A DNA stretch of 64,000 nt from Planctomycetota bacterium (GTDB taxonomy: Bacteria > Planctomycetota > UBA1135 > GCA-002686595), in NCBI GenBank assembly GCA_014238415.1, contig JABABA010000013.1, forward strand, positions 1-64,000, in the 5' to 3' direction. Made by a program: the position numbers and the translations under genes. The notes below the pieces were generated by a model. The model worked only from the letters and a program-made list of their open reading frames with translations, was not told the DNA's origin and made no database searches. This document shows positions 1 to 64,000 of this stretch, piece by piece (the first letter of the stretch is position 1; every line of letters begins with the position of its first letter).

Positions 1-1214
1 CAGAGGCTAGCCAGCTCAAAGCGACCGTCGGCGTCCGTGGCCGTAGGCTCCCAGTCCGAGCGGAACACGCCCTCAACTTTCTTGGATCCGACGCCGGCGA
101 CGTAGACGCCCTCAAGCGGAGCGCCGTCGGTGTCAATGACCCGTCCCGTCGCGTTCCGCGCCGGATGGAGCACGAAGTCCAGCTGGGTGTCCTGGACCAG
201 CTCAGAACCGCCGAGCGCCTTCCGCTCGTTGCCGTAGCCATCCGCACGAACCCGGGGATCGCCCAGGTCACGGCGCTTGGTTCCGCCGAGCCCGAACATC
301 TCGTACATGCCGTGCATGTCCGTGAACACGGACCGCTTGAAGGAGGCCCCCAGGCCGACCTCAGCGCCGGCGATCGGGACGCCCTGCGGGTCACTGACGA
401 CACCATGAATTCGGACGCCAGCTTCTAAGCCCAAGCCCAACCAAGCACGCTCGCCCGAGCGCAGTTCGATCGTCTTTGATGGAGGAGGAGCCGCTTTTCG
501 GGGGGTGATCTGCACGATGAGGAGGCCCGGCTGTAAGTCCTTGAAGAAAAAGCGGCCGTCGATGTCCGTGTGAGCGCGGCACTGCTCCACCCGCCGGCTG
601 TCCTTGCCGAGCACTAGAGCGCCCTCGACCGCTGAGCCGTCCGACGCGAGCGTCAGGACGCCTTCGAGGATCGCTGCAGCCATAAGCCGCAGCTCGACGT
701 CGTCCCCAGCGAAGAGGTGGTCGCGCCGGGCGGTGGCGTGCTCGCTGGCGCTGGCCTCCACGTCGAGCGGCACGGCCATTGGGACGGCGGCCTCAAAGTA
801 CCCCTCGTCGTCGGTCACGATCGTCATAACGGGCTGGCGTGCGTTTCGTTCCTCGGTGTCGGGAATGTAGAACTCGCTGTGTTTGCGACGGGTGATCGTC
901 ACGGTGGCACCGGGCAGGGGCGAGCCGAGCGCGTCGCTCACGACCCGTCCGCGCAGCACTGCATCCCGCTCGGCGGCCAGGGTTTGGGATTCTTTGGCCG
1001 TAGGGGCAACCTCGATGCGCTCTCCGCTCGCCAACTCGCCGAGTGCCAGGTCCTTGACCTCTTTGTCGTCCGACGCGCTGAGCTCTGTCGGATCCTGCTG
1101 GGCGGGCGTGAGGCCGGGTGACAGCGCGCCCGGCCTTCCCATGACAATCCAAATAAATGCCGCGAGGAGGGCCACGGCGGTCAGTGCTGAGAGTTTCGGA
1201 CGGCGGGTGCTCAT
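1..1214 (-). CDS. Carboxypeptidase-regulatory-like (Ig-like beta-sandwich) domain protein, partial, runs off left edge
   Basis: Manual reverse-strand translation from ATG at 1214 is open to base 1: MSTRRPKLSALTAVALLAAFIWIVMGRPG...VLRGRVVSDALGSPLPGATVTITRR...TDDEGYFEAAVP...IHGVVSDPQGVPIAGAEVGLGA...ATGRVIDTDGAPLEGVYVAGV. Repeated G-x-V-x-D-x-x-G-x-P-[LI]-x-G-A motifs. Not in the supplied ORF track. Confidence 0.85.
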   Translation of the reverse strand, partial: MSTRRPKLSALTAVALLAAFIWIVMGRPGALSPGLTPAQQDPTELSASDDKEVKDLALGELASGERIEVAPTAKESQTLAAERDAVLRGRVVSDALGSPLPGATVTITRRKHSEFYIPDTEERNARQPVMTIVTDDEGYFEAAVPMAVPLDVEASASEHATARRDHLFAGDDVELRLMAAAILEGVLTLASDGSAVEGALVLGKDSRRVEQCRAHTDIDGRFFFKDLQPGLLIVQITPRKAAPPPSKTIELRSGERAWLGLGLEAGVRIHGVVSDPQGVPIAGAEVGLGASFKRSVFTDMHGMYEMFGLGGTKRRDLGDPRVRADGYGNERKALGGSELVQDTQLDFVLHPARNATGRVIDTDGAPLEGVYVAGVGSKKVEGVFRSDWEPTATDADGRFELASL

Positions 1215-1628
1215 GGCCCTACTGTAGTGTGACTGCCGTTCGGGTACGCCGACTTGTCGTTGATGGTCGGTGAATCGTTGTGAATGGCCGCCGATTTCTG
1301 CGCCAGCCATTCCAACTCGTAGAGATCTCTGGAAAAGTTCCGAGGCAAACCCGAGGCAACTCTCGGGGCCTGTTTCCGACTAGGCTCTTGTAAGTTCTTG
1401 ATTCTTGGGGGTTTGCATCAGATCAGGTTGGAGAGTGCATCGGATTTCTAATCCGATTCCTTTCATTCACGCGGGCTAGAGGCTGCCGCGTGGTGGCTTC
1501 GGGGGGGGGAGGCCTGCCTTCCTGGTCGGCAGGGGTACGGACTTGGTCTTGAGGGCGACAAGCAAGCCCCGGACAGGGCCTTCGGAGTCGAGTCCTCACC
1601 ACCCTGGGCGCTGAATGAGCTAGGATCC

Positions 1629-2156
1629 ATGCTGGCTAGGCACCCCCCCTCACCCAGGACCCCTTTGCATCCCTTTTCCTCTATGCTTCTTTGCGCGTTT
1701 GCCCTCCCATTGGTTGGTTGTGGGAAGAGTTCCGATGATTTAACCGCCGCAGATTTGGCCTATGCTCTGCACGCGCAGTGGTGGCACCTGGAGATACCCG
1801 AAGACCACGACCCAGACTGGATTTTGGGTATGTGCTTCAAAGGCGAGAGTGGGATTTTAGGGAGAATCAGCGGTGGTAGAGGCTGGGAACCTGGCTCGCA
1901 CGTGAAGGTTTTCCTGATGGATCTGGATAAAGAAAGGTTGCGCTTCGCGGTCGTTGGTTCAGGGCGGGCGGTCAGCATGTCGCGGCCAAACAAGCTATTT
2001 AATCTAGAGACAAGTGTAGGGATTTATAAAATCACCGGTTCGACCGTCAGCCTAGATGAGATCCTCGTAGCTTATTCAGAGTCCGATTCTGTTGGCTTAC
2101 CTGGACTTCGGAAGGGCGACATCGGTATTGCAATTAGTTCCGCCCCTCAGGACTAA
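1629..2156 (+). CDS. Hypothetical lipoprotein (alternative start 1683)
   Basis: ORF with signal peptide and lipobox LPLVGC; no family recognised. Confidence 0.6.
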   Translation: MLARHPPSPRTPLHPFSSMLLCAFALPLVGCGKSSDDLTAADLAYALHAQWWHLEIPEDHDPDWILGMCFKGESGILGRISGGRGWEPGSHVKVFLMDLDKERLRFAVVGSGRAVSMSRPNKLFNLETSVGIYKITGSTVSLDEILVAYSESDSVGLPGLRKGDIGIAISSAPQD

Positions 2157-2471
2157 GTCCCCAGTAGTCCTTTACCGGGATGTTAATCCGGGAGTGACTT
2201 CCAACACAACCAACGGCGTGACGGTGATGTTCCGTTAGAAGACCAATACCAACCTCCAACCCCAGCGGAGGATTTAGCGTTCTTGGGACTCCACCAGGGG
2301 GTTGCCGCCCTTGATTGATCTGATGATTGACATTGCTTGTTCGGCTATGGCCGTGTTCGTTGTGCCCACGCCCAAACAATCAGCAAAACGAAGAACGCCA
2401 CCAGGCAGATCGCCGCAAGTTCTATTTCTCCCATTCACAGACCCTACCAACCTCCAACCCAAGTAAGAGAT

Positions 2472-2670
2472 TTAGCGGGAGAAGATCAACTGGTAGGGTC
2501 CGACTTCCTGGCCATCCCCATTGGTCAACACGCAATTCACGGTGGCGGGCTTGTCCTTCACCCATGCGCGCCCCACATCCTGGAGGGTGATTTCTGATTG
2601 GCCTTCGCCTGGCTCCCCTTCCCAGGTGATGTAGGTCCAAACCCCGGAGTTGATTCCTAGCTTGACTATC
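2472..2670 (-). pseudogene. Decayed C-terminal gene fragment
   Basis: Reverse frame reads ...LGINSGVWTYITWEGEPGEGQSEITLQDVGRAWVKDKPATVNCVLTNGDGQEVGPYQLIFSR*, protein-like but with no intact 5' part. Confidence 0.4.
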
Positions 2671-2674
2671 CCCC

Positions 2675-2954
2675 GCTTGTGATCAGTCGTCCATCAGGTC
2701 CATTAGCGCATCGGCGAATGCGTTGCCCATGCGGTTGAACCAGATCGCGCTGCCCAGGTAGTGGTAGGGACGGTCGGAGCCGACTTTCTCCCACTCCTCG
2801 ATGTTCTCTCGCCAGGTCGGGTAGCGCGCCTCGGCAGCCTTGTCGACCAGGGTGTCCGTGCGCACGGCCCTCACATTTCCGCGGAAGCCCCGCACTTTTT
2901 CCATGGCCAACTGCGCCTCCTGAACGGCGAGCATGGCTCCCTTGGCAGGCTTGG
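2675..2954 (-). pseudogene. Truncated copy of the C-terminus of the SASA esterase at 5636-6682
   Basis: 280 bp matches 5628-5907 with 2 mismatches seen (2872 and 2891); the 83-aa ORF differs at one residue (R/Q). Confidence 0.9.
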
Positions 2955-3134
2955 CGTGAGGATGTCGAAGACTGTCGAGCTGTAAGCCCTTCAGGGCAAG
3001 GAGGTTAGGGCCATAAGGGTGTAGTTTCTGAAATTACCTTGTCCCAGCAGAAGCTCTCTGCATTTCAGAGGGTCAGCGGGTGAACTTCTCTCCGCGGTTT
3101 CCATCTCCAATCCCCTTCAACCCCCCCTTCTCCT

Positions 3135-4100
3135 ATGAGGCTCATTCGCCCTCTGCAAACAGGAGGTCTAGGCCTGTGTGCCTGCATCCTTCTTGCCGCG
3201 ATTCAATCCTGTGCATCCACCGCTCCCCAGGAACAGCTCATCCGTTCTTCCATTGCGGGGGATGATGCCCCCAGCTGGGTGGGTGGAACAATCGCCCAGG
3301 CACCTGGTACTGTCACCTTCGTTGGTCGCGGTGGCGGAGTGAATGTTCTTGACGAACGCCACGCCTTTGATGAGGCCCTCGGGCACGCCCGTGCACAACT
3401 GGCCCAGTATGTGGCGACTCAGGTCAGTACCGAAGCCTGCCTTCAGGATATTTCGTCAGGTGCGCGCTTCTTGTCGCTGCACCGGCATCTAGAAGGAAAC
3501 GGTGAGCGCGTTGATCAGTCCATTCGTTCCCGGGTCCACGAATTGGCGGACGTTATCGTGGGCGGGGTAGCTGCAAGCGAGCAGCACTGGGAACAGTGGA
3601 GCGTCTCCAACACCCAGCCCACGGGGTTCATGAATACTCGTACGGATGGTGTGCACTACTTTCGTCGCTACAAGTGTTGGATTCTTGCTCATGTCGATCA
3701 AGAGACCATCAACGCCTATGTGAGCGCAACTCTGACTGCTTTGAATAGCGCGGATGATGGTGGTGTGGGTGAAGAGACAGCGGCCGCAGAAGCGCTGACA
3801 GCGGCAGAAGCGGTAGCAGCAGCAGCAGCAGCGGATGTTCAGTTGGCGGCAAATGCTCTCAGCGCGCAGAGCTGGGAACTGCAGAGGTTGCGGGAGCGCA
3901 TTCACTATGGACGCAGATTCCGGCTCACCAGTGAGGAGGACTGCTTGCACCATCGGGCGCCCTGTGACTTTGAGCGCTTGCATCCCGAGTGGATGGCACC
4001 CGAGTACCTCGTGAAGACCGAGGTTGCGATGGTCGGATTCGATGTCCCTGTCGAAACATGCCAGTTCTGTTCCGACACGCCCTGTAACAGCCATCACTAG
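3135..4100 (+). CDS. LPP20/FlgP-like lipoprotein with Ala-rich segment
   Basis: Lipobox LAAIQSC; ...APSWVGG...TFVGRGGGVNVLDERHAFDEALGHARAQLAQYVATQVST resembles LPP20-type organisation. Confidence 0.55.
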   Translation: MRLIRPLQTGGLGLCACILLAAIQSCASTAPQEQLIRSSIAGDDAPSWVGGTIAQAPGTVTFVGRGGGVNVLDERHAFDEALGHARAQLAQYVATQVSTEACLQDISSGARFLSLHRHLEGNGERVDQSIRSRVHELADVIVGGVAASEQHWEQWSVSNTQPTGFMNTRTDGVHYFRRYKCWILAHVDQETINAYVSATLTALNSADDGGVGEETAAAEALTAAEAVAAAAAADVQLAANALSAQSWELQRLRERIHYGRRFRLTSEEDCLHHRAPCDFERLHPEWMAPEYLVKTEVAMVGFDVPVETCQFCSDTPCNSHH

Positions 4101-4110
4101 GAGAATTTTC

Positions 4111-4662
4111 ATGCGAACCATAATCACCGCGGTCCTGGGATTGTTGACGCTCTCGGCCTGCTGCTCTCTTCGCTACAGCGGATCTCTAAGTCCTGTGGGC
4201 CAGGCCAAGTACTTGGTGTGCAGATCCTACGAGGCCATCGACGACCTCTTGGACCAGCATCCTTATCCAGAGGATCTCGATCGTGTCCTCGTTTCCACTG
4301 TTGTGGACATCAATGATGTGGGTCGCACGACCATGTTCGGGCGGGTGATCAGTGAGTGTTTGTCCTCGCGCCTGACCCAGGTCGACAAGGATGTAATTCA
4401 TGCCACCGTTCGATCGGACCAGATGCTTGTGCGCCAGGACGGCCAGTTCCTTCTCTCGCGTGAAGCACGGAACCTGGCTATGGACTACAACGCTCGAACG
4501 GCTCTAGTGAGTACCTACGCCGTGATGGACAAGACGGTCATTCTCTCTTTGAAATTGGTTTCCACGGTTGAGGACTCCACCTTGGCCGGAGTCGAAATCG
4601 TCCTCTGTCGAAATGAGACAGTGAGCGACATGTTGGAAGAACGGGTGCGGACCAGTTACTAG
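4111..4662 (+). CDS. FlgO-like outer-membrane lipoprotein
   Basis: Lipobox LTLSAC; LVSTVVDINDVGRTTMFGRVISECLSSRLTQ resembles the FlgO domain; start corrected from 4024 to ATG 4111 preceded by aggag. Confidence 0.6.
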   Translation: MRTIITAVLGLLTLSACCSLRYSGSLSPVGQAKYLVCRSYEAIDDLLDQHPYPEDLDRVLVSTVVDINDVGRTTMFGRVISECLSSRLTQVDKDVIHATVRSDQMLVRQDGQFLLSREARNLAMDYNARTALVSTYAVMDKTVILSLKLVSTVEDSTLAGVEIVLCRNETVSDMLEERVRTSY

Positions 4663-4753
4663 CTGCTCTTGTCTTTAGTTCTTCAAGAATCATGACCCCC
4701 ATCCCCCCGGTCTTACCTGCGATTTCCCCGACACTACACCTGTACCGATACTA

Positions 4754-5464
4754 ATGAAAGTTCTACATCTGCTCACTTTGTTCGCGTTTCCCGTAGCCGG
4801 GGCTCTGGCACAAGACCCATGCCCGCCACAGCTTCCAATGCCAAGTTTTGGGCAGCATCACTTGAGCCTCTCAATCGGATCTCGGAGCTTGGAAATGGAG
4901 GGTATCGGAGATAGCAATCTCTTCGATAATGATTGGTACAACCGTGGCAGCCAAGCTACCTACGGCTTGACTTATCACTATGGTTCGCCCGGAACGATCG
5001 GGTGGGAAGCTGGCGTGTTGCTCGGTTCTGGCGACACAACCAACAACATCCACTTGGGAACGGGTACTGTAGACGGCACCAAGACCACTCCCGGGGTCAC
5101 GGAATCAGAAACTACCGAGCTGTTTCTGGGCCTCCGCTACGAGGCGGATACCGGGTCGATTCGCCCCTATGTGGGTGCTGGAGTCTGCTACATCGATGCA
5201 AAGGAGTACTTCGCCTGGTCTGACCCCCCTGGTTCCCCTGGCGTGCCCCTGGGCTCTGGCTCGATGTCTGGTGCAGGGGACACATCTGGTTTCTACCTGC
5301 ATGCAGGTGTCAACTTCATTCTCGATGGGAACATGTCCGTCGGACTGGATTACCGCAGCGTAATGGGGACGGAGAACATCGATTTCTTCCCGGGCATGTT
5401 CGCTGGTGGTGGCTCATCGATGGATAGCGATGTGGTTTCCCTTGTTCTAGGATTTGGTTTCTAA
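4754..5464 (+). CDS. Outer-membrane beta-barrel protein
   Basis: Signal peptide (AGALA|QD), alternating aromatic/Gly strands, C-terminal VVSLVLGFGF ending in Phe. Confidence 0.7.
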   Translation: MKVLHLLTLFAFPVAGALAQDPCPPQLPMPSFGQHHLSLSIGSRSLEMEGIGDSNLFDNDWYNRGSQATYGLTYHYGSPGTIGWEAGVLLGSGDTTNNIHLGTGTVDGTKTTPGVTESETTELFLGLRYEADTGSIRPYVGAGVCYIDAKEYFAWSDPPGSPGVPLGSGSMSGAGDTSGFYLHAGVNFILDGNMSVGLDYRSVMGTENIDFFPGMFAGGGSSMDSDVVSLVLGFGF

Positions 5465-5635
5465 GGGAAAACACAGTCGCGGGGTCTGGCGCAGCCCGGC
5501 TAGGCAAGATTCCACACGGATTGCCCAGCGGGCACCCTGCCTTGGTCGAAAGCGTGCTCTTGGGAGTTGCTTTCCGCCCAACCTGTTTCGACCTGCAAAG
5601 GTCTCAGGCCTGGTTGGGGGGCGACCGGCTTGTGA

Positions 5636-6682
5636 TCAGTCGTCCATCAGGTCCATTAGCGCATCGGCGAATGCGTTGCCCATGCGGTTGAACCAGATCG
5701 CGCTGCCCAGGTAGTGGTAGGGACGGTCGGAGCCGACTTTCTCCCACTCCTCGATGTTCTCTCGCCAGGTCGGGTAGCGCGCCTCGGCAGCCTTGTCGAC
5801 CAGGGTGTCCGTGCGCACGGCCCTTACATTTCCGCGGAAGCCCTGCACTTTTTCCATGGCCAACTGCGCCTCCTGAACGGCGAGCATGGCTCCCTTGGCA
5901 GGCTTGGACTGGTTCTGTCCCATCACTCCGATAACGAAGGGCAGCTTGGGTGCTTTCAGGTCCCGCCGGACGTCATTGATGAAGTGCTCCATGTTCGAGG
6001 CGTACTCGACTTCGGCGCCGTTGTATTGATCGTTCCAGCCCTGGAACCAGACGAACCCGGCAAGCTCCGGGGTCTTGCCCTTCAGGGCCGGGAAGCGGGT
6101 GTCCAGCTCGGCCAGGGTGACCTTCACTTCGGTCATCATGTCGCGATAGGACTGGCCGTACTCCGCGCGGATGCCTTCTACGGTCGGCATGGGGTCGTCG
6201 CGGTTGTTCTTCTCGTTGTCCTTCTTGGTCTTCTCGGTCAGCTTCTCATGCTCGGCCTGGATCCGCTCCTCGGGAATCCCAGCGCTCGGTGACCGGAAGA
6301 GCTTGTACAGGGAGTGTCCGCCCCAGGCCGTCTTGATCAAGAGGACCGGTTCATCAAAGGCGTCCCCCAGAACGGTACCCAGCTCAAGCTCCACACCCGT
6401 CCTGTTGGGGGAGCCATAGCCGATGGTCAATCCTCCGCGCCGCTTCAGGTAATTGATGAACACATCATCACGCGTAATCCACTCGCCATCCTTGCGCAGG
6501 TGCGCGAAGAGATCCGCGGTCTTCGGGTTGGTGGCCTGGTATTCGAGCAGCTTGTTCTGTGCCTTGCCCTCCATGTTGGACTGCCCGGCCAGGATGAAGA
6601 CTTTGACACGACCGTCAGCCTGAGCGGGTCCTCCAAGCAGAACGAAAGCAAGAAGAGCAAGGTAGAAGATGCGTGTGTTCAT
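5636..6682 (-). CDS. Sialate O-acetylesterase/carbohydrate esterase (SASA domain)
   Basis: Signal peptide; VFILAGQSNMEGKAQ block; WFQGWND motif. Confidence 0.85.
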   Translation of the reverse strand: MNTRIFYLALLAFVLLGGPAQADGRVKVFILAGQSNMEGKAQNKLLEYQATNPKTADLFAHLRKDGEWITRDDVFINYLKRRGGLTIGYGSPNRTGVELELGTVLGDAFDEPVLLIKTAWGGHSLYKLFRSPSAGIPEERIQAEHEKLTEKTKKDNEKNNRDDPMPTVEGIRAEYGQSYRDMMTEVKVTLAELDTRFPALKGKTPELAGFVWFQGWNDQYNGAEVEYASNMEHFINDVRRDLKAPKLPFVIGVMGQNQSKPAKGAMLAVQEAQLAMEKVQGFRGNVRAVRTDTLVDKAAEARYPTWRENIEEWEKVGSDRPYHYLGSAIWFNRMGNAFADALMDLMDD

Positions 6683-7043
6683 GATAGTCGGGTTGCTTCA
6701 GCTGGGTCGTCGTTGGGCATGCCGGTCGCTTGGTTGCAGGCCTGATTTCAGCATGGGAAACGGACTCGGGCCCGATGGCCGAATCCTACCAACTCAAACC
6801 CCCGTCAAGAGTCAGACGCTGATGGGCCGTTGTTGAACGGGTCAGGCTCTGGACATGTGACTCATAATGGTCCGCTCGGCCGAGTTGGGTTTCGGCTTTT
6901 CTTGCAGCGGGAACCTCCTTCCACGGCCCCTGGCCTGCACGCATTGCGACGGTGCTCTCTGCCGGTTACAATCTGCCCTCGACCTCTCACCACTCTCTGT
7001 CTGACACTCACCTTGTGATCTGTCCACTTCAAAGGAGAACCTC

Positions 7044-7847
7044 ATGCTTCATTCCACTCGTCAAAGAACAATGCGGACCCTTATTGCAGGTACAGGATTG
7101 CTCTGCCTCGCTGCACCGAGCCTTGCACATGTCAATCTCCTTGCGCCGAACGGTGGTCAGGTATTCAATGCTGGCGCTCCGGTCAGTATTGAATGGGAAA
7201 TTGCTGCCGTCCACATAACGGAGAACTGGGATCTCTGGTATTCGACTACCGGGGCGCTGGGTCCCTGGATTCCGATTGCAATGGATCTGCCCGTGGGAGA
7301 CAACACGCAGGGAGCCGTGCACACCTATGCATGGACCGCTCCGAATGTGTCGTCCACCCAGATGCGCGTGCGCGTGCGTCAGGACAACAACGGAAACGAC
7401 TATGAGGACATTTCTGACCTGGACTTCACGGTCCAGCTCACCTGCTGTGGCATAGCCTATTGCGATCCCGGTTCCCTGAACTCCACGGGCCTGCCGGGCC
7501 TGCTGGAAGCAGGTGGGTCGCATCTGGTCGCAGACAACAACTTCACTCTGCATGCTCTGCAACTGCCCGCGAATCAGTTCGGGTACCCCCTGTTCTCCAA
7601 TGCGCAAGCCGCCGTTCCTGTGGCTTCCGGTACGCTCTGCCTGGGTGGTCAAATCGGTCGGTTTACTTCGAACCTCTTCCACTCCGGGGCATCCGGTGAT
7701 TCCGGCTCACTCGTCATGGACATGAACAACCTGCCATCGCCTCCAGGTGGAGGGGTGCTGCCCGGGGATACCTGGAACTTCCAGGTCTGGTACCGCGACA
7801 GTGGGACCTCGAACTTCACAAATGGCGTGGTCGTTGTATTCCAGTGA
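7044..7847 (+). CDS. Secreted protein with N-terminal beta-sandwich and a C-terminal domain shared with 37680-40322
   Basis: RBS aaaggag, signal peptide; C-terminus CDPGSLNSTG...LCLGGQIGRF...WNFQVWYRDSGTSNFTNGVVVVF. Confidence 0.7.
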   Translation: MLHSTRQRTMRTLIAGTGLLCLAAPSLAHVNLLAPNGGQVFNAGAPVSIEWEIAAVHITENWDLWYSTTGALGPWIPIAMDLPVGDNTQGAVHTYAWTAPNVSSTQMRVRVRQDNNGNDYEDISDLDFTVQLTCCGIAYCDPGSLNSTGLPGLLEAGGSHLVADNNFTLHALQLPANQFGYPLFSNAQAAVPVASGTLCLGGQIGRFTSNLFHSGASGDSGSLVMDMNNLPSPPGGGVLPGDTWNFQVWYRDSGTSNFTNGVVVVFQ

Positions 7848-7959
7848 CGCGCTGATCCGTGGAATTGTGATTGCTGGCTCTGTGTGCCCTGGGGCGCATT
7901 GAATCAGAGCTTCAACGAACTCTCAGCTTTCCCCTGATTGGCCTGGGGCGAGACTGGAA

Positions 7960-8586
7960 TCATCTGCCACCGATTCTGATGCGAAAGAACCCAGGGGCGA
8001 AGCCGCGCAGAAGGAAGCCGCCTGCTATCAGGAGTGCGAAGCCGAGGATTCCCAATACTGTGGGGACCACCATGGTGTTCTGACGCATCCATACGGCCAA
8101 TTCGAAGTCTGGGCCTTTTTGCGGTCCAGTGCCCATGGCAATCTGGACCCTGTGGGTCCCGGGGGTACGAACTTCGATGTGTTCATCGATGCTGGCAACC
8201 TTGTGAATGCTTGTGTTGGGGAAGCCGTTGGTAGTCAAACTCCAGCTCCACCCTCTCTTGCGCTTTGATTTTTTGCTCGGCACCGAGATTCGAGCATCTG
8301 ACTGCCAGATCTGTTCACCATCTGGAGCAAGCACTCGCAAATCAAATGAATGGGCACCCGTGGGCTTGGTGCTCCCCTTTTTGACTTCTCCGATCAGTAC
8401 TGATATTGGGGACTGGTCCGGATGGAGGTCGATTTCATATTCGACGGTCCCGGCGTGCGCGGCCATCTGCACCTTCTGCAGGTGCAGATGATCTCCGCTG
8501 TAATACCTTGCATAGGAAAAGGTCCCAAGGCTGCCCACGCCAGCGAGGAGAACAAGAGAACCAATCAGTCGTTTCACGGCCTTCAT
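7960..8586 (-). CDS. Hypothetical membrane protein, two TM segments
   Basis: N-terminal TM LIGSLVLLAGVGSLGTF and C-terminal TM VPTVLGILGFALLIAGGFLL. Confidence 0.6.
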   Translation of the reverse strand: MKAVKRLIGSLVLLAGVGSLGTFSYARYYSGDHLHLQKVQMAAHAGTVEYEIDLHPDQSPISVLIGEVKKGSTKPTGAHSFDLRVLAPDGEQIWQSDARISVPSKKSKRKRGWSWSLTTNGFPNTSIHKVASIDEHIEVRTPGTHRVQIAMGTGPQKGPDFELAVWMRQNTMVVPTVLGILGFALLIAGGFLLRGFAPGFFRIRIGGR

Positions 8587-8619
8587 GGATAGACGGTATC
8601 AGATGTGATCCAGTGATCG

Positions 8620-8859
8620 CTATATCTTCATGGTGCGCAGTATTCTCCCAGCGATCAGGAGCAATATGCCCAGGCCAAAGGTCGGAAGTGCTGCGCTAAG
8701 CACCATGGCGAGTCCCATGGATCCCTGCACGATGTTCGATGTCCACATCGCAATGCCGACCCATCCTGCCGCGAGGCAGAAGATCAAGCCCAGCATTTCT
8801 GATGCCAGAGCGATGTTTGCATTGGTCCTGTGGTTGTTTTCTTCCATTGGGTCTCTCAT
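8620..8859 (-). CDS. Small hypothetical membrane protein
   Basis: 79-aa ORF with two hydrophobic helices, same strand as 7960-8586. Confidence 0.5.
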   Translation of the reverse strand: MRDPMEENNHRTNANIALASEMLGLIFCLAAGWVGIAMWTSNIVQGSMGLAMVLSAALPTFGLGILLLIAGRILRTMKI

Positions 8860-8922
8860 TGACCAACAGCCCTGCCGTGATAGTTCAGGATTGTTGGCGA
8901 TGTCCAGTTGGAGTGCTCTTAT

Positions 8923-10158
8923 TCAGTCCTTTGTTCCATAGATTGCTGCACGCAATTGCATTGGGATGTCGAAGGTGAACTCCCTGGCGCGCGACATGAA
9001 CAGGGCATAGAGGTTCGTGCTCGGGTCGATCCAGAAGTGGGTGTTGTGGTAACCAGCCCAGCCGTAGATTCCTCTCGGCGCCAGGGAACCCTCCGGATCG
9101 GTGTTGGCCAGGATAAAAACACTGAAGCCCATGTCGAAACCTGGCATGTTGGCCTGGTCGAAGTCATGGGTTCTTGCGCTCGTCATGTTCGCGAGACTGG
9201 CTTCTGAGACGATTCGTCTGCCCCGGAACTCTCCGCCCCCCAACAACATCTCGCAGAAGCGGGAATAGTCACCAAGCGTGGAAGTCAGTCCCTCCCCGCC
9301 GAAATGGGCGCGACTCTCTGGGGCGTAGGTCAGTTCATCGAGCTCGTTGGTGAACCCAATCATGTCGCTGGAGTTGATGAAGAGTGGCTGGAAGCGGGCG
9401 CGGCGTTCCGCATCGAGTGCGAAGCTTGTCTGGGTCATGCCCAAGGGATCAAAGATGGTCTCCTGCAGGTACTCCTGGAAGGATTTGCCGCTGAGGACCT
9501 CCACGAGACGCCCGAGGATTGCCTGGTTGATTCCGTAGACATAGTCGCTGCCGGGCTCAAAGTTCACCGGGGTTCTGGCTGTCGCCTCGACATACTGCTG
9601 GAGATTCTGGAAGCGGGTCTGATTCGGTTGCGGCGAGTCATGTGAAGGCTGTGCCCAGTAGTAGGCGTAACCAGAACGGTGTGACATCAGGTGCTCCACG
9701 CGAAGCGGTTCCTTTGCTGGGCGAACCGTATCCCCATCGCGAACAGTCAGGGCCTCGAAGCACGGCATGTACTTCGAGACGGGGTCGTTCCAGTCAAAGA
9801 GCCCCTTCTCGTGCAGGGTCAGCATTGCGACAATGGTGATCGGCTTGGACATGGACCAGATCGGGAAGAGCGTGTCCTCGGTGATGTCCCGGTCCCCGTC
9901 CTTCAGTGAGTTGACGATCGAGTGGTAGATCACCTTGCCGTCCTCGAAGACCAGAGTGACATTGCTGCCTGTCACCTCGTCCCGGATCAGCTTGTCCTGG
10001 AATTCGGAGAGTCTGTTGTACTGGCCCTCATCAACACCTGGTGGCCCCGCCTCTGGGGGTGGGGGTGCTGGCAGGTTGGCGCACCCGGCGCTGGTGAAGA
10101 AGAGAAGCGTTGCCGGGAGCAAGGGGTACAGGAGAGCGCGGCGGAAGAGAGGTCTCAT
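8923..10158 (-). CDS. Serine hydrolase, beta-lactamase/class C-like lipoprotein
   Basis: Lipobox TSAGC; SMSK (SxxK) after DTLFPIW; HFGGEG motif. Confidence 0.85.
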   Translation of the reverse strand: MRPLFRRALLYPLLPATLLFFTSAGCANLPAPPPPEAGPPGVDEGQYNRLSEFQDKLIRDEVTGSNVTLVFEDGKVIYHSIVNSLKDGDRDITEDTLFPIWSMSKPITIVAMLTLHEKGLFDWNDPVSKYMPCFEALTVRDGDTVRPAKEPLRVEHLMSHRSGYAYYWAQPSHDSPQPNQTRFQNLQQYVEATARTPVNFEPGSDYVYGINQAILGRLVEVLSGKSFQEYLQETIFDPLGMTQTSFALDAERRARFQPLFINSSDMIGFTNELDELTYAPESRAHFGGEGLTSTLGDYSRFCEMLLGGGEFRGRRIVSEASLANMTSARTHDFDQANMPGFDMGFSVFILANTDPEGSLAPRGIYGWAGYHNTHFWIDPSTNLYALFMSRAREFTFDIPMQLRAAIYGTKD

Positions 10159-10392
10159 GGTGGTGTGGGGGAGGTCAGGCCCAGGTGGTAGCCTGGGTCA
10201 TGGGGGCCCGGGCCGAAGCCACAGGGTAGTTGCCTGCGGGGCCTTGGGCAGAGTCTGTGTTCCGCAATACCCCCTGTGCCGGTAGCCCCCGGGGGCTCTC
10301 CTGCTCGCTTGTTTGTGTGGCAGGGAGTTCGGTCAGGCGCGGACACCTGCAGACAGGCGAGAGTGTTTCAGCTTCGAATCACCTGGGGGCTC

Positions 10393-11772
10393 TCATCTTC
10401 GGCGAGTCCTCACGGGGAAGTCCTTGGATTCCGAGCGCGCCCCCTGCAGATAGGTCTCAAGCGCATCGACCACCAGGGGGTGCATCGCGGCCACATTCTT
10501 TTTCTCCTGGATGTCCTTGTCCAGATCAAACAGGAGCAGCGCTGCATCCGGCCCTCCCTTGCGAACTCCCTTCCAGCGTCCCCAGCGCACGGCCTGATCG
10601 AATCCTCGTTCGTGGAACTCCCAATAGAGGAAGCGGTCCAGAACCTGCTCGCGACCCAGCAGGGTCGGCAGAACCGAGACCCCGTCCAGGTTGTCAGGCG
10701 CAACTGCTCCGGCCAGATCCGCCAGGGTCGGCAGCACATCCACAAAGCCCCAGGGCAGGTCGCTCGTGCGCCCCGGCGCAATCGTCCCGGGCCAGCATGC
10801 CATTCCCGGCACGCGGATTCCGCCATCATGCAGAGACCGCTTGATCCCACGCAGAGGACCGTTGGAATCAAAGAATGCGGCCTTGGATCCGCCTTCGTTA
10901 TGGGGACCGTTGTCACTGGTGAAGATGACCAGCGTGTTCTCCTCAAGGTTCAGCTCTTTCAGGGTCGCCCTGATTGCGCCCACATCGGAATCAAGCCGCG
11001 CAATCATGGCTGCCAGGCCCTTTTGCTGTTGCGGCCAGTCCTGTTCCGCGAAGTCTCCATAGTCCGGAACCTCCATGCCGTCCCCCAAACGGTTTCCCGC
11101 CTCGTTGTTCGCATGGGGAATCGTGTAGGGCAGGTACAGGAAGAACGCTTCGTCCTGATGCCGCTTGATGAAGCTCTGGGCCTCGCGGGTGAAGAGGTCA
11201 TGGCTGTAGTCGACTTTCTTGCTGGCGACTCCGTTCTCGGCGACATTTCCCAGGGCCACTTTTTCCTCTCCCCTCCACAGGTATTCCGGGTAGTAGTTGT
11301 GCGCGTTGCGCTGGTTCAAATACCCGAACCACTCATCAAATCCCTGGCGCGTGGGAACGCCATCGCTTCCCGGCTCCCCGAGCCCCCACTTGCCAAACAT
11401 CCCGGTCACATATCCCGCAGAGCGCAAGACCTCTGCCACGGTCACATCCTCTCGCTTCAAGGGAACCAGCGCGTTGCCCCTGACCGTGCAGTGCCCCGTA
11501 TGCAGGCCTGTCATCAGGACGCAGCGGGACGGTGCACAGACCGTGCTGCCCGCATAGCAACTGGTGAAACGCACTCCGCTCGCCGCCAACGCATCGATGT
11601 GCGGAGTCTGCAACCGCTCCTGTCCATAACAACCCAGGTCCCCATACCCCAGGTCATCCGCCATGATGAAGATGATGTTCGGCTTGCGTGGGGGCAAGCG
11701 ATGCACGGTGAGAGGCCCGGCGCAGGCCGCAAGAGCGAGAATGACGAGAAGACGGACCATGGGTGGGACCAT
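10393..11772 (-). CDS. Arylsulfatase-family sulfatase
   Basis: KPNIIFIMADDLGYGDLGCYG; CAPSR formylglycine site; FTSDNGPHNEGG; start 11772 or 11760 rather than 12042. Confidence 0.9.
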   Translation of the reverse strand: MVPPMVRLLVILALAACAGPLTVHRLPPRKPNIIFIMADDLGYGDLGCYGQERLQTPHIDALAASGVRFTSCYAGSTVCAPSRCVLMTGLHTGHCTVRGNALVPLKREDVTVAEVLRSAGYVTGMFGKWGLGEPGSDGVPTRQGFDEWFGYLNQRNAHNYYPEYLWRGEEKVALGNVAENGVASKKVDYSHDLFTREAQSFIKRHQDEAFFLYLPYTIPHANNEAGNRLGDGMEVPDYGDFAEQDWPQQQKGLAAMIARLDSDVGAIRATLKELNLEENTLVIFTSDNGPHNEGGSKAAFFDSNGPLRGIKRSLHDGGIRVPGMACWPGTIAPGRTSDLPWGFVDVLPTLADLAGAVAPDNLDGVSVLPTLLGREQVLDRFLYWEFHERGFDQAVRWGRWKGVRKGGPDAALLLFDLDKDIQEKKNVAAMHPLVVDALETYLQGARSESKDFPVRTRRR

Positions 11773-11821
11773 ACCAAGAGATCCCCGCCCCGGGAGAATG
11801 GAGGGGCGCGGGGGGGGAGCC

Positions 11822-11891
11822 GGGCGCTGCCCTCTTCGTAATCGGCGCCTGCCTCGCCCTGCGCATTCAGCGCTGGTGGAAGGCCCATAAG
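11822..11891 (+). repeat. Duplicated remnant of the 5' end of the gene at 12697-13224
   Basis: About 70 bp at about 90% identity to 12720-12789; encodes GAALFVIGACLALRIQRWWKAHK vs GAALFAIGAYFALRIQRWWKAQK. Confidence 0.85.
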
Positions 11892-11920
11892 CGACCGGAT
11901 GCCTTACCCTCTGGCACTCC

Positions 11921-12667
11921 ATGCCCATCCGATTCCTATGGCGCAATCTAAAGACCCGCTGGTACGACCAGAGGATGGAGTTGGAGGCGCTCTTGCAGGG
12001 TCTCCAACCAGGCGACTTGGCAATTGATGTGGGCGCCAACAAGGGCGGCTATCTACTGCCCCTTTGTCGTCAGGCGCAGCAGGTTCTGGCCATCGAACCC
12101 CAGGCTGATCTTGCGGACTATCTGGAGCGCATGGCTCGTATTTGGCGTGTGAAGAATCTGCGAGTAGTGGCTGCTGCGGCCAGTGATCGCAGAGGTGAGG
12201 CCCCCCTTTGGATTCCTAGGGACCAACCGAACTCGCCCCTGGCAAGCCTTGAATCCCGGGAGTCCGGGGCCGATCCCCATCGCCAAGTCCAAGTCCCCCT
12301 AGTGCGTCTGGATGATCTAGCCCAAGAGATCTCTGGCCGCATCGGAGCCCTCAAGATCGATGTGGAGGGCCATGAGCGCGCGGTCCTCGCCGGCGCCACC
12401 GAGTTGCTCGCAACCCACCGCCCAGTCGTGGTCTGCGAGTCAGAAGAGCGACACCTTGCTAGTGGCTCCGTCAGGGATCTGATCACTTGGATGGAGGCCC
12501 GCGGCTATGACTCCCAGTTTGTCCACCGTCGCCAACTATTATCCGCCGCTGACTTTGACCCTGCAATCCACCAGCGCGTCACCGAGGGCGAATACTGGTT
12601 CGATCCCAGCTACGCGAACAACTTCGTGTTTGTACCCCGCGAGGGAGTTGCTGTTACCATGGCCTGA
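11921..12667 (+). CDS. FkbM-family methyltransferase
   Basis: LAIDVGANKGGYLLPLCRQAQQVLAIEPQ; IGALKIDVEGHERAVLAGA. Confidence 0.9.
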   Translation: MPIRFLWRNLKTRWYDQRMELEALLQGLQPGDLAIDVGANKGGYLLPLCRQAQQVLAIEPQADLADYLERMARIWRVKNLRVVAAAASDRRGEAPLWIPRDQPNSPLASLESRESGADPHRQVQVPLVRLDDLAQEISGRIGALKIDVEGHERAVLAGATELLATHRPVVVCESEERHLASGSVRDLITWMEARGYDSQFVHRRQLLSAADFDPAIHQRVTEGEYWFDPSYANNFVFVPREGVAVTMA

Positions 12668-12696
12668 TGGGTGTTCCGCAGGCCCTGTTGAATTCC

Positions 12697-13224
12697 ATGA
12701 ACCTCCTGCATGTCCTTCTGGGCGCTGCCCTCTTCGCCATCGGCGCCTACTTCGCCTTGCGCATTCAGCGCTGGTGGAAGGCCCAGAAAATGCAGCGCCG
12801 TTTCGCCCGTGGCGCAAGGGCTGAACTCGACGCACAGCAGCTTCTGGAAGAGCATGGCTACAGCGTGCGCGATGGACAGGTGCGTGCCGAGAGCGTGTTC
12901 CTGGTCGATGGCGAACCGGTCTCCTACCATGTGCGCGCCGACTATCTGGCCGACAAGGACGGCAAGAGTTTCGTCGTGGAAGTCAAGAGTGGCGACACGG
13001 CCCCCAATCCAAAACACTCCGCCACCCGTCGGCAGCTCCTGGAATACCAACACATCTATCAAACCGACGGCCTGATCCTGGCCGACATGCGCGAGGGTGT
13101 CTTGCTGCGCATCGACTTTGGGCTGGACGGTGGCGCGGTCTGGGAGAGACAGGTGCCGACGGTCTCATGGAAGGCGGTCTGGATTGCAGCGGGCGTGGGC
13201 CTGGCTCTTGGGTTGTTGTTCTGA
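12697..13224 (+). CDS. Membrane-anchored PD-(D/E)XK-like nuclease domain protein
   Basis: N-terminal TM; HVRADYLADKDGKSFVVEVKSGD...ATRRQLLEYQHIY (D...ExK plus helix); C-terminal TM WIAAGVGLALGLLF. Confidence 0.55.
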   Translation: MNLLHVLLGAALFAIGAYFALRIQRWWKAQKMQRRFARGARAELDAQQLLEEHGYSVRDGQVRAESVFLVDGEPVSYHVRADYLADKDGKSFVVEVKSGDTAPNPKHSATRRQLLEYQHIYQTDGLILADMREGVLLRIDFGLDGGAVWERQVPTVSWKAVWIAAGVGLALGLLF

Positions 13225-13490
13225 GGAAAGGGGCTCTGCTCCCCTTCTCGCGCGACCGTGATCGAGATGCGCTTGCTTGCTGCATGGAGGGGACCTGATC
13301 GGAAGCGGGCGGCGCTGGGGACAGGAAACGGCGCTGGATCTGTTGGGAATCGCGCGGGCTGATTTCATCCCGAGGGGAATCAGCCCCTCCTGATCGGTCC
13401 AGGGGCGGCCATTCTCCAGGGGGGCAGCGAGAAAACTGGGTTTGGTGTCCAAACCAGTGACTCGTGCGTTTAGTGGTCAGTGGCGCCTCG

Positions 13491-13510
13491 GGCGATCCCT
13501 TAGGATCGCC
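13491..13510 (+). terminator. Candidate intrinsic terminator hairpin
   Basis: ggcgatcc-ctta-ggatcgcc followed by ttcttgcttcc. Confidence 0.45.
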
Positions 13511-13535
13511 TTCTTGCTTCCATAACCCATGAGAA

Positions 13536-14312
13536 ATGACAATGAACTCTTCATCCAGAATCCACCTTCCACTCCTTGCTCTCTTCGTGCTCATAGGGGC
13601 CAGTTCCTGTGCTGGAACGGCCGCTCTTTCTGCTTCCTCTAGATCCAGTTCGAGCACCTCGAGCGGTGACGCGGGTCTTGAATTTGACCCCTATCGGCGC
13701 TGGGAGGAGCTCTCATCCAGCTACAGGCACTATGAATGGAATGACATCAAGAGAGATAGCCCTGAGTTGCTGGCCGCCTTGAGGGTGGTTCGCGACGATC
13801 CAGGCTGGAAGGCCTTCGTCCATGCCCTGAATACCTGTGATCAGTCCGTCAACAGTCTGCTTGAGCAGAACATTGTCGATTGGACGAATGCTGGGAGCAA
13901 GATCGCTCTAGTCAATGATGCTCGAAATGCTTGGCGTCGCGCTTGTACCTTTGGGATCATGCCACCTGATCTGCCCAGGGGTTGGGCTTCGTTCACTGAA
14001 TCCGGAATCTTGTTTACCTTCCACATCAAGAGTTCGAGCGACGGTGTGCTTATCGCCCGCTCCCCACGCGGTCAGGTCATGGGGTTCTTTGACCTTCAAT
14101 TGCATGATGATGGTGACCAGCACATCATGACCCACATGTTGCAGGGTGTGATCCGTTATCCCGACGCCTTCCTTTCTTACCCATGGGACATTGTGATGGC
14201 GGTCGATACCATCTTCATCGATGATGTCTGGGTCCACCTCGACCGAGTCGAAAACAAGGCGCACGTCCGCGAGAGGCACGGAGTGAGTTCCGAGCCTCAA
14301 GAGGCCAAGTGA
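13536..14312 (+). CDS. Hypothetical lipoprotein
   Basis: Signal peptide with lipobox GASSC, Ser-rich linker. Confidence 0.65.
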   Translation: MTMNSSSRIHLPLLALFVLIGASSCAGTAALSASSRSSSSTSSGDAGLEFDPYRRWEELSSSYRHYEWNDIKRDSPELLAALRVVRDDPGWKAFVHALNTCDQSVNSLLEQNIVDWTNAGSKIALVNDARNAWRRACTFGIMPPDLPRGWASFTESGILFTFHIKSSSDGVLIARSPRGQVMGFFDLQLHDDGDQHIMTHMLQGVIRYPDAFLSYPWDIVMAVDTIFIDDVWVHLDRVENKAHVRERHGVSSEPQEAK

Positions 14313-14742
14313 TCAGCGCAAGAGGTCTTCACAAGCAACGGTTGTCCTGGACAACCATGTTCTAAGTCCTTTGGGCCATCTGTCCTGAAGGGTCTGGGTG
14401 AGAACTGCAGGCGCCGGCAACCAAATCTCGCTGGCCCCTGACACTTGATCCAAGAGCCCCCGGCCGCTTGCGCATCTGGGGGCTCCACGCACTCACCCGG
14501 GCATGAAACGCGGGCGGGGGAGAGCCGTGGGCCCGGGGGTGCCGCGATGGAGGTGAAAAAGGGGCAAATCAGGGGCCCCAGATGGCGCCAATGGGGGGAA
14601 GAAAAGGAGGTCGGGGGCGTCTGGGAGGCAGGTCGTGCGGGCCGCCGGGACTCGGGAGGGGGCAATTGGGCCTTCAAGGAGGGCGGGCGGGTTCCTAACC
14701 TCCCCTGCGACCCAAGACGCGGCTTGACCGCGGAGCATCCCC

Positions 14743-16779
14743 ATGAGCATGAAGAAGCGCCTCCTGAAGATCGTCGGCATAGCGCTGACTTTGGTGCTCG
14801 TGTTTGGGTACTTCCTGTTCGCCACCCTGTTCTTCAATCCCATGGAGGGAGATTGGGGCCACTCCTTGTCGGCGCTCACGCCCCGTAATGTGGATCTTTG
14901 GGTGGCCAAGGAGAAAGTCGGGGACCTGTTCGAGCCCTTCCCTGAGGTGGTCCTGCTGGAGACCGTGGCTCACACGGCGGCCTGGCGGGATTTTGACGAC
15001 TCGCCAGAACAGACCCAGTTGATTGAGGACCTCGGGATTCCCGAGTTGTTGCGGCAGGTTGAAGAGGCCCTGGCGCAGGCGCCGATTTCAGTGGATCCCC
15101 TGGCGGTCTTTGGAGGACGCGCTGTGGCGATTGCCGGAGACCTGGATGGACGCACGGCGGAGAACGCGGACTGGGCCCTGTATGGTCGCGTGAATTGGAT
15201 GGGCAAGTTGGGCGTCAGCCTGATTCCCTACCTTGGGCTTGAAGATCAGGGCATGGCTGTGGAAGAGGTCAGCGACTCGCACTTCAAACTGAGTGGCGGG
15301 CAGTTGCAGCGAAACGTGCACATCGGGCGCGTGCTTGATGTGGTCGTGATCGCGACCAATGGTGAATTGGTCGAGCATGCCAAACGGCTTTCACAGGCGG
15401 CGGGCGAGGACTCCTTGCGTCTGGCCACTACCTATGAGTCGCCCGTGCTGGGGAACATGGGACCGGATCGGGAAGAGGTCGAGCTCTTTGCCAACCTGCG
15501 CACGACTTTTGATTCCCTGGGTCTGCCCGCGACCTGGCCCGATCCCACCTCTGAGAGTTTCTCCGAGGCCATGACCGCCCGCTTGATCCAGGCACCCGCA
15601 TGCAAGAATGTGGCCGGGGTGCTGGGCTTTGATGGGGGCCTGACTCTCGATCTGGAGGGCAAGTTCTCGTCTGAGAAGATCAGCGACTTTCAGGCCCGGG
15701 TGTACCGCAACAAGGGCTTTGAGCAGGATCATGTGTTGCGCGACATCGCGCGCATGGCTCCTCCGGATACAGCGGCCCTGGTATATCTGCACGGCCCTGT
15801 GGAGGACATTCTGCGCGAGGTGCTGGCTTCGACGGAGCCCGCCCTGCGCCAGAACATCGAGGATGTGTTCCGTTCCACCGGGCGCTGGGCTTCCCTGAGC
15901 GAGTTGGTGGAAGAGATCGGAGGCGCTGCCCATGACCGCCTGCTGCTGATCGTGCGTGAGGAGGACTATGGGCCCATCGTTGCCTTGCACGAGGGGTCGG
16001 GTCAGGAGATGAGTCCTGAAACCGATGGTTCTACTGTCTTTGCTTTCAGCCTGGTCACCTGGCTGCGCGGGAACCAGGGCATCGAGACGGTCAACTCGAT
16101 CCGCGACGCGATCGGGCGCAATCCGGACAAGTTTGGTCTGCAGGGGGGCGTGGCCGGAGATCCCGGCTATTACCGCTACGAGGTCGGCGGCATGGACACG
16201 CGCGAATTCTGGTCGCCTTTCATTCCCGGCACCGGCATGATCGCCACCGTCGTGGACGGAGAGGGGCGTTGCATCGTGACGAACCACGAGCGCATGCTCG
16301 ATCAGGTGATCAAGTGCATGACACGCCAGCGCACTTCTCTCAGCGACAACCCGACTTTTCAGGCACTCTTGAATTCGTCGACTCCCGCCTCCAATCTGCT
16401 GGTCTGGGTCAACCCGCGCGCTGCCACCGAAACCCTGCGTGCCCTGGGGCGCGTCCAGGTGGACCTGAACCTGCGCGGTCGCGTGGACTGGGCCATGGAA
16501 CGCCGCCGTCAGGAATTGCGCGTACTGCCCAACATGTTCCCCGGCAAGCAGCGCAACCAACTCAGTGAAGAGCAACGCACCATCCTGGACGATGCCATCG
16601 ACGTGGAACTGCAGGAGTGGTTCAAGGACCATGCCCGTGACGAGAAACCGGTTCTGCTCGCGGCCCTTGAGCGAAAGTTGAACTACATGCGCACGATCAA
16701 GGCACTGCTGGCCAGCTTGCGTCTGGACCCAAAGAAGTTCAACCTGACCTTGAGGGCCCTGATGCCGCTGGATGAGTGA
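14743..16779 (+). CDS. Large membrane-anchored hypothetical protein
   Basis: 678 aa, single N-terminal TM (IVGIALTLVLVFGYFLFATLFF), uninterrupted ORF. Confidence 0.7.
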   Translation: MSMKKRLLKIVGIALTLVLVFGYFLFATLFFNPMEGDWGHSLSALTPRNVDLWVAKEKVGDLFEPFPEVVLLETVAHTAAWRDFDDSPEQTQLIEDLGIPELLRQVEEALAQAPISVDPLAVFGGRAVAIAGDLDGRTAENADWALYGRVNWMGKLGVSLIPYLGLEDQGMAVEEVSDSHFKLSGGQLQRNVHIGRVLDVVVIATNGELVEHAKRLSQAAGEDSLRLATTYESPVLGNMGPDREEVELFANLRTTFDSLGLPATWPDPTSESFSEAMTARLIQAPACKNVAGVLGFDGGLTLDLEGKFSSEKISDFQARVYRNKGFEQDHVLRDIARMAPPDTAALVYLHGPVEDILREVLASTEPALRQNIEDVFRSTGRWASLSELVEEIGGAAHDRLLLIVREEDYGPIVALHEGSGQEMSPETDGSTVFAFSLVTWLRGNQGIETVNSIRDAIGRNPDKFGLQGGVAGDPGYYRYEVGGMDTREFWSPFIPGTGMIATVVDGEGRCIVTNHERMLDQVIKCMTRQRTSLSDNPTFQALLNSSTPASNLLVWVNPRAATETLRALGRVQVDLNLRGRVDWAMERRRQELRVLPNMFPGKQRNQLSEEQRTILDDAIDVELQEWFKDHARDEKPVLLAALERKLNYMRTIKALLASLRLDPKKFNLTLRALMPLDE

Positions 16780-16856
16780 GGCCGGTCCGAGGTCTGCGCC
16801 CACCTCTCTCACAACAAGCCCTGTGGGCATGTGCCCGTTGGGGCGCAGCGAGAAAA

Positions 16857-16943
16857 TGGTGCCCGGAACTGGAATCGAACCAGCACGGGTATTACCCCAC
16901 AAGATCCTTAGTCTTGCGCGTCTACCAGTTCCGCCACCCGGGC
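16857..16943 (-). tRNA. tRNA-Leu, anticodon read as AAG, CCA encoded
   Basis: Reverse strand GCCCGGG-TGGCGGAACTGGTAGACGCG-CAAGA-CTAAGGA-TCTTG-TGGGGTAATACCCGT-GCTGG-TTCGATT-CCAGT-TCCGGGC-ACCA; acceptor, anticodon and T stems pair, long variable arm. Confidence 0.93.
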
Positions 16944-17205
16944 ACCGAAGTTGTCCCTGCGCTTGGGCCGACGCCTTGGTAGAGGGGTCTTTGCGGACCC
17001 CGGAGGCGGCGTCAGGTGGGAGGCTCCCAGGAGGAGATCCCTGCGCGGGGGGCGGCAGGTTAGCCCTCTTGGGTGTGGATCGCAAGGGTGGGGAGGGGCT
17101 TGGGGGCTAGAATCCCCCCCCGAAACCCTGAGGGGATGGTGCGACCAATCGGCCCTCCGGGACTCTCCCCGGCCCTCACCTCCAGCACACCCGCAAGTAC
17201 ACCCC

Positions 17206-18408
17206 ATGGCATCCTCTCCGATTCGCGCCGTCATTGGTCAGGCGGGTGGTCCCACCGCGGTCATCAACCAGAGTCTGGTGGGGGTCGTGCAGAGTTGTTT
17301 GGAGGCCAAGGAGATCGATCAGGTCTTCGGTGTCCTGCATGGGGTGCAGGGGATCTTGGATGAGCAACTGATCGACCTGACCGATGAGGAGCCGGCGACT
17401 CTGGAGCGCGTGGCCTTGACGCCGGGGGCGGCCTTGCGCTCGGTACGCCTGAGGCCTGATGCGGAGCAGGCGGCGCGCGTGGTCCGCGCCCTTGACCGGC
17501 ATGGTGTTCGTTACCTGTTCTACATCGGGGGCAATGACACGGCGGAGACGGCTCTCTTGTTATTGCAGGCGGCTCGTGAGCGCAAGCAGGAACTGCAGGT
17601 GATGCATGTGCCAAAGACCGTGGACAATGACCTGGCGGTAACCGATCACAGTCCCGGGTATGGTTCGGCGGCTCGCTTTGTGGCCTTGGCCCATATGGGG
17701 GACGAGCAGGACAATCGCAGTCTGCTGGGGGTCAAGGTGAATGTGATCATGGGGCGGCATGCGGGTTGGTTGACTGCCTCTGCGGGCCTGGCCCGGGAAA
17801 GCGGAGAGTCCGGACCACACTTGATCTATGTGCCCGAGCGGGACTTTGTGATGGACGAGTTTCTGTCTTCCGTGAGCGATTGCATGGAGCGTCATGGTCG
17901 CTGCGTGGTGGCGTTGTCCGAGGGCATTCACGATGCCCAGGGCGCGTTGATTTCAGAGAGCCGGGAACTCGACAATCATGGCAATGTGCAACTGTCCGGG
18001 GGCGGCCTGGGTGAGCGCCTGATCGCGCAACTGCGGGGGGCACTGGGTGCTGGCATCCGCGCCAGGGTCGACACTTTTGGCTACCTGCAACGAACATTTC
18101 CAGGGGCGATCAGCGAGGTGGATGCCCGCGAGGCGCGGGAAGTGGGGCGAGCTGCCGTGGAGTTTGCTGTGGCACAGGAAGGAGCGAGCGGTTCGGTGGT
18201 CATTCAGCGTGAAAAGGGCCGCGAGTACCGAGTGCGGTATGAACTGGCAGCCCTGAAGGATCTGGCCCAGAAGACTCAGGTCATGCCCAAGCGTTTCCTG
18301 GATGGGCCCCATGATGTGAGCCCGAAGTTCTTGGAGTGGCTGCGGCCTCTGGTGGGCGATCTGCCGCGCTTTGGAACTCTGGGGCACTATCCGATTCCAC
18401 CTGCCTGA
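17206..18408 (+). CDS. 6-phosphofructokinase family, probably PPi-dependent
   Basis: IGQAGGPTAVINQSLVG; IGGNDTAETA; PKTVDNDL; TDHSPGYGSAARFVA; start corrected to 17206. Confidence 0.88.
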   Translation: MASSPIRAVIGQAGGPTAVINQSLVGVVQSCLEAKEIDQVFGVLHGVQGILDEQLIDLTDEEPATLERVALTPGAALRSVRLRPDAEQAARVVRALDRHGVRYLFYIGGNDTAETALLLLQAARERKQELQVMHVPKTVDNDLAVTDHSPGYGSAARFVALAHMGDEQDNRSLLGVKVNVIMGRHAGWLTASAGLARESGESGPHLIYVPERDFVMDEFLSSVSDCMERHGRCVVALSEGIHDAQGALISESRELDNHGNVQLSGGGLGERLIAQLRGALGAGIRARVDTFGYLQRTFPGAISEVDAREAREVGRAAVEFAVAQEGASGSVVIQREKGREYRVRYELAALKDLAQKTQVMPKRFLDGPHDVSPKFLEWLRPLVGDLPRFGTLGHYPIPPA

Positions 18409-18630
18409 TGCAGCCGACAGGGCGGCGGGTTCATTATTTACATCAGCTCGCGCAGTCCTCAGGAGCGGCACTCTGTCGCAGATCCAGGTCCCAAGTCCGT
18501 TCACCTAAAACCAGGGTCTGCCGATCGTCAGCCCGGTCATGCCGCTATCCTGTTTGAGCGAATTCTCCGAGTCCCAACCCGGACGCGAGCCGCGGGTCTG
18601 TCCCTTTTCCCAACGCCGCACCCTTGCGAT

Positions 18631-19645
18631 GACCGACAACGATCCCACTCCCGCTTCTCCTTCCGAAGAAGGGGGCACTCCACCCGAGCGCAGCATCGAA
18701 ATCGCCGACACGGCGGAGGGTGCGGGCGCCAGCGCGGGCGAAGGCGGCTACGGCAACCTCTGGATCCCCCTGCTTGTGGTTCCCGCCGGCATAGTCTTCG
18801 CAATTGTCGGCGTTTTCGCCCTCTTCGGCAGTCTTGCGGGCTCAGAGGGGAATCTGTCCGAAAACCTGGCCCTGGTGGTCAGCGGGGGCAAGAACGAGCG
18901 CCAGCAGGCGTTGTTCAACCTGGCGCGTCAGGCCGCCGAGAACCAGGCGGCGGTGCAGGCAGGTGAGGATGCTCCCTGGCCGGTGCCCAGCGGGTTCATC
19001 AGGGAGGTCAAGGCGGCTCTTGAGGGCCTCGACCCAGACGAAAACGAGACGCGTCTGGTACTGGCGGTTCTGCTCAGCTCCTTGGGCGACGATCAGGGCA
19101 TCCGGACCCTGTTGGACCTGGCAAGGCTCAACGACGAGCAGGATGGGGACGGTCGCATTCGCCTGGGGGCTCTGCAGAACCTGGGCCTGCTTGCGGAGAA
19201 CCAACAGGAATCGGTTCATGAGGCCACCGGCATTGCCGTGGCCCTTGTGACCCACGACGATCTGGGACTGCGCATGGGTGCTGCGGGAACTCTGGCGGTC
19301 TTGCGTGGGGAGGGGGGGCGCGAGGCCCTGGTCGCAGCTCTGGACGACCATGAGCTGCAGGTGCGCGCCACCGCTGCCCTGTCCCTCAGTCGGTTGGATC
19401 CCCCCGATCCCGTGGCGGTGCTCCTGCTCAAGGACATGACCGGTATGGAACTCTGGGAGGGTGCTCGCGAGAACACCGCCGGGCGCTTCCAGCGCTCTTC
19501 CGACATCCAGCGCTACAGGGTCTGGGCTGCTGAGGCGATCGGGCGTTATGGAAAGGCTCATCAGGCCTTCATGATCGAGCTCAAAGAATCTGACGATTTA
19601 CAGGTCCGAGAGGCTGCTATTAGGTACGAAAATAGGAAGTTGTAA
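18631..19645 (+). CDS. Membrane-anchored HEAT-repeat-like protein
   Basis: TM LWIPLLVVPAGIVFAIVGVFALFG then alpha-helical repeats; directly upstream of the bc-complex genes. Confidence 0.6.
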
Positions 19646-19887
19646 ACAGATCATCTGAAGTGCTTTGAGCGCTGGGCGAGGACCACCATTTCTTAGGGGG
19701 GCGCGCTGGCTCCAGAGTACTTCAGGCCTCTCAGGATTCTGGTCGTCAGGCAGCAATCAGCGCACCGGCGATCTCGCTGCGACCGAATGTCACACCTGCT
19801 TGTCAGGGTCCACTTCAAGACCCTCCAAAAGGGCTTGCCAAGACAGGCTTTGCTCGCCATCCTCTTGCGGCGATTGTCCTGGGTGTC

Positions 19888-20559
19888 ATGGCCTTCCAGA
19901 GCCTAGGATCTTCGTCTGATGGTACGCCCAGGACCGTGTCGGTCCGGGACCCTTCTGCCCACCTCGACCCCCAAAACCCGTTCTCAGCGATCCTCGTGGC
20001 GGACTCACCTACACCTGACAAGGCGACCGAAGTTTCCTCCCCTGCAACGCCTCTTGTGCGCTCTCCTTTGCGAGGTGAGATCAAGCGGCGTGGCGTTCTG
20101 CTTGGGGGTTGGGCCGTGTTCACCGCTGGCATGGCTGCCATGGTGGGGGTTATGGGGCGTTTCATGTTCCCCAATGTGCTCTTTGAGCCGCCCCAGGAAT
20201 TCAAGGCGGGCCTGCCCCTGGAGTACGCAGTTGATGCAGTGGACACGCGCTTCAAGGCCTCCCACGGGGTCTGGATCGTGCGCGAGCCCCTTGGGTTCTA
20301 TGTGCTCTCCACAGTCTGCACACACCTTGGTTGCACGCCGAACTGGTTGACCGCAGACGAAAAATTCAAGTGTCCCTGCCATGGCTCCGGTTTCATCAAG
20401 AGCGGAATCAATGTGGAGGGACCTGCGCCCCGGCCCCTTGAACGCTACAAGGTCACCTTCGCCGAAGACGGTCAGCTTCTGATCGACAAGAACGTGAAGT
20501 TCCAATCAGAGAAAGGCCAGTGGACCTGGCCTGGTGCTTACTTGGACTTCGTCGGCTAG
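19888..20559 (+). CDS. Rieske 2Fe-2S protein of cytochrome bc/b6f-type complex
   Basis: CTHLGC and CPCHGSGF cluster-binding motifs; N-terminal TM. Confidence 0.95.
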   Translation: MAFQSLGSSSDGTPRTVSVRDPSAHLDPQNPFSAILVADSPTPDKATEVSSPATPLVRSPLRGEIKRRGVLLGGWAVFTAGMAAMVGVMGRFMFPNVLFEPPQEFKAGLPLEYAVDAVDTRFKASHGVWIVREPLGFYVLSTVCTHLGCTPNWLTADEKFKCPCHGSGFIKSGINVEGPAPRPLERYKVTFAEDGQLLIDKNVKFQSEKGQWTWPGAYLDFVG

Positions 20560-20613
20560 GCCTGACGCTCTTCCTCATTTCTTCTCCCCAGCCCTCAACA
20601 AGACAAATCTGGC

Positions 20614-21390
20614 ATGGATAAGCTCCTGGCCTACATCGCCCGGACTCAGATCTGGAAGTCGATTATTCGACACGGTTACCCGGATACGCCGCGTAACCGC
20701 ACTCTAGCGGTCCTGTCGAATGTCCTCCTGCACCTGCACCCGGTCAAGGTGCGCCGCAGTGGCATCAAGCTCTCCTATACCTGGTGTATGGGCGGGCTGA
20801 CATTCTTCCTGTTCCTGATCGAGACGATCACTGGCCTGCTGCTGATGTTCTACTACCGGCCGACCGCAGAGTTGGCGTACCAGGACATCTTCGCACTGCG
20901 AGAACACGTGCCCATCGGGGTCATGCGCGAAGTTCACCGTTGGGCTGCTCACCTGATGGTGATCTCGGTCTGGCTGCACATGTATCGCGTGTTCCTGACC
21001 GGTTCGTACAAACCGCCCCGGGAGTTCAACTGGAACGTGGGCGTGATCCTGCTGGTTTTGACCCTGCTGCTGTCCTTCACCGGGTACCTCCTGCCCTGGG
21101 ACCAGCTGGCGATCTGGGCCATCACGGTGGGTACCAACATGGCTCGGGCCACGCCCTTCATCGGGCACGAGGGGCCGGGTGCGGCGCTCTTGCAGTTCGG
21201 AGGGCTGCAGTTTGTTCACGCTGGCGATGACGTGCGTTTCGGTCTATTGGCTGGACGCTTCGTTGGCGAGGGCGCGCTGTTGCGTTTCTATGTGTTGCAT
21301 TGTCTGGGATTCCCGCTGATCGCGGCGACGCTGATGGCAGTGCATTTCTGGCGCGTCCGCAAGGACGGTGGTATTTCGGGACCCCTCTGA
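20614..21390 (+). CDS. Cytochrome b (N-terminal part, heme-binding)
   Basis: HRWAAHLMVISVWLHMYRVF; SFTGYLLPWDQLAIWA; VLHCLGFPLIAATLMAVHFWRVRKDGG. Confidence 0.95.
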   Translation: MDKLLAYIARTQIWKSIIRHGYPDTPRNRTLAVLSNVLLHLHPVKVRRSGIKLSYTWCMGGLTFFLFLIETITGLLLMFYYRPTAELAYQDIFALREHVPIGVMREVHRWAAHLMVISVWLHMYRVFLTGSYKPPREFNWNVGVILLVLTLLLSFTGYLLPWDQLAIWAITVGTNMARATPFIGHEGPGAALLQFGGLQFVHAGDDVRFGLLAGRFVGEGALLRFYVLHCLGFPLIAATLMAVHFWRVRKDGGISGPL

Positions 21391-21437
21391 CCTGCCACCT
21401 CAAGATCACCTCTGTTTCCTGTATCTGAGCAATCACC

Positions 21438-22520
21438 ATGCCGCAGTTCATCAAGGACCTGATTGACGCGATCTCCGCGCCGATTCCCTACACGGTGCTG
21501 ACTACTGCCCTCTTGGCAGGAGTCCTCATCTTCCGCAAGTGGGTCAGCAAGCCTTCGGTCTTTGTCGCTTTCTCGGTTGTGGGTGTCTTGGGATTCATCG
21601 GGGCTTTTCCCGATCCCAACTTCAAGCAGATCATTACCAAGCCGGACAATATTCCGATCGTGATCTTGATCGCGAGCGTGGTGTTCTTCACCTGGTTGTT
21701 CCTGCGTCGGGCGGTGATCAACGACGAGCGCATCAAGAAGGGGCAGCCGAGTCTTGAGGGTGAGATGGCCAAGAAAAAGGTCTTCACCTGGCCGGATCTG
21801 GTCTATAGCGAACTGATCTGCATGCTGCTTTTCATGGCAGCATTGATGGTCTGGTCGCTTCTTATTCAGGCTCCCATTGAAGAGCCTGCCTCCATGGCCC
21901 GCACCCCCAACCCCTCCAAGGCGCCCTGGTACTTCCTTGGTCTGCAGGAGATGCTGGTCTACTTTGATCCCTGGATCGCGGGCGTGCTCCTGCCCAGCTT
22001 CATAGTCGTGGGTCTATGCGCGATCCCCTATCTCGACACCAACCCCAAGGGCAACGGCTACTACACCTTCGACGAGCGTCCCTTCGCGGTCAGCTTCTTC
22101 ATGGTGGGCTTCATCCTGTTGTGGGTTTCCCTGGTGATCATGGGCACCTTCCTGAGGGGGCCAAACTGGTCCTTCTTTGGGCCCTTTGAGTATTGGGACC
22201 ACAACAAGCTTGAACCAATGGTCAGCATCAATCTGTCCGAGTACTTCTGGATCAAGGCGTTAGGACAGCATCTGCCCCAGAATCCCCTGGTGCGCGAGGC
22301 TCCGGGCTTTGCCTTCCTGGGTTTCTGGTTCCTGATGCTGCCACCCATTATGGGCAAGTGGGTCTTCAAGAAGATGGCCCTGGACATGGGCGCGATCCGT
22401 TATGCGGTCTTTGCGCACCTGTTCCTGTGGACCGCCCTGGTACCCCTCAAGATGGTCATGCGCTGGACCATCGACCTGAAGTACATCATCGGAATCCCTG
22501 AGTGGTTCCTCAACGTCTGA
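21438..22520 (+). CDS. Cytochrome b C-terminal/subunit IV-like protein
   Basis: NPSKAPWYFLGLQEMLVYFDPWIAGVLLP (PEWY-region equivalent), multiple TMs. Confidence 0.92.
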   Translation: MPQFIKDLIDAISAPIPYTVLTTALLAGVLIFRKWVSKPSVFVAFSVVGVLGFIGAFPDPNFKQIITKPDNIPIVILIASVVFFTWLFLRRAVINDERIKKGQPSLEGEMAKKKVFTWPDLVYSELICMLLFMAALMVWSLLIQAPIEEPASMARTPNPSKAPWYFLGLQEMLVYFDPWIAGVLLPSFIVVGLCAIPYLDTNPKGNGYYTFDERPFAVSFFMVGFILLWVSLVIMGTFLRGPNWSFFGPFEYWDHNKLEPMVSINLSEYFWIKALGQHLPQNPLVREAPGFAFLGFWFLMLPPIMGKWVFKKMALDMGAIRYAVFAHLFLWTALVPLKMVMRWTIDLKYIIGIPEWFLNV

Positions 22521-22607
22521 TGCGTAGGTCTGACGATTTCCGGATCCGTCTGGCCCTGCGCAATTCTGTTTTCACCGACAACTCATCACTGTCCGCCCTT
22601 ACAAGAC

Positions 22608-25600
22608 ATGGCTGATCGCGGCGACACTCTTTATCACATCCCTTCAATGAATCGCTGGTTCTTGTTTTCCAGCGCGTTCTTCCTGTTCACCATGGTTTGG
22701 ACCGTGCTTGATGACGCGAGCCCGGAATGGAAGAACTATCAGCGCGAGTTCCGCAACATGGAGCTCGAGAAGGCAGAGGCTGCCCTGGAGGGCCTCGCTG
22801 AAGAAGGTCTGATCGATCAAGAGGCTGCTCTGCAGGCTACTGTCGATGTGGCCCAGGCTGCTTTGGACGCTCAGGGTGATCGGATAGGAGAACTGGAGGC
22901 CGAGTACTACGCTGCCTCTGAAGCCCACCGCGAGTTGGAGACCGAGTACAAGTCTGGCTCTGCCAACGTCAAGTGGATGATCTTCAACTACGAGCGTGAT
23001 GCCGTGTTGAAGACGCCGTCGGAGGTGGCCGATGCTCTCGAGGAGATCGAGTTGACCCTCAAGGCAAACAACGGTATTGGCGAGCGAGTGGAGGCCCTGG
23101 CGGAAGCAAAGGATGCACTCGCTGGTGAGCTAGAGGACCTTCGGCAGGCTCTTGTGGATGCGGACAAGGACCTGGCCACTGCCACAACGGATCTCGTGCG
23201 TGTGCGCGAGAAGATCGAGTCCCTCGATCCCGCCGGCATAGCCGAACAGTTGGCCATGGCCGTGCGCGACATGCCGGGCCTCGACTTTGTCGGCCCTAAT
23301 CTGAAGGTCCACAAATATGTCCTGGATGGCATCGATCTCGACCTGAATTTCACCAAGAAGCCGCGTATCGACATGTGCACCACATGTCACATGGGCATTG
23401 ATCGTGAGGGTTTCGAGGACGCACCTCAGCCCTTCACCACGCATCCAGATCTTGACCTATACCTGACCAGCAAGTCGCCGCACCCCGCCAAGGTCGTGGG
23501 CTGCACTTCCTGTCATCGAGGCTCGGGGGAGTCGCTCTCGTTCCAGCATGCAGACCACCGACCCAGCGATGCTGCAGAGGAAGCGGCCTGGGAAGATGAG
23601 TACCACTGGCACAAGCAGCACCACTGGGACTACCCCATGCTGGCGGACAAGCATACCGAAGCGGGCTGTGTGCAATGTCACAAGACCTCGATGGAGCTGA
23701 TCGCTCCGGATGCGCCTGATTTGACCGAGGGCTATCGTCTGGTCGAGCGCTATGGGTGCTATGCCTGTCACAAGATCGATTGGTTCCCAACCAATCGCCG
23801 TCCAGGTCCGAGCCTGCTGGGCATGCGAGGCAAGCTGCAGCCCGATTGGGTTGAGTCCTGGATTGCGCACCCGCGTGAGTTCCGGCCCACAACGTGGATG
23901 CCCCAGGTGTTCCACCTGGAAAACTATCCAGCCAACGAAGAGGTGGTGGTCTCAGAATACGGCCAGGGCCGTTCGATCATGGGTGGCGAGTGGAACGACA
24001 ACGCTGTTGCCGCGATCACCGAATTCCTCTTTGCCAACCACGAAGAAAAGGACTTCCCTCCATTGCCGCTGGTGGGAGATGCAGAGCGCGGGCGTGAGGT
24101 GATGAACCTGGTGGGCTGTTACAGTTGCCACAACACGGAACCCTATGAGGGTGAAGAGAGCGTTACCAACAACCTCTCCGAACAGCCCGGGCGCTACAAT
24201 CAACACGGTCCCAACCTGCGGGGCGTGAATACAAAGGTCAGCGCGGAATGGCTCTTTGCTTGGATCAAGGACCCCAAGGCTTATTGGGGCGGCACCCAGA
24301 TGCCGAACCTTCGTCTCAATGATCGGGACGCAGCGGACATCACCGCATACATCATGGAGGACCCTGATGGGATATTCGGGGAGACTCCGGATGGTTGGTC
24401 CGTGGAGCGTAAGAGCTTCAATCGCGAGGTGCTCGAGGAGCAAGCTCGCTGGTTCTTCCAAAAAGAGGGCCGCGCTGGTCTGGCTGCAAGGTTCGTGGGC
24501 GAGTGGGCAGAAGACACGGCGCTGGCCGCTGCCGTGGGCAAGGCCTTTGTGATGAATCAGGGCTGCTATTCCTGTCACGAGATTTCAGGCATGGGCGCCA
24601 TGATGCCCATCGGTGCGGAACTCACCAAGTGGGCTTCCAAGACCGTGGACAAGTTGGATTTCGGCATGTCCTATGAGCATGACCCTGGGCAGAAGAAAAT
24701 CCATCTGGCGGATGACATCGTGGCCCAGGCCAAAAATCAGACCACTCAGGATCTTCCTTGGCTCGACCACCACTACAAGGACGGATGGCTCAAGCGAAAG
24801 CTGGCGCACCCACGGTCTTTCGATATTGACAAGGTCAAAAACCCCAAGGAACGCCTGCGGATGCCTTGGTTCGACTTCACCGACGATCAGATCGATTCAA
24901 TCGCGACCTTCATCCTTGGCCTGGTCAACGATGATGTGCCGGGTCAGGCCATGCATCCGAGTGCGGACAAGCTGGCCTTCGACGCTGGCGCACGGGCAGT
25001 CCGTCAGAAAAACTGTGTTGCCTGTCATGTGATCGATCAGCCTCGCATTACCTTTGAGGATTCCGCAGGGCACGAACGCACGATAACGGCTAATTTCAAG
25101 AATCTGCCTGATGAGCTTGCGCCCCCTGTTATCAGGAGCATGGAGGACTTCGCCCGTGTGCGAGCAGACTGGGAGGAGTACTACCAGGATGACTACGAGG
25201 AAGGTCTTGAGGTCATTGATGTGACTCTGCTGGATGTTCATCCGGATGTGGGTGCGCCCAATGAGAGCGTGGAGATCCCGGTGGACAAGCTGCGCGCGGT
25301 GCAGCCGTCCTATGGGGGAGATTTCGTGGAACAGGTGCGTTCGTACTATGCGGGCGGCGTCATGGTTGCCAATCCTGACTACGACCCCGACGACGAAGAC
25401 AGCTATCCATCCGATCCCTGGACCTGGCTCGCTGATGATGACGGCAATCCTCTGGTCGAGGACATTGATGGCGTGGGTCGCTTCTATCAGGAGACCGAAG
25501 TATCCAAGTTGCGTTGGACCTTTGCTCCGCCGGTCTTGACCAACGAGGGCCACAAGCTGCAACGGGACTGGTTCTACTCCTTCCTGCAGGATCCTTACCC

Positions 25601-27290
25601 TCTGCGCCAACAGATGCGTGTGCGGATGCCTTCGTTCCACTTCTATGATGGGGAGGCCGAGTCGATTGCAGACTATTTTGCGGTCAAGGCTCGTCAGGAA
25701 TGGGCGCCCCGCTATGCCCGCACTGCACGGTTGACTCTTGGTCGCAAGGCGAAGCAGGAACTGCTCGATGGATCCACTCCGAACAGTTGGGATCTTGAGA
25801 CCCGATCGAATGAATGGCCTACTGTGCTCACTGTTACGGAGAAGGCCCCAGGACTTTCGTCCGCAGAGGTTGCCGCTGGCGCGGGTCTGACTGCAGACAA
25901 GGTGGAGGCCATCGAGGCGGGTTATGCCCCTGAAGTGGCCGCGAACTTCTCCAAACTCTACGACTGGGCGCGTGCTCAGGGCTTCCGTATGACAGGTCGC
26001 CTGCCCCATGAATACGAGCAGGTGGTGCGTCAGAGTCCGAGTCACCTGGAGGAATTCGCGGAGCGGATCCCGATTGGAGAGAAAGTCGCGGCGGAGGGCG
26101 TCAATTGTTTTGAGTGCCACCAGGGCCCGGATGGTTCCTACCAGAAGGATCCAATTGCCTGGGCCCCGGCTCTGACCAATACCCAGGACCGCTTGCGGGA
26201 GGAGTGGGTGCGTGAGTGGATCTGGAACCCAGCCGCTGTCTATCCAGGGACCTCCATGCCGGACAACTTCTCGGCCCATGAACCCCAGTACCAGGAGCAG
26301 TATCCGGGCTCCAGCAATGGCGCCCAGATTGATGCGATTATGGATTGGCTCTACAACCTGGGTGGCTCAGCCCCATCTCAGGCTGTGGGTCAGTTGAACT
26401 TGGATGCGGTGGACGATGATCAACTGCTGGCGATCTTGCGATCGCGCGGGGTTCAGTTCACCGATATGAGCGACGACAACCAGGTGGGGGAGCCGGTCGA
26501 GGAGCCTGAGATCATCGAGGAGGAAGAGGAAATCGATGAAGAGATGGAAGAGGAAGGACCTGAGCCAGCTGAACCGGAGGTGGAAGAGCCGGAGATGGAA
26601 GAGCCGGAGGTAATGGAGTCAGAGACGCCTGTGGCCGCAGGGAGTCTGGTTGGCCGCGTGGTTTATGATGGAATCGCCCCAACTTTGAAGCCCCTTGTGA
26701 TCAAGCCTGATGCGGCCAAGGGTTGCTGCACTGATGGCTCCACGGTGGACAACACAGATCGAAGCTTGATTGTGAGTGCCGGCGGGGGCATTCAAAATGT
26801 CGTTGTCACCTTGACGGTGCCCGGAGTCAGCGCCCCTGCTCCCGTTGACAAGCATACTATGGATCAGCTCAAGTGCCGTTTCGAACCGCATGTGTCTGTG
26901 GTCCCGGTGGGTACAACCCTCTCCTTTATCAACAGTGACACTGTGTCGCACAATGTTCACACCTATTCCACCAAGAACGATGGTCAGAACAAGACCATTG
27001 CGGCAGGTGGTTCCTATGACATGAGGGTTGACAAGGCGGAGGCCATTACCATCGGCTGTGATATTCATCCCTGGATGAAGAGCTACGCAGTCGTTACCGA
27101 TGCCACCCATTGGGCGGTGACCGATGCTGATGGAAAATTCTCCTTTGTCGGCGTTCCCCCCGGGCAATATCGCATTCAGCTCTGGCATGAGTCCTTGGGC
27201 AAGTCCAAAGAGACCGTCACCGTGACTGCTGCTGGCGGGAGTCTGGAGGCCAAAATGAGCCAAACTTCCGGCCGTCGCCGCCGCCGCTGA
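22608..27290 (+). CDS. Giant membrane-anchored multiheme cytochrome c (8 CXXCH) with C-terminal cupredoxin-like domain
   Basis: CTTCH, CTSCH, CVQCH, CYACH, CYSCH, CYSCH, CVACH, CFECH; N-terminal TM and coiled-coil-like region; Glu-rich linker; C-terminal VSHNVHTYS...IGCDIHPWMKSY. Confidence 0.93.
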   Translation: MADRGDTLYHIPSMNRWFLFSSAFFLFTMVWTVLDDASPEWKNYQREFRNMELEKAEAALEGLAEEGLIDQEAALQATVDVAQAALDAQGDRIGELEAEYYAASEAHRELETEYKSGSANVKWMIFNYERDAVLKTPSEVADALEEIELTLKANNGIGERVEALAEAKDALAGELEDLRQALVDADKDLATATTDLVRVREKIESLDPAGIAEQLAMAVRDMPGLDFVGPNLKVHKYVLDGIDLDLNFTKKPRIDMCTTCHMGIDREGFEDAPQPFTTHPDLDLYLTSKSPHPAKVVGCTSCHRGSGESLSFQHADHRPSDAAEEAAWEDEYHWHKQHHWDYPMLADKHTEAGCVQCHKTSMELIAPDAPDLTEGYRLVERYGCYACHKIDWFPTNRRPGPSLLGMRGKLQPDWVESWIAHPREFRPTTWMPQVFHLENYPANEEVVVSEYGQGRSIMGGEWNDNAVAAITEFLFANHEEKDFPPLPLVGDAERGREVMNLVGCYSCHNTEPYEGEESVTNNLSEQPGRYNQHGPNLRGVNTKVSAEWLFAWIKDPKAYWGGTQMPNLRLNDRDAADITAYIMEDPDGIFGETPDGWSVERKSFNREVLEEQARWFFQKEGRAGLAARFVGEWAEDTALAAAVGKAFVMNQGCYSCHEISGMGAMMPIGAELTKWASKTVDKLDFGMSYEHDPGQKKIHLADDIVAQAKNQTTQDLPWLDHHYKDGWLKRKLAHPRSFDIDKVKNPKERLRMPWFDFTDDQIDSIATFILGLVNDDVPGQAMHPSADKLAFDAGARAVRQKNCVACHVIDQPRITFEDSAGHERTITANFKNLPDELAPPVIRSMEDFARVRADWEEYYQDDYEEGLEVIDVTLLDVHPDVGAPNESVEIPVDKLRAVQPSYGGDFVEQVRSYYAGGVMVANPDYDPDDEDSYPSDPWTWLADDDGNPLVEDIDGVGRFYQETEVSKLRWTFAPPVLTNEGHKLQRDWFYSFLQDPYPLRQQMRVRMPSFHFYDGEAESIADYFAVKARQEWAPRYARTARLTLGRKAKQELLDGSTPNSWDLETRSNEWPTVLTVTEKAPGLSSAEVAAGAGLTADKVEAIEAGYAPEVAANFSKLYDWARAQGFRMTGRLPHEYEQVVRQSPSHLEEFAERIPIGEKVAAEGVNCFECHQGPDGSYQKDPIAWAPALTNTQDRLREEWVREWIWNPAAVYPGTSMPDNFSAHEPQYQEQYPGSSNGAQIDAIMDWLYNLGGSAPSQAVGQLNLDAVDDDQLLAILRSRGVQFTDMSDDNQVGEPVEEPEIIEEEEEIDEEMEEEGPEPAEPEVEEPEMEEPEVMESETPVAAGSLVGRVVYDGIAPTLKPLVIKPDAAKGCCTDGSTVDNTDRSLIVSAGGGIQNVVVTLTVPGVSAPAPVDKHTMDQLKCRFEPHVSVVPVGTTLSFINSDTVSHNVHTYSTKNDGQNKTIAAGGSYDMRVDKAEAITIGCDIHPWMKSYAVVTDATHWAVTDADGKFSFVGVPPGQYRIQLWHESLGKSKETVTVTAAGGSLEAKMSQTSGRRRRR

Positions 27291-27568
27291 TCGGGGTGTC
27301 GATCTGCCACATCCCTGCGGGCGGCGGTCCACTCTGAACGCCTTCCTGCATTGTTCTTCGGACGGCGTTGCAGGCAGCTGCGTCCCCCTGTCGCAGGTTG
27401 CAGTTGCAATCGTGAGCGAATTGGCAGAATTCGCCTTGGGTTGACATGCAGCAGGGTAATTCTTCCGCTTAGAGACTCCCGTTCCCCACGGATCTGTGCG
27501 ATAGAATAGTGCGCGGATTCGCTAGAGGGAAAGCCCTCTGATATCACCCATAGCAAAACCCTGAACTC

Positions 27569-28315
27569 ATGAAGATCACCCCTATCCTCGCGCTGGCCGC
27601 CAGCGCCACCATCGCCTTGACCCTGGCGATCGCGAACAGTGACACCTCAGCACCAGTTGCTGGCAAGGTCCACGGACGAATCGTCTTTGACGGGAAAGTG
27701 GAAGCTCCCAAGCCCCTCAAGATCAAGGCCGATCAGGCCAAGGGCTGCTGCGCTGATGGCTCTGTTGTCGACCCTGTGAATCGCAGTCTTTTGATCGGTG
27801 CTGACAAGGGCATCGCCAACGTGGTCATCACCATGTCGGTGGCGGGAGCCAAAGTCGAGGTTCCGAAGGAGCCCATTGTGCTTGACCAACAGAAGTGCCG
27901 ATTCGAGCCGCATGTGTCCATCGTTCCCACTGGCGCAATGCTTCGGTTCGCCAACAGCGATGGAGTGTCCCACAATGTGCACACCTACTCGATCAAGAAC
28001 GACCCGCTCAACAAGACCGTCGCTGCCAAGGGAAAGATCGACATGAAGGTTACTAAGGCAGAGCCGATCACCATCGGCTGTGACATTCATCCCTGGATGA
28101 AGAGCTACGCCTTTGTGACCGATGACACCCACTGGTCCCTGTCGGATGCCAGCGGCCGTTTCTCAATCGATGGTGTGCCTCCCGGTGAGTACAAGCTGTC
28201 CATCTGGCATGAGACCCTTGGCAAGGCCAAGGCGACCGTGACGGTCAAGGCCGACCTCAGCAGCGAGGCAGTCGAAGTCAAGATGGGCAAGAAGAAGAAG
28301 CGTCGTCGCCGCTGA
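27569..28315 (+). CDS. Cupredoxin-like (plastocyanin-type) protein, paralog of the preceding ORF's C-terminal domain
   Basis: Signal peptide; VSHNVHTYS and GCDIHPWMKSY; C-terminal KKKKRRRR. Confidence 0.85.
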   Translation: MKITPILALAASATIALTLAIANSDTSAPVAGKVHGRIVFDGKVEAPKPLKIKADQAKGCCADGSVVDPVNRSLLIGADKGIANVVITMSVAGAKVEVPKEPIVLDQQKCRFEPHVSIVPTGAMLRFANSDGVSHNVHTYSIKNDPLNKTVAAKGKIDMKVTKAEPITIGCDIHPWMKSYAFVTDDTHWSLSDASGRFSIDGVPPGEYKLSIWHETLGKAKATVTVKADLSSEAVEVKMGKKKKRRRR

Positions 28316-28340
28316 GTTCTAGTGACTTAAGTCATTGAGA

Positions 28341-28371
28341 GAGGCGTCTTCCCTTTGGGGGAAGGCGCCTC
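28341..28371 (+). terminator. Hairpin terminator after the cupredoxin gene
   Basis: gaggcgtcttccc/gggaaggcgcctc (one G-U) followed by ttgct. Confidence 0.6.
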
Positions 28372-28415
28372 TTGCTATGGTGTGAGACCATGCGCGACGC
28401 CTAGCGCCCTATCCG

Positions 28416-30092
28416 TCAGTCTGCGGATGACAACTCCTGAGCCCGGCGCTTGCGTGGGCCATTCAAGAATGTACCGATTGGGGTGTAGCGTACGAATAGC
28501 TGGTAGCTAAGCAAGAGTACGAGCGTCACGGCCGCGCACACGAGCGGGAACTTGAGGAAGGGCGAGAGCGGCCAGTCCTTGACGAATGACTGCGCGATGA
28601 GGATCAGGGGCAGGTGGGCAAGGTAGAGCCAGTAGGAGGAGTCAGACATGTAGCGCATCCAACGGCGTTCTCGCCCGCAGAACATCCGAAAGAGACCCAT
28701 CAGGCCGAAGATCATCAGCCAGGCGAAAACCACCTGCACCGCGGAGCCACATAGGTGGTGTAGGCCCTCCGGAATCGCCTCCAGGCTCCAGGTAGGCTTG
28801 ACTGAGAGTTCCATGCCGAGAGGAAAGATTACAAGGATGGCCAGCGGCAAGCTGATCCACCATCTGCTTCCGACTTCTCTCCCTGAACCTTTGGCGTCGT
28901 GATAGAACGCGCCGAAGAAAAAGAAGATTGCGTAGTAGAACAGCAGGTGGGGGAAGGGCAGCCAACCCGTGGATGTATCGGGGCCGAAGCCCGGCAATTC
29001 GCCACCCGAGTGCATCACGAGCTGGGGCAGTAGTGTCAATGGAAGCAACCACAGGTAGCGCAGAGGGGACAGTATCAGCCAGTCTGGGAGACTCTTCAGA
29101 TGCGTAACGGTGGCCAACAGGGCATACAGGGAGAACGCCATCACCAGCCAACACAGGAACCACAGAAACCATAGGTGTCCGAAGACGTCCTTCAAGAAAA
29201 GACCCTTGATCCAAGCGTCCGTGCTGGTTTCGGTGACGCGGCCGCCGAGGGCAGTGATGATCGCCGGCCGATCCGCTTCGATTTGGGCGAGATGCACGTC
29301 GAGCTGCATGATCCCAACCAGAAACACTGTGAGCCTCTCGATCTCTTTTCCCCATGGGTGCAAGACCGTGTCGAGTGGCGTTTCGCCCTTGTCGTTCTTC
29401 AGTCTGGGGTTTGCCCCGGATTCAAGCAGGAGCTTCACCGTCTCGGGTTCCCCTAAAAAGGCCGCCCAATGCAAAGGAGTCCCTCCATCCGCAGATTGGA
29501 TGTTGACTTCCGCGCCGCCGACCAGAAGCGCTTCTACGATCTCGCGATGGTTCGAAACGGCGGCCCAGTGAAGCGCGCTCGACTGATCCTCTGCTTGATC
29601 GTTCGCATCGGTTCCTTGGGTTAGCAGCGTCTCTACGCCCTTGAGGTCTCCACGGCGTGCGAGGTCGATGAGCCCTGCAGTGTCTTTAGCCGTCTCGCTT
29701 TGCTTGGGTTGTTCCCGTATGAACTCCTTCTGCAAAGACGCGAATTCGCCCGCCATGTGATTGAGTGGCACGATTGAGAAGAGGCCCACCATGCACGGCA
29801 GGAACACCCGTAAGAAGCGCTGCCTGAGAGTGGAAAAGAGGCCACGCCGTCGCCAGAGCATCGCCGTGAAAAAGCCACTCATGACGAAGAACACCGGCAT
29901 GCGGAATCCATGCACAAAGAAGAAGAAGCTACCGAAGGCGGTGTGCTGCTCGCTGTCCTGAACGATCCAAGGAAAAGGGACAAAGGAGAGCGCACCGTGC
30001 AGCGCGATGCCGAGCAACATCGCCACTGCCCTCAGCGCGTCTAGGTCGTGGTAGCGAGCGGCCTCTTTTCCGTTGGAGTTTCTCATGCCCAT
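28416..30092 (-). CDS. Acyltransferase family (acyltransferase_3-like) with internal ankyrin repeats
   Basis: YHDLDALRAVAMLLGIALHGALSF; PVFFVMSGFF; internal ALHWAAVSNHREIVEALLVGGAEVN and TPLHWAAFLGEPETVKLLLESGANP. Confidence 0.85.
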   Translation of the reverse strand: MGMRNSNGKEAARYHDLDALRAVAMLLGIALHGALSFVPFPWIVQDSEQHTAFGSFFFFVHGFRMPVFFVMSGFFTAMLWRRRGLFSTLRQRFLRVFLPCMVGLFSIVPLNHMAGEFASLQKEFIREQPKQSETAKDTAGLIDLARRGDLKGVETLLTQGTDANDQAEDQSSALHWAAVSNHREIVEALLVGGAEVNIQSADGGTPLHWAAFLGEPETVKLLLESGANPRLKNDKGETPLDTVLHPWGKEIERLTVFLVGIMQLDVHLAQIEADRPAIITALGGRVTETSTDAWIKGLFLKDVFGHLWFLWFLCWLVMAFSLYALLATVTHLKSLPDWLILSPLRYLWLLPLTLLPQLVMHSGGELPGFGPDTSTGWLPFPHLLFYYAIFFFFGAFYHDAKGSGREVGSRWWISLPLAILVIFPLGMELSVKPTWSLEAIPEGLHHLCGSAVQVVFAWLMIFGLMGLFRMFCGRERRWMRYMSDSSYWLYLAHLPLILIAQSFVKDWPLSPFLKFPLVCAAVTLVLLLSYQLFVRYTPIGTFLNGPRKRRAQELSSAD

Positions 30093-30307
30093 CTCGCCAC
30101 CAGCACCTCCTTGGTTGCTTGGAGTGTAAGAACTAGAATAGGTGCTCCAGAGGCATGTGTCCCAGAGGAATATCGCAAACTTGGCACTCCCTCAATAGGC
30201 TCAGGTCTGGCACATCCGGTTCACGCGATCCTCGTGCGCTACCACAATTGTGGCTACTTCCCAAAGGGACAGGGGGATCTCATCTGGCGAGTCTGAGAGG
30301 GCAGGGC

Positions 30308-31168
30308 ATGCAGGCCTTGGCCGGGGTATTATTCCCTAGCGCTCTCCCATGTCCTCTCTATCTGCTGCATTCGATTGCGGGAGACTTGGACACCATGGGA
30401 AATCTAGCGGCCAAAGTGCCTGGCCGCAGGGTCTTTGGGTTGCAACAGTCATTTGGCCAGCAGGAATTGGAAGGTGCATCGATTGAGTCCCTGGCGGGCT
30501 ACTATGTGCAGGCGCTCTTGAAACATCGTCCGGAGGGTGCTTTCAGTTTGGCGGGTCATTCCTATGGGGCCCGCGTCGCCTATGAGATCGCGCGCCAGTT
30601 GACTGATCAGGGACGTGAAGTGCATCTGCTGGGTATTTTTGACAGTTGGCCCAAGACTCCCGCGCGCGCCTCTGTACTTGAGGGAGTTCAGGCCTTTCCC
30701 GCATTCGTGGTCAATCTGCCCCGCTGGATTCGCGACGATCTACTGACCCGCAATCCTGTGTTTCTCGCGCGGCGTGTTGGGCGGAGGGTGCATTCCCTGA
30801 GCAAGCGTGTTCGGACGCGGCTCTCGCTCAAGCCCCGGCGGGCTCTGGAATTGGAAGACTACTTCGACTTGCAGGGACTGTCTGAGCAGGTGATCAAGCG
30901 CAAGCAATCCAACTTGAGTGCTTGGTCCCAGTTCCAGCCCCATGACTATCGCGGTCGTATCACTTTCTTCCAGGCTCGCACGCGGCCTCTCTTCCATTCC
31001 CATTTGGACCGAGAAGGGGGTTGGACTCCCTATGCGGAGCAGGGCGTCGAGGTCCACATTGTGCGGGGGCGACACACCAACATGATCTCTGACCCCCATG
31101 CGGAGGCCCTTGGAATCTTGTTGGGAGACCTCTTGGACCGATCCCGCGCGGAACTCAAGAAAGCCTGA
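30308..31168 (+). CDS. Thioesterase-domain alpha/beta hydrolase (NRPS/PKS TE-like), standalone
   Basis: LYLLHSIAGDLDTMGNLAAKV...FSLAGHSYGARVAYEIARQL; start corrected to 30308. Confidence 0.8.
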   Translation: MQALAGVLFPSALPCPLYLLHSIAGDLDTMGNLAAKVPGRRVFGLQQSFGQQELEGASIESLAGYYVQALLKHRPEGAFSLAGHSYGARVAYEIARQLTDQGREVHLLGIFDSWPKTPARASVLEGVQAFPAFVVNLPRWIRDDLLTRNPVFLARRVGRRVHSLSKRVRTRLSLKPRRALELEDYFDLQGLSEQVIKRKQSNLSAWSQFQPHDYRGRITFFQARTRPLFHSHLDREGGWTPYAEQGVEVHIVRGRHTNMISDPHAEALGILLGDLLDRSRAELKKA

Positions 31169-31367
31169 TCGAGACCCCAGATGCCTTTGTTTTATTGCGG
31201 GGGTCGGGGTCGTGAATCCGGTGTACTTTTGGGGCCTTATTGGCTGGTAAATGGTGCTAATGGGGCTCTTGTGTAAAGATTGCCGATAAGTTCCCCGAAA
31301 GCTGTCTTGCAGGCCAACATGGACGCCGACATGCGTACTTATCCGCTTGTCCTCTGCCTCTGAATTC

Positions 31368-33281
31368 ATGATCTCTACAATTCCCTTACTGGCCCTCGCG
31401 GCCTTGGTCTTCCCCGCTTCCCAGGACAACGGCACCGATGCCGCTCTCTGGTTCCCTACGGCTTCCACTGGAAACACCGTCGAGCTGGCGGTCAGCCTGA
31501 CCGATGCGCTTCCCGGCTACGATGTCAGCGAGTACACAGAGGTTCCCGCTTGCGACGAGCGAGGATACCTGGGCATCTACATGGATGTCACTGATCGTGG
31601 CATCGTTGTCAACGGCGTCATGCCCGGCAGTCCGGCAGAAAAAGCCGGTCTGGCAGAGGGCGACCTGATCGTCTTGATCGGGCAGCTTGATTTCCGCAAG
31701 GAGGGTTCAATCGAGGAGCTGGAAAAGCTCAAGGCTGGCTCAGAGGTAGTTGTGCGCGGCGCACGAAAACGCGAGCGCTTCAGTCACACCGTGACCCTCG
31801 CAACCGGGGCGGACATTGGCTTATCCGGTGAAGAGTCCAAAGAGGCGGCTCCCAGGGTTTCTGTGCCCATGGTACCGATGATTGTCAAGGCTGACCCCAA
31901 CAAGCCCTGGATCAAGGTCACCAGTCCTTCGGAAATTGAAAAGAAGAGAGCCGAGGCAGGCCGCGTCCGCGAGGAGATTCGAAAGCTCGAAAAGGAAATT
32001 GAATCTGTCGAGTCAGCCTCCGAGGGCGTGCGTATCCGGCGCTTGCGCCGCAGCGACGACAGCGACAACACCGAACACGGTGGCATCTGGATCGAAAATG
32101 AAGAAGGGCATGGAAATCGCTCTGAAATCGAGGTCGAGAGAGTCATCGAAGGCAGAGACTTGCAGTTCCATGGCTCGTCTGATGATGTACACACGGAAGT
32201 CTGGGTCAAGGGGCCTGGCGACTCGCAGCCCCGCCGGGTCAGTGGGTCTGGAAGTGATCATGAAGGTCTCGTGCGTCGACTGCGCAGGGGAGGTGTGGAT
32301 GCTCTGCAAGAGGAGCCCATCGAGCTGAAGATTCGCGAACTGCTCGGCGATCTCCATGGCGAGATCGAGATCCATGTCGATGTGGATACCGAAGAAGGCG
32401 AAGCCGGCCCCAGGGCTCGCTTCCGTCGAGAGGTGCGCATGGGCGATGGCGAAGAGGGTGGTCACGTTTTCCGCATGCGGCCTTTGAAGGAAGGAGCCGG
32501 AGGGGGTGATCGCCGGCACATGGTGCTGGAGATGATTGGCTCCGGGGAATGCGAAGATGAGTCTTGCGAAGGGTGCGAGGACTGCCGAGAAGGCGATTCT
32601 TCTCGGCAACGCAGATTCGTTATTGATTTGCACGGAGAAGGCCGCGAAGGAAATAGGTTGTTCTTTGGTGGCCCGGAAGGTCATGACGCAGGCGGTGACG
32701 GTCCGCATGCTCCTCACGACGCCCATGATTCCCGGGGTCCTCATCGTGAGCATGGTCATGACGCAGGCGGTGACGGTCCGCATGCTCCTCACGACGCCCA
32801 TGATTCCCGGGGTCCTCATCGTGAGCATGGTCAATGGAGGCGTACCGGCATGCCACCTTTTGGGATGACCATGCGCTGCCCTGCCATGCGTGGCTTCCAG
32901 TCTCATCGCTCAGGGGGAAATGGACCCAGCGAGGCAGATGAGCTTCGTCATCAAATCGAAGAACTTCGTATTCAAATCGGAGAACTCAATAATGAGGTGG
33001 GAGACCTGCGCAGTACCATGATTCGCATGCGTATCGCTATCGGTGAGCGCATGCAGCAGTCGGATCGACGTCAGGAATCCGACCAGGTGCGAGGCAGGGA
33101 TCGCGATCAAGGCAATGATCGTCGTGAGCGCATGGATCGCGGCCGAGACAACGATCGTCGTGAGCGCACGGATCGCGGCCGAGACAACGATCATCGTGAG
33201 CGCACGGATCGCCGCCGGGACAACGATGAGCGCGAGCGCAATGGCCGACGTCGGCAACGCTCGGACAGGCGAGATGGCTGA
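31368..33281 (+). CDS. Secreted PDZ-domain protein with His/Asp- and Arg/Asp-rich repeats
   Basis: Signal peptide; YLGIYMDVTDRGIVVNGVMPGSPAEKAGLAEGDLIVLIG; CEDESCEGCEDC; start corrected to 31368. Confidence 0.8.
   Translation: MISTIPLLALAALVFPASQDNGTDAALWFPTASTGNTVELAVSLTDALPGYDVSEYTEVPACDERGYLGIYMDVTDRGIVVNGVMPGSPAEKAGLAEGDLIVLIGQLDFRKEGSIEELEKLKAGSEVVVRGARKRERFSHTVTLATGADIGLSGEESKEAAPRVSVPMVPMIVKADPNKPWIKVTSPSEIEKKRAEAGRVREEIRKLEKEIESVESASEGVRIRRLRRSDDSDNTEHGGIWIENEEGHGNRSEIEVERVIEGRDLQFHGSSDDVHTEVWVKGPGDSQPRRVSGSGSDHEGLVRRLRRGGVDALQEEPIELKIRELLGDLHGEIEIHVDVDTEEGEAGPRARFRREVRMGDGEEGGHVFRMRPLKEGAGGGDRRHMVLEMIGSGECEDESCEGCEDCREGDSSRQRRFVIDLHGEGREGNRLFFGGPEGHDAGGDGPHAPHDAHDSRGPHREHGHDAGGDGPHAPHDAHDSRGPHREHGQWRRTGMPPFGMTMRCPAMRGFQSHRSGGNGPSEADELRHQIEELRIQIGELNNEVGDLRSTMIRMRIAIGERMQQSDRRQESDQVRGRDRDQGNDRRERMDRGRDNDRRERTDRGRDNDHRERTDRRRDNDERERNGRRRQRSDRRDG
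32682..32831 (+). repeat. Exact 2 x 75-bp in-frame tandem repeat
   Basis: Copies 32682-32756 and 32757-32831, each encoding HDAGGDGPHAPHDAHDSRGPHREHG. Confidence 0.95.
33117..33260 (+). repeat. Imperfect 36-bp tandem repeat, about 4 units
   Basis: Encodes DRRERMDRGRDN / DRRERTDRGRDN / DHRERTDRRRDN / DERERNGRRRQR. Confidence 0.9.
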
Positions 33282-33302
33282 GAGGTTGCAATGATCCAAG
33301 CA

Positions 33303-33337
33303 GACGGCCCGTCTCTCCGATGGAGAGACGGGCCGTC
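33303..33337 (+). terminator. Intrinsic-type hairpin after PDZ gene
   Basis: gacggcccgtctctcc-gat-ggagagacgggccgtc, perfect 16-bp stem followed by ctgttcttt. Confidence 0.75.
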
Positions 33338-33363
33338 CTGTTCTTTGGGGTCAAAAGCAGTCG

Positions 33364-33894
33364 TCAGGCCGCTTCCTTGCCCTCATCTTCGTCTGAATCG
33401 TCGAAGAGGTCATCGGGGAGGAATTCCTTGGGGATATCCAGTGTCAGCAAGGCTTCAGGCTCCGGTTCCCACGTATGCAGGGTCTTGGCAAGGGTCTTGA
33501 GCACATCCTGATCGAGTTCTTGCTGAACTACCTCCAGGAGGTCGGCTCCAGGATGCTTGACTCCATGGGCTAGAGCTTCGTCAGTCAGGACCAGAATACG
33601 ATCGCGTACAATGGTTTCCGAGATCAGGGCTCGCTCAAGCAGGGGCAACAGGCTCAGCCCCAGATTCAGGGGCAGGTTGTGTCGGTCGCACATGCGCTGG
33701 AGAAGTTGTTTCGCATCCATGGGAAGTTGACTCCGCATGAAAGCTACCACACCTCTGAATGTGAGGCGCTTTGACGTGGTCTGGCTGCGCGGTTTGGGCT
33801 GAAGCGAGACCTCCTCTCGATCTGATACTCCAATCTGCATTTGGTGGCCCGGGGCCCCTTGTCTGCTGTCTCGATTGGAGACCGCGGCACCCAT
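33364..33894 (-). CDS. Hypothetical protein with acidic C-terminus
   Basis: 176-aa ORF, DDLFDDSDEDEGKEAA end; divergent from 33975. Confidence 0.55.
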   Translation of the reverse strand: MGAAVSNRDSRQGAPGHQMQIGVSDREEVSLQPKPRSQTTSKRLTFRGVVAFMRSQLPMDAKQLLQRMCDRHNLPLNLGLSLLPLLERALISETIVRDRILVLTDEALAHGVKHPGADLLEVVQQELDQDVLKTLAKTLHTWEPEPEALLTLDIPKEFLPDDLFDDSDEDEGKEAA

Positions 33895-33974
33895 GCTCCA
33901 GAGGCGTTCTACGACACCTCGATGAAGGAATTGCGCGCCACCCCCTTTTTCCCTGCGTGTGCACCCAGAGCGTC

Positions 33975-34550
33975 ATGAGAGGCATTCTCCTTCTACTGGC
34001 GGTGTCGTTGATCGTCACCGCTTCTCAACCCCTATTTGAGCAACCCTCTGCAGCAACTGTGTTGCGCATGGATTTGGAGCAGCAGGCTGATCTGGCTGAC
34101 CTCGTGCTCGAAGGCACCGTGGCTTCCGCTCGTCCCCTGCGGGCTGCCGATGGAACCATTCGCACGGAGTATGAACTGCTCATTGATCGCACTCTGTGGG
34201 GCGAACCTCGCACCCGGCGCACCGTGACTCTGCCCGGAGGCGCCCTGCCCTCGGGGCTGGTGACTGTGATTCCGGGGATGCCTGTGCTCAGCGTTGGTGA
34301 GGATTGCCTCTTGTTGCTTGGTCCAGAAACCACCACAGGCCTACGCATTCCCGTGGGGCTGGGCCAGGGTCGCCTGCGTTTGGGCCGTGGTTTCGATGGC
34401 CGCCGGACCCTGGCCCAGGATCGTGCTGGCTTGAGTTTTGTCAGCCGCACGGGCTTGCGCGACGCGGAAGGCGGTAGCATCCAGGACTACTCAGAGGTGA
34501 TCTCTCGCTTGCAGGCGCGTCTGAATGTGCGTCGCGGGGAGCAGCGCTGA
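33975..34550 (+). CDS. Hypothetical secreted protein coupled to the matrixin gene
   Basis: Signal peptide MRGILLLLAVSLIVTASQ; stop TGA overlaps the next ATG (tgatg at 34548-34552). Confidence 0.7.
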   Translation: MRGILLLLAVSLIVTASQPLFEQPSAATVLRMDLEQQADLADLVLEGTVASARPLRAADGTIRTEYELLIDRTLWGEPRTRRTVTLPGGALPSGLVTVIPGMPVLSVGEDCLLLLGPETTTGLRIPVGLGQGRLRLGRGFDGRRTLAQDRAGLSFVSRTGLRDAEGGSIQDYSEVISRLQARLNVRRGEQR

Positions 34551-36757
34551 TGGTACGTGGGAAACAAGTTTCTACCGTTGTCTCGTTGCTGCTGCTGGTC
34601 GCTTTGGCCGCTGCTCACGTGCGTATTGTCTACGATGGCAATGGGCAGGCGATATATTGGAACAATCCTTCCAATGTGTCCGTGGTCATCCAGTCCACTG
34701 GCTCCGATAACATCAACGATGGCAGTGATGAAGTCGCCCTGCGGAATGCTATTGATGCCTGGAACGACGTGACCTCAACAACCGCGACCCTGGTGGAAGT
34801 GCAGAGCGCTGCGCAAAAGGCGCGTACGGACTGGCAGGCAGATGATATCCACCTGATGATGTTCGATGAGAGCAATCAATCAGGCTACTTCGGACCGTCC
34901 AGCGGAACCGTGGCGGTTACTCCGCTGACTTTCTACACCACCGGTGCGATCATTGACGCGGACGTGCTCTTCAATGGCGGCAGCTATCAGTTCACTACCA
35001 ACGGCCAGAGTGGGCGTTTTGACATTCAGGATGTGGCTACCCATGAACTGGGGCATCTGTTGGGGCTCGATCACTCGGGTGTGGCTGGGGCGACAATGTT
35101 CCCCTATGTGGATCCTTCAGTGATTCTACATCGCAGCCTTTCGGCGGATGATGCGGGTGGCTTGCGCCACATGTATCCGGCCGGATCCTTCGGTCGGATT
35201 ACAGGCTCTCTTTTCCGGTCGGACGGCACGCCGGTGATCGGGGCTCAGATCAGTGTGCGCGACAGTACAGGCCGTACCGCCGGAGCGATCTTGACCAACA
35301 GTGCTGGCGCTTTCACCGTGCAGGCTCTGGAGTCCGGGACCTACAGTGTTCTAGCCGTTCCCATGGATCAGCCCGTGAGTTCTGCGAATCTGTCCAACTG
35401 GTACACCATTCAGACCAACTTTGGCGCCACTCTGATGGGTCAGGTGGTTGTGACCGAGGGTGGCACCTCCAGTATCGGAGGACAGACGGCTCTGCCGAAT
35501 ACGAGCCTTTCCTTGGGCCGCAGCTTTGACGATTTTCCTCAGCGCGTGATCATGGGGCAGACCACTACCCATCTGTTGCGGGGGGCAGGGCTTGTGCCGG
35601 GGAGCACCCTGGTGGCGTCCGATCCGAGCATTGCGATCACGCCTACTGGCTGGAATGGGTCGTCGGTGCAGTTTCAGGTGACCTGTCCGGCGGGTGTGTC
35701 CCTTGGGCACTTTGATCTGAGCGTGACTGATCCTCTTGGAAACTTTGAGATCTTGGTGGGGGGGCTGGAGGTCACGCCTCCGAACCCTACGGTGCCCACG
35801 GTGAGTCCTTCCGCTGCCATTGGCGCAGGCGGGACAGTGATATCGCTCAGTGGAACAGGTTTTCGACCGGGCTGCCGAGTGATCATCGGTGATCAGATCT
35901 ACGAAGAGGGTCAACCTGGAGGGGCAGTACTGGTGAGTTCCACCAGCTTGCGACTGGTGTTGGCGCCAACCATCGGTGGTCTGCACGATGTGGTTGTCAT
36001 GGATCGCAGTGGGGTCGAGGGGCGCAAGGTCAATGGATTCACTGTTCAGGCCAACCCTGTCATCGCAAGTGTTTTTCCCGCGGTGGGCCAGTCCTTTGGT
36101 GGCACTCTGGTGCGTATCACCGGCAGTGACTTTCAGGTGGGAAGCAGTGTCCATATTGACGGTGCTTTCCAGCCCTTGGTCAGCGTGATTTCTCCCAGTG
36201 AGATCGAGGTGGTGACTACCGGTGGCGTGCCTGGTGGCCCATATATCTTGACCGTCCAGGTGCCTAGCGGCGAAGTTGCCAGTTCAGCTTTTCAGTACGA
36301 GAGCAAGCCAGATCCGCTCTTGACCGGGGTCAGTCCAGCTAGCGGCACGGATAAGGGTGGCAACACTGTGACACTGAGCGGCATGCAGCTGCATTCGGAC
36401 CTGGAAGTGGTCTTCGGCGCTAATCCTTCGACAGGCCAGGGTGGCAGTCTGGCACAGGTGCTCACCCTAACGGAGAATCAGATCGAAGTCAGCGCACCCC
36501 CCTGGTCGGCGAGCTCGGCTTCAGTGCTGCTGCGCGATTCACTCACCGGCCAGGCGTTCATGTTGACTGGCGCCTACACCTACATCGCCAGCAACCAAAG
36601 CAATGTGGGTGGTGCCTGCGGCAGTGTGATTCCCACAGCGCCCCCCGGTTGGCGTGATCTCTTGAGTGCGGGAGGCTGGTTGTTGTTCCTCTTGGTAATT
36701 TGTCTGGGGCGGGCACGGCGAGGATCCTTGGTCGCTCTGGGCTTGCGAGACCACTAG
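34550..36757 (+). CDS. Matrixin-type zinc metalloprotease with carboxypeptidase-regulatory-like and IPT/TIG domains
   Basis: HELGHLLGLDHSGVAGATMFP; IPT-like PTVPTVSPSAAIGAGGTVISLSGTGF and related repeats; C-terminal TM plus RARRGS. Confidence 0.85.
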   Translation: MVRGKQVSTVVSLLLLVALAAAHVRIVYDGNGQAIYWNNPSNVSVVIQSTGSDNINDGSDEVALRNAIDAWNDVTSTTATLVEVQSAAQKARTDWQADDIHLMMFDESNQSGYFGPSSGTVAVTPLTFYTTGAIIDADVLFNGGSYQFTTNGQSGRFDIQDVATHELGHLLGLDHSGVAGATMFPYVDPSVILHRSLSADDAGGLRHMYPAGSFGRITGSLFRSDGTPVIGAQISVRDSTGRTAGAILTNSAGAFTVQALESGTYSVLAVPMDQPVSSANLSNWYTIQTNFGATLMGQVVVTEGGTSSIGGQTALPNTSLSLGRSFDDFPQRVIMGQTTTHLLRGAGLVPGSTLVASDPSIAITPTGWNGSSVQFQVTCPAGVSLGHFDLSVTDPLGNFEILVGGLEVTPPNPTVPTVSPSAAIGAGGTVISLSGTGFRPGCRVIIGDQIYEEGQPGGAVLVSSTSLRLVLAPTIGGLHDVVVMDRSGVEGRKVNGFTVQANPVIASVFPAVGQSFGGTLVRITGSDFQVGSSVHIDGAFQPLVSVISPSEIEVVTTGGVPGGPYILTVQVPSGEVASSAFQYESKPDPLLTGVSPASGTDKGGNTVTLSGMQLHSDLEVVFGANPSTGQGGSLAQVLTLTENQIEVSAPPWSASSASVLLRDSLTGQAFMLTGAYTYIASNQSNVGGACGSVIPTAPPGWRDLLSAGGWLLFLLVICLGRARRGSLVALGLRDH

Positions 36758-36868
36758 AGCTTGCCTTGTAGTCCGGGCGAGAACATAGCCTTCCTGGTTG
36801 CCGGTGCCTGGGCAGGCGCCAGGCAAATCGCGACGATCAGGTCCACCCTGCTGCGCTAGACTGGGTCC

Positions 36869-37582
36869 ATGAGCTCCGTCCCCAACCTGGTCTATGACAT
36901 CGAGGTAGCGGGCCTCCCTTGGGAGGAGGTCGATGAGATTACCCGCGGCTACTTGATGAGCAAACAGCGCGATGATGCGGCGCGGGAAGCCGTTCGGGAG
37001 CGAACCGCCCTGTTTCCTGGCCTGGGCAAGGTGATCGCCATCGGTATGTGGCTGGTGCAAGAGGAGCGTGGCATGCTGCTGCTGGAGGGCGAGCACGAAC
37101 CGGAGCAGACTTGGGAAAAGGTTTCTCACTCAAAAATCGAGCGCGGTTCTGAAGAGCAGATCCTGCGCCGTTTCTGGGAGTTGGTGGATCTCAGCGGAAA
37201 GGGCAAGCGAACCCGGCTCGTGACTTTCAATGGGCGTGGCTATGACGGACCTGTCTTGATGACCCGGTCTGCTCAACTGGGCATTGCTCCCTCTCGCAAC
37301 CTGGTGCCTTATCGCTATGACATCAGCGATCATTGTGATCTGTTCGATGTGCTCGGCTACCAGGGCGCGAGTCGCGATCGGTTTTCATTGGATTATTGGT
37401 GTCGTCGTTTTGATGTGGAGAGCCCAAAGGGGTCGATTGACGGCAGTCAGGTGGCGAAGGCCTACCGCGCGGGCCGCATTGAAGACATTGGCGAATACTG
37501 CCTGCGGGATGTGCGCGCGACGGCGCAGTTGTTCCAGCGTCTTGAAAAGACCTTGCTGCCCCTCTTCAAGGGCGGTTCTTGA
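36869..37582 (+). CDS. Predicted 3'-5' exonuclease, PolB-like
   Basis: LVYDIEVA; LVTFNGRGYDGPVL; LFDVL; YCLRDVRATAQLFQRL. Confidence 0.8.
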   Translation: MSSVPNLVYDIEVAGLPWEEVDEITRGYLMSKQRDDAAREAVRERTALFPGLGKVIAIGMWLVQEERGMLLLEGEHEPEQTWEKVSHSKIERGSEEQILRRFWELVDLSGKGKRTRLVTFNGRGYDGPVLMTRSAQLGIAPSRNLVPYRYDISDHCDLFDVLGYQGASRDRFSLDYWCRRFDVESPKGSIDGSQVAKAYRAGRIEDIGEYCLRDVRATAQLFQRLEKTLLPLFKGGS

Positions 37583-37679
37583 GGGGTAGCGCCTCGTACG
37601 GGGACGAACCAACTGGCGAGGGGTCGCGGGGATCAAACCCTGTGCTTAGGATGGGGCTGTCCCCAAAACCTCTTTTCCC

Positions 37680-40322
37680 ATGCGCAAGACTGTCTCCTCT
37701 CTGCCTCTTATCCTTGTCGCCGGCCTCAGCTGGATGTCCGTTCAAGATTCTGCCAACGCGCCTCGCGACCTGGTGATTGAAGTGCATGTGCTTGACGCGG
37801 TACGCAATCCCCTGCCCTTCGTGGGGCAGTTGACCGTGCATCATCCGGGTGAGATCCAGGGAGACATTCAACTCACCGGGGTCGAGGTTCAAAACAACGG
37901 ATCTGTTCTTTGGAGCCAGGACCTGGACATCAGCCTGCGCGGGGACAGTGAGTACGGAGACCTGCAGGGTCTCATCGAACGCCTTCCAGAGGGTGTGGCT
38001 CCTCACCATGGGGATGCCCATGAGCGGGTCTATAGTGACCCCAGTGATCCCGAATTCACCTTGCTGCAGGGCTTGGAGGTACGTGACGATGTTATACGCC
38101 GTGTACATGCGCTGAGCAATCGGTTGGCGGCCGGGGAACGTCCCTCCTTTACGCAACCCAGATTGATCGTGCCTGCGGATCAGTTGATGTTCCCCGATGC
38201 ACCCCCAGGCACCGAGGTCAGTGTTGATCTGGTCTTGCACTACACCCTGGCCTCCGGGGTCCAGCGCACCCGCAGCCTGAATCACTTGATCCAGAAATTG
38301 CCCTCGTTGCCTCGTGTCCTTGGGAACTTGGAATCGGGAGCGGGCTACACCATCCACCCGGGAGACTTGCACGTGCACTCTTGCCATGGCGAGGCCGCAG
38401 GCGCGTGCGCGCCCTCGGACAACTGCGCCGCTGAGTCGTTTCAGCTGTCGGGTTCTTTCTCCTTTGCCGAACTCAAGACCCAGTTCCAGGCACTTGGTGT
38501 TGACTGGTTCACCTCTACCGACCACAGCTATTGCGTTGACACGGACGCCGAGTACGCAGCGGTGGTGAGCGAGTGCGCTGCCATTGTGGATGCAAACTTC
38601 ATTGCCATCCCCGACATGGAACTGTCCAGTGAAGAGCAGGGTCCCCAGACTGGTTCGGATCTATTTGATTTACTCTGCTTGTTCGGCCCATCGGCCAACC
38701 ACATGGGCGCTCATGGCATCAGTACGCGCCTCTATGGGGGCGACAGTGGATTCTTGGGGTTTTGCAACGGACTCTTCTCCACGGCCCTGAACGGTTTCAT
38801 CAGCAATATCAGCGCTGTCAACGCCCAGGGCGGTTGGACGATTGCGAATCACCCGGCTGCAGGAGAACTGGGCTGGAACAGTCGTGAAGCAACCGTGGGA
38901 CAAGAGGCCGGTGGATTGCACGGGGTCGAGGTTTGGAACGGCACATCCATGTCAGGCCAGGGCGGCGGAGTTGGGGCTTGGGTCGATTGGCTTCTGGCTG
39001 GTCGTCGGCTCTATGCCTATTCCGGCAGTGACACCCACGACGAGGCCCATGGCTTTGGGGCCAACTGTGCTCTTGTGGATGGCGCATTCACCCAGGCCAA
39101 TCTTGAGGATGCCCTGCGCGCTGGGCGCAGCTTCATCTCCAATGGACCAGGCCTGGTGATCGAAGTTGGCTATGGAGGCGCTGACCTGGAGATGGGTACG
39201 GTGCAGTCTCTTCCGTATCCGGTTCCCAGCGCTCCGGTGGAAGTGCGTGCACATTTTGACACGGTGGGAGCCTCTGGGACCGTGACTCTCTTCAGAGGGC
39301 AGGTTGGCGCCGCTGGGGAAGTGGTCATGGGAATTTCCCCTGGGCAGACCGGCGTGGGGACTTACTCTGTGGCCATGAGTCTGATCGCTTCCTCGCGCTC
39401 CTGGGTGCGCGCCTATTTTGAATCCGATGACGGAGCCTTGGTGGCTTACAGCAATCCGATTTTCTTCGAAGCCCCGGCCCCCGGTTGCAACGCTGATACC
39501 TTCAGTCCGAACCACACCTGCGCCACGGCGGCCCCCTTGGTGAATGGGTCCTACAACCTGGAGGTTTGCAAGAGCGAGCCGGATTTCCTGAGCTTCACTG
39601 TCGCAGCTGGGGACACCTTTGACGCTTGGATGACCTTCACCACGGGCGTTGCGGATGTGGACGTGATGCTCTACGACGCGGGTGCCTGCAGTGATGACCA
39701 GAATTCGGGCTGCACGAGCACGCTTGCCTGCGGCTTCTCTGGATCCGACAACGAATCCTTGAATTGGACCAATGCCTCAGGTGCCGATGTGGACTGTTTG
39801 ATGCGCATTCATGTCTGGCCTGGCTCCCCAGGGGATGCCAATTACTATGCCCTTGATGTAATGGGCATAACGCCGGGAGGCCCTTCGATCAACAGCTTCT
39901 GTGATCCGGCCAATGCGAATTCATCTGGTAGCCCGGTTACCCTGGCTGCATCTTCTAGCGGTGTACTCTTGCACCTGGAGGCCACAGGTGGACCTGCCGG
40001 GCAATTCGGTTTCATGCTTGTTTCAGGCGTATCCGTAGCTGGCATTCCGGTGAGCGCGGGCCTGCTCTGTCTTGGGGCTCCGATCGGGCGTTACAACGCC
40101 ACCGCAGGCGGCGCATTGAACTCCCTGGGTCAGTTCTCCAGCGCAGGAGTCCTGGTGAACCTGGTAGGAACCTCTACCACTGGCACCGGGTTCGACGTGC
40201 CCACGTCCCTGCCGAACCCTCCGGGCGGAATCATCATCCCAGGAGCCACCTGGAACTTCCAGCTCTGGTATCGCGATGGTGCCAGTTCGAACTTCTCCAG
40301 CGGAATCGAGGCCGGGTTCTAG
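37680..40322 (+). CDS. Secreted PHP-domain metallohydrolase (CehA/McbA-like) with PPC-like and shared C-terminal domain
   Basis: PGDLHVHSCHGE; WFTSTDHSY; PDMELSSEEQG; YSGSDTHDEAH; C-terminal LCLGAPIGRY...WNFQLWYRDGASSNFSSGI. Confidence 0.82.
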   Translation: MRKTVSSLPLILVAGLSWMSVQDSANAPRDLVIEVHVLDAVRNPLPFVGQLTVHHPGEIQGDIQLTGVEVQNNGSVLWSQDLDISLRGDSEYGDLQGLIERLPEGVAPHHGDAHERVYSDPSDPEFTLLQGLEVRDDVIRRVHALSNRLAAGERPSFTQPRLIVPADQLMFPDAPPGTEVSVDLVLHYTLASGVQRTRSLNHLIQKLPSLPRVLGNLESGAGYTIHPGDLHVHSCHGEAAGACAPSDNCAAESFQLSGSFSFAELKTQFQALGVDWFTSTDHSYCVDTDAEYAAVVSECAAIVDANFIAIPDMELSSEEQGPQTGSDLFDLLCLFGPSANHMGAHGISTRLYGGDSGFLGFCNGLFSTALNGFISNISAVNAQGGWTIANHPAAGELGWNSREATVGQEAGGLHGVEVWNGTSMSGQGGGVGAWVDWLLAGRRLYAYSGSDTHDEAHGFGANCALVDGAFTQANLEDALRAGRSFISNGPGLVIEVGYGGADLEMGTVQSLPYPVPSAPVEVRAHFDTVGASGTVTLFRGQVGAAGEVVMGISPGQTGVGTYSVAMSLIASSRSWVRAYFESDDGALVAYSNPIFFEAPAPGCNADTFSPNHTCATAAPLVNGSYNLEVCKSEPDFLSFTVAAGDTFDAWMTFTTGVADVDVMLYDAGACSDDQNSGCTSTLACGFSGSDNESLNWTNASGADVDCLMRIHVWPGSPGDANYYALDVMGITPGGPSINSFCDPANANSSGSPVTLAASSSGVLLHLEATGGPAGQFGFMLVSGVSVAGIPVSAGLLCLGAPIGRYNATAGGALNSLGQFSSAGVLVNLVGTSTTGTGFDVPTSLPNPPGGIIIPGATWNFQLWYRDGASSNFSSGIEAGF

Positions 40323-40341
40323 GGCTTACCTTGTTGGTCGG

Positions 40342-42012
40342 CTAGCGGAGCAAGCGTTCAAGTTCTGCTGGATTACGCGCTTCGCCCAGAGCCAAGAGGC
40401 CCTGGTGCACGAATGCCCGAGCCGGGCCTGACCCTTGTGGCAGGGCTGCGTGCTCGATCAGGGTCTGGTCCTTGGCGGGGTCAAGGGTCTGTACAACCCG
40501 GTTGGCCACATAGGGGCGCAAGGCGGCAAGTTGCAGGGAGCGTGTGTCGTCCGCGCCGCTTGGACCCACCACAGTGATGTGCAGAGGGTGGGCGTTCATG
40601 AGGTCCACCGCACGTCCCCATGCGGCAGACCAGTGGCCGAAGCGACGCCAGTCGTTTTGGAAAGCCGCCAGGATACGACGGCCATCGTGCACAAGTTCCT
40701 TGGCTCGGGCCATGTGCCCCAGGCGGATGCATGCTTCGGCGAAGAGAGCGTTCCAATGGATGTTTTCGGGCCGTTCGGTCAGGCTGCCCCGGGCAGCGGG
40801 CTGGTGGCGTCGATCGAGCAGACTGCCGTCGTGTGCAGACATGTTGGCCAGGGTCCCGCGAGCCAGGGTGACTGCTGGAACCAAGAATCGATTGTCTCCG
40901 GCTGAATGCATGGCCTGCACCATGGCGCGCAGCAGGGCCGCACGATCGGAGAGCATGCCTGGCAGTTGCGGCAGGCCCTTCCATTCGTGATGCACTCCGG
41001 CCCGCACGGTGATCAAGTTCCTCACCAGGAAGGTCAGGTTGTCAAGTGCTCGCTCCTGCCAGTTGTTCTGATCCAACACAACCGCAGCCTTGAGGAAGGC
41101 TTCTATAGTCAGGGCGTTCCTGTCGGTATAGAGGGCCGGGTTTCTGCCCGCGCCGCCCTCGACGGGTGAGTTGGCCGATCGATCCTGGCAGGCACACCAA
41201 AGGCCAGTCTCCTTATCTTGCAGGGTCTCCTCCAGCCAGTTCAGAATCCCAAGCGCCGTCTCCGCGAAAGAGCTTGCGGCGAAGGCCTGATGAGCTTCCA
41301 GATAGGTCAGCAGACGCCCGGCATTGGCGCCTAGTGGTTTTTCTTCGCTCGGCTCGCTCCAGTCGGGCTTGCCGGCGTAGCGAAAGAAGCCTCCCTTGGA
41401 TGCGTCATGGATCGCGCCTTGTTCCATGGCCTCCAGAGTGCACAAGACCAGCTTGCGCAGGCGATCGTCTCCGGTTCGCGACCAACGGACGGTGGCGAAG
41501 TGCAGAGCTTCAGGGTGGGGGAACTTCTGGCGTTTGCCCCAGCCGCCGTGCACGGGATCCGAACTGGCAATCAGGTGCTCGAGAACCTCGTCGGCGAGGG
41601 ACAATGGAACTCCATCTTCTGCGCTTTTTGAGGTCTCCAGGCTCGCGAAACACTCTTCGAGGGCGCCCTCTGGTGAGCTTCCGGTATCCGCGCCCAGCAT
41701 CAGCCTTTGGGACAGCTGTCGCGGGGGAAGGTAGCTTGAGTGTGCTAGGGGTTTGCCCTCGTGGTTGAGCCAAAGCAATGTGGGCCAACCCAGGCCTCCG
41801 TAGGATCGTTCGAGTTCCGGTTGCTCGTCCTTGTCGGCCTTGATGCAGGTGTAGTGGCGATCGAGCAGGCCCAGGACCTGCAGGTCCCTCAGGCTGCCCG
41901 TCTCCAATGCGCGGCACCCGGGACTCCAGGCAGTCCTCAGATAGAGCAGAACGGGGGTACCGCGCTCCTTGGCCCTCTCAAGGGCCTCATCCAGGCTGAT
42001 GTGCCAATGCAT
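40342..42012 (-). CDS. Thioredoxin-fold/DUF255 (YyaL-like) protein
   Basis: SLDEALERAKERGTPVLLYLRTAWSPGCRALE; GLGWPTLLWLNHEGKPL; helical (alpha/alpha)6-like remainder. Confidence 0.75.
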   Translation of the reverse strand: MHWHISLDEALERAKERGTPVLLYLRTAWSPGCRALETGSLRDLQVLGLLDRHYTCIKADKDEQPELERSYGGLGWPTLLWLNHEGKPLAHSSYLPPRQLSQRLMLGADTGSSPEGALEECFASLETSKSAEDGVPLSLADEVLEHLIASSDPVHGGWGKRQKFPHPEALHFATVRWSRTGDDRLRKLVLCTLEAMEQGAIHDASKGGFFRYAGKPDWSEPSEEKPLGANAGRLLTYLEAHQAFAASSFAETALGILNWLEETLQDKETGLWCACQDRSANSPVEGGAGRNPALYTDRNALTIEAFLKAAVVLDQNNWQERALDNLTFLVRNLITVRAGVHHEWKGLPQLPGMLSDRAALLRAMVQAMHSAGDNRFLVPAVTLARGTLANMSAHDGSLLDRRHQPAARGSLTERPENIHWNALFAEACIRLGHMARAKELVHDGRRILAAFQNDWRRFGHWSAAWGRAVDLMNAHPLHITVVGPSGADDTRSLQLAALRPYVANRVVQTLDPAKDQTLIEHAALPQGSGPARAFVHQGLLALGEARNPAELERLLR

Positions 42013-42068
42013 AGGTCTCTCAGACTATCGGCACGGGGGGAGGGGTTGCTCAAGCGCTGCGGCCGAAC

Positions 42069-42455
42069 TCAGTGGTTTGCCGCGGAGGGATCCGGCAATT
42101 CCGGCAGTTCAATCGTCTGCCAGTCGAGTTCCTCGCAGCCCTCGTAGAGATCCTCGATGCTGTAATACTCTCGGGCATCCGGCTGGAGCACGTGGATGAC
42201 CACATCGCCATAGTCCAGCAGCACCCACCAGCCCGTGTCCATGCCTTCGGCGCGGGCATGATGTGCTCCGGCGGCTTTCAGGCGTACATGCAAATCGTCA
42301 ATGATCGCGCGCACATGGGGTCGGCTGGTCCCGGTGCAGACCAAGAAATAGTCCGCCACCTTGATGCGGTCTTCCACATCAAAAACACGGATGTTGACCG
42401 CCTTTTTCTCGTCGGCCAGATGCGCTGCTGCGGCGGCTAGGATTCGTGCTTCCAT
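42069..42455 (-). CDS. rsfS: Ribosome silencing factor (Iojap/RsfS)
   Basis: [27 protein letters not shown]...[29 protein letters not shown] pattern. Confidence 0.93.
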
Positions 42456-42499
42456 GGAAATGATTCTAAGGGCGTTGGGGGGGCAGAAGCCGGCTGTAC

Positions 42500-42595
42500 G
42501 GAACCGAGTTCAAGAGCACCCACTTCGCAAGGGACCCCCTTGGCCTGTCGGTCAAGGGGGTCCCTTGCGAAGTCAGCGGTATTGAACCTGGTTCC
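42500..42595. repeat. Long nested inverted repeat between hppA and rsfS
   Basis: Perfect 21-bp arms acttcgcaagggacccccttg (42522-42542)/caagggggtcccttgcgaagt (42553-42573); outer arms ggaaccgagttcaa/ttgaacctggttcc pair 12/14. Confidence 0.85.
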
Positions 42596-42607
42596 CTATC
42601 GCCAGCC

Positions 42608-44659
42608 TCAGCTGATAAACCAGGGCAGGAAGACCAGGCTGACTACGGTCATCAGCTTGATGAGGATATTGAGGGAGGGACCAGAGGTGTCTTTGAAGGG
42701 ATCGCCAACCGTGTCGCCGACCACGGCTGCTTTGTGGGGCTCTGAGCCCTTGCCGCCGTGGGCGCCGCCTTCGATGTACTTCTTGGCGTTGTCCCAGGCA
42801 CCGCCGGCGTTCGACATGAAGATTGCCATCATGACGCCAGTCACCAGTGCACCCGCCAGCAAGCCGCCGAGCGCATGAACATTCCAGAAGCCAACCGCGA
42901 TGGGAGCCGTAACGGCGATCACCCCGGGTAGGATCATTTGCTTGAGGGCTCCGTCGGTGGAGATCTCAACGCAGCGCGCGGCATCGGGCTTGCCCGTGCC
43001 TTCCATGATGCCTGGAATCTCGCGGAACTGGCGACGCACTTCCTCAACCATGTCGAAGGCTGCGTTGCCCACGGCGCGCATGGTCAAGGCGCTGAATAGG
43101 AACGGCAGGATGCCGCCGAGAAGCAGGCCGATGATCACTTCGGTAGAGTTGATGTTGAGTACCAGGGTCTCTGTTCCCTGCATGGAGCCCGCACGGCTGC
43201 AGAAGGCGCTGAACAGGGCCAGGGCGGTCAGGGCCGCAGAGCCGATGGCGAAGCCTTTACCGATGGCGGCGGTGGTGTTGCCCACTGCGTCCAGGGCATC
43301 GGTGCGCTCGCGCACTTCAGGGGGCAACTTGGCCATTTCGGCCAGGCCACCTGCGTTGTCCGCCACCGGACCATAGGCGTCGACACCAAGAGAAATGCCG
43401 AGGGTCGAAAGCATGCCGACGGCCGCGATCGCCACGCCGTATACACCGGCCATGTAATTGGCGAGAAAGATCGCGCTACAGATCAAGAGTACGGGGATGG
43501 CCACAGACTCCATGCCCGTCGCCAGGCCGTGAATGATGTTGGTGGCGGAACCGGTCTCCGACTGCTTGGCGATGTTCTGCACCGGTTTGGTGTCGGTTGA
43601 GGTGTAGTACTCGGTGACCTTTCCGATCAAGACGCCAATGGCGAGGCCGCTGACCACGGCGATCATCAAAGACATGCCAGCTTCGCGGCCGTTGGTCAGG
43701 GTTTCGGGCAGATCAATGCCGCCCATGTTGGTCAGCCAATAGGTTGCGCCAACCACGACCAGTGAGGCAACCACCAGTCCGCGGAAGAGGGCCGAGTGCA
43801 ACTGGTGTTCGTCTGCGGCCTTGACGAAGAAGGTGCCAATGATCGAAGCGAAGATGCCGAGTCCGGCCACAGCAATCGGCAGTAGGATCATGCCTTCGCC
43901 GTTTTCCACATTGGCGTATGCAAAGCCACCAAGCGCCATGGCCGCGATGATTGAACCCACATAGGACTCAAACAGGTCCGCACCCATGCCGGCCACGTCG
44001 CCCACATTGTCGCCCACGTTGTCGGCGATGGTTCCTGGGTTTCGAGGGTCGTCCTCCGGGATGCCAGCTTCCACCTTGCCTACCAGGTCTGCACCCACAT
44101 CGGCGGCTTTGGTGAAGATACCGCCACCTACGCGTGAGAAGAGCGCGATGGAAGAGGCGCCGAAGCTGAAGCCGAGCACATTCTCCAGGCCTGCGGTGCT
44201 GGTTCCAAACCACATCGTGAATCCGACCACGCCCGCCAGGGCCAGGCCAACCACGCACATGCCCATCACCACGCCGGAACTGAATGAGACCCCCAGGGCG
44301 TCGGCCAGCGAGTTCGTGGCCGCCTGGGTCGTTCGCACTGCGGCGCGGGTGGCCGTGTGCATGCCGAAGTACCCGGCCAGGGCAGATGCAGTTGCCCCAG
44401 AAACAAAGGCGATGGCCGTATTGATTCCCAGCCCGTCTTCAGCGCTGGAGATGCCAATCAGGATGGCGACCACCACAACGAAAATCGACAGCCACTTGTA
44501 CTCGGCCTTGAGGAAAGCAGCAGCGCCATCTTGGACCTGGCCCGCGATTTCCTGCATGGCGGGGGTGCCATCTGAGCGCTTCATGATGGCGGTGTACTTG
44601 ACGAATGCAAAGATCAGGGCTGCAACGCTCGCGGCACCGGCGACTTGGAGGAAATCCAT
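42608..44659 (-). CDS. hppA: Membrane-bound ion-translocating pyrophosphatase
   Basis: [65 protein letters not shown]. Confidence 0.97.
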
Positions 44660-44812
44660 AGGAGTTGAAGGGAATCAGCTGGGGATGTGGTGGGTCCGGG
44701 GTCGTGCCCGGGGTGACCGAAACGGGGCTTGCCAGTATTTCGGGGCAAGGAGTTTAGGGGTTGCTCCCCTGTCGTCAACCCCTGCTAGGGGCTCGGGGTC
44801 TTGCTTGGGTGC

Positions 44813-45481
44813 TTATCGGTCCAAATCGGGCTTCTCAGGCCCCTGATCGTTGGATTTGGCCGCCAAGCGTTGCCTGTCCCGGTGATTGACCCAACCTCTG
44901 ACCAGAAAGGTCCCGAGCACGATCAAGAGAGCAAAGCCGAGCCACTCTGAGTAGTCCGCTACGCTTCTTTCAAGAGAGCGGATACTCTCCCCGAAAGTCC
45001 TTCCAAGCAGAATGTAGAGGGGCACCATCAGGCAGGCTGCTGAGGCATCTACAAGAATGAAGCGCGTGTATGGCATACGCAGAGTGCCGGCAGTGAAGAA
45101 GCCTGGCATGCGCAGTCCTGGCAGGAAGCGGCAGGTGAACACAGCCCAGATCCCGTGGCGCTGCATGCGCTCCGTCAGGCCGGTCATGCGCTCGGGGTGA
45201 AGAATGCGCGCGATCCATTTGAAACGCAGGGCTTTTTGTCCGAAGAAGCGGCCAACCAGATAGGGGATTGTGTCGCCGATCAGGGTGGCGATCCAACAGA
45301 CCACTGTGATCTTGAAAAAGACCACCTTGCCCGAGAAGACCAGGTAACCGGACCCTGTCATAGTCACCTCTTCGGGCACGGGGAGTCCTGCGCCTGCTCC
45401 TACCAGGAACAGGAACGGTGCTGCATAACCAAGACCGTCAAAGTAGCGGTCCAGGAAGGACTGTTGCAGGAGAGCCAACAT
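44813..45481 (-). CDS. DedA/SNARE-associated family membrane protein
   Basis: GAGAGLPVPEEVTMTGSGYLVFSG; IGDTIPYLVGRFFG; FTCRFLPGLRMPGFFTAG; start corrected to 45481. Confidence 0.88.
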   Translation of the reverse strand: MLALLQQSFLDRYFDGLGYAAPFLFLVGAGAGLPVPEEVTMTGSGYLVFSGKVVFFKITVVCWIATLIGDTIPYLVGRFFGQKALRFKWIARILHPERMTGLTERMQRHGIWAVFTCRFLPGLRMPGFFTAGTLRMPYTRFILVDASAACLMVPLYILLGRTFGESIRSLERSVADYSEWLGFALLIVLGTFLVRGWVNHRDRQRLAAKSNDQGPEKPDLDR

Positions 45482-45521
45482 CGGGTGGCAGGATACCTGA
45501 GGAGGGACCTCGGATGGAGGG

Positions 45522-46091
45522 TCAGTGTTTGTGCTGGTGGTGCTGGGCCTCGGTATCGAGCCCGGAGGCCGGGTCCAAGCCGAACTCACGGGCAACTTGG
45601 TATGCAGCCTGTGAGATCTGCTTCAGAGCGGCTGCTCCTCCGGGCCAGTGCACAGCACCGTCTTGGACCAGAGGCAGAAGATAGAGGCCGGTCATGCGCG
45701 CCTTGACCAGGGCTACTTCCCCGGGAGATCCGCTGCGCTCGATGCCCTCGTTCAGAACGCGCAGCCCGGCGGCGAACCAGTGTGCGCGACGGCTGGGATC
45801 GGGTTCGCGCTCCGCGGAGGCGCGGATGAACCACAGGTGCTCAGCCAATCGGATCCAACCAGCGGAGGGCCATGGGTCCAGTTGCAAAGCCCGATCAGCG
45901 GTCAGATAGGCCCGCTCCATTTCGCTGTTGTGTACCTGCATGTCGAAACGAACCCAATGGCCCGCGGCCCACATGCTGCTGAGAGGTCCTGCAAGGCGGC
46001 GCCCCAGGGGACGCGGGTCGGAGTCGGGGACCTGCCAGGGTGCGGCCAGGGTCAGGGCCAGCAGGACCAGGGACGGGCGCAACAGGATCAT
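45522..46091 (-). CDS. Hypothetical secreted TPR-like protein, His-rich C-terminus
   Basis: Signal peptide; ends AQHHQHKH; ATGA overlap with 46088-47104. Confidence 0.6.
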   Translation of the reverse strand: MILLRPSLVLLALTLAAPWQVPDSDPRPLGRRLAGPLSSMWAAGHWVRFDMQVHNSEMERAYLTADRALQLDPWPSAGWIRLAEHLWFIRASAEREPDPSRRAHWFAAGLRVLNEGIERSGSPGEVALVKARMTGLYLLPLVQDGAVHWPGGAAALKQISQAAYQVAREFGLDPASGLDTEAQHHQHKH

Positions 46092-47104
46092 GGGGATCTC
46101 CTCGGATGCTGGGCAAGGGCCGCGGCAGTCAGCCATGTCACCAGGAGGATCAGCCCGCAAAATTCATGCAACTGGGGCGTACGCGTCAGCCTTCCCTCCG
46201 CCGCCAGGTGCAATGCCGTGAGCAACTCGCCCATTGGCAGGAATCTTGCGGGAATGCCCAAGAGCACCAGGCCGAGGGCCAGCAGTGTTGTCAGGCCGGG
46301 CTTGAGGAACGGCCGCACCAATGCCACCACCAGCAAGATCAAGGCAATAATGGCCGCAGCCCGTGCGCCGATTTCCACGGACGCCTGACGCATCGACTGC
46401 ACCCCTTCGAGCAGTGTCAAGCACCGTCCTCCCATGATCATCGCGTCCCCAGGCCCCATGCAAACCAGTACCACCTGCTGGGCTCCCGATCCCTTTGGTA
46501 TGGAAAGCTCTACCCTGTCCCGCCCGTCGATTCGTTGAGTCGTTTGGGCGTTGGTCTGGCCGATCAACTCCAGCCGGACTTCGGTGGTAGGCCCTGCGCC
46601 ACCGCTTGCCACCACCTCCAGGGAGATGCGCGCGTCATGTGAGCGTTGTCCCGGGTCGATCAGAAGGGCCAGTTCTTGCCCGGCCGGAATGCGTCTGGGA
46701 GGACCCAGGTCCACTGAGCGCGTATGACGCAAGCCTTGAGTGCTTGGTGTGGAATACTCCGCCAGGAGGCCGATTCCGAACAGGGTCACGCAAGCGATGA
46801 GCAGAGCGCCCAGACCCGAGGCGGCTCGTTCTCTTGAGAGTCCTCCCGGGAAAGACAACATCCAGGAGTGCTCACGGGCGCGCAGGCCCTGGGCGAAGTG
46901 CAGGGCGCACAGGGGTAGCAGGAGCAACAGGCCCAGGGACCAGATTTCTTCGCGGGCACGGGCGGCTGGCAGGTCGAGGCCCCCGGGGACCACGTTGTTG
47001 AACCGGGTGGTGAGAGCCATCACCAGGGCCATCATGAGAGTTGGAAACATGATTCGCCTGGTTGCCCTGCTGAGCACCAGGTGCGGCTGGACTGGGAGTC
47101 TCAC
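46088..47104 (-). CDS. ABC transporter membrane (permease-like) protein
   Basis: Multiple TM helices; ATGA overlap with upstream ATPase. Confidence 0.65.
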   Translation of the reverse strand: MRLPVQPHLVLSRATRRIMFPTLMMALVMALTTRFNNVVPGGLDLPAARAREEIWSLGLLLLLPLCALHFAQGLRAREHSWMLSFPGGLSRERAASGLGALLIACVTLFGIGLLAEYSTPSTQGLRHTRSVDLGPPRRIPAGQELALLIDPGQRSHDARISLEVVASGGAGPTTEVRLELIGQTNAQTTQRIDGRDRVELSIPKGSGAQQVVLVCMGPGDAMIMGGRCLTLLEGVQSMRQASVEIGARAAAIIALILLVVALVRPFLKPGLTTLLALGLVLLGIPARFLPMGELLTALHLAAEGRLTRTPQLHEFCGLILLVTWLTAAALAQHPRRSP

Positions 47105-47985
47105 TCGGCGGGGTTTCCTGGGGCTGTTTGGTCCTGGCCTTCAGCGAACTCATAGAGACTGCGCAGGGTGCTGCTGCCTCCCAGGCCCAAGATCCACTGC
47201 CCCCCGTGTTGTTGGACCCAGCTCTTGAGGTGGTCGAGTTGTTCTGTGTCGAGATCTTTGAGGGTCAGTGTCGTGCCATTGCCCGCTTGCATCAGATTCT
47301 CGGGCTTGTCCCACAGGCACATGCGCCCCTTGAGCAGGACCCCCATCAAGTCTGCTCGGTTGGAAGCATCTTCAACCAGATGGCTGGTGACGACCACCGT
47401 GGTTCCGTTGTCTCGCGCCTCTTGCAAGAGGCCGTCAAAGAGGTCAAAGCCCTCTGCGTCCAAACCTCCAGTTGGCTCGTCCAGTAGCACCAATTCTGAC
47501 TTGGTCAAGAAGGCGCCAATCATTCCCAGGCGCCGCAACATTCCCCGCGAAAAGGTCCGCAGGGGAGCGGATGCATGGGGCTGGAGGCCCGCACGCTGCA
47601 AGAGATCGGCGGCGCGCTCTTCCCAGGCCCTTTGGCCGAAGAGGTTGGCGATCAGTTCAAGAGCACCGGGGGCGGTGAGTTCCCCGGGAAAGGGCGATTC
47701 GCTGGGCAGCCAACTGACGCGCTTTTGGATGCGCGCTTCGTGGGCCCTTCCATCGAGTACTTGCAGTTCTCCAGAATTCGGTCGTTCGATGCCAGCAAGC
47801 AGCCGTAGCAAGGTGCTCTTGCCCGATCCGTTGGGCCCCACCAACGCGACGGTCGCGCCTTGTGGTACGGCGAGATCCAATCCACACAGCGCTGGCCGGA
47901 CCGTTTGAAACAGGCCGGGGCGGTAGGATCGCGTGATGGAGCGGGCCAACAGGGCCAGCGGGGTGTCTTGGGGCATGGTTGGCAT
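47101..47985 (-). CDS. ABC transporter ATP-binding protein
   Basis: VALVGPNGSGKSTLLRLLAG; FSRGMLRRLGMIGAFL; LVLLDEPTGGLD. Confidence 0.93.
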   Translation of the reverse strand: MPTMPQDTPLALLARSITRSYRPGLFQTVRPALCGLDLAVPQGATVALVGPNGSGKSTLLRLLAGIERPNSGELQVLDGRAHEARIQKRVSWLPSESPFPGELTAPGALELIANLFGQRAWEERAADLLQRAGLQPHASAPLRTFSRGMLRRLGMIGAFLTKSELVLLDEPTGGLDAEGFDLFDGLLQEARDNGTTVVVTSHLVEDASNRADLMGVLLKGRMCLWDKPENLMQAGNGTTLTLKDLDTEQLDHLKSWVQQHGGQWILGLGGSSTLRSLYEFAEGQDQTAPGNPAE

Positions 47986-48001
47986 GATAGATTGCGAGCC
48001 C

Positions 48002-48289
48002 ATGCACCGTGCGGGAACAGATTTCAAGAAGGGTGAGTTGGCGGCTTGCCTCTACACCCGAGAGGGCTGCGGCCTTTGTGAGCAGCTCGTCGAGCGCTTG
48101 GGGGAGGCTGGATTGTTGAGGAGGCTGGATCTCAAGATGGTCGATGTGGACTCTGATCCTGGCTTGAAGAAGCTCTACGGCCTGAGATTACCCGTGCTTG
48201 AGGTCGCAGGAGAGCTGATTTTCGAGGGGCAGCCGGATCCTCTCGTCTTGGTGCCAGCGGTACGGGCTGCTATTGAGGTGGCCCCATGA
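48002..48289 (+). CDS. Glutaredoxin-like (thioredoxin-fold) protein
   Basis: CLYTREGCGLCEQL...DLKMVDVDSDPGLKKLYGLRLPVLEVAGELIFEG (CGLC, cis-Pro). Confidence 0.85.
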   Translation: MHRAGTDFKKGELAACLYTREGCGLCEQLVERLGEAGLLRRLDLKMVDVDSDPGLKKLYGLRLPVLEVAGELIFEGQPDPLVLVPAVRAAIEVAP

Positions 48290-49071
48290 GCGCGAAGCTC
48301 TTTGTGCTCTCGGGAAAGGCCCTGGGCACCATCTTCAGTCTGCAAGAGGCCACCATCCTGGGCCGGGGGAAGGATGCGGGGGTGCGGCTTGCCGATGCTT
48401 CGGTCAGTCGATTGCACGCACGAATTGAACCGGAGGGCGACGGCTGGCGAGTGACTGATCTGGACTCGTCCAACGGGATCTGGGTTGCGGGGCAGCGCGT
48501 GGAGACTGCCCTCTTGAAGGATCTCGATGAGTTCAGGGCGGGGGCGTTGGAGTTGCGCATTCGGATTGACGCAGATGGGGGAGGCGAGGTGGCTCCTGTT
48601 CCCGTGGAGAGTGTCAAGCCGGATGGTGTTGAGGGCGGCGAGTCTGCGTCTGGACCTCATACGCCTGCTGACTCGGGATCAGATGCTCCAATCTCCGATG
48701 CAGATTCTTCGACACCAATCGATGCCAGTGGCGAGCTTGAATTGGAGGGGGACTGGTCCGAGCCGCAGTCGCAGCCATCTTCAGCCCCATTCATCAATCC
48801 ATCGGTCTCTTCAACGGGTGCAAGTTCTGCCGCCAGTGTCGCGACTTCCAGCTCCGCCCACGATCCTGCGCGCCCCATCCTGCAGCATGTGGGGGCAGGT
48901 CGTTCGGGGGGGCTGTTTTCCTCAGACCTGGGCCAACAACCGTTGCTCGTGCGTTGGGGACTCTATCTGCTTGCTGCGGCCTTTTTCGCTGGCCTGGTCT
49001 GGGGCGTTCAACACCTGGTTTTTGGGGTTCGCAAAGCCCGTTCGAATCCACCTGCGGAGTCCTTTCAGTGA
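48286..49071 (+). CDS. FHA-domain protein with C-terminal TM
   Basis: LGRGKDAGVRLADASVSRLHARIEPEGDGWRVTDLDSSNGIWVAGQRV; TM WGLYLLAAAFFAGLVWGVQHLVF. Confidence 0.92.
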   Translation: MSAKLFVLSGKALGTIFSLQEATILGRGKDAGVRLADASVSRLHARIEPEGDGWRVTDLDSSNGIWVAGQRVETALLKDLDEFRAGALELRIRIDADGGGEVAPVPVESVKPDGVEGGESASGPHTPADSGSDAPISDADSSTPIDASGELELEGDWSEPQSQPSSAPFINPSVSSTGASSAASVATSSSAHDPARPILQHVGAGRSGGLFSSDLGQQPLLVRWGLYLLAAAFFAGLVWGVQHLVFGVRKARSNPPAESFQ

Positions 49072-49871
49072 GCATAAACCCCTCGATCGATCCGGGAGCG
49101 CCCCGGGAAACAGCGATTCCCCAACTTCTAAAGCAGGAAGGGGCCAAGCTCCTTTCCCTGGCTGGCCGTTTCTGTGGTTCGCGTACGGAAGCGGAAGACT
49201 TGGTCCAAGAGGTTTTTCTGCAGGCCTGGGGCGGCTGGGAGAAGTTTGAGGGTCGTTCCGCTCCGGGCACTTGGCTCTACTCTATCGCTGTGCGCACTTG
49301 CCAACGCATGCACCGCAAGAAGAGCGGCGAGCCGGACAGGCTCGAGTCCCTGGACGAGCTGCTGCCACTTGGATCCCCACGCATGGCTCTTCTGCCATCC
49401 CAGGACGCAGGCCCTTTGGATCTTCAACTTCAGAAGGAACAGGTTGAGCTTATCGAAGCGGCCATCTCTTCTCTGCCCCAGGACTTTCGCATGCCCTTGA
49501 TACTCAAGGAGGTGGTAGGGTTCTCTGTGCAAGATGTGAGCATGATTCTGGACCTGCCCGAGAACACGGTAAAGACGCGCCTGCACCGGGGCCGTCTGAA
49601 ACTGCGCGCGGCCATGGATGTGGTGCTGCCCCAGACCCAGGGCGTGGACCCGAATTACTCACGAGAGGTCTGCCTTGATCTCCTGGCTGCCAAGCAAAAA
49701 TGCCTGGACAACCACCTCGAATTTGAATTCCCAGACGGGATCGTCTGTGAGCGCTGTGCCTCGGTTTTCGGGACCATGGATATGGCCCAGGCCGCTTGCC
49801 GTCAGATCGGCGAGGGAACTCTCCCCGAAGCCCTCCAAAGCCAGATTTTGGGCCGCTTGGAGGGCTCTTGA
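49068..49871 (+). CDS. Sigma-70 family (ECF-like) sigma factor with Cys-rich C-terminal extension, GTG start
   Basis: SRTEAEDLVQEVFLQAW; GTWLYSIAVRTC; FRMPLILKEVVGFSVQDVSMILDLPENTVKTRLHRGRLKLR; tail has five Cys including CERC. Confidence 0.93.
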   Translation: MSINPSIDPGAPRETAIPQLLKQEGAKLLSLAGRFCGSRTEAEDLVQEVFLQAWGGWEKFEGRSAPGTWLYSIAVRTCQRMHRKKSGEPDRLESLDELLPLGSPRMALLPSQDAGPLDLQLQKEQVELIEAAISSLPQDFRMPLILKEVVGFSVQDVSMILDLPENTVKTRLHRGRLKLRAAMDVVLPQTQGVDPNYSREVCLDLLAAKQKCLDNHLEFEFPDGIVCERCASVFGTMDMAQAACRQIGEGTLPEALQSQILGRLEGS

Positions 49872-49977
49872 GATTTCTTGAAAGGGTTTGGGGAACCTGG
49901 CCGGAATTGGTGACTCTCAATGGACAGCGCCCTCTGGCACTCTTGAGAAATCCCGAGACCCGAGACCACCAACCCCC

Positions 49978-51384
49978 ATGTATTTCGAACAGCACTATCT
50001 GACCTGTCTGGCCCAGGCTTCCTACTTTATCGCTGACACTGAATCTGGCAGTGCGGTTGTGGTGGACCCCCAAAGGGATATCGAACCCTATCTTGCGGTG
50101 GCAGAGAAGCACGGCTGGAAAATTGAGCATGTGTACCTGACTCACTTCCACGCGGATTTCCTGGCGGGTCATTTGGAGTTGCGCGAGCGGACAGGGGCCA
50201 AGATTCACCTCGGCGCCCGAGCTGAAGCCGAGTTTGACTTTGTGCCCGAGTCTGACGGCAGCACATTGGAGTTGGGGCCTCTGGTGCGCATTGTGGCAAT
50301 GGAAACACCCGGGCATACGCCGGAGAGCATTTCGCTGCAGTTGTTTGATTCGAGCGCAGATGACTCTGTGCCCCAAATACTCTTGACTGGGGATGCCTTG
50401 TTCATCGGAGATGTAGGCCGGCCGGATCTCTTGGCGTCGATCGGCTATACAAAGGCGGAGTTGGGCCGGATGCTTTATGACAGCTTGCATAACAAGATCT
50501 TGAAGTTGCCGGATGACGTCATGGTCTATCCTGCCCACGGGGCTGGCTCCATGTGCGGCAAGAACCTCTCGGATGAAACCTCTTCCACCATTGGTGAGCA
50601 GCGGCGCAGCAACTATGCCCTGCAGCCAATGACCACCGATGAGTTTCTGGCAGTGGTTACCGCGGATCAGCCCGCGGCTCCCGCTTACTTCTTGCATGAC
50701 GCCGACCTGAACCGCAAGGAGTTCCCGAACCTGGCCGTTGCCGTAGAGCGTGGTCTCGAAGCCCTCTCCTTGGACGGTTTCCTGGCCCACGCCAACCGGG
50801 GTGCCCAGATGGTTGATACCCGCGATGGTGAAGCCTTTGCACAGGGACATCTGGCGAGGAGCCTGAGCATTGGTTTGGAAGGCAAGTACGCCACCTGGGC
50901 GGGTTCTCTTTTGGATTTGAAGCGCCCGATCATTCTGATCGCTGACGCGGGTCGCGAAGAGGAAGCGATCATGCGTCTGGGCCGCATCGGTTTCGACATT
51001 GTGATCGGTTACCTGGATGGGGCCGCTCTTGCATGGAAGGACCGCTCCGAGCTGCTGTCACAATTCGAGCGTTTGGATGCCCTTGAGCTGTCGCAGGAGA
51101 TCGAGGGCGCGGATGCTCCCGAGATTCTTGATGTGCGTAGTCCGGGGGAGTTCGCCGCCGGACACCTGGAGAATGCCCTCAATATCCCCCTTCCTGAACT
51201 TGGGGATCGCCTGGATGAGGTTCGCGGGGCTCAGGCCCTAGTCATTCATTGCGCCGGGGGCTATCGCTCGGTGATTGCCGCCAGCCTGCTGGAGGCGGAG
51301 GGCTTCAGTGGTCTGCGTGACCTGCGCGGGGGCTTTGAGGCCTGGACCAACGCCGATCAAGCGGTGGTGCAGCCCAACGCCTGA
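49978..51384 (+). CDS. MBL-fold hydrolase fused to two rhodanese domains (persulfide dioxygenase-like)
   Basis: VYLTHFHADFLAGH; ETPGHTPESISL; TGDALFIGDVGRPDL; YPAHGAGS; C-terminal rhodanese EILDVRSPGEFAAGH...IHCAGGYRS. Confidence 0.93.
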   Translation: MYFEQHYLTCLAQASYFIADTESGSAVVVDPQRDIEPYLAVAEKHGWKIEHVYLTHFHADFLAGHLELRERTGAKIHLGARAEAEFDFVPESDGSTLELGPLVRIVAMETPGHTPESISLQLFDSSADDSVPQILLTGDALFIGDVGRPDLLASIGYTKAELGRMLYDSLHNKILKLPDDVMVYPAHGAGSMCGKNLSDETSSTIGEQRRSNYALQPMTTDEFLAVVTADQPAAPAYFLHDADLNRKEFPNLAVAVERGLEALSLDGFLAHANRGAQMVDTRDGEAFAQGHLARSLSIGLEGKYATWAGSLLDLKRPIILIADAGREEEAIMRLGRIGFDIVIGYLDGAALAWKDRSELLSQFERLDALELSQEIEGADAPEILDVRSPGEFAAGHLENALNIPLPELGDRLDEVRGAQALVIHCAGGYRSVIAASLLEAEGFSGLRDLRGGFEAWTNADQAVVQPNA

Positions 51385-51482
51385 GCGCTGAGGAAATAGC
51401 CGAAGTTTCCCGGGAACCCTTTCGCGTGGCTTGTCTCCAAGAGAGTGGGCCAGTTCTCCAACGCAAGAAAACAAATACCATC

Positions 51483-52043
51483 ATGACTCAATTCCAACTG
51501 ACCAGCGTCAACGTTGACAACCCTGTGGCCCTCCTGTCCGCAAAACGCTTCGTGGTGGATGTTCGCACTCCCGCGGAATTCAATGAGGTGCATGTGGAAG
51601 GTGCCCTGAGCTTTCCCCTGGGAGGCCTGGCCCGTAGCGCGACCAAGGTGGCGGAACTGGCCGCTGGCCGGCCCGTGACCTTGATCTGCCGTACGGGCAA
51701 GCGTGCGGAAGAAGGACGCAAGTTGCTGTCAAGTTCCGGGCTTGACGATGCTCATTGCTTGGAAGGGGGCATTGAAGCCTGGATTGCTGCGGGCAACCCG
51801 GTCACGCGCAGCGGCGCCAAAGCGATCAGCTTGGAGCGTCAGGTGCGCATCAGCGCGGGAGCCCTGGTGTTTCTCGGTAGCTTGGCTGCTTGGTTTGTTG
51901 CGCCCGCCTTTTTGATTCTGCCGGGGTTTGTGGGCGCGGGACTGGTCTTCGCCGGAGTGACTGACACCTGTGGCATGGCAATGATGTTGGCCAAGATGCC
52001 CTGGAACAAAGCCCGAGGGTCCGCCCCTCAATATTCTGTCTGA
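51483..52043 (+). CDS. Rhodanese-like protein with C-terminal DUF2892-like membrane region
   Basis: FVVDVRTPAEFNEVHVEGALSFPLG; LICRTGKRAEEG; VRISAGALVFLGSLAAWFV...FAGVTDTCGMAMMLAKMPWN. Confidence 0.92.
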   Translation: MTQFQLTSVNVDNPVALLSAKRFVVDVRTPAEFNEVHVEGALSFPLGGLARSATKVAELAAGRPVTLICRTGKRAEEGRKLLSSSGLDDAHCLEGGIEAWIAAGNPVTRSGAKAISLERQVRISAGALVFLGSLAAWFVAPAFLILPGFVGAGLVFAGVTDTCGMAMMLAKMPWNKARGSAPQYSV

Positions 52044-52060
52044 CGGTCCAGGTTGCTTGC

Positions 52061-52879
52061 ATGTTCTTTGCTCTGATCGGTGCTCTGGTGGTTGGCTTGT
52101 CCCTGGGAGCCTTGGGTTCCGGGGGCTCGATTCTGACCGTGCCGGTCTTGACCTTTCTAGTGGGCCAGCCCGAAAAGGTGGCCATTGCTGGGTCGTTGGT
52201 CATCGTGGGGGGCATCGCCCTGGTGGGAGCCAGCAGGGCCTGGCGCGCGGGGCGTGTGGACTTGCACAGTGTGCTCTGGTTCGGCGTGCCGGGCATGGGT
52301 GGATCCTTCGTTGGGGCGTGGCTTGGGGGCATGGTCCCGGGCAGAGTGCAGTTGCTGGTCTTTGGCCTCGTGATGCTCGTCGGGGCCTGGCTGATGTTGC
52401 GGCCCATGCAGGCGAGCAAGGTGGCTCACGGACGGCCGCCCTTGGCTCTGATCGTGGTGGAGGGCTTCTTGGTGGGGGTCATCACCGGATTCGTGGGGGT
52501 GGGTGGAGGTTTTTTGATCGTGCCTGCCCTCGGGATCTTGGGTGGTCTATCCATGAGCCGCGCGATCGGTACAAGTCTGGTGATCATCGTGTTGAAGTCC
52601 TTGGCGGGTTTTGTCAAGTATCAGGGAGTGTTGGAGGCCCAGGGGTTTGAACTGGATTGGGTCGTGATCGGTCTTTTCATTGTGGTGGGAATCGTGGGCA
52701 CGACCTTGGGCCAGACCTTTGGCCAGCGCATGTCCGACGTGCGCTTGCGACAGTCCTTTGCGGCGTTGCTCTTGGTGGTGGGTACCGGAATCCTGGTTCA
52801 AGGCGCCTGGCGATTTTCTCACGCCGAATTCCAGACGCCCACGAGTGATTCCGCCGCGTCGTCCCAGGTTCGCACCTGA
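52061..52879 (+). CDS. Sulfite exporter TauE/SafE family protein
   Basis: GALVVGLSLGALGSGGSILTVPVL; VGVITGFVGVGGGFLIVPALGILGGLSMSRAIGTSLVII. Confidence 0.93.
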   Translation: MFFALIGALVVGLSLGALGSGGSILTVPVLTFLVGQPEKVAIAGSLVIVGGIALVGASRAWRAGRVDLHSVLWFGVPGMGGSFVGAWLGGMVPGRVQLLVFGLVMLVGAWLMLRPMQASKVAHGRPPLALIVVEGFLVGVITGFVGVGGGFLIVPALGILGGLSMSRAIGTSLVIIVLKSLAGFVKYQGVLEAQGFELDWVVIGLFIVVGIVGTTLGQTFGQRMSDVRLRQSFAALLLVVGTGILVQGAWRFSHAEFQTPTSDSAASSQVRT

Positions 52880-53841
52880 CACATGACCGGGGCTTGATCC
52901 AAGGCCTGGCTCAAGGCTGCGGCGCAGTCTTGATGACTTTCTGGAGTAAAGCGTGGAACTTCAGCCGGTGCGATTTCTAGGTGGGCGGGAATGTCGCTGA
53001 CCGCCAGACGCGCACCCGCGTGCAGAGCTTCGAGCACGGGCAGGCCAAAGCCTTCAAGGCGTGAGGTCAAGAGCACCGCAGAACAGGTAGCGTAGAGTTC
53101 GGCCAACTCCTGATCAGGAATTGGACCCGTGTACCGCACCCTGTCCAATACCCCCAATCGCGCCGCTTCGGTTTGCATGCGCTGTGCCATGGAGCCGCGT
53201 ACGGCTCCCACGAAGAGCATGGTGGGCAGGCTCGGATCTTCTGCCAGTGCGCGTACCGCAGTGAGGGGATTCTTACGCGGCTCCAAGTGACCGGGCACCA
53301 GCACGAAGGGTTTGCTGGGTGTGGAACGCTTGACCCTCTGCAGGTGGTCGCCCCCGTGGTGAATCACATGCAACTGGCGCGGGGTTGCCAGACGCGCCAC
53401 CTCATCGGCAGTGGCCTGACTGACCGTGATGACGGCCTGGGCGTTTTGGATGGCCTGCTTGAGCCAGCTACGGCCCAAAAGAGAACTTTGGCGTCGTACA
53501 TCGTGTTGTAGGTGCACCATGGGAAGGTCTTTGGGGCCCGCCGAGGGCAGGTGCCCTCCGTGCACGAGATCGATTGGGCCCAGGCCTTGGATCGCCTCTT
53601 CCAGGGCCTGTTTCTGCCACAGAATTCGTTGCATCCGTGAGGATCCGATGCTGCTGCTGAGCAGTTCCACCCCGGGCAATCGGAACCCCAACCCCGAGCG
53701 CGGGGTGAGCATGCTCAGGGACCCTCCGCGTGCTTTCAGGATCGCGGCCGCGCGTGGGAAGATTTCCGTGGCGTGTCGGCGCACACCACCCATGGGTTGA
53801 GCCAAGGCGAGGCCGTTGATTAGGACTCGGGAGGCGCTCAT
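52819..53841 (-). CDS. Glycosyltransferase family 4-like
   Basis: PFVLVPGHLEPRKNPLTAVRAL; LLTSRLEGFGLPVLEALHAGARLAVSDIPAHLEIA; ATGA coupling to 53838. Confidence 0.92.
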   Translation of the reverse strand: MSASRVLINGLALAQPMGGVRRHATEIFPRAAAILKARGGSLSMLTPRSGLGFRLPGVELLSSSIGSSRMQRILWQKQALEEAIQGLGPIDLVHGGHLPSAGPKDLPMVHLQHDVRRQSSLLGRSWLKQAIQNAQAVITVSQATADEVARLATPRQLHVIHHGGDHLQRVKRSTPSKPFVLVPGHLEPRKNPLTAVRALAEDPSLPTMLFVGAVRGSMAQRMQTEAARLGVLDRVRYTGPIPDQELAELYATCSAVLLTSRLEGFGLPVLEALHAGARLAVSDIPAHLEIAPAEVPRFTPESHQDCAAALSQALDQAPVMCQVRTWDDAAESLVGVWNSA

Positions 53842-54878
53842 GAGAGCGACTTCCATACTTGCTCGATGCCTTGGGCCGTGCGTTCCCAGGTAAAAGGAGC
53901 GGCTTGCGCGATGAGTTGCTCTCGCCGGCTTTCGCTCTGGTCCAGGGCATCTGCGATTCCGTCCGCAACTGATTCAGGATCAGCGGGATCACAATGGAAA
54001 CCAGGGGCTCCCGCAGTCTGTGCCTGCACGCTACCAACCGGTGTCAAGGTTGCCGTGCCCGAGGCGTGAGCCTCAAGGACCGGCAGAGCAAAGCCCTCCG
54101 ACTGGGAGAGCACTGGTACCAGGGCAGCGAGGCGCATCAGCCCCGGCAAGTGTGCGGCTTCAATGGTCCCCGGGGTGGAAATGAAACGGGCCAGACCCAA
54201 CTGTTGTGCCAATCCCAAATCCGTGCGCAGGTCATGGGTATCGGGCCCGGTGACTACTACTTGGACTGTGGGCCCTTTTCGTTCCACAAGCGTGGCCACC
54301 CCTCGCAGCAGTGAAGCGAGATTCTTTTTGGCGCGCACGGCACCCAGGCACAGCAAGAGCGGTCGCTCGGGTAGGGAGTAGGTTCCCAGCAAGACTTCGT
54401 CTATGACATTGTCGGGTGGTTGAGCGCAGAAGGTGTCATCAACGCCCCAGGGGATCACATGCAACTTGCCATTGTCCTCAGCCAGGGGCAGACCCAAGTC
54501 GTCAGCGACTACGCTGGAGGCCGTGATCACCCTGTCTGCCCAGCGTGTTCCAAAGCTGGCCCAGAAACGGTGGCTCCAATTAGCGTTCTCCTGGCAACCA
54601 TGTTGCCAGGGCAATTCGTGAATGGTCTGCACCCGTTTGCCTGGTCCGCGCCAGGCGAAAGCCGAGGTGAAGCTGTGGATGCCAGCCAGATTCATGTGCT
54701 GGACACGCTTTCCATGGCCCGCACGGAACGCCCGGGGGGATGTGCCCTGGGGGGGAAGCAGGCGTACTACTTCAAGCTCACCGCGGGACTCAAGGGCAGT
54801 CAGGGTTGATTCCACAGCCCGGGTGATTCCCGCCGAGTGGGGAGGCAGGGTCGGGCTGAGGTCGAATCCAACGCGCAT
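53838..54878 (-). CDS. Glycosyltransferase family 4-like
   Basis: MRVGFDLSPTLPPHSAGITRAV; LLLCLGAVRAKKNLASLLRG; LSQSEGFALPVLEAHASGTATLT. Confidence 0.92.
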   Translation of the reverse strand: MRVGFDLSPTLPPHSAGITRAVESTLTALESRGELEVVRLLPPQGTSPRAFRAGHGKRVQHMNLAGIHSFTSAFAWRGPGKRVQTIHELPWQHGCQENANWSHRFWASFGTRWADRVITASSVVADDLGLPLAEDNGKLHVIPWGVDDTFCAQPPDNVIDEVLLGTYSLPERPLLLCLGAVRAKKNLASLLRGVATLVERKGPTVQVVVTGPDTHDLRTDLGLAQQLGLARFISTPGTIEAAHLPGLMRLAALVPVLSQSEGFALPVLEAHASGTATLTPVGSVQAQTAGAPGFHCDPADPESVADGIADALDQSESRREQLIAQAAPFTWERTAQGIEQVWKSLS

Positions 54879-54941
54879 GGGGAGGGAAGGATACCTATCC
54901 GCAACAGGAGAGTGGGTGATCTGCACGCTACTCTTCTGCCT

Positions 54942-56450
54942 ATGCAACGAACCTCAAAACTCTGGATCGCCGCCCTCCTGGTGGGTGCCCTGCTTCCCCA
55001 TGTGCCAGCCCAGGATCGACAGGTTCGCACGGGCGAGCCTCGGCAGACTCCAGGCTCCAAAGTCTCCTCACAGCAGACCAAGGTTTTTACTCTGCCCTTC
55101 GGTGACAACCTGGTCCGTCAAGCAGACGGCGCGGCTACTTGCGGTCTGGGGAGCGACTGGCATGCAGGTAGACGCCGGGAACTGGCTAGCCGCCTGGAAA
55201 CTGGGATTGTGGTCTTGCGAGGCCTGCCCGAACCCAGAGCCAGCTTGGGTTTTCATCAGGACAAGAATTTTTGGTATCTGACCGGAGTCGAGAGTCCGAA
55301 TGTTGCTTTCGTGATCGACCTGGACACAGGCCGTGAGGTGCTGTTCGTTTCCAAACCCAGCGGCTTTGCAGAGAGCTGGAATGGGGAGATCTGGGACACG
55401 GACGATGAATGGGTCAAGGAACTGACCGGCGTTGAAGAAGTGCGCGCAAACGATCCCGGCAGAGGCGGCAACAGGGGTCTACTCGAACTGATTGATGAGT
55501 TGGTGGAGGAAAACGCTGAGCGTCCGATCTGGACCCTGCAAACCGCTCATGTGGAACTGTCCGGAGCTTACGACAGCGCCTTGCCCTATGACCGTGCGCG
55601 CAAGCTTGACAGCCTGGATGGAAGGATCAGTCGCGAGACGGCTTTGGCCGGGCACCTTTCCCAGCGATATGCAGAGCAGGAAATTGAAGTGCGCGACTTG
55701 ACCCCGGCTCTTTGGGAGATGCGCGTGATCAAGACTGACAGGGAAGTGGAAGCCATGCGTCGCGCATCTCGTTCGGGAGCCCTGGCGATTCAAGAGGCAA
55801 TTCGATCCACGCGAGCCGGTCTTGGGGAATGGGACATCGACTCCTTGATTACCTGGCAGCAGCGAAGATTCGGCGCCACGGGTCCGGCGTATGCGGCCAT
55901 TGTGGGATCTGGCGCCAACAGCCTTGTCTTGCACTACAATTTCTCTTCACGGCGCATGCTTGAGGGAGAAGTGCTGTTGGTGGACTTTGCTCCCGAGGTG
56001 GATCACTATGTCAGTGACGTGACCCGCACCTGGCCAGTTGGCGGCGTGTTCACAGACGAGATGATTCCCATCTACGACGCTGTTCTTGCCGCCCAGGAGG
56101 CTGCTATCGCTCAGGTCAGAGCAGGTGCGCGCATGCGGGACGTGTCTGGTGCAGCCACCAAGGTGTTGCGTGAGCGCGGGTACCAATGCCCCCATGGAAT
56201 CTCTCATTCGGTGGGTATGGCGGTGCATGATCCCGGGCGCCTGGGCCAGACACTCAAGGCGGGCATGGTGTTCACCATTGAGCCGGGCGTGTATGATTCA
56301 GACACCGGTATCGGCGTTCGGATCGAGGACGTGATCCTGGTGACAGAAGATGGCTGCGAAGTCCTGTCGGCTGACTGTCCCAAGAGTCGCGAGGCTATTG
56401 AAGCCCTGATGGCTGAAGAAGGCATTCTCGACCTGATTGATGCGCGCTGA
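54942..56450 (+). CDS. M24 family Xaa-Pro aminopeptidase, secreted
   Basis: Signal peptide; N-terminal FHQDKNFWYLTGVE; VDFAPEVDHYVSDVTRTWPVGG; GISHSVGMAVHD; FTIEPGVYD; IEDVILVTEDG. Confidence 0.93.
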   Translation: MQRTSKLWIAALLVGALLPHVPAQDRQVRTGEPRQTPGSKVSSQQTKVFTLPFGDNLVRQADGAATCGLGSDWHAGRRRELASRLETGIVVLRGLPEPRASLGFHQDKNFWYLTGVESPNVAFVIDLDTGREVLFVSKPSGFAESWNGEIWDTDDEWVKELTGVEEVRANDPGRGGNRGLLELIDELVEENAERPIWTLQTAHVELSGAYDSALPYDRARKLDSLDGRISRETALAGHLSQRYAEQEIEVRDLTPALWEMRVIKTDREVEAMRRASRSGALAIQEAIRSTRAGLGEWDIDSLITWQQRRFGATGPAYAAIVGSGANSLVLHYNFSSRRMLEGEVLLVDFAPEVDHYVSDVTRTWPVGGVFTDEMIPIYDAVLAAQEAAIAQVRAGARMRDVSGAATKVLRERGYQCPHGISHSVGMAVHDPGRLGQTLKAGMVFTIEPGVYDSDTGIGVRIEDVILVTEDGCEVLSADCPKSREAIEALMAEEGILDLIDAR

Positions 56451-56468
56451 CCAACCCGAGTGAACCCA

Positions 56469-56837
56469 ATGAACAAGTTCTTGATTCTGCTTGCTGTCGT
56501 GCTGCTGCCCGGCTGTTTCATTTCCCGCACCACAGTGGATCGACCCTTGAATGCAGGCGTGGTCAGTCGTCTGGTTCCCGGTGAGACCACGGCCGCAGAG
56601 GTGGCCCAGTTGATGGGGGCTCCAGCTGAGGTCGTACAGCTCGGGCTGCGCACGGCTTGGCGCTATGAGTACAAGGTCCAGAAACAAGCCGCTGCTTTCC
56701 TGCTGGTTCTGGGTCTGCGCGGGGTTGATGCCCAGTCAGATCGGGTCTGGGTGTTCTTCGATGAACAAGGTGGTTTGACCCATGTGGGCACATCGTTTGC
56801 TTCGGATCAAACCGAGTACACGGTCCCGGGTTTTTGA
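56469..56837 (+). CDS. Small lipoprotein, SmpA/OmlA(BamE)-like
   Basis: Lipobox VLLPGC; LVPGETTAAEVAQLMGAPAEVVQLGLRTAWRYEY. Confidence 0.6.
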   Translation: MNKFLILLAVVLLPGCFISRTTVDRPLNAGVVSRLVPGETTAAEVAQLMGAPAEVVQLGLRTAWRYEYKVQKQAAAFLLVLGLRGVDAQSDRVWVFFDEQGGLTHVGTSFASDQTEYTVPGF

Positions 56838-56851
56838 GACCCGGGTGCTGA

Positions 56852-57295
56852 ATGAAGTCTTCTGGCGCGATCTGGGGATTGAAGGCAGCTGGCTGTGTGC
56901 TGGCTCTAGGCCTGTGTGGTTGTGTCAGCGGGACTCTCGCACAGGAGCGCTGGCACGAGGTCATTTCCCCCGGAGCGCTTGACCAGCTTGTTCCTGGCGA
57001 GTCCACACTTGAGGACTGTCTTCGAGAACTGGGCGCTCCCTTGCGGGTGGAGGAACTCGGAGAGCAGACGGTTCTGATTTGGGGCTGGCGTGATGTGCAT
57101 GGCTTTCAGGTGTCGGTTTCTGTTCCCCTAGGGGACAATTCGGCAAATTTCTCCTGGACGGACGAGGTCCAGCACCTTCAAGGAGTAGTGGCGATCTTGG
57201 GCCCCGATCAGGTCTTGAGCCTTCTGCGTCGGGGCCAGCTGGGAGAGATCCTGCCGGCCAAGCGCCGTGCGCCTCGTCTGATCGTGTCCGATTGA
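56852..57295 (+). CDS. Small lipoprotein, paralog-like to 56469-56837
   Basis: Lipobox LGLCGC; LVPGESTLEDCLRELGAPLRVEELGEQTVLIWGW. Confidence 0.6.
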   Translation: MKSSGAIWGLKAAGCVLALGLCGCVSGTLAQERWHEVISPGALDQLVPGESTLEDCLRELGAPLRVEELGEQTVLIWGWRDVHGFQVSVSVPLGDNSANFSWTDEVQHLQGVVAILGPDQVLSLLRRGQLGEILPAKRRAPRLIVSD

Positions 57296-57489
57296 GGGCA
57301 GTTCTCGCCCGTATTGCCATGTCCCTGTTCCCTGCTTGCAAGTCGGGTGTCGGCTGGGGATGATGCCAAGGCCTGGGTTGGGCTCCCCTGTCCCCGCTCA
57401 TGCAGTGGAATCCATTTCCCCTTGAAGTGCTTCCTCCGTCCATCCGCCGCGCTTTGCCCGGTGGCCGCTGATCCCTCTTGATTCTCCCC

Positions 57490-59079
57490 ATGTCAAACCA
57501 AGTCCACGCAAGTGATCTCTCCGAGCGCGAGAAGCGCCTCCTTTTCTGGGCCAGCTTCCTTTCCTTGACCGCAGCTGGAGTGGGCTTTGCGTTCCGAATG
57601 GCCAAGGGTGGCGAATATGGCGAAGCCTTGGGTTTGAGCAACCAGCAAGTGGGCGAAGTCTTTGGTGCTTCCTTGTGGCCGATTGCATTGACCATGATTG
57701 GATTCAGCTTGATCGTGGACCGAACGGGGTACAAGGTGCCCATGATCGGTGCCTTCGTGCTGCAGGTGGTTTCCGCAATAGGCATCTGTATGTCGGAGAG
57801 CTATCAGTCTCTTTACCTCTTCACAATCTGCGCAGGACTGGGACATGGAATCATTGAAGCGGTGATCAATCCCATTTGCGCTGCGGTCTACCCAAAGGAA
57901 AAGACCAAGTGGTTGACGATTTTGCACGCTGCTTGGCCTGCGGGCATGATGCTGGGGACACTTGCGATTATTACCTCTGACAGTCTCTTTGAAGGGGGTG
58001 TGGGTTGGCAGATGCACTCTCTTTGGATGGTCATACCAGCGGTGGCTTATTTGTTCATGTACATGCCATGCAAGTTCCCCGTTGATGAGCGTGTTCTGGC
58101 TGGGGTGCCCTATAAGGAAATGTTGCAGCAGGTGGGCGCTTTGACCGCTGCCTTGGCTGCTTTCCTGATGACCTATGAGATTGGCAATCAGGTCTTCCAG
58201 TTGACAGATTGGTTCGAGAAGAAGCCGGACAACTGGTTCAGCATCAGTCTGGGGGCGGGAATCGCCATGGGCTTTGGGTTTGGCCTACTGGTGGGCAGTT
58301 TGGGTCGGCCTTTGTTCTTCCTCATGTGCCTGCTCATGATCCCCGTGGCCACGGCGGAACTGGGGACGGACGCTTGGATTAGGAACCTGATGGCGCCGGT
58401 TCTGACCGATTTCGACCTCGACCCCGCCATGGCTTTGGTGTTCTCAGCCGCGATCATGTTGACCCTGCGTGTCTTTGCCGGTGGCGTACTCAAGTTATTT
58501 AGTCCTCCGGGCCTGTTGTGTGTGAGCGGAGTGTTTTCTGCAGTCGGTCTCTACTGGCTTGCAGGTGCGACGGGCGCTGCCGTCTTTGTGGCTTTTGTGC
58601 TCTATGCGATGGGGCAGACATACTACTGGCCCTGCATCCTGGGCTTCACTTCAGAACGCTATCCCAGAGGCGGCGCCTTGACTCTGAATACGGTTTCTGC
58701 CATCGGCCTGTTGTCGTTTGGGGTGATTGGTGCGCCGATTCTAGGGGCGTTCTTTGATGAGTCGATTCATGAGTCTGTCGTTGCGGACGCACCGGAACTG
58801 GCGGAGAGTGCCACCACTGATGGCGGCTTCATGTGGATGACCCATAAGAAGATTGATGCAACCAAGGCGGGCGAGTTTGCAGCAAACCTGAGCGAGGCTG
58901 AACAGGCTTCCCTGGCCGAGGTCTATTCCGACTCGGGGAGCGCACAACTTGAGGCGGGCCGCGGCGCCTTGAAGTTCGCAGCTCGCTTCCCTGCATTGCT
59001 GTTTGTGGTCTTCGGCCTGATCGCTCTCTACTTCCGCTCCAAGGGTGGCTACAAGCCAGTCATCTTGAGCGAGGAGTAA
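57490..59079 (+). CDS. MFS-type transporter
   Basis: About 12 hydrophobic segments; LSNQQVGEVFGASLWPIALTMIGFSLIVDRTGYKVPMIG. Confidence 0.85.
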   Translation: MSNQVHASDLSEREKRLLFWASFLSLTAAGVGFAFRMAKGGEYGEALGLSNQQVGEVFGASLWPIALTMIGFSLIVDRTGYKVPMIGAFVLQVVSAIGICMSESYQSLYLFTICAGLGHGIIEAVINPICAAVYPKEKTKWLTILHAAWPAGMMLGTLAIITSDSLFEGGVGWQMHSLWMVIPAVAYLFMYMPCKFPVDERVLAGVPYKEMLQQVGALTAALAAFLMTYEIGNQVFQLTDWFEKKPDNWFSISLGAGIAMGFGFGLLVGSLGRPLFFLMCLLMIPVATAELGTDAWIRNLMAPVLTDFDLDPAMALVFSAAIMLTLRVFAGGVLKLFSPPGLLCVSGVFSAVGLYWLAGATGAAVFVAFVLYAMGQTYYWPCILGFTSERYPRGGALTLNTVSAIGLLSFGVIGAPILGAFFDESIHESVVADAPELAESATTDGGFMWMTHKKIDATKAGEFAANLSEAEQASLAEVYSDSGSAQLEAGRGALKFAARFPALLFVVFGLIALYFRSKGGYKPVILSEE

Positions 59080-59188
59080 GGAGTCACAAGAACCTGTTGG
59101 GCACGGGCGCGCGTTGTTGGCGCCGAACCGAATGCCATCTCTACTGCTGCGGACTGATTATCACGCGTCAGTCGACAGATAAAAGAGC

Positions 59189-59218
59189 GCCGGCACCGTG
59201 AGTGATCACGGTGCCGGC
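59189..59218. terminator. Perfect hairpin between convergent MFS and OPT units
   Basis: gccggcaccgtga-gtga-tcacggtgccggc, followed by tcctctctcttctcc. Confidence 0.7.
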
Positions 59219-59426
59219 TCCTCTCTCTTCTCCTGCGTGAAAGACTTCTGGGGATCGCTCTCTCTCGTTAAGCACTTGGTCTGGGCCGTCTGGCCCGTCC
59301 CGCCATCTATCTTTTCGCTTCGGCTGAGCCCTATGTTGACTAAGTGAAAGCCTTAGCGCCAGTAGGGAATACCCTGTATTTAGGCCCAAGTCCTGGCCAG
59401 TCAAAGGCTTAGGGCTCTGAAATAAT

Positions 59427-59561
59427 TCATCGAGCGCCGTCCTGGCCACCGTTGCTGCCGACGAGGTCCTCCTGGCCCTCGGCGACCTTCAGGGCGAGGA
59501 TCGATCTGAAGGCCTCCTTCGTGATCTTTCGCAGGGAGTGATTCTCAGCTTGCTCGCTCAT
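59427..59561 (-). CDS. 44-aa small ORF coupled to the OPT transporter
   Basis: Reverse translation MSEQAENHSLRKITKEAFRSILALKVAEGQEDLVGSNGGQDGAR*; TGATG overlap with OPT stop; below the size cutoff of the track. Confidence 0.5.
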   Translation of the reverse strand: MSEQAENHSLRKITKEAFRSILALKVAEGQEDLVGSNGGQDGAR

Positions 59562-61627
59562 CAGGACTCGGTCTCACCAGCCGTGCCCACCCGAGCATTC
59601 TTGAAGAGGATCCAGCCGAGGAAGGCGATGCCTATCAGTGCGGTCACTGTGGTCATTGAGTCCGACACCTGGATCTTCGCGAGTTCTTCAGCGAGCTTCT
59701 CTTGGAGCTTTGTGATCGATTCTGGATCACCCCCGGCCGCGATCTTCTCACTGAGTTTTGCTTGGATCGTGGAGGTAGAGAAGAAGCTGAGACTTGCGAG
59801 TCGGCCTCCAAATAGCACAGCTATACCGAGGATGAGGTCTAGGGCTGCGGCGCCCGTGATCAAGCCGGCGGCGGCGAGGATGCCCTCGTTCGTGCGCTCT
59901 CGGCGACCGGTCTCGCGCTCGCGAGCGCGCTCTCCGAAGTAGCGGAACATGGAGCCGATCAGGATCCCGATGCCGAGATAAGCGGGCAAATAGATGCCGA
60001 CGGCGAGGGCCATGGCGGGGAGTTGGAGTCCGCGCTTTCCGGCGAGGATGTCCATGCCGACCGCGACGGCCCCGACGAGGAGACCCAACATGATTGGTGG
60101 CCAGGGGAGCGTCTCTTGGAGGAGGAGGCCGTCTACCAAGGTCGCAAACATCTGGCCCTGAGGTGCTGTGAGCTCGTTCGTCCCCAGTCCGTAGGCCTCG
60201 TGGGCCACATAGAGGGAGAGCGGGACGAAGATGCAGCCGACGAGCAGCCCGAGGAACTGGGCTTTGAAGCCTTCGCGCGGCGCGACTCCGCAGAGCTGGA
60301 GAGTCTTGTAATCTTGGCTTGAGTCGTTGGCTGTGCAGACTGCGACGCAGGCGCCGACCAGGAGGGCCATGAGGATCGGGACGTCATCTACGGATTGACG
60401 GCCCACAGCCAAGGCGACGAGACAGAGCGCGAGGGTCGTGACGAAGATCGTTCCGGAGACGGGTGAAGCCGAGCTTCCGATCTGCAGGGAGAGGATGGCG
60501 CCTAAGGTCACCATAAATAGGGCCATCACGAGTACGGCGGCGATCATGGAGAACGCGAAAGGGGTGGCTCCATCAGTCATGAAGAGCCAGCCAGCGAGGG
60601 TCAGCACGCCCGCGCCGATAGAGAGGCCTAGGAGTCGCTTAGTGTTATCCGGGACGTCGAGCAGGGACTGGTCGTAGCTCTCTTTTGCGGACGCGACCCG
60701 CGGCCCCATGAACTTCACGAGGGAGTAAGCGACCGCGACCGTCATCGCGCCGCCGCCGACCCAGCGCATCGAATTGGATGGGAAGTCGGCTGCGAGTGGG
60801 TTTGAGGGGTCTATGGAGGCGAGGGCCCAGTCACCGATCAAGCGCAGAAAGGAGCCAGCGAACACCAAGAGCGCCGTGGCCAGGGTCAGGAGACCGCCGA
60901 TCCCGATGTAGATGGGGGTGAAGGGGAGGTCGAGTTTGAACAAACGATCGACATCGCCGTTCTCGTTCAGGGCTTCCTTGGTGTAGAGGAGCACGTGCTC
61001 CTTCGCTGCGCCGATGTGAGCGAGGAGCGGGGCGAGGAAGCTGGCCGTGAGGCCGAGGACCAGGGAGATTCCGAGCTTGGGTCGTGCGCTCGAGTCCGCC
61101 GTCGCGGTGGCGATCATGGTCTCGCAGGCGCGGGCTTCGGGTGCCGGCAAGGTCGGATCGGTGAGGAACTTGCGCGTCGCGAGGCCGACGAAGCCGTAGC
61201 CGATGAGTGCACCCGCGAGGCACACGATGATCATCGTCGGGATGTCGATCGGAGGGACGGAGAGGCTGTGTTCCGCGAGCAGTGCCTTGGCCTCTTCCCA
61301 GGGCATGGACCGCAGATCGCCTGTCACGCCCAGCTCTTTGAGCGCGTCCTGGGCGCGCGAGAGATGCAGGTGCTGCAAGAGCGGCGCGGGGAAGATTACC
61401 CCGGCGACGACCGCCATGCCGGCTGAGCCTGCCACCTGGCCGATGTTCAAGAAGCGCTTGCCACCAGGTCCGCGTGAGGCCGCGGCGAAGGCGCCCCAGG
61501 CGCAGAGGATGACGAGCGGGCTCACTCCTGGCGTGATGCCAGCCTTCAGGCCGGCGACGACCATGGTGCTGGAGAGGAGTGCGGTGACGAGGAGGCCGAA
61601 GGCGATGGCCTTGTTGTCGGACTTCAT
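59561..61627 (-). CDS. OPT family oligopeptide transporter
   Basis: 688 aa polytopic; AGITPGVSPLVIL; NDSSQDYKTLQLCGVAPREGFKAQFLG; IYLPAYLGIGILIGSMFRY. Confidence 0.9.
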   Translation of the reverse strand: MKSDNKAIAFGLLVTALLSSTMVVAGLKAGITPGVSPLVILCAWGAFAAASRGPGGKRFLNIGQVAGSAGMAVVAGVIFPAPLLQHLHLSRAQDALKELGVTGDLRSMPWEEAKALLAEHSLSVPPIDIPTMIIVCLAGALIGYGFVGLATRKFLTDPTLPAPEARACETMIATATADSSARPKLGISLVLGLTASFLAPLLAHIGAAKEHVLLYTKEALNENGDVDRLFKLDLPFTPIYIGIGGLLTLATALLVFAGSFLRLIGDWALASIDPSNPLAADFPSNSMRWVGGGAMTVAVAYSLVKFMGPRVASAKESYDQSLLDVPDNTKRLLGLSIGAGVLTLAGWLFMTDGATPFAFSMIAAVLVMALFMVTLGAILSLQIGSSASPVSGTIFVTTLALCLVALAVGRQSVDDVPILMALLVGACVAVCTANDSSQDYKTLQLCGVAPREGFKAQFLGLLVGCIFVPLSLYVAHEAYGLGTNELTAPQGQMFATLVDGLLLQETLPWPPIMLGLLVGAVAVGMDILAGKRGLQLPAMALAVGIYLPAYLGIGILIGSMFRYFGERARERETGRRERTNEGILAAAGLITGAAALDLILGIAVLFGGRLASLSFFSTSTIQAKLSEKIAAGGDPESITKLQEKLAEELAKIQVSDSMTTVTALIGIAFLGWILFKNARVGTAGETES

Positions 61628-61797
61628 TTGGAGAGCTGTTGGGGTTGGGGGGGCGCGTTGCTGGTCCTAGAGGCTAGAGGGCTGGAAGCCTAGGATCCAG
61701 AAGCATGCCTGGAGGCTTTCTGGGTCCTATACTCAGCGTGAGGGCGAGGGCCCCTGATGTGAACACTCCGAAGGTCTCGATTCTCTTGCCTGTCTGG

Positions 61798-63255
61798 ATG
61801 AAACAGAAGACGCTGATGCTTTTATCTGCGGTGCTGACCCTGTGCCCCGCCTATTCGGCCCAAAAGCCGCCCGAGCGCAAGCCCAATATTGTGCTGATCA
61901 TGGCAGATGACCTGGGCTGGGGCGATGCGGGTTGCATGAATCCGGCCTCGAAGATTCCCACTCCCAATCTGGATCGGGTGGCGGCGGCGGGCATGCGCTT
62001 CCTTGACGCCCACTCACCCTCTGCGGTGTGTACCCCGACCCGTTATGGGCTGCTCACTGGTCGCTATGCCTGGCGTACACATCTCAAGGCCTGGGTCCTG
62101 GGGGGTGCGTCTCCCGCTTTGATTGAAGAGGGCCGTAGCACGCTTGCGTCCATGTTGTCGGATGCTGGTTACTACACCATGGGCATTGGCAAATGGCATC
62201 TGGGTCTGGGCCTGGCCAAGTCCACGGACTTCGACGCGCCCCTCAGGCCGGGCCCCATCAGCTGCGGTTTTGACACCTACTTTGGCATCCCCGCGTCGCT
62301 GGACATGCCGCCCTACGTCTGGATCCTGGACGAGGGGCTGGTGCAGGCTCCGACAGGTCTACTGCCAGGTGAGAAGCACCGGCGGCAAGATGGCCAGGGT
62401 TTCTATCGCAAGGGTGCCGCAGCTCCGGACTTCCGCATGCACGAGGTCTTGCCGCGTGTGCAACAAAAAGCTGTGGAGTGGATCGAACGCGCCCAGCGGG
62501 ATCAACCCGAGCAACCGTTCTTCTTGTATCTGCCACTGCCTGCTCCGCACACTCCCTGGGTTCCGGTGGCGCCTCATCTGGGCTCTAGTGAGGCAGGTTG
62601 GTACGGAGACTTTGTGCATCAGGTTGATGGAACTGTCGGCTCGGTGCTTGCTGCGCTCAAGCGCACGGGTTTTGCAGACAACACCCTGCTGATCGTTACG
62701 AGCGACAACGGGTCCCATTGGTTGGAAAAGGACGAGAGGACCTTTGGTCACATGGCCAATGGTGACTGGCGTGGACAAAAGGCCGACATTCACGAGGGGG
62801 GGCATCGTGTGCCGTTCCTCGTGCGCTGGCCGGGAAAAACCCCCGCCGGATCGGTCTGCCTGGATCTGGTTTGCTTGACCGATGTGTTTGCGACTCTGGC
62901 GGAATTGGTTGAACATCCTCTGGGAGATGCAGAAGCCGAGGACTCGATCTCACTGCTCCCGGCCCTCCGAGGGGAGGAGTCCAGCGCTTCTGCCCGCAAA
63001 GAAGTCGTGCATCACTCCGGCGGGGGCATGTTCGCTGTGCGCTCAGGTCCTTGGAAACTGATCCTGGGTCTTGGCTCCGGCGGTTTCACCCAGCCCAAGC
63101 ACATCAAGGCCACCGATGGTGGACCAAAGGGCCAGCTCTATCATCTGGAGCGGGATCCAAAGGAGGAAAAGAACCTTTGGAGTGAGCAGCCCGAGGTCGT
63201 TGCTCGCTTGACGGAGAAACTCAACATCTGGCGCGATTCCGGGAGCACACGCTAG
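61798..63255 (+). CDS. Arylsulfatase-family sulfatase
   Basis: KPNIVLIMADDLGWGDAGCMNP; VCTPTRYGLLTGRY (CxPTR); GKWHLG; VTSDNGSHW; start corrected to 61798. Confidence 0.93.
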   Translation: MKQKTLMLLSAVLTLCPAYSAQKPPERKPNIVLIMADDLGWGDAGCMNPASKIPTPNLDRVAAAGMRFLDAHSPSAVCTPTRYGLLTGRYAWRTHLKAWVLGGASPALIEEGRSTLASMLSDAGYYTMGIGKWHLGLGLAKSTDFDAPLRPGPISCGFDTYFGIPASLDMPPYVWILDEGLVQAPTGLLPGEKHRRQDGQGFYRKGAAAPDFRMHEVLPRVQQKAVEWIERAQRDQPEQPFFLYLPLPAPHTPWVPVAPHLGSSEAGWYGDFVHQVDGTVGSVLAALKRTGFADNTLLIVTSDNGSHWLEKDERTFGHMANGDWRGQKADIHEGGHRVPFLVRWPGKTPAGSVCLDLVCLTDVFATLAELVEHPLGDAEAEDSISLLPALRGEESSASARKEVVHHSGGGMFAVRSGPWKLILGLGSGGFTQPKHIKATDGGPKGQLYHLERDPKEEKNLWSEQPEVVARLTEKLNIWRDSGSTR

Positions 63256-63266
63256 GGACTTGATCC

Positions 63267-64000
63267 CTACCGGAACAGCCGCTGCATGGAAGGCTCTTCC
63301 TCGCCCATGTCCTGGGCAGCTTGATAGGCGAGCAATGTGTCCTTGGCGCAGTTCTTCCAACTGAACTCGCGGGAGCGTCTGAGGCCCAGGGCGATGTATT
63401 CCTCTGCCAGATCCGGTTCTGTCAGAAGCCGCCGGGCGGCTTCAAAAATCCGTTCCTCGTCGGTGGGCTCCACCAGGAAGGCGGCAGCGCCCAGGACTTC
63501 GGGCATCGAGGTTACAAGGCTTGTGACAACCGGCGTGCCACAGGCCATGGCTTCCAGGGGCGGCAGGCCGAAGCCTTCGTTGAGGCTGGCCCAAAGAAAG
63601 AGCGACGCTTGGGAGTAGAGTCGCACCAGTTCTTTTTCCCCCACATTGCGCCGCCAATGGACTCGATTTGCGGCTGGTGAGTTGGCTAGGGCCTGAGAGA
63701 AGTCCTCGTGGCCATGACCCTCGGCCCCTGCGATGATCCAATCATGTGGCAAGCCTTCGCGCACGAGATTTTCGAAGGCGCGCAGCATGCGCAGGTGGTT
63801 CTTGCGCGCATCCACCCGGGCCACGGTCAAGAGAAACGGTTTTTCCGGTGCATCAAAACCGGCCGGGGGTAGATGAGCCAGCACATGGTCGCAGCCCAAG
63901 GATGTCACTCGAACCCTTGCGGGAGAGACGCCCAGGTTGACTACCACTTCAGCGCCCACAAATTCGCAGGGCACCAGCACTATGCGCGCGCGTTTCACCA
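63267..64000 (-). CDS. Glycosyltransferase family 4/1, 5' end beyond window
   Basis: FLLTVARVDARKNHLRMLRAFENLV; LFLWASLNEGFGLPPLEAMACGTPVVTS; frame open at right edge. Confidence 0.9.
   Translation of the reverse strand, partial: VKRARIVLVPCEFVGAEVVVNLGVSPARVRVTSLGCDHVLAHLPPAGFDAPEKPFLLTVARVDARKNHLRMLRAFENLVREGLPHDWIIAGAEGHGHEDFSQALANSPAANRVHWRRNVGEKELVRLYSQASLFLWASLNEGFGLPPLEAMACGTPVVTSLVTSMPEVLGAAAFLVEPTDEERIFEAARRLLTEPDLAEEYIALGLRRSREFSWKNCAKDTLLAYQAAQDMGEEEPSMQRLFR

Follow-up and report, generated by a model that had tools for sequence, protein, structure and literature searches.

The ECF sigma factor encoded at 49068–49871 of the window (the whole 64,000-nucleotide stretch of DNA analysed here) is probably a dedicated one-component factor for sulfur or thiol stress, serving the adjacent MBL and rhodanese–TauE genes and held off in cis by its own cysteine-rich C-terminal tail. 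We put the probability of this reading at roughly two in three. According to the ORF calls, six open reading frames, all on the + strand, span 48002–52879. The features of the locus are as follows.

48002..48289, + strand: glutaredoxin-like protein (DUF836) with a CGLC motif; PF05768 Glrx-like, E = 4e-13
48286..49071, + strand: FHA-domain protein with a C-terminal transmembrane stretch; FHA, E = 1e-14; ATGA overlap with the glutaredoxin-like gene
49068..49871, + strand: ECF sigma factor with a cysteine-rich C-terminal tail, GTG start, Sigma70_r2/r4_2; predicted regulator
49665..49868, + strand: cysteine tail of the sigma factor (C202, C227-x2-C230, C244), from the tail alignment
49889..49920, + strand: predicted MBL promoter (-35 GGGAACC at 49891–49897, -10 CTCTCA at 49914–49919)
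49978..51384, + strand: CstB-like persulfide dioxygenase (MBL, degenerate rhodanese and active rhodanese with CAGGYR); Pfam Lactamase_B and two Rhodanese domains
51410..51441, + strand: predicted rhodanese–TauE promoter (GGGAACC at 51412–51418, CTCCAA at 51435–51440)
51483..52043, + strand: rhodanese (active Cys, CRTGKR) fused to a YgaP-like transmembrane region; Rhodanese, E = 7e-14, YgaP-like_TM, E = 2e-9
52061..52879, + strand: TauE/SafE-family transporter, predicted to export sulfite or other sulfur compounds; PF01925, E = 3e-44

Gene order and linkage to sulfur genes

The domain assignments made for the six genes in the first-pass annotation are borne out by Pfam. The two overlaps it described, ATGA between the glutaredoxin-like and FHA genes (48286–48289) and GTGA between the FHA and sigma genes (49068–49071), are exact in the sequence, and the same-strand gap from the sigma gene to the MBL start, given as about 107 bp, measures 106 bp. 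Overlaps of this kind are commonplace in operons and carry little weight alone. The gene order is kept in genomes G001 (with proteins 90–99% identical), G002 and G006 (across two contigs) and is therefore no assembly accident. The informative features of the locus, the cysteine tail of the sigma factor and two promoter-like sites, do not figure in that annotation.

The sigma factor matches Sigma70_r2 (E = 1e-18) and Sigma70_r4_2 (E = 3e-12), scores above the cut-off of TIGR02937 (sigma70-ECF) and has regions σ2 and σ4 with no region 3, as expected of an ECF factor. The MBL protein is closest to CstB, with its succession of MBL, pseudorhodanese and rhodanese domains, and not to Blh. It matches 3tp9 (E = 2.5e-86) and CstB of Staphylococcus aureus (3r2u; E = 7e-58) over its full length, residues 25–460 of the latter aligning with residues 1–453, so that the architecture is of the CstB type and only the regulation differs. 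The rhodanese–YgaP protein resembles YgaP (2mpn, E = 2.6e-15), and the nearest solved structure to the glutaredoxin-like protein is XCC2852 (E = 2e-6). Under our reading, the sigma factor would drive the persulfide dioxygenase–rhodanese gene and the rhodanese–TauE pair; persulfides would be oxidized to sulfite or thiosulfate, the rhodaneses would handle sulfane sulfur and sulfite-type products would be exported.

Tail-bearing relatives of the sigma factor occur in Planctomycetota, Acidobacteriota, Verrucomicrobiota/Lentisphaerota and KSB1. They form one family, because all of the named loci found with the tail as the only query (67/67) encode a full ECF factor with the tail. A co-directional sulfur gene lies no more than 4 kb downstream in 31 of 66 family loci and in none of 40 other ECF genes (p = 1.8e-8), counting CstB-like MBL–rhodanese, rhodanese, TauE, YeeE/YedE and Blh-phosphatase genes. 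Its type varies from locus to locus (MBL, YeeE/YedE, Blh-phosphatase or rhodanese). About half of the family loci have no sulfur gene within this distance, and some carry TIM-barrel, glycosyltransferase or RND efflux genes with no evident link to the sigma factor.

Two sister genomes, G004 and G005, have each lost the sigma gene jointly with rhodanese–TauE, while the MBL, glutaredoxin-like and FHA genes remain intact; in G005 the deletion also takes away the -35 element of the MBL gene. The MBL gene is thus expressible by other means. Chance adjacency of a sigma factor unrelated to the sulfur genes would agree with the separation of sigma and MBL genes in several genomes, but is highly improbable in view of the 31/66 against 0/40 linkage, the shared promoter and the joint losses.

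The glutaredoxin-like and FHA genes behave differently. The first-pass annotation took them together with the sigma gene as a coupled tricistron and suggested looking for its synteny with the sulfur genes. This synteny is confined to the genus of the window; outside the genus only the sigma–sulfur link persists, every other tail-ECF locus being devoid of the glutaredoxin–FHA pair, and the conserved tricistron was accordingly rejected beyond the genus. A true three-protein signalling unit within the genus, where FHA would read phosphorylation and the glutaredoxin the thiol state, could account for the tight overlaps kept in G001 and G002 and for the same order in four genomes. We regard it as very unlikely, since the pair outlives the sigma factor in G004 and G005, no kinase gene lies alongside and no sigma-type promoter is found ahead of the glutaredoxin-like gene. 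The pair is probably a genus-level accessory outside the core circuit, with possible functions in thiol reduction and as a membrane-bound phosphopeptide reader.

Predicted promoters of the sigma factor

An ECF-type motif, YCGGGAACC-N14/15-NCTCTCAA, lies just downstream of the sigma gene in 38 of 69 loci, compared with 0.8 expected from shuffled sequences, and in 37/66 family loci compared with 1/40 control ECF genes. Cross-validation gave 14/17 and 15/52 against 0.5 and 1.1. The search for a motif upstream of 49978 proposed in the first-pass annotation yields the candidate at 49889–49920, which has the top score in the window (23.8) and still reaches 20.4 when all MBL loci are left out of the training. 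The site at 51410 is the second-best in the window (22.5), lies outside the training set and is conserved in G001, G002, G003 and G006. A third match, at 56176, falls within a peptidase gene and was discarded.

In the whole genome from which the window derives (G000) there are two exact matches, those at 49889 and 51410. A larger regulon in this genome was rejected: among the matches listed, sites with one or two mismatches do not outnumber those of a reversed-pattern control, and the four inspected (three with one mismatch and one with two) lie in or across open frames. Further sites at family loci mostly precede MBL, YgaP-TM, YeeE, TolC/RND or peroxiredoxin genes. The MBL genes of 16 sigma-less genomes have no motif apart from one marginal site (14.1). 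In G022, G024, G033 and G035 the sigma and MBL genes are apart and the MBL gene is without the motif, which led us to reject a regulon acting in trans on these distant genes.

The gene linkage, the promoter sites and the joint gene loss are established at the level of sequence. Control of the 49889 and 51410 promoters by the sigma factor is well supported, and we strongly infer that it binds both predicted sites; its ECF core would recognize promoters of the above type. The earlier proposal of an ECF-like regulator for the MBL, rhodanese and TauE genes is strengthened by these three lines of evidence. No ArsR- or CsoR-type repressor of the BigR, SqrR or CstR kind is detected by Pfam in 48002–52879 or in the four flanking genes.

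A SigR-like general factor for disulfide or oxidative stress, reading disulfide stress through glutaredoxin or thioredoxin partners and with the sulfur genes as incidental targets, has a precedent in SigR–RsrA. Genes of the thioredoxin fold do recur beside the sigma gene (the glutaredoxin here, Thioredoxin_7 upstream in another family, a thioredoxin in locus L175), and a peroxiredoxin is a target in locus L128. Both exact sites in G000 are nevertheless at sulfur genes, so that no broad thiol-stress regulon is seen in this genome, and no separate RsrA-like protein is linked. We consider this alternative unlikely.

The cysteine tail

The C-terminal tail of about 70 residues follows the pattern VCxDLLxxKQxxLD ... 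CxRC ... D ... C in the family alignment and carries four conserved cysteines spaced C-x24-C-x2-C-x13-C. C202, C227 and C230 are conserved in 68/69 family members and C244 in 65/69; in all, six cysteines are conserved across the 69-sequence alignment, and the σ2–σ4 linker of the aligned family has no cysteine. No anti-sigma gene accompanies the tail-bearing sigma factor. The tail corresponds to no known Pfam domain save for stray single-member matches, and a fold search with the tail alone gave no match. It shows a weak profile signal to the zinc anti-sigma domain (hhalign 39%, pairwise E = 3e-4) and a weak similarity to RsiW (E = 0.26). The ZAS/zf-HC2 zinc site reads C ... H-x3-C-x2-C, whereas the tail has the CxxC without the histidine and an extra conserved cysteine, C244. 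Given the weak signal and the missing fold match, we do not take the tail for a proven ZAS domain.

The AF2 model of the sigma factor (pLDDT 86, pTM 0.83) is closer to sigma factors bound to their anti-sigma (SigW–RsiW, CnrH–CnrY; target TM 0.74) than to those in RNA polymerase complexes (0.31–0.39), although AF2 may favour closed sigma forms regardless. In place of an anti-sigma, the four-cysteine tail probably packs onto σ2/σ4 and keeps the sigma factor off. Reactive sulfur or another thiol stress would then modify the tail cysteines (by persulfidation, disulfide or polysulfide bridging, or metal loss) and free the sigma factor. That the tail both inhibits and senses, and that reactive sulfur is the signal, is suggested less firmly than promoter control.

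Cysteine-rich extensions on the sigma factor itself are known from CorE and CorE2 of Myxococcus xanthus (ECF44, now ECF238), where this domain regulates without an anti-sigma (PMC8999054), and from OrbS of Burkholderia cenocepacia (ECF243), where an on-board C-terminal cysteine cluster inhibits the sigma factor (PMC9023288). These extensions sense metals (PMC8999054, PMC9023288). A tail that senses Zn, Cu or Fe, with the sulfur genes answering metal-induced thiol stress, would likewise fit promoter control by the sigma factor; four invariant cysteines could form a Zn(Cys)4 site, and RND/MFP/TolC genes, typical of metal efflux, occur at some family loci. The recurrent neighbours are, however, persulfide, thiosulfate and rhodanese genes. 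CorE and CorE2 target metal genes and carry a CxC motif in the σ2–σ4 linker that is missing here, and the spacing in CorE is C-x4-C-x2-C-x1-C (PMC9023288). OrbS is proteobacterial, senses Fe(II) through C-x2-C-x3-C-x5-C and targets siderophore genes. The metal-sensing alternative has a small chance of being right. Its cysteine spacing sets the family apart from CorE, CorE2 and OrbS, the tail-regulated ECF factors with which it was compared.

Possible thiol-based regulation of reactive-sulfur genes

In SigR–RsrA, other ZAS pairs and SigW–RsiW, ECF factors with a similar GGGAAC-type -35 element are released by what we take to be thiol chemistry. There the anti-sigma, with H-x3-C-x2-C in RsrA and other ZAS proteins, is a separate protein, while the tail is part of the sigma factor itself and has no such histidine; the CxxC followed by a helix is shared. 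Persulfide operons under CstR, BigR or SqrR contain the same enzymes (CstB-like MBL–rhodanese, rhodanese and TauE), but these regulators are repressors of the CsoR or ArsR type, whereas for the present locus we predict activation by an alternative sigma factor. In the papers retrieved, regulators of persulfide and sulfane sulfur (BigR, SqrR, CstR, SoxR/sHdrR) mostly repress or activate by contacting DNA themselves. In the literature searched, to which the ECF classification paper does not belong, we found no ECF factor tied to persulfide or sulfane sulfur.

More tentatively, the tail-bearing factors of Planctomycetota, Acidobacteriota, Verrucomicrobiota and relatives may constitute an undescribed ECF family of single-protein reactive-sulfur sensor-activators, in which persulfidation or polysulfide bridging of the tail would free the sigma factor for persulfide dioxygenase, rhodanese, thiosulfate-import or sulfite-export genes. 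Almost no sulfur regulators have been studied in these phyla, and the system offers both a defined promoter and a host in culture, strain Pla86, in which the sigma gene adjoins a Blh-phosphatase gene. The promoter motif also lends itself to searches for more reactive-sulfur genes. An on-board cysteine sensor, if true, would be another regulatory logic for the same sulfur chemistry and would extend the small set of tail-regulated ECF factors from metals to thiol chemistry. Were the sensor-activator reading also true, reactive-sulfur sensing would for the first time have an alternative sigma factor of its own.

The locus and its sigma factor

The locus consists of six genes on the forward strand:
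48002–48289, + strand, glutaredoxin-like (Grx) gene
48286–49071, + strand, FHA gene
49068–49871, + strand, sigma factor gene
49978–51384, + strand, MBL-rhodanese gene
51483–52043, + strand, rhodanese-YgaP membrane-domain gene
52061–52879, + strand, TauE gene

The six open reading frames, the ATGA (48286–48289) and GTGA (49068–49071) overlaps and the 106 bp gap agree with the first-pass annotation, and each of its domain assignments is backed by Pfam. The host genome is a planctomycete draft of 3.74 Mb in 84 contigs, the closest named relatives of which are Planctomycetota MAGs. Full-length alignments match the MBL protein to 3tp9 and to S. aureus CstB (3r2u); its domain order is MBL, degenerate rhodanese and active rhodanese (HCAGGYR). 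In the gene 3' of it, an active rhodanese is fused to a YgaP-like membrane domain. TauE overlaps tail to tail by ∼60 bp with a convergent glycosyltransferase gene (52819–52879).

The sigma factor, the central part of the locus, is of the ECF type and ends in a tail of ∼70 residues that is not covered by any model in a Pfam search. Among 69 members of the family sharing this tail (the tail-ECF family), Cys202, Cys227 and Cys230 are found in 68 and Cys244 in 65; Cys202 belonged to the search pattern and its conservation is thus partly due to selection, whereas the other three lie outside the pattern. The σ2 domain carries Cys36 (66 of 69) and Cys78 (64 of 69). An SLDELLPFG stretch is conserved in the σ2–σ4 linker (residues ∼90–110, window 49335–49400), where the tail might dock.

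A tail-only search of 84,980 species genomes returned 67 loci, all encoding a complete ECF factor with the tail, from Planctomycetota (including Phycisphaerales), Acidobacteriota, Verrucomicrobiota/Lentisphaerota, KSB1 and some unnamed bacteria. Within the class, relatives turned up in 35 of 154 genomes; a phylum-level sample of 392 genomes gave 32. The sigma factor of one record titled Bacillota MAG 7 (L169) nests inside planctomycete sequences with close similarity, so that the label is probably wrong or the bin mixed.

A predicted promoter shared by the family

Directly 3' of the sigma gene, the words CGGGAAC (27 of 70 regions, 2.2 expected) and CTCTCA (24 of 70, 6.4 expected) are enriched. 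The bipartite model is YCGGGAACCT-N14/15-NCTCTCAA, often with GTG or TG immediately 5' of the second box. It scores above 14 in 38 of 69 post-sigma regions versus 0.8 in shuffles, and among family loci the motif occurs in 37 of 66, compared with one of 40 control ECFs. In cross-validation, training on non-MBL loci recovered 14 of 17 MBL loci (versus 0.5); with the two sets exchanged, 15 of 52 were recovered (versus 1.1).

The best two sites of the 64 kb window are located at 49889, upstream of the MBL start at 49978, and at 51410, before rhodanese-TauE. The 51410 site did not belong to the training set, and its counterparts in related genomes score 24.2 (G001), 18.0 (G002), 23.9 (G003) and 16.6 (G006). 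The exact pattern GGGAACS-N13-TGNCTCYMA occurs in the whole window genome only at these two sites and in G001 likewise only at the MBL and rhodanese-TauE promoters. No strong site was found upstream of MBL in 16 genomes without the sigma factor (best 14.1, others below 11), and a slightly looser pattern gave 12 sites in 16 sigma-bearing versus two in 18 sigma-less further genomes. Elsewhere in family loci, strong sites precede MBL (L139, L148), YgaP-TM (L130), YeeE (L140, L167), peroxiredoxin (L128) and TolC-type genes (L140, L171) and the sigma gene itself (L125); a few precede genes without a clear link.

Gene neighbourhood and natural losses

Unbiased clustering of adjacent ORFs gave as recurrent co-directional neighbours MBL-rhodanese, rhodanese-YgaP, TauE, a YeeE/YedE (Sulf_transp) pair, a Blh-phosphatase-like protein and a Thioredoxin_7 protein; no anti-sigma gene was among the clusters. 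By the stricter tblastn count, a co-directional sulfur gene lies within 4 kb downstream in 31 of 66 family loci, compared with none of 40 other ECF genes taken from ten genomes within the same order (Fisher p = 1.8 × 10⁻⁸, an optimistic value as the sequences are related). The kind of sulfur gene varies along the sigma tree, and the linkage is therefore not one inherited block. Grx-FHA stands beside the sigma gene only in the window's genus, and the proposed Grx-FHA-sigma unit is not conserved outside that genus.

In eight loci (L067, L132, L146, L158, L159, L167, L176 and L179) the tail-ECF gene is directly 5' of the split YeeE/YedE pair, which suggests that the predicted regulon has a thiosulfate or sulfur import branch. 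A small, putatively lipoprotein-like Blh-phosphatase/DSP-PTPase gene (PF22741/PF04273) follows the tail-ECF gene in L059, L123, L129, L135, L145 and L174; its domain is familiar from Blh, where it is fused to persulfide dioxygenase. RND/MFP/TolC efflux genes recur nearby (L130, L136, L140, L162, L171, L179), with the motif at TolC-type genes in L130, L136, L140 and L171. In another family of the order, a Thioredoxin_7 protein (WCGWC) is encoded directly 5' of the sigma gene (L066, L180, L181, L182, L184), a parallel to Grx in the window genus.

Two sister species have lost parts of the locus in parallel. G005 (Grx 100% and MBL 94% identical to the window) lacks window 49109–49902, nearly the whole sigma gene together with the −35 element of the MBL promoter, and about 51558–52767, rhodanese-TauE (L069, 4500–6360). 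In G004 (L070), a relative of G002, the sigma gene is a broken remnant and rhodanese-TauE is absent. MBL, Grx and FHA are intact in both, and whole-genome searches found no second intact copy of sigma, rhodanese-YgaP or TauE in either. Both are drafts (78% and 88% complete), with the deletions inside contigs and matching flanks. Two separate joint losses are as would be expected if rhodanese-TauE depends on the sigma factor and MBL has another source of transcription.

The tail and its signal

The AlphaFold2 model of the sigma factor (pLDDT 86, pTM 0.83) resembles, in its placement of σ2 and σ4, anti-sigma-bound structures (target TM 0.74 for SigW–RsiW and CnrH–CnrY, 0.73 for RpoE–NepR) more than RNA polymerase complexes (0.31–0.39). 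This closed arrangement suits an inhibitory tail, which would hold the sigma factor closed, although the prediction for a free ECF might come out closed in any case. The tail shares the CxxC-helix layout of zinc anti-sigma domains with weak profile similarity but lacks their histidine, and structure comparison of the tail model alone found no matching solved fold; we therefore suggest that it may work like a fused anti-sigma factor without calling it one.

We hypothesize that the signal sensed is reactive sulfur, the leading candidate given the target genes; general thiol stress is a rival signal. Metals are another: in CorE, CorE2 and OrbS, ECF activity is controlled by metal-binding cysteine-rich C-terminal regions (PMC8999054, PMC9023288), but their cysteine spacings are unlike those of the window tail, which also lacks the linker CxC of CorE. 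Further cysteine-rich groups named in a review are ECF287 and ECF288, exemplified by proteins from Nocardia and Blautia. For persulfide operons, the regulators that our search of open-access papers turned up belong to other types, such as BigR (PMC5823870), and none of the papers found ties an ECF to persulfide control.

The first-pass annotation had put forward the ECF-like sigma factor, with its thiol-linked partners, as the candidate regulator of the sulfur cassette. For the sigma factor this is now supported by the motif before MBL and rhodanese-TauE, the sulfur-gene linkage and the joint losses. On these genomic grounds the predicted link from sigma factor to promoters is well supported, and the circuit is real and conserved.
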